Position numbers and translations under genes: made by a program. The notes under the pieces were generated by a model. That model was not told the origin of the DNA, did not search any database, and was given only the letters and a program-made list of their open reading frames with translations. A stretch of 6,875 nt of DNA from Pseudomonadota bacterium (GTDB lineage Bacteria; Myxococcota; Bradymonadia; UBA4248), in the NCBI GenBank assembly GCA_017613855.1, contig JAGACY010000418.1, positions 1 to 6,875 of the forward strand, written 5' to 3'. Below, one piece after another: positions 1 to 6,875 of the stretch (its first letter is position 1; each line of letters starts with the position of its first letter).

Positions 1-634
1 GCTTCAGAATGTCTATTTCGGTCTGACTTGCTTCAGAATCGGAACGCGCAGAAATCAATTCGGATTGGCATTTTTCTAATTCTTGACGCAAAAGACTGAG
101 TTCATCCTGGTTATTGTTGAGTGCTGTTTCGATAGAAGCAATTTCTTCATTTTTGAAGTTGAGCTCATCCTGAACATTCTGCAGTTCATTTTCTGCATGA
201 ATTGGTTCGGAATCTTTTGCTGTAGCAGAGGTGGCTGCTTCCGATTCGGCTTGTTCTGCTTCCGCTTTTTGAGCCCGCTTTTTATTCGCAACAAGCTGGC
301 TGAGCGCGGCCAATGAACCAACTATTTTGTCGGATGTGGTTCTATATTCGACCAGTTCAACCTTCAATTCAGATAAGTCGCCGGAGTGCTTGAGTTCTGC
401 AATTCTCTGTTTGGCACCGTCAATCGAAAATTGTGCGTCTTTGACGAGATATCGAATCACGGCGAGCATTTCGAGATCATTTCTCGTATAAAGCTTGCGA
501 TTAGTCCCCGTGATTTCAGGACGAATATCTGTAAACAGTGATTCCCAATACCGAATCACAGAAGGCTCAACACCGAGGTATTTGGAGAGTTCACCGATTT
601 TATAAAAAGACTTTCGATCTGCTGTAATTGCCAT
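1..634 (-). CDS. MerR-family transcriptional regulator with C-terminal coiled coil (3' end off the window)
   Basis: Translating the minus strand from the ATG at 634-632 gives an open frame of 211 codons with no stop before the window edge, so the C-terminus is missing. Residues about 10-82 form a MerR-type winged helix-turn-helix: FYKIGELSKYLGVEPSVIRY, then W30-E31, the wing residues NRKLYTR (45-51) and the following helices to IAELK. An Ala/Glu/Gln-rich linker spans about 117-143. From about 145 onward the sequence is a heptad-like, Glu/Gln/Leu-rich coiled coil (for example ELSLLRQELEKCQSEL), a likely dimerisation segment. No ligand-binding domain or metal-binding cysteines are visible. The start is supported by AGGGG seven bases upstream of the ATG. 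The gene follows ihfA in the same direction, an arrangement known in delta-type proteobacteria. The family assignment is firm; target genes are unknown. Confidence 0.88.
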   Translation of the reverse strand, partial: MAITADRKSFYKIGELSKYLGVEPSVIRYWESLFTDIRPEITGTNRKLYTRNDLEMLAVIRYLVKDAQFSIDGAKQRIAELKHSGDLSELKVELVEYRTTSDKIVGSLAALSQLVANKKRAQKAEAEQAESEAATSATAKDSEPIHAENELQNVQDELNFKNEEIASIETALNNNQDELSLLRQELEKCQSELISARSDSEASQTEIDILK

Positions 635-678
635 ACATCAACCCCTGATGTGCGCATCCATGCGGATGGCAATAAACG

Positions 679-704
679 ATTAGCCTTCCATGGCTAATAT
701 TAGC
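679..704. promoter_or_regulatory. Cluster of three ATTAGC half-sites upstream of the merR-like gene (candidate operator)
   Basis: Two overlapping inverted repeats lie in the ihfA-merR gap. ATTAGCC (679-685) and GGCTAAT (692-698) pair perfectly across a six-base spacer. GCTAATATTAGC (693-704) is a perfect 12-bp palindrome sharing the middle half-site. The result is three copies of the same half-site in alternating orientation, 45 to 70 bases before the merR-like start codon. This is what is seen. An autoregulatory operator for the MerR-type protein is an inference. An RNA hairpin is the alternative, but there is no U-tract. Confidence 0.35.
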
Positions 705-761
705 ACCGTGCGATAAGCACAGAGATATTATTATCGTTCAAAAGCGAGCCGGAAAACAAGA

Positions 762-1076
762 TTATTCGACATCGAAAGAATCTTTTGTGGATTCTTCGTC
801 GCCATTGATAAGTGCATTGACATTTTCACTTGCACGAAATCGGATGACTCGTCTTGCTGAAATCGTTGCTTCTTCCAGTGTTTTGGGATTTCGCCCGATT
901 CTTTCCTTCTTATGTCGCGCTTCGAAAACTCCAAAGTTGGTGATCTTGATGCTTTCGTCGCGTTCCAACGCCTGCGAAATCTCTTCGACAATAAAAGTAA
1001 TATATGACCAGAGTTCTTTGGCACTTATGCCTCCGATCTGCTCTCTGATACTGTTAATCAGCTCGTTTTTGATCAT
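762..1076 (-). CDS. ihfA: Integration host factor alpha subunit (HU/IHF family DNA-bending protein)
   Basis: Encodes 104 residues, close to the usual 95-105 for IHF subunits. It has the HU/IHF fold order: helical N-terminus (MIKNELINSIREQIGGISAKE cut at the first helix turn), dimer helices to about residue 39, then the strand motif IKITNFGVFEARHKKERIGR leading into the DNA-binding arm. Arm residues GRNPKT (61-66) place Pro64 at the tip, the intercalating proline of this family, followed by SARRVIRF (73-80). IHF binds as an alpha/beta heterodimer and bends DNA sharply in the nucleoid. An upstream TTG at 1097 is in frame, but the ATG at 1076 matches the family N-terminus and has GGGTG seven bases upstream, so it is preferred. 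The assignment to alpha rather than beta or HU rests on GRNPKT-ARRV and the merR-like neighbour, so it is less certain than the family. The pheST genes that often precede ihfA are not seen here. Confidence 0.88.
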   Translation of the reverse strand: MIKNELINSIREQIGGISAKELWSYITFIVEEISQALERDESIKITNFGVFEARHKKERIGRNPKTLEEATISARRVIRFRASENVNALINGDEESTKDSFDVE

Positions 1077-1152
1077 AACAACACCCGATAAAACCAAATA
1101 TGAAAAGCAATAAATAAAGCCAAAGACTAATTAACACACCTGACAGCCTTGG

Positions 1153-1181
1153 ATACTCTCAATTTTATGGTTTTGTGTAAA
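1153..1181 (-). promoter_or_regulatory. Weak candidate promoter for ihfA
   Basis: On the minus strand TTTACA (1181-1176) is followed after 17 bases by GAGTAT (1158-1153), about 75 bases before the ihfA start. The -35 box is good but the -10 box matches only three of six consensus bases. The AT-rich stretch 1098-1200 contains no gene, so a promoter is expected somewhere here; this particular pair is tentative. Confidence 0.22.
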
Positions 1182-1223
1182 CATTTTTTTTATGAATCTG
1201 CTGAGTTTCTGTGGAAAAGTTCA

Positions 1224-1340
1224 TTAAGCTCTATTGAAGTCACAATGCTTCAACATATAGCTGCAAACGCTCGCTTCTTTTGCCTCGATGAGTGCTCTGG
1301 TGACTTCCTCTTGGTCGAATAATGCCGTCATGATGTTCAT
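1224..1340 (-). CDS. 38-codon ORF beginning with a duplicated piece of the Rpn gene (gene remnant or small antitoxin-like peptide)
   Basis: The minus-strand ATG at 1340-1338 opens a 38-codon frame ending in TAA at 1226-1224. Its first 23 residues (MNIMTALFDQEEVTRALIEA then KEA) are identical to residues 216-238 of the Rpn nuclease, because 1270-1342 is a 73-bp copy of 1590-1662. The last 15 residues, SVCSYMLKHCDFNRA, are unrelated to anything else here. The ATG overlaps the stop of the Rpn C-terminal segment as ATGA (1340-1337), and GGAAGG stands seven bases upstream, so coupled translation is possible. The simplest reading is a relic of the 3' end of an Rpn paralogue left by recombination. 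A translated small protein cannot be excluded. No function is assigned. Confidence 0.4.
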   Translation of the reverse strand: MNIMTALFDQEEVTRALIEAKEASVCSYMLKHCDFNRA

Positions 1341-1342
1341 GA
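1270..1342. repeat. 73-bp direct repeat, copy B (partner at 1590-1662)
   Basis: Matches 1590-1662 at 72 of 73 positions with a constant 320-bp offset; the single mismatch is C1284 against T1604. Similarity stops abruptly at both ends. The offset is not a multiple of three, so this copy is read in a different frame from the Rpn gene. Its upstream edge (minus strand) lies two bases before an ATG. Confidence 0.95.
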
Positions 1343-1573
1343 TTTTTCCTTCCAATAGGTTTTCATTGCTTCGTCAGTCTGCTTGTCGTTTAACTTTAAT
1401 TCGACCAGAATATATTGCCGTGTTTCAGTGAATGACTTTCCAAATGATTGACATAATTGAATTGCCATTTGTAGCTTTCCCTCTTTTATCCCCTCTTTTT
1501 TTCCCTCTTTTATCCCCTCTTTTATCCCCTCTTTTATCCCCTCTTTTTTTCCCTCTTTTATCCCCTCTTTTTT
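1337..1573 (-). pseudogene. In-frame C-terminal continuation of the Rpn gene: (I/K)KEG repeats plus small C-terminal domain (RpnS-like)
   Basis: Directly after the TGA at 1576-1574 the same reading frame continues for 78 codons to TGA at 1339-1337. It starts with eight four-residue repeats of the form KKEG or IKEG, then a small helical domain: KLQMAIQLCQSFGKSF, TETRQYILVELKLN, DKQTDEAMKTYWKEKS. Charged KEG-type repeats followed by such a domain are the usual C-terminus of TIGR01784-type Rpn proteins, so this is the missing end of the upstream gene, not an independent gene by origin. It could still be translated. The ATG at 1468-1466 (MAIQLCQ, 43 residues) has GAGGGA nine bases upstream, supplied by the last repeat. 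In characterised E. coli Rpn systems a separately translated C-terminal piece (RpnS) blocks the full-length toxin. Whether that happens here is inference. Confidence 0.75.
1478..1573 (-). repeat. Eight tandem 12-bp repeats encoding (I/K)KEG
   Basis: Eight consecutive 12-bp units, forward consensus [T/C]CCCTCTTTT[A/T]T with no length variation, run from 1478 to 1573. On the minus strand each reads as [ATA or AAA]-AAA-GAG-GG[A/G], giving Ile/Lys-Lys-Glu-Gly. Units differ only at the A/T position and the first C/T. The array is a candidate for copy-number change by slippage in whole units, which keeps the frame. Each unit also contains a Shine-Dalgarno-like GAGGG. Confidence 0.95.
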
Positions 1574-2305
1574 TCACTTTTGTTCGGCTCTCGCTTCTTT
1601 TGCTTCGATGAGTGCTCTGGTGACTTCCTCTTGGTCGAATAATGCCGTCATGATGTTCATGAGTTCTTTCTCCCGGGTCTTGAGATATTCATCCAGAATG
1701 GCTTTGCATTTGCAAATCCTGATGGTTTCCTGCAATGCCTTACGTGACTTGCCATACAGTTTGACCTGCTGATCGAGTACATTGCAAAAGGTAATGTACT
1801 GATAGATGATGTCTCCCTTTTTCCCTGCATAAATGACTCTTGTTTTTACCTCAATATCGCATCTTTTGCCTTTAAAGAAATGCTCTCTGAGCGAAATAAA
1901 GCGTACCTTATGCTTACGCCTGCCCGTAAAGAGAATATACAGTTCCGGCATGGGAAGTTCAACTTTGACGTTCTCGTATAATGACTTTCCCAATTCAGAA
2001 AAGTAATCTACATAAGTTTGTGCCGCGTAGCAGAATGATCTGATCAGGATGTTGGGAGTCCAGGTGCTTTGCGCTTCTACGAGAATTAAAAGGCGGTTGC
2101 CGACCCGAAATCCAAGATCGTTGTAAGGATGGTCCGCGAGGATGCTTTTGATTGTTACCGTTTTTAGATCGGCTGGACGTGCGGTTTTATCCTCGGGGTG
2201 CAATGCCTTGTAGAGCTGCCATACGTATTTGGGATCTGAGAATAAATCGGTAAACAGACAGTCTTTGGCAGTTCGTTTGGACGTCGTTGTTTGAGTGTCA
2301 CACAT
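1574..2305 (-). CDS. Rpn-family recombination-promoting nuclease / PD-(D/E)XK putative transposase, prematurely terminated
   Basis: Encodes 243 residues of a protein whose family members are usually about 280-330 long. The N-terminus CLFTDLFSDPKYVWQLYKAL matches the start of TIGR01784/PDDEXK_2 proteins. The nuclease core shows Asp63 in YNDLGFRVGN and the E-x-Q form of the catalytic motif in LILVEAQSTW (Glu77, Gln79), followed by the conserved helix RSFCYAAQTYVDYF. LPMPELYILFTGRR is the next core strand. The ATG has GGAG about nine bases upstream. The frame ends at TGA (1576-1574), which replaces what would be a Gly codon (GGA) just before the repeat array. The catalytic domain is complete, but the repeat-plus-C-terminal domain is cut off. 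Rpn proteins are Ca/Mg-dependent DNA endonucleases that raise RecA-independent recombination and, in some E. coli cases, act as anti-phage toxins. It stands alone with its own RBS, after a terminator. Confidence 0.87.
   Translation of the reverse strand: MCDTQTTTSKRTAKDCLFTDLFSDPKYVWQLYKALHPEDKTARPADLKTVTIKSILADHPYNDLGFRVGNRLLILVEAQSTWTPNILIRSFCYAAQTYVDYFSELGKSLYENVKVELPMPELYILFTGRRKHKVRFISLREHFFKGKRCDIEVKTRVIYAGKKGDIIYQYITFCNVLDQQVKLYGKSRKALQETIRICKCKAILDEYLKTREKELMNIMTALFDQEEVTRALIEAKEARAEQK
1590..1662. repeat. 73-bp direct repeat, copy A, inside the Rpn gene (partner at 1270-1342)
   Basis: This copy encodes Rpn residues 216-238 in frame, plus flanking bases. With copy B it flanks 247 bp that hold the premature stop, the 12-bp array and the C-terminal domain. 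Recombination between the copies would delete exactly 320 bp. Confidence 0.95.
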
Positions 2306-2311
2306 ACAAAG

Positions 2312-2351
2312 GCTCCATTCGGGGGATGATTTGGAATCGATAACCTATATA
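2312..2351 (-). promoter_or_regulatory. Ribosome binding site and possible -10 box of the Rpn gene
   Basis: GGAG sits about nine bases before the ATG at 2305. About 40 bases upstream is TATATA (2351-2346), a plausible -10 element. No convincing -35 box is seen at 16-18 bases, so the promoter is tentative, whereas the ribosome binding site is good. Confidence 0.4.
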
Positions 2352-2395
2352 TGGGCACTTTTTCGGAAAAACGGCCAAAAAACTGTGATTTTGTG

Positions 2396-2439
2396 AAAAA
2401 AAAGCCCAGGCGTATTGGCTAAAGGCCAATAGCCTGGGC
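2396..2439 (-). terminator. Rho-independent terminator of the PLP-enzyme gene
   Basis: GCCCAGGC (2404-2411) pairs with GCCTGGGC (2432-2439). After one unpaired G (2412), TATTGGC (2413-2419) pairs with GCCAATA (2425-2431), leaving a five-base loop. On the minus strand the 15-bp stem is followed by eight Us (complement of A 2396-2403). It lies 36 bases past the stop codon at 2475. Confidence 0.9.
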
Positions 2440-2465
2440 GCCCAGCCGTATGCAATAGGCTGGGC
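2440..2465 (-). terminator. Second hairpin immediately downstream of the PLP-enzyme stop codon
   Basis: GCCCAGCC (2440-2447) pairs with GGCTGGGC (2458-2465), with an unpaired G2448 and an inner TAT/ATA pairing around a three-base loop. It begins nine bases after the stop codon and abuts the terminator at 2396-2439, which has the same outer-arm/bulged-G/TAT-ATA plan. It has no U-tract of its own, so it may protect the 3' end or assist the distal terminator. Confidence 0.6.
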
Positions 2466-2474
2466 AAATAAGAA

Positions 2475-3938
2475 TTAACGCTCAATACCGGTAAAATAGA
2501 TGCATGCGTTTTCGTAATCGGCAATGGCGTTGGCTTCTTTCATCAGCATCAGTCCGGCGAGTCCGGCACTGCCCGTGGCAGACGGGGTAATATCTGTATG
2601 GGAGTGGGCAAGATCGTGCGCAGCTTTGAGATGATCTTCGTCGGCGACAAGAGGAATACCGCCCGTGCGGAACATCGTGCAGATAATGGCATACCAGTCG
2701 TAGGTTTCGTCGTCGAGAATACCATGCGCGATTGAGTGAGGAGCCGATTCCCAGGGCCACATAAAGAGTGGTTTGTTCGCGGCGGCATATCGAACTGCCG
2801 ACTGGACTGCAGTGGAATCCCATGCTGATCGGATGCAGTCGGCCATAATGAGCCGTTGCTCGATGGCGGATACATCGTGAGCAGCCGCGCGGACACCGAC
2901 CGAGAGATCATCTTCATACGGTTTAAATGAAGGTATTTCCTGTCCTTTAAGGCGTGCGTCGATGACTTTGACGATGCGGTCGTAAGCACGGGCGAGTGGG
3001 AAGGCCCCGCGTGTTTGAACCGTGTGGAAACGCGGAAGTGTGGGGAGTGGCTCGTGGCGCATGACTTCTGCGAGTGCCTGTGCTGAACTCGATGCGAGTG
3101 CACCGCCGCCGACCTGTACGAACATGTGGTGGCATGCGTGATTGTTCTCTCGCCATTGGTCGAAAAGCTCATAAGCGAGTGTTTCGCCTCCTTCGATGGT
3201 CAGCCCGTTGTCCGGTCCTTGACAGGTAAAAGGAATGGCACCATTTTTTACGGCTTCGAGTGAGCACAGATAACATGGATCGCCGAGTTCACCTTCGTGG
3301 CGTTCGCAGATGTGAAGTGTTGCTCCGAGGGCTTTGAGACGTTCGACGACGCTTTCTTCGGCATCTGTCGGAATGAAGACTTCGAGCTTCGCACCGGCGG
3401 CTTTACTGACAACGGCTGCCGCAAGCGCTGCATTGCCGCAGCTGGCAATGGCAAATGGGCGATGGAGGGCATCTTCCGATAAATTGAGCAGAATGCCGAA
3501 TAAATGACGTGCTTTGTGCGAACCGGCAACATTGTGCGTTTCATTTTTTACAAATAATTTCTGCATCGGATCAAAACCGATGGCATCTGCCAGTTCCGGT
3601 TCAATCGTGAGCGGCGTTTCGGTAAACCCCGTGCCGTCGATGGCCTGAAGTGCACCATCCAGGCGCGAAACCTTTTCGATGTAATCAATATCCGAATGGT
3701 TGGAATTGATGGTGCGGTGATAACCCAGCAGACGATGACGATAGCGGATGAAGGGATTCTTCGAATCTTCGAGCTTGCTGCGCTGCCATATCTGCTGCGT
3801 AATGACATGTTTCTTTTGCAGAACATGATTGACGTTTGGCATGCAGTCCCGATTTGGGCATGAAAATGTCTCTAAATCGTAAGCGTGAACGCGTGTACCA
3901 CAACCGACACAGGAAACGTAATGATGCTGCGGAATCAT
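2475..3938 (-). CDS. PLP-dependent fold-type II enzyme, threonine-synthase-like, with N-terminal zinc ribbon
   Basis: Encodes 487 residues. An N-terminal Cys4 ribbon is formed by Cys10, Cys13, Cys27 and Cys32 (C-x2-C-x13-C-x4-C), as in archaeal-type threonine synthases and cysteate synthase. NPFIRYRHRLL (61-71) and GTGFTETPL (102-110) match the family's substrate-side segments. The PLP lysine is Lys142 in NVAGSHKARHLFGI. The phosphate/cofactor region has SCGNAALAAA (166-175) and the glycine-rich loop VGGGALASS (276-284). TPSATGSAGLAGL (451-463) closes the active site. The Lys motif is SHKAR, not the SFKDRG of classical threonine synthase, so the reaction (threonine, cysteate or another beta-replacement/elimination product) is undecided. 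GAGGAG six bases upstream fixes the start. It is monocistronic, between two hairpins, with no thrA/thrB or other amino-acid genes nearby. The enzyme would be cytoplasmic. Confidence 0.85.
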   Translation of the reverse strand: MIPQHHYVSCVGCGTRVHAYDLETFSCPNRDCMPNVNHVLQKKHVITQQIWQRSKLEDSKNPFIRYRHRLLGYHRTINSNHSDIDYIEKVSRLDGALQAIDGTGFTETPLTIEPELADAIGFDPMQKLFVKNETHNVAGSHKARHLFGILLNLSEDALHRPFAIASCGNAALAAAVVSKAAGAKLEVFIPTDAEESVVERLKALGATLHICERHEGELGDPCYLCSLEAVKNGAIPFTCQGPDNGLTIEGGETLAYELFDQWRENNHACHHMFVQVGGGALASSSAQALAEVMRHEPLPTLPRFHTVQTRGAFPLARAYDRIVKVIDARLKGQEIPSFKPYEDDLSVGVRAAAHDVSAIEQRLIMADCIRSAWDSTAVQSAVRYAAANKPLFMWPWESAPHSIAHGILDDETYDWYAIICTMFRTGGIPLVADEDHLKAAHDLAHSHTDITPSATGSAGLAGLMLMKEANAIADYENACIYFTGIER

Positions 3939-3944
3939 GAAATG

Positions 3945-3950
3945 CTCCTC
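3945..3950 (-). promoter_or_regulatory. Strong ribosome binding site of the PLP-enzyme gene
   Basis: GAGGAG on the minus strand, six bases before the ATG at 3938. It is the clearest support for this start codon. Confidence 0.85.
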
Positions 3951-3973
3951 AAAGTTGGAAATAAAAAAAGACC

Positions 3974-3985
3974 ATAAGGCCTTAT
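3974..3985. promoter_or_regulatory. 12-bp palindrome in the leader of the PLP-enzyme gene
   Basis: ATAAGGCCTTAT is a perfect palindrome 36-47 bases upstream of the start codon, next to AT-rich sequence with possible -10 boxes (TATCAT, TAATAT just upstream on the minus strand). It may be an operator near the transcription start. No regulator can be named. Confidence 0.3.
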
Positions 3986-4069
3986 ATTAATGATACAACG
4001 AAATGGCATGAAAAGGTACCATGATTTTGTGGTGGCGCGGCTATTTCGCTGCGCTCAATACGCCTCGCT

Positions 4070-4113
4070 AAAACCGCTATGCGCTGCTGGCGCATACGCG
4101 GTTTTTGTTTTTT
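4070..4113. terminator. Strong hairpin downstream of the lipoprotein gene, possibly bidirectional terminator
   Basis: AAAACCGC (4070-4077) pairs with GCGGTTTT (4098-4105), and TATGCGC (4078-4084) pairs with GCGCATA (4090-4096), with one unpaired base (C4097) and loop TGCTG. It lies about 45 bases after the lipoprotein stop codon at 4151. On the minus strand the U-run is only four bases long (within the stem). On the plus strand GTTTTTGTTTTTT follows, a better terminator tail. Termination of the minus-strand lipoprotein transcript is the likely role, although the tail favours the plus strand. Confidence 0.65.
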
Positions 4114-4150
4114 ATTGAATCAACAACTGCCCATGGCAATTGCTCATGTC

Positions 4151-6562
4151 TCACTTTTTCGTCAGGTCATACACCAATGTCGCCTGCCGATGGACGCTTT
4201 TGGTCGTACCACTTTCGCTCTTGCGTTTATAGCCAACCATCAGGTTCAGGTAGAGCTTGCCGTTGGCAGCCCGGATGCCTTCGGGCTCGAAAAATCCCGT
4301 TGGCTGCATGTCATACTCGCCAGACTCGTCAATTTCGGTAAAGTGGAACATCGGATCGATCTTTTCATTGTCCATGAAGTATTGCTCACATTCGCAATAT
4401 CTGTTGTTTTCTCCGTGGCAGTTCTTCTTGCCACAAGAAGAATTCTGTTCAGTGTCGACGAACACTTTCGTCTTTTTGAGGGCACCTAAAAAGTAGACGT
4501 ACTCCTCACCACCATTGCTGTTCATCGCCGTGTCTTTGATGGCATCCTTGCCGCCGATGGGTTCGCCGTCGTAAGTATACACAAAGATTGGGAGCATCGA
4601 ACGATAGGAATACTGCTGTTCTTTTCCTTCCTTGGTTTCCAGAAGATAGGGCATGCGCGGTATTGTATAGATAATGCCATTTTCGTACTCCATGCCCTGG
4701 ATCGGAACGACGCGCTTGGTGAACTCATGTATTGGCTTGAGCGTTGAAAGATCTTTGACCATGGCTGAAACCACGCCGGTATTCAGGCTGTTGTAATTGT
4801 CCAGATAGGTGAATGGTTTGGGGAACGTCACCTGCGTAGCTTTGAGCGCCTTGACGGTATCCAGGTTGTAGATGCGCACGGTTTCTTTGGTATTCGGGCA
4901 TTTGCCGTCATCCCCTATCACACACATCTTGTCCTTAAAGGCAAACAGGTTGTTCTTGGTGTCCAGGCCCGGCTCCAAAAAGTGATGGTATTCCTTCTCT
5001 TTGCCAACATAATAATAATTCTCGGGCACCTGGTTCGGATAAAACGATACCCCCTCCTGCCACGGCACGCGCGAGATGGTTTGTGAATGGATATCCGTAC
5101 CTTTGCACTCTTGTTCGGTATCGCTCTTTTTGGTGCATGTCAGCGTGTTAAAGTTGGCAAACCACAGGTAGTCCTGATCCTCGGTATGCTCGACACTCAG
5201 GTTTTGGCCATGCCCCGCATTGTGGAATGTCATTGCCGCGGTGTTGTGTTCCCCATCATTCTTAAAGATCAGGACATTCGTTCGGGTGCTGGTATATTTG
5301 ACGTTTCCGGCTTTGCCGTTCACTACCATCGTATAACTCGGGGTCGGTCCGGTGAGCCGCGTAAAGTATTGCTCGTTTTCGTCATAAAAATCGAATCCTT
5401 GCGAAAATCCTCCTGATTGCAGCGTTATTGGCGTCTTTAATAGATGTACGTATTTACCATCGACATTCTCGGTGATATCCCCGTTAAGTGCATCCAGGTT
5501 GATGATGTGCAGCTTCATGGTTCCGGTCACTCCTGGCTGGTCCTTGATGCTGACGACGCATGTGGTCGTACCCGGGGCAACCGCTTTAAACGTCGGTGCC
5601 TTGGGGTCTTTGTCATTTTTCGCCACGGTGGCTATCGAAGGATCGAGTGTCTCTAGAACGACATCGTCTTTGCACGGCAAATCGGCGTATGTGTAGGTTT
5701 TTTTGTTAGTCTTAAAATGCAATGGCATGTTGTACGAGGTGTGCCCTGTGGAGCCAGGCTTGAGCAAGTCCAGTTCCGTATAGTCGAACCAGATAGCCTC
5801 CATAATTTCTTCGCCGCATTTTGTGATGCATACACCGGCTCCATCGCAGCGGTCCGGGCAAATCTCGGGACATTGGCACGCGCCATTGACATCGCACGAA
5901 GACAGGCATGTTTCGGGGCATAAACACGCCCCATCTTCGCCGCATTCCCCGGGACAGGCTTCGGAACATTGGCATACCCCCATGTCATTGCATGACGTAC
6001 GGCATGTCTCCGGGCAAATACATTTACCGTCATCGTCACATCCTTCGTCACATTCCTCTGGGCACGTCGTCTTGCACTTGCCGTTTTCGTCGCACCCACT
6101 ATCGCAGTCTTCAGGACACGTGGCCTTGCAGGTTCCGTCATCGTTGCATCCTTCGTTGCATTCCTCAGGACACGTCGCTTTGCACTTGCCGTTTTCGTCG
6201 CACCCACTATCGCATTCTTCAGGACACGAGGCCTTACAGGTTCCGTCATCGTTGCATCCTTCGGTGCATTCCTCCGGACATACAGCCTTGCAGGTTCCGT
6301 CATCGTTGCATCCTTCGGTGCATTCCTCCGGACACACTGTTTTGCATTTGCCGTTTTCGTCGCACCCGTTGTCGCATTCTTCTGGGCAAACCGACCCACA
6401 TTTGGCCAAAGAATTCTCATCGCAATGGTCACCGGTCTTACAATCACATTCCGCGCTGCCCGAATCCTGGCTGTTCGGAGCCTTTGAATCCTCTGAACAG
6501 CCAACGATTAATGTCATAAGAACCGCCGTGAACACTGCGTTTTCTTTAAAAAATCGTTTCAT
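4151..6562 (-). CDS. Large cysteine-rich repeat lipoprotein with Ig-like segment and helveticin-J-like C-terminal domain
   Basis: Encodes 803 residues. MKRFFKENAVFTAVLMTLIV precedes lipobox IVGC, with lipidated Cys22 followed by Ser, so an envelope lipoprotein, probably outer-membrane or surface. Residues 59-248 are eleven four-cysteine repeats (listed separately). About 249-352 look Ig-like (BIG_2 type): LDPSIATVAKND, FKAVAPGTTTCVVSI, TGTMKLHI. From about 370 to 803 the order of motifs recalls helveticin J / class III bacteriocin-type proteins: AGHGQNLSVE (449-458), SQTISRVP (493-500), LEPGLDTKNNLFAF (529-542), TVRIYNLDTVKAL (561-573), QGMEYENGIIYTIPR (622-636), EPEGIRAANGKLYLNLMVGY (759-778). 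This resemblance is from memory of the family and moderate. A four-cysteine cluster lies at 710-725. GGAGG five bases upstream supports the ATG at 6562 over in-frame ATGs at 6574 and 6658. Function unknown; adhesion or a surface-binding propeller is inferred. Confidence 0.8.
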   Translation of the reverse strand: MKRFFKENAVFTAVLMTLIVGCSEDSKAPNSQDSGSAECDCKTGDHCDENSLAKCGSVCPEECDNGCDENGKCKTVCPEECTEGCNDDGTCKAVCPEECTEGCNDDGTCKASCPEECDSGCDENGKCKATCPEECNEGCNDDGTCKATCPEDCDSGCDENGKCKTTCPEECDEGCDDDGKCICPETCRTSCNDMGVCQCSEACPGECGEDGACLCPETCLSSCDVNGACQCPEICPDRCDGAGVCITKCGEEIMEAIWFDYTELDLLKPGSTGHTSYNMPLHFKTNKKTYTYADLPCKDDVVLETLDPSIATVAKNDKDPKAPTFKAVAPGTTTCVVSIKDQPGVTGTMKLHIINLDALNGDITENVDGKYVHLLKTPITLQSGGFSQGFDFYDENEQYFTRLTGPTPSYTMVVNGKAGNVKYTSTRTNVLIFKNDGEHNTAAMTFHNAGHGQNLSVEHTEDQDYLWFANFNTLTCTKKSDTEQECKGTDIHSQTISRVPWQEGVSFYPNQVPENYYYVGKEKEYHHFLEPGLDTKNNLFAFKDKMCVIGDDGKCPNTKETVRIYNLDTVKALKATQVTFPKPFTYLDNYNSLNTGVVSAMVKDLSTLKPIHEFTKRVVPIQGMEYENGIIYTIPRMPYLLETKEGKEQQYSYRSMLPIFVYTYDGEPIGGKDAIKDTAMNSNGGEEYVYFLGALKKTKVFVDTEQNSSCGKKNCHGENNRYCECEQYFMDNEKIDPMFHFTEIDESGEYDMQPTGFFEPEGIRAANGKLYLNLMVGYKRKSESGTTKSVHRQATLVYDLTKK
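5819..6388 (-). repeat. Eleven tandem four-cysteine repeats (54-bp then 48-bp units) in the lipoprotein
   Basis: Residues 59-166 are six 18-residue units with spacing C-x3-C-x3-C-x5-C-x3, for example CPEECDNGCDENGKCKTV. Residues 167-230 are four 16-residue units where the last gap shrinks to one residue (CPETCRTSCNDMGVCQ). Residues 231-248 are a final unit. The 18-residue units fall into two subtypes, DENGKC and NDDGTC, in the order A-B-B-A-B-A. Units 2 and 3 are almost identical at DNA level, which points to recent unit duplication. The 44 cysteines suggest a rigid disulfide-bonded stalk; the acidic DDDG/DENG loops might bind calcium (inference). Confidence 0.93.
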
Positions 6563-6875
6563 TGAATCCTCCATAAATGTGGTCAACGACAGAGAATGGA
6601 ATCCTGCTTGTATTTGATTTTTAGGGGGAGTGGGCAAGTTTATTCGAATGGCTCTCATCTCTCATGCCTCATCCCTTAATACTCCATTTTTATTGAAAAA
6701 CAGAAATCAACTTGCGATTGAATCATTCCTCTTAAATGAAATCATTTTTTTGAAAAAAGAATTTGACTCTCGACTTCATTGCGCGTATAAGCCCGCCTCG
6801 CCAACGGGATGGATGACATTTCGGCGGCAAACTTTGAAAACAGAATAGAAGAAAGCGATAGAGAGAAATGGGCGA
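6563..6875. other. Gene-free stretch upstream of the lipoprotein
   Basis: No credible gene is seen in this 313-bp stretch. It holds the lipoprotein leader: GGAGG (6572-6568) five bases before the start codon, and three tandem heptamers at 6652-6672. The right end (6746-6875) is AT-rich with A/T runs; short open frames run off the edge on the minus strand, but none looks coding. The lipoprotein promoter should lie here; no clean -35/-10 pair was found. Confidence 0.5.
6652..6672 (-). repeat. Three tandem heptamers in the lipoprotein leader
   Basis: On the minus strand ATGAGGC, ATGAGAG, ATGAGAG follow one another without spacers, about 90-110 bases upstream of the start codon. They could be a regulator binding array or chance; the first in-frame ATG upstream of the chosen start (6658) belongs to this array and has no ribosome binding site. 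Confidence 0.4.

What the first reader, a model, noticed from the sequence alone, without database searches (positions are those of the whole stretch)
1337..2305. Rpn locus matching the gene-within-gene toxin-antitoxin/anti-phage design, with the toxin and C-terminal parts split by a stop codon
The 243-residue nuclease part ends just before eight four-residue (I/K)KEG repeats and a small helical C-terminal domain read in the same frame. Published work on E. coli Rpn proteins described the C-terminal domain (RpnS) as a separately translated inhibitor of the full-length toxin (RpnL), with four-residue repeats whose number varies between strains, and an anti-phage role. The domain order and repeat unit length here fit that design. 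In this genome the full-length protein would not be made without readthrough, so either the toxin is uncoupled from its own C-terminal domain, or the locus is decaying. Possible internal starts are the ATG at 1660-1658 (GGGAG nine bases upstream) and the ATG at 1468-1466 (GAGGGA nine bases upstream).
Basis: partly seen in the sequence, partly recalled or inferred. Interest (0 to 1): 0.75.

Follow-up and report, generated by a model that had tools for sequence, protein, structure and literature searches.

The report
Broken self-inhibiting nuclease toxin gene
A bacterium carries a gene that looks like a distant relative of the Rpn nuclease toxins, whose own tail is thought to act as the antidote; here a stop codon cuts both toxin and antidote short, while its closest relatives lack that stop and some kin carry spare antidote copies behind the gene.

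Summary
A 243-codon nuclease frame (2305-1574, minus strand) ends at TGA 1576-1574, then eight (I/K)KEG units and a small helical domain continue in frame. The Rpn gene-within-gene reading fits the ancestor of the locus, not this copy. A 90% identical relative (P0002) reads through the junction with four units; the same gene beside the same neighbour in UBA4248 (L001) is open across it until its contig ends. The ATG at 1660 and a Shine-Dalgarno before it are conserved in relatives. In 7 of 21 loci with downstream sequence (window included), C-terminal copies lie behind the gene; 7 of the 9 copies begin 2-7 codons before that ATG, much as in E. coli rpnE/ypaA. So nuclease and antitoxin both lose repeats and tail. 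Verdict: a divergent Rpn-like locus, recently truncated, probably no longer a working pair. The wider lead: downstream copies often differ from their parent gene by whole four-residue units.

The parts
1574..2305 (-). Rpn-like nuclease part, 243 aa, ending at TGA 1576-1574
   Evidence: 1331 homologues (120 listed); dN 0.045 / dS 0.561 against L001 over codons 1-240
2069..2119 (-). motif D63 ... E77-x-Q79, intact
   Evidence: invariant in all 30 members of A1; aligned with D62 and E81-x-Q83 of E. coli RpnC by hhalign; that this is the PD-(D/E)XK motif is recalled
1658..1674 (-). conserved internal start: GGGAG (1674-1670), 9 nt, ATG (1660-1658)
   Evidence: (A/C)GGGAG in 11 of 11 loci that have Arg-Glu there (11 of the 20 tested)
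1574..1660 (-). product of the internal start in this copy: 28 aa only
1478..1573 (-). eight four-residue (I/K)KEG units after the stop
1337..1477 (-). small C-terminal domain (46 aa) and its TGA (1339-1337); holds ATG 1468-1466 (43-aa product)
   Evidence: 34 of 46 residues identical to the P0002 tail, which is modelled as helical
1270..1345 (-). second copy of the 76-nt segment around the internal start (first copy 1665-1590)
   Evidence: 97% identity
1224..1340 (-). truncated downstream rpnS-like ORF, 38 aa, ATG overlapping the tail's TGA (ATGA)
   Evidence: same overlap in L015

Best explanation
This is a broken copy of a distant Rpn-like gene-within-gene toxin-antitoxin locus. In intact relatives the long product would be a PD-(D/E)XK nuclease with a repeat helix and small tail (RpnL), and a second product would start at the conserved internal ATG and consist of helix, repeats and tail (RpnS), pairing with the long product through the repeat helix and holding it inactive. 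In the window one nonsense codon between helix and repeats truncates both products (243 aa and 28 aa), and a downstream spare antitoxin copy is also truncated (38 aa). The most likely state is a recently disabled system drifting towards loss, kept harmless because a nuclease without repeats and tail cannot assemble or act properly. Shown: the sequence facts, conservation, copy boundaries. Inferred: translation from the internal start, inhibition, and loss of activity.
For: P0002 (306 aa, 90%) reads through the junction with four units; L001, beside the same PLP-enzyme neighbour, is open across the junction to its contig end. Internal ATG with Shine-Dalgarno in relatives: duplex energies sum -165.4 over 20 loci against a synonymous resampling mean of -110.2, 0 of 1000 as low. 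Downstream copies begin 2-7 codons before that Met in 7 of 9 copies; in E. coli the match of the ypaA region to rpnE begins 4 residues before rpnE Met 244 and annotated ypaA starts at the matching Met; 19 of 22 small homologues, the query included, start exactly at M(N/D)IM. Recency of the stop: nuclease dN/dS about 0.08 against L001; tail open and 34 of 46 identical to P0002, which neutral drift over half the path (0.28) gives with P 0.002. Decay is seen in other copies: inner stops in L003 and L026, a fragment in L006.
Against: The nuclease motif is intact and the frame conserved, which also fits a still-used 243-aa protein. The tail frame remains open with a plausible start at 1468. Only 4 of 20 loci are individually below 0.05 in the Shine-Dalgarno test, the loci share ancestry, and some other Met codons score as strongly or more so. 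No expression data. The link to E. coli Rpn is weak by sequence: rpnC 10.4 bits with the family HMM, rpnE not among the 12 best rows printed, which include decoys down to 3.9 bits; hhalign probability 60.5, E 8.4e-5.
Confidence: 0.6

Rival explanations
1. Functional split: the 243-aa nuclease and the tail (43 aa from ATG 1468, using the last repeat's GAGGGA as Shine-Dalgarno) are made as two separate proteins that interact, a two-gene version of the system.
For: Start with well-spaced GAGGGA; that Met is also in P0002; tail open and 34 of 46 identical to P0002; separate rpnS genes are reported in E. coli (PMC10327210) and stand-alone copies are seen here.
Against: The product would lack the N-terminal helix that all 18 aligned stand-alone copies keep (some of these have no repeats either); no stand-alone relative of this tail was found (limited sensitivity); the downstream copy in the same locus is itself truncated.
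Confidence: 0.2
2. The TGA is read through or bypassed at low level, so full-length protein is made in small amounts.
For: The frame is open on both sides and similar to P0002 on both.
Against: P0002 and L001 have no stop there; TGA ends the main genes of L015, L020, L021 and L025; no recoding signal was identified, though none was searched for systematically.
Confidence: 0.07
3. The TGA is a sequencing or assembly error, or a rare variant in the sampled population.
For: No whole genome is held for the window; the L001 contig ends in this repeat, so assembly is hard here.
Against: The identical truncated protein is recorded on 2 contigs.
Confidence: 0.13

Closest known systems
E. coli Rpn proteins RpnL/RpnS (TIGR01784, COG5464; Zhong et al. 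2023, PMC10327210)
   Same: Nuclease motif D...ExQ, variable four-residue repeats, small helical tail, internal start, stand-alone downstream antitoxin copies (rpnE/ypaA) with a similar upstream boundary.
   Different: Sequence link is remote and the window piece matches no Rpn model; this copy has a nonsense codon that truncates both products, and its downstream copy is truncated.
rpn orthologue in Myxococcales bacterium UBA4248 (L001/G001), and P0002
   Same: 90-91% identical nuclease; in L001 the same neighbouring PLP-enzyme gene; similar tail in P0002 (L001 ends in the repeats).
   Different: No stop at the junction; fewer repeat units (four in P0002; three before the contig end in L001).
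L015 locus (G003:C185)
   Same: Truncated downstream copy of the internal-start segment whose ATG overlaps the main gene's TGA.
   Different: Main frame intact; different tail type; copy is 24 aa.

Membership tests
Rpn family (TIGR01784 / PF12784 / PF04754) | score above curated model cut-off | tested here: not met
   window piece: no Rpn-model match at E<=1; P0002 14.4 bits against 52.1. Of 30 family members, 22 match TIGR01784 (best E 3.3e-13, bits of that member not seen), 14 PF04754 (best 0.0099) and 6 PF12784 (best 0.002) at E<=1; highest of the 10 proteins listed is 31.7 bits
Rpn family (TIGR01784 / PF12784 / PF04754) | PD-(D/E)XK nuclease core | tested here: inconclusive
Rpn gene-within-gene toxin-antitoxin (Zhong et al. 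2023) | four-residue repeats of variable number before a small helical tail | tested here: met
   8 units in window, 4 in P0002, 3 before the contig end in L001; stand-alone relative modelled as one long and two short helices at moderate confidence; RpnA-S 7TH0 superposed over 45 columns, rmsd 1.9, but rank 12 and E 2.4
Rpn gene-within-gene toxin-antitoxin (Zhong et al. 2023) | small protein translated from an internal start | tested here: inconclusive
   comparative support only: conserved ATG and Shine-Dalgarno, copy boundaries; translation itself not testable
Rpn gene-within-gene toxin-antitoxin (Zhong et al. 2023) | open full-length frame RpnL and RpnS sharing the tail | tested here: not met
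   TGA at 1576-1574 in the window; frame open across the junction in P0002 and L001
Rpn gene-within-gene toxin-antitoxin (Zhong et al. 2023) | RpnS blocks RpnL toxicity; anti-phage effect | not testable with these tools
   needs experiments

The most novel reading that the evidence does not exclude
Downstream rpnS copies are not simply extra antitoxin: they are a local store of alternative repeat lengths. In 5 of 7 parent/copy pairs compared (4 of 6 from relatives, plus E. coli rpnE/ypaA) the copy differs from its parent by a multiple of four residues. By the E. coli finding that repeat numbers must match for inhibition (shown for RpnC, PMC10327210), such copies would fail to silence their neighbour. 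Gene conversion from them could re-tune which long and short forms pair, and recombination between the direct repeats would delete or swap tails. The window would be a locus caught after such rearrangement.
Probability: 0.15. Interest if true: 0.65.

Novelty: new member of a known kind. Interest (0 to 1): 0.4.

Why it matters
It carries the gene-within-gene antitoxin architecture into a remote Rpn-like branch, in relatives of a Myxococcales genome. It also gives a natural test of where the antitoxin unit begins: duplications in several loci start just before the same internal ATG. The mismatch of repeat number between parent genes and their downstream copies makes the open question of how Rpn repeat specificity changes directly testable in laboratory strains. 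The window copy itself is probably just a decaying member.

Tried and rejected
No whole genome is held for the window, so paralogues and strain variation in this species could not be checked. The viral-contig scan with the family alignment matched 80 pattern stretches and no relative. A stand-alone homologue search with the window's tail (residues 31-78 of the 78-aa piece) found no candidate. PADLOC gave only weak hits, E 0.0072 for the nuclease piece and 0.0075 for the tail. DNA search of the flank 640-1475 in 8 genomes matched in 4: G004 over 244 nt of the IHF-coding part at 68%, otherwise only short stretches in or next to the internal-start segment (35-79 nt; G001 79 nt), so an empty site next to the IHF gene could not be shown. 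One promoter-like match (2.6 expected) and no terminator (1.7 expected) in 1080-2500. Foldseek of both models gave nothing at 1e-3. The PDB profile search with the stand-alone copies ranked a repeat protein first (8vd6, E 4.7e-10) and RpnA-S eighth at E 0.52; the profile of the whole family found no nuclease. FliH and Yae1 hits of the tail I took for low-complexity matches to the repeats.

Counts and drops: one search covered 95 genomes, 7 with matches; matches without a locus were not examined one by one. In one search, 25 sequences were given; 21 had more than 100 nt downstream; 7 of these 21 had copies at E<=0.1, 9 copies in all. The two copies not beginning at the internal Met by tblastn are L011 (tail only, +35) and the first copy of L025 (+54; its DNA starts at the same place but is frameshifted). 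For L004, of another subfamily, I set the internal-Met motif after seeing its copies, so its two copies are not a blind test. L002 (same as L001), L007, L013, L019, L023, L024, L031 and L032 were left out as duplicates, fragments or not matched; L007 carries a duplicated tail on another protein. The Shine-Dalgarno test used 20 of the 25. Copies within one array, and loci of one subfamily, are not independent. Of the 22 small homologues, 3 do not start at M(N/D)IM: P0125 (internal), P0136 (N-terminal extension), P0142 (different); the list includes the query itself (P0121), is limited to proteins near the query's length, and rests on automatic gene calls. In the repeat-length comparison I left out window, L015, L011, first copy of L025, L007 and L051, where the copy lacks the repeats, is broken or partial, has no parent in the locus, or (L007) sits on another kind of protein; the L004 stretch is not a clean repeat; E. 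coli K-12 rpnE is annotated inactive and ypaA a pseudogene.

Full report
OBSERVATION. The minus-strand frame 2305-1574 encodes 243 residues and ends at TGA 1576-1574. The same frame then gives eight four-residue (I/K)KEG units (1573-1478), a 46-residue domain (1477-1340) and a TGA at 1339-1337. The array is a clear tandem repeat. Both proposed internal starts exist as described. The identical 243-aa protein is recorded on two contigs, this window being one, so the TGA is probably not a lone assembly slip.

First, a 76-nt segment around the internal ATG at 1660 (1665-1590) is repeated with 2 differences at 1345-1270, directly behind the tail. The copy's ATG (1340-1338) overlaps the tail's stop (ATGA) and opens a 38-aa frame, MNIMTALFDQEEVTRALIEAKEA plus 15 other residues. 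Second, the product of the internal start at 1660 is only 28 aa, because it meets the same TGA. So nuclease and presumed antitoxin are cut at the same point.

RELATIVES. 1331 proteins match at E<=1e-3 (120 listed). P0002 (306 aa, 90%) runs through the junction with four units into a similar tail. L001, from the MAG Myxococcales bacterium UBA4248, holds the same gene next to the same PLP-enzyme gene, and its contig ends just behind the repeat units. Between window and L001 the nuclease codons 1-240 show dN 0.045 and dS 0.561; the PLP enzyme shows 0.008 and 0.568. The equal dS fits one vertically inherited locus under purifying selection (inference). The two 76-nt copies differ at 2 sites and the first differs from L001 at 7, so the duplication is younger than the split or the copies were homogenised later. 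The tail is 34 of 46 identical to P0002 and still open. Neutral drift over half the path (0.28) would give that with probability 0.002, over 0.10 with 0.37. The stop is therefore younger than most of the branch, or the tail is still used.

THE GENE-WITHIN-GENE UNIT. Zhong et al. 2023 (PMC10327210; I read parts 1-3 of 4 of the text, from abstract through methods into the reference list; part 4 was not read) report that RpnS tails are translated from internal starts, block RpnL, carry four-residue repeats whose number must match (shown for RpnC), and also occur as second copies behind rpnE and rpnC. Three comparative tests support such a unit in this remote branch. (a) The internal Met keeps a Shine-Dalgarno: in 11 of 11 loci with Arg-Glu before it (of 20 tested) the codons are (A/C)GG GAG, though these make up 27% of Arg and 35% of Glu codons in the set. 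Over 20 loci the summed anti-SD duplex energy is -165.4 against a synonymous-codon mean of -110.2 (0 of 1000 as low). Only 4 of 20 are below 0.05 alone, shared ancestry is not corrected for, and some other Met codons score as well or better. (b) Of 21 loci with downstream sequence, 7 carry copies of their own C-terminal part, 9 copies in all; 7 of the 9 begin 2-7 codons before this Met (for L004 the motif was set after seeing its copies). E. coli behaves alike: the match of the ypaA region to rpnE begins 4 residues before rpnE Met 244, and annotated ypaA starts at the matching Met (that Met 244 is the RpnE internal start was not stated in the text I read). (c) 19 of 22 small homologues, the query included, start exactly at M(N/D)IM.

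MECHANISM AND STATE. In intact relatives I infer the Rpn scheme: a long nuclease and a short internal product pair through the repeat helix, and the short one holds the nuclease inactive. In the window both forms lose repeats and tail, and the spare downstream copy is truncated. Other copies in related genomes also carry stops or are fragments. I judge recent decay most likely (0.6); a functional split using ATG 1468 is the main rival (0.2).

BEYOND THE WINDOW. Parent and downstream copy differ by a multiple of four residues in 5 of 7 pairs (L020 -2 units, L025 second copy -6, L004 first copy -1, L068 -1, E. coli +1), are equal in one (L004 second copy), and differ by 3 residues near the start in one (L021). 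L015 repeats the window's design: the TGA of the main gene overlaps the ATG of a truncated copy. If E. coli's matching rule holds, many downstream copies could not silence their neighbour, which suggests a store of repeat lengths. I give this 0.15. Literature searches (listings and abstract starts only) showed me only PMC10327210 on downstream rpnS copies.

Noticed in passing
L062/L068 (G038:C24): A 359-aa protein with an IEMQ motif is followed by a 129-aa ORF that copies its C-terminal third with four residues fewer in the repeats.
   Followed up: partly
L051 (G006:C121): Two tandem stand-alone C-terminal copies with clearly different numbers of KIEG units.
   Followed up: partly
L007 (G001:C134): A 301-aa protein matched only in its C-terminal part ends in a tail of the window's type, and that tail is duplicated just downstream.
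   Followed up: no
window 6027-6379: Tandem 54-nt (108-nt) repeats encode a Cys-rich CPEEC stretch in an 806-835 residue ORF (4151 to 6571 or 6658, minus); the 806-aa form has no Pfam or NCBIfam hit at E<=1.
   Followed up: no
window 2475-3938: 487-aa PLP-dependent threonine-synthase-like protein with a Cys-rich N-terminus; none of the 25 NCBIfam matches shown reaches its cut-off.
   Followed up: no
P0118, P0121-P0141: The database tags most of these small copies with PF27070, a family not returned by the Pfam scan here; its description was not seen.
   Followed up: partly
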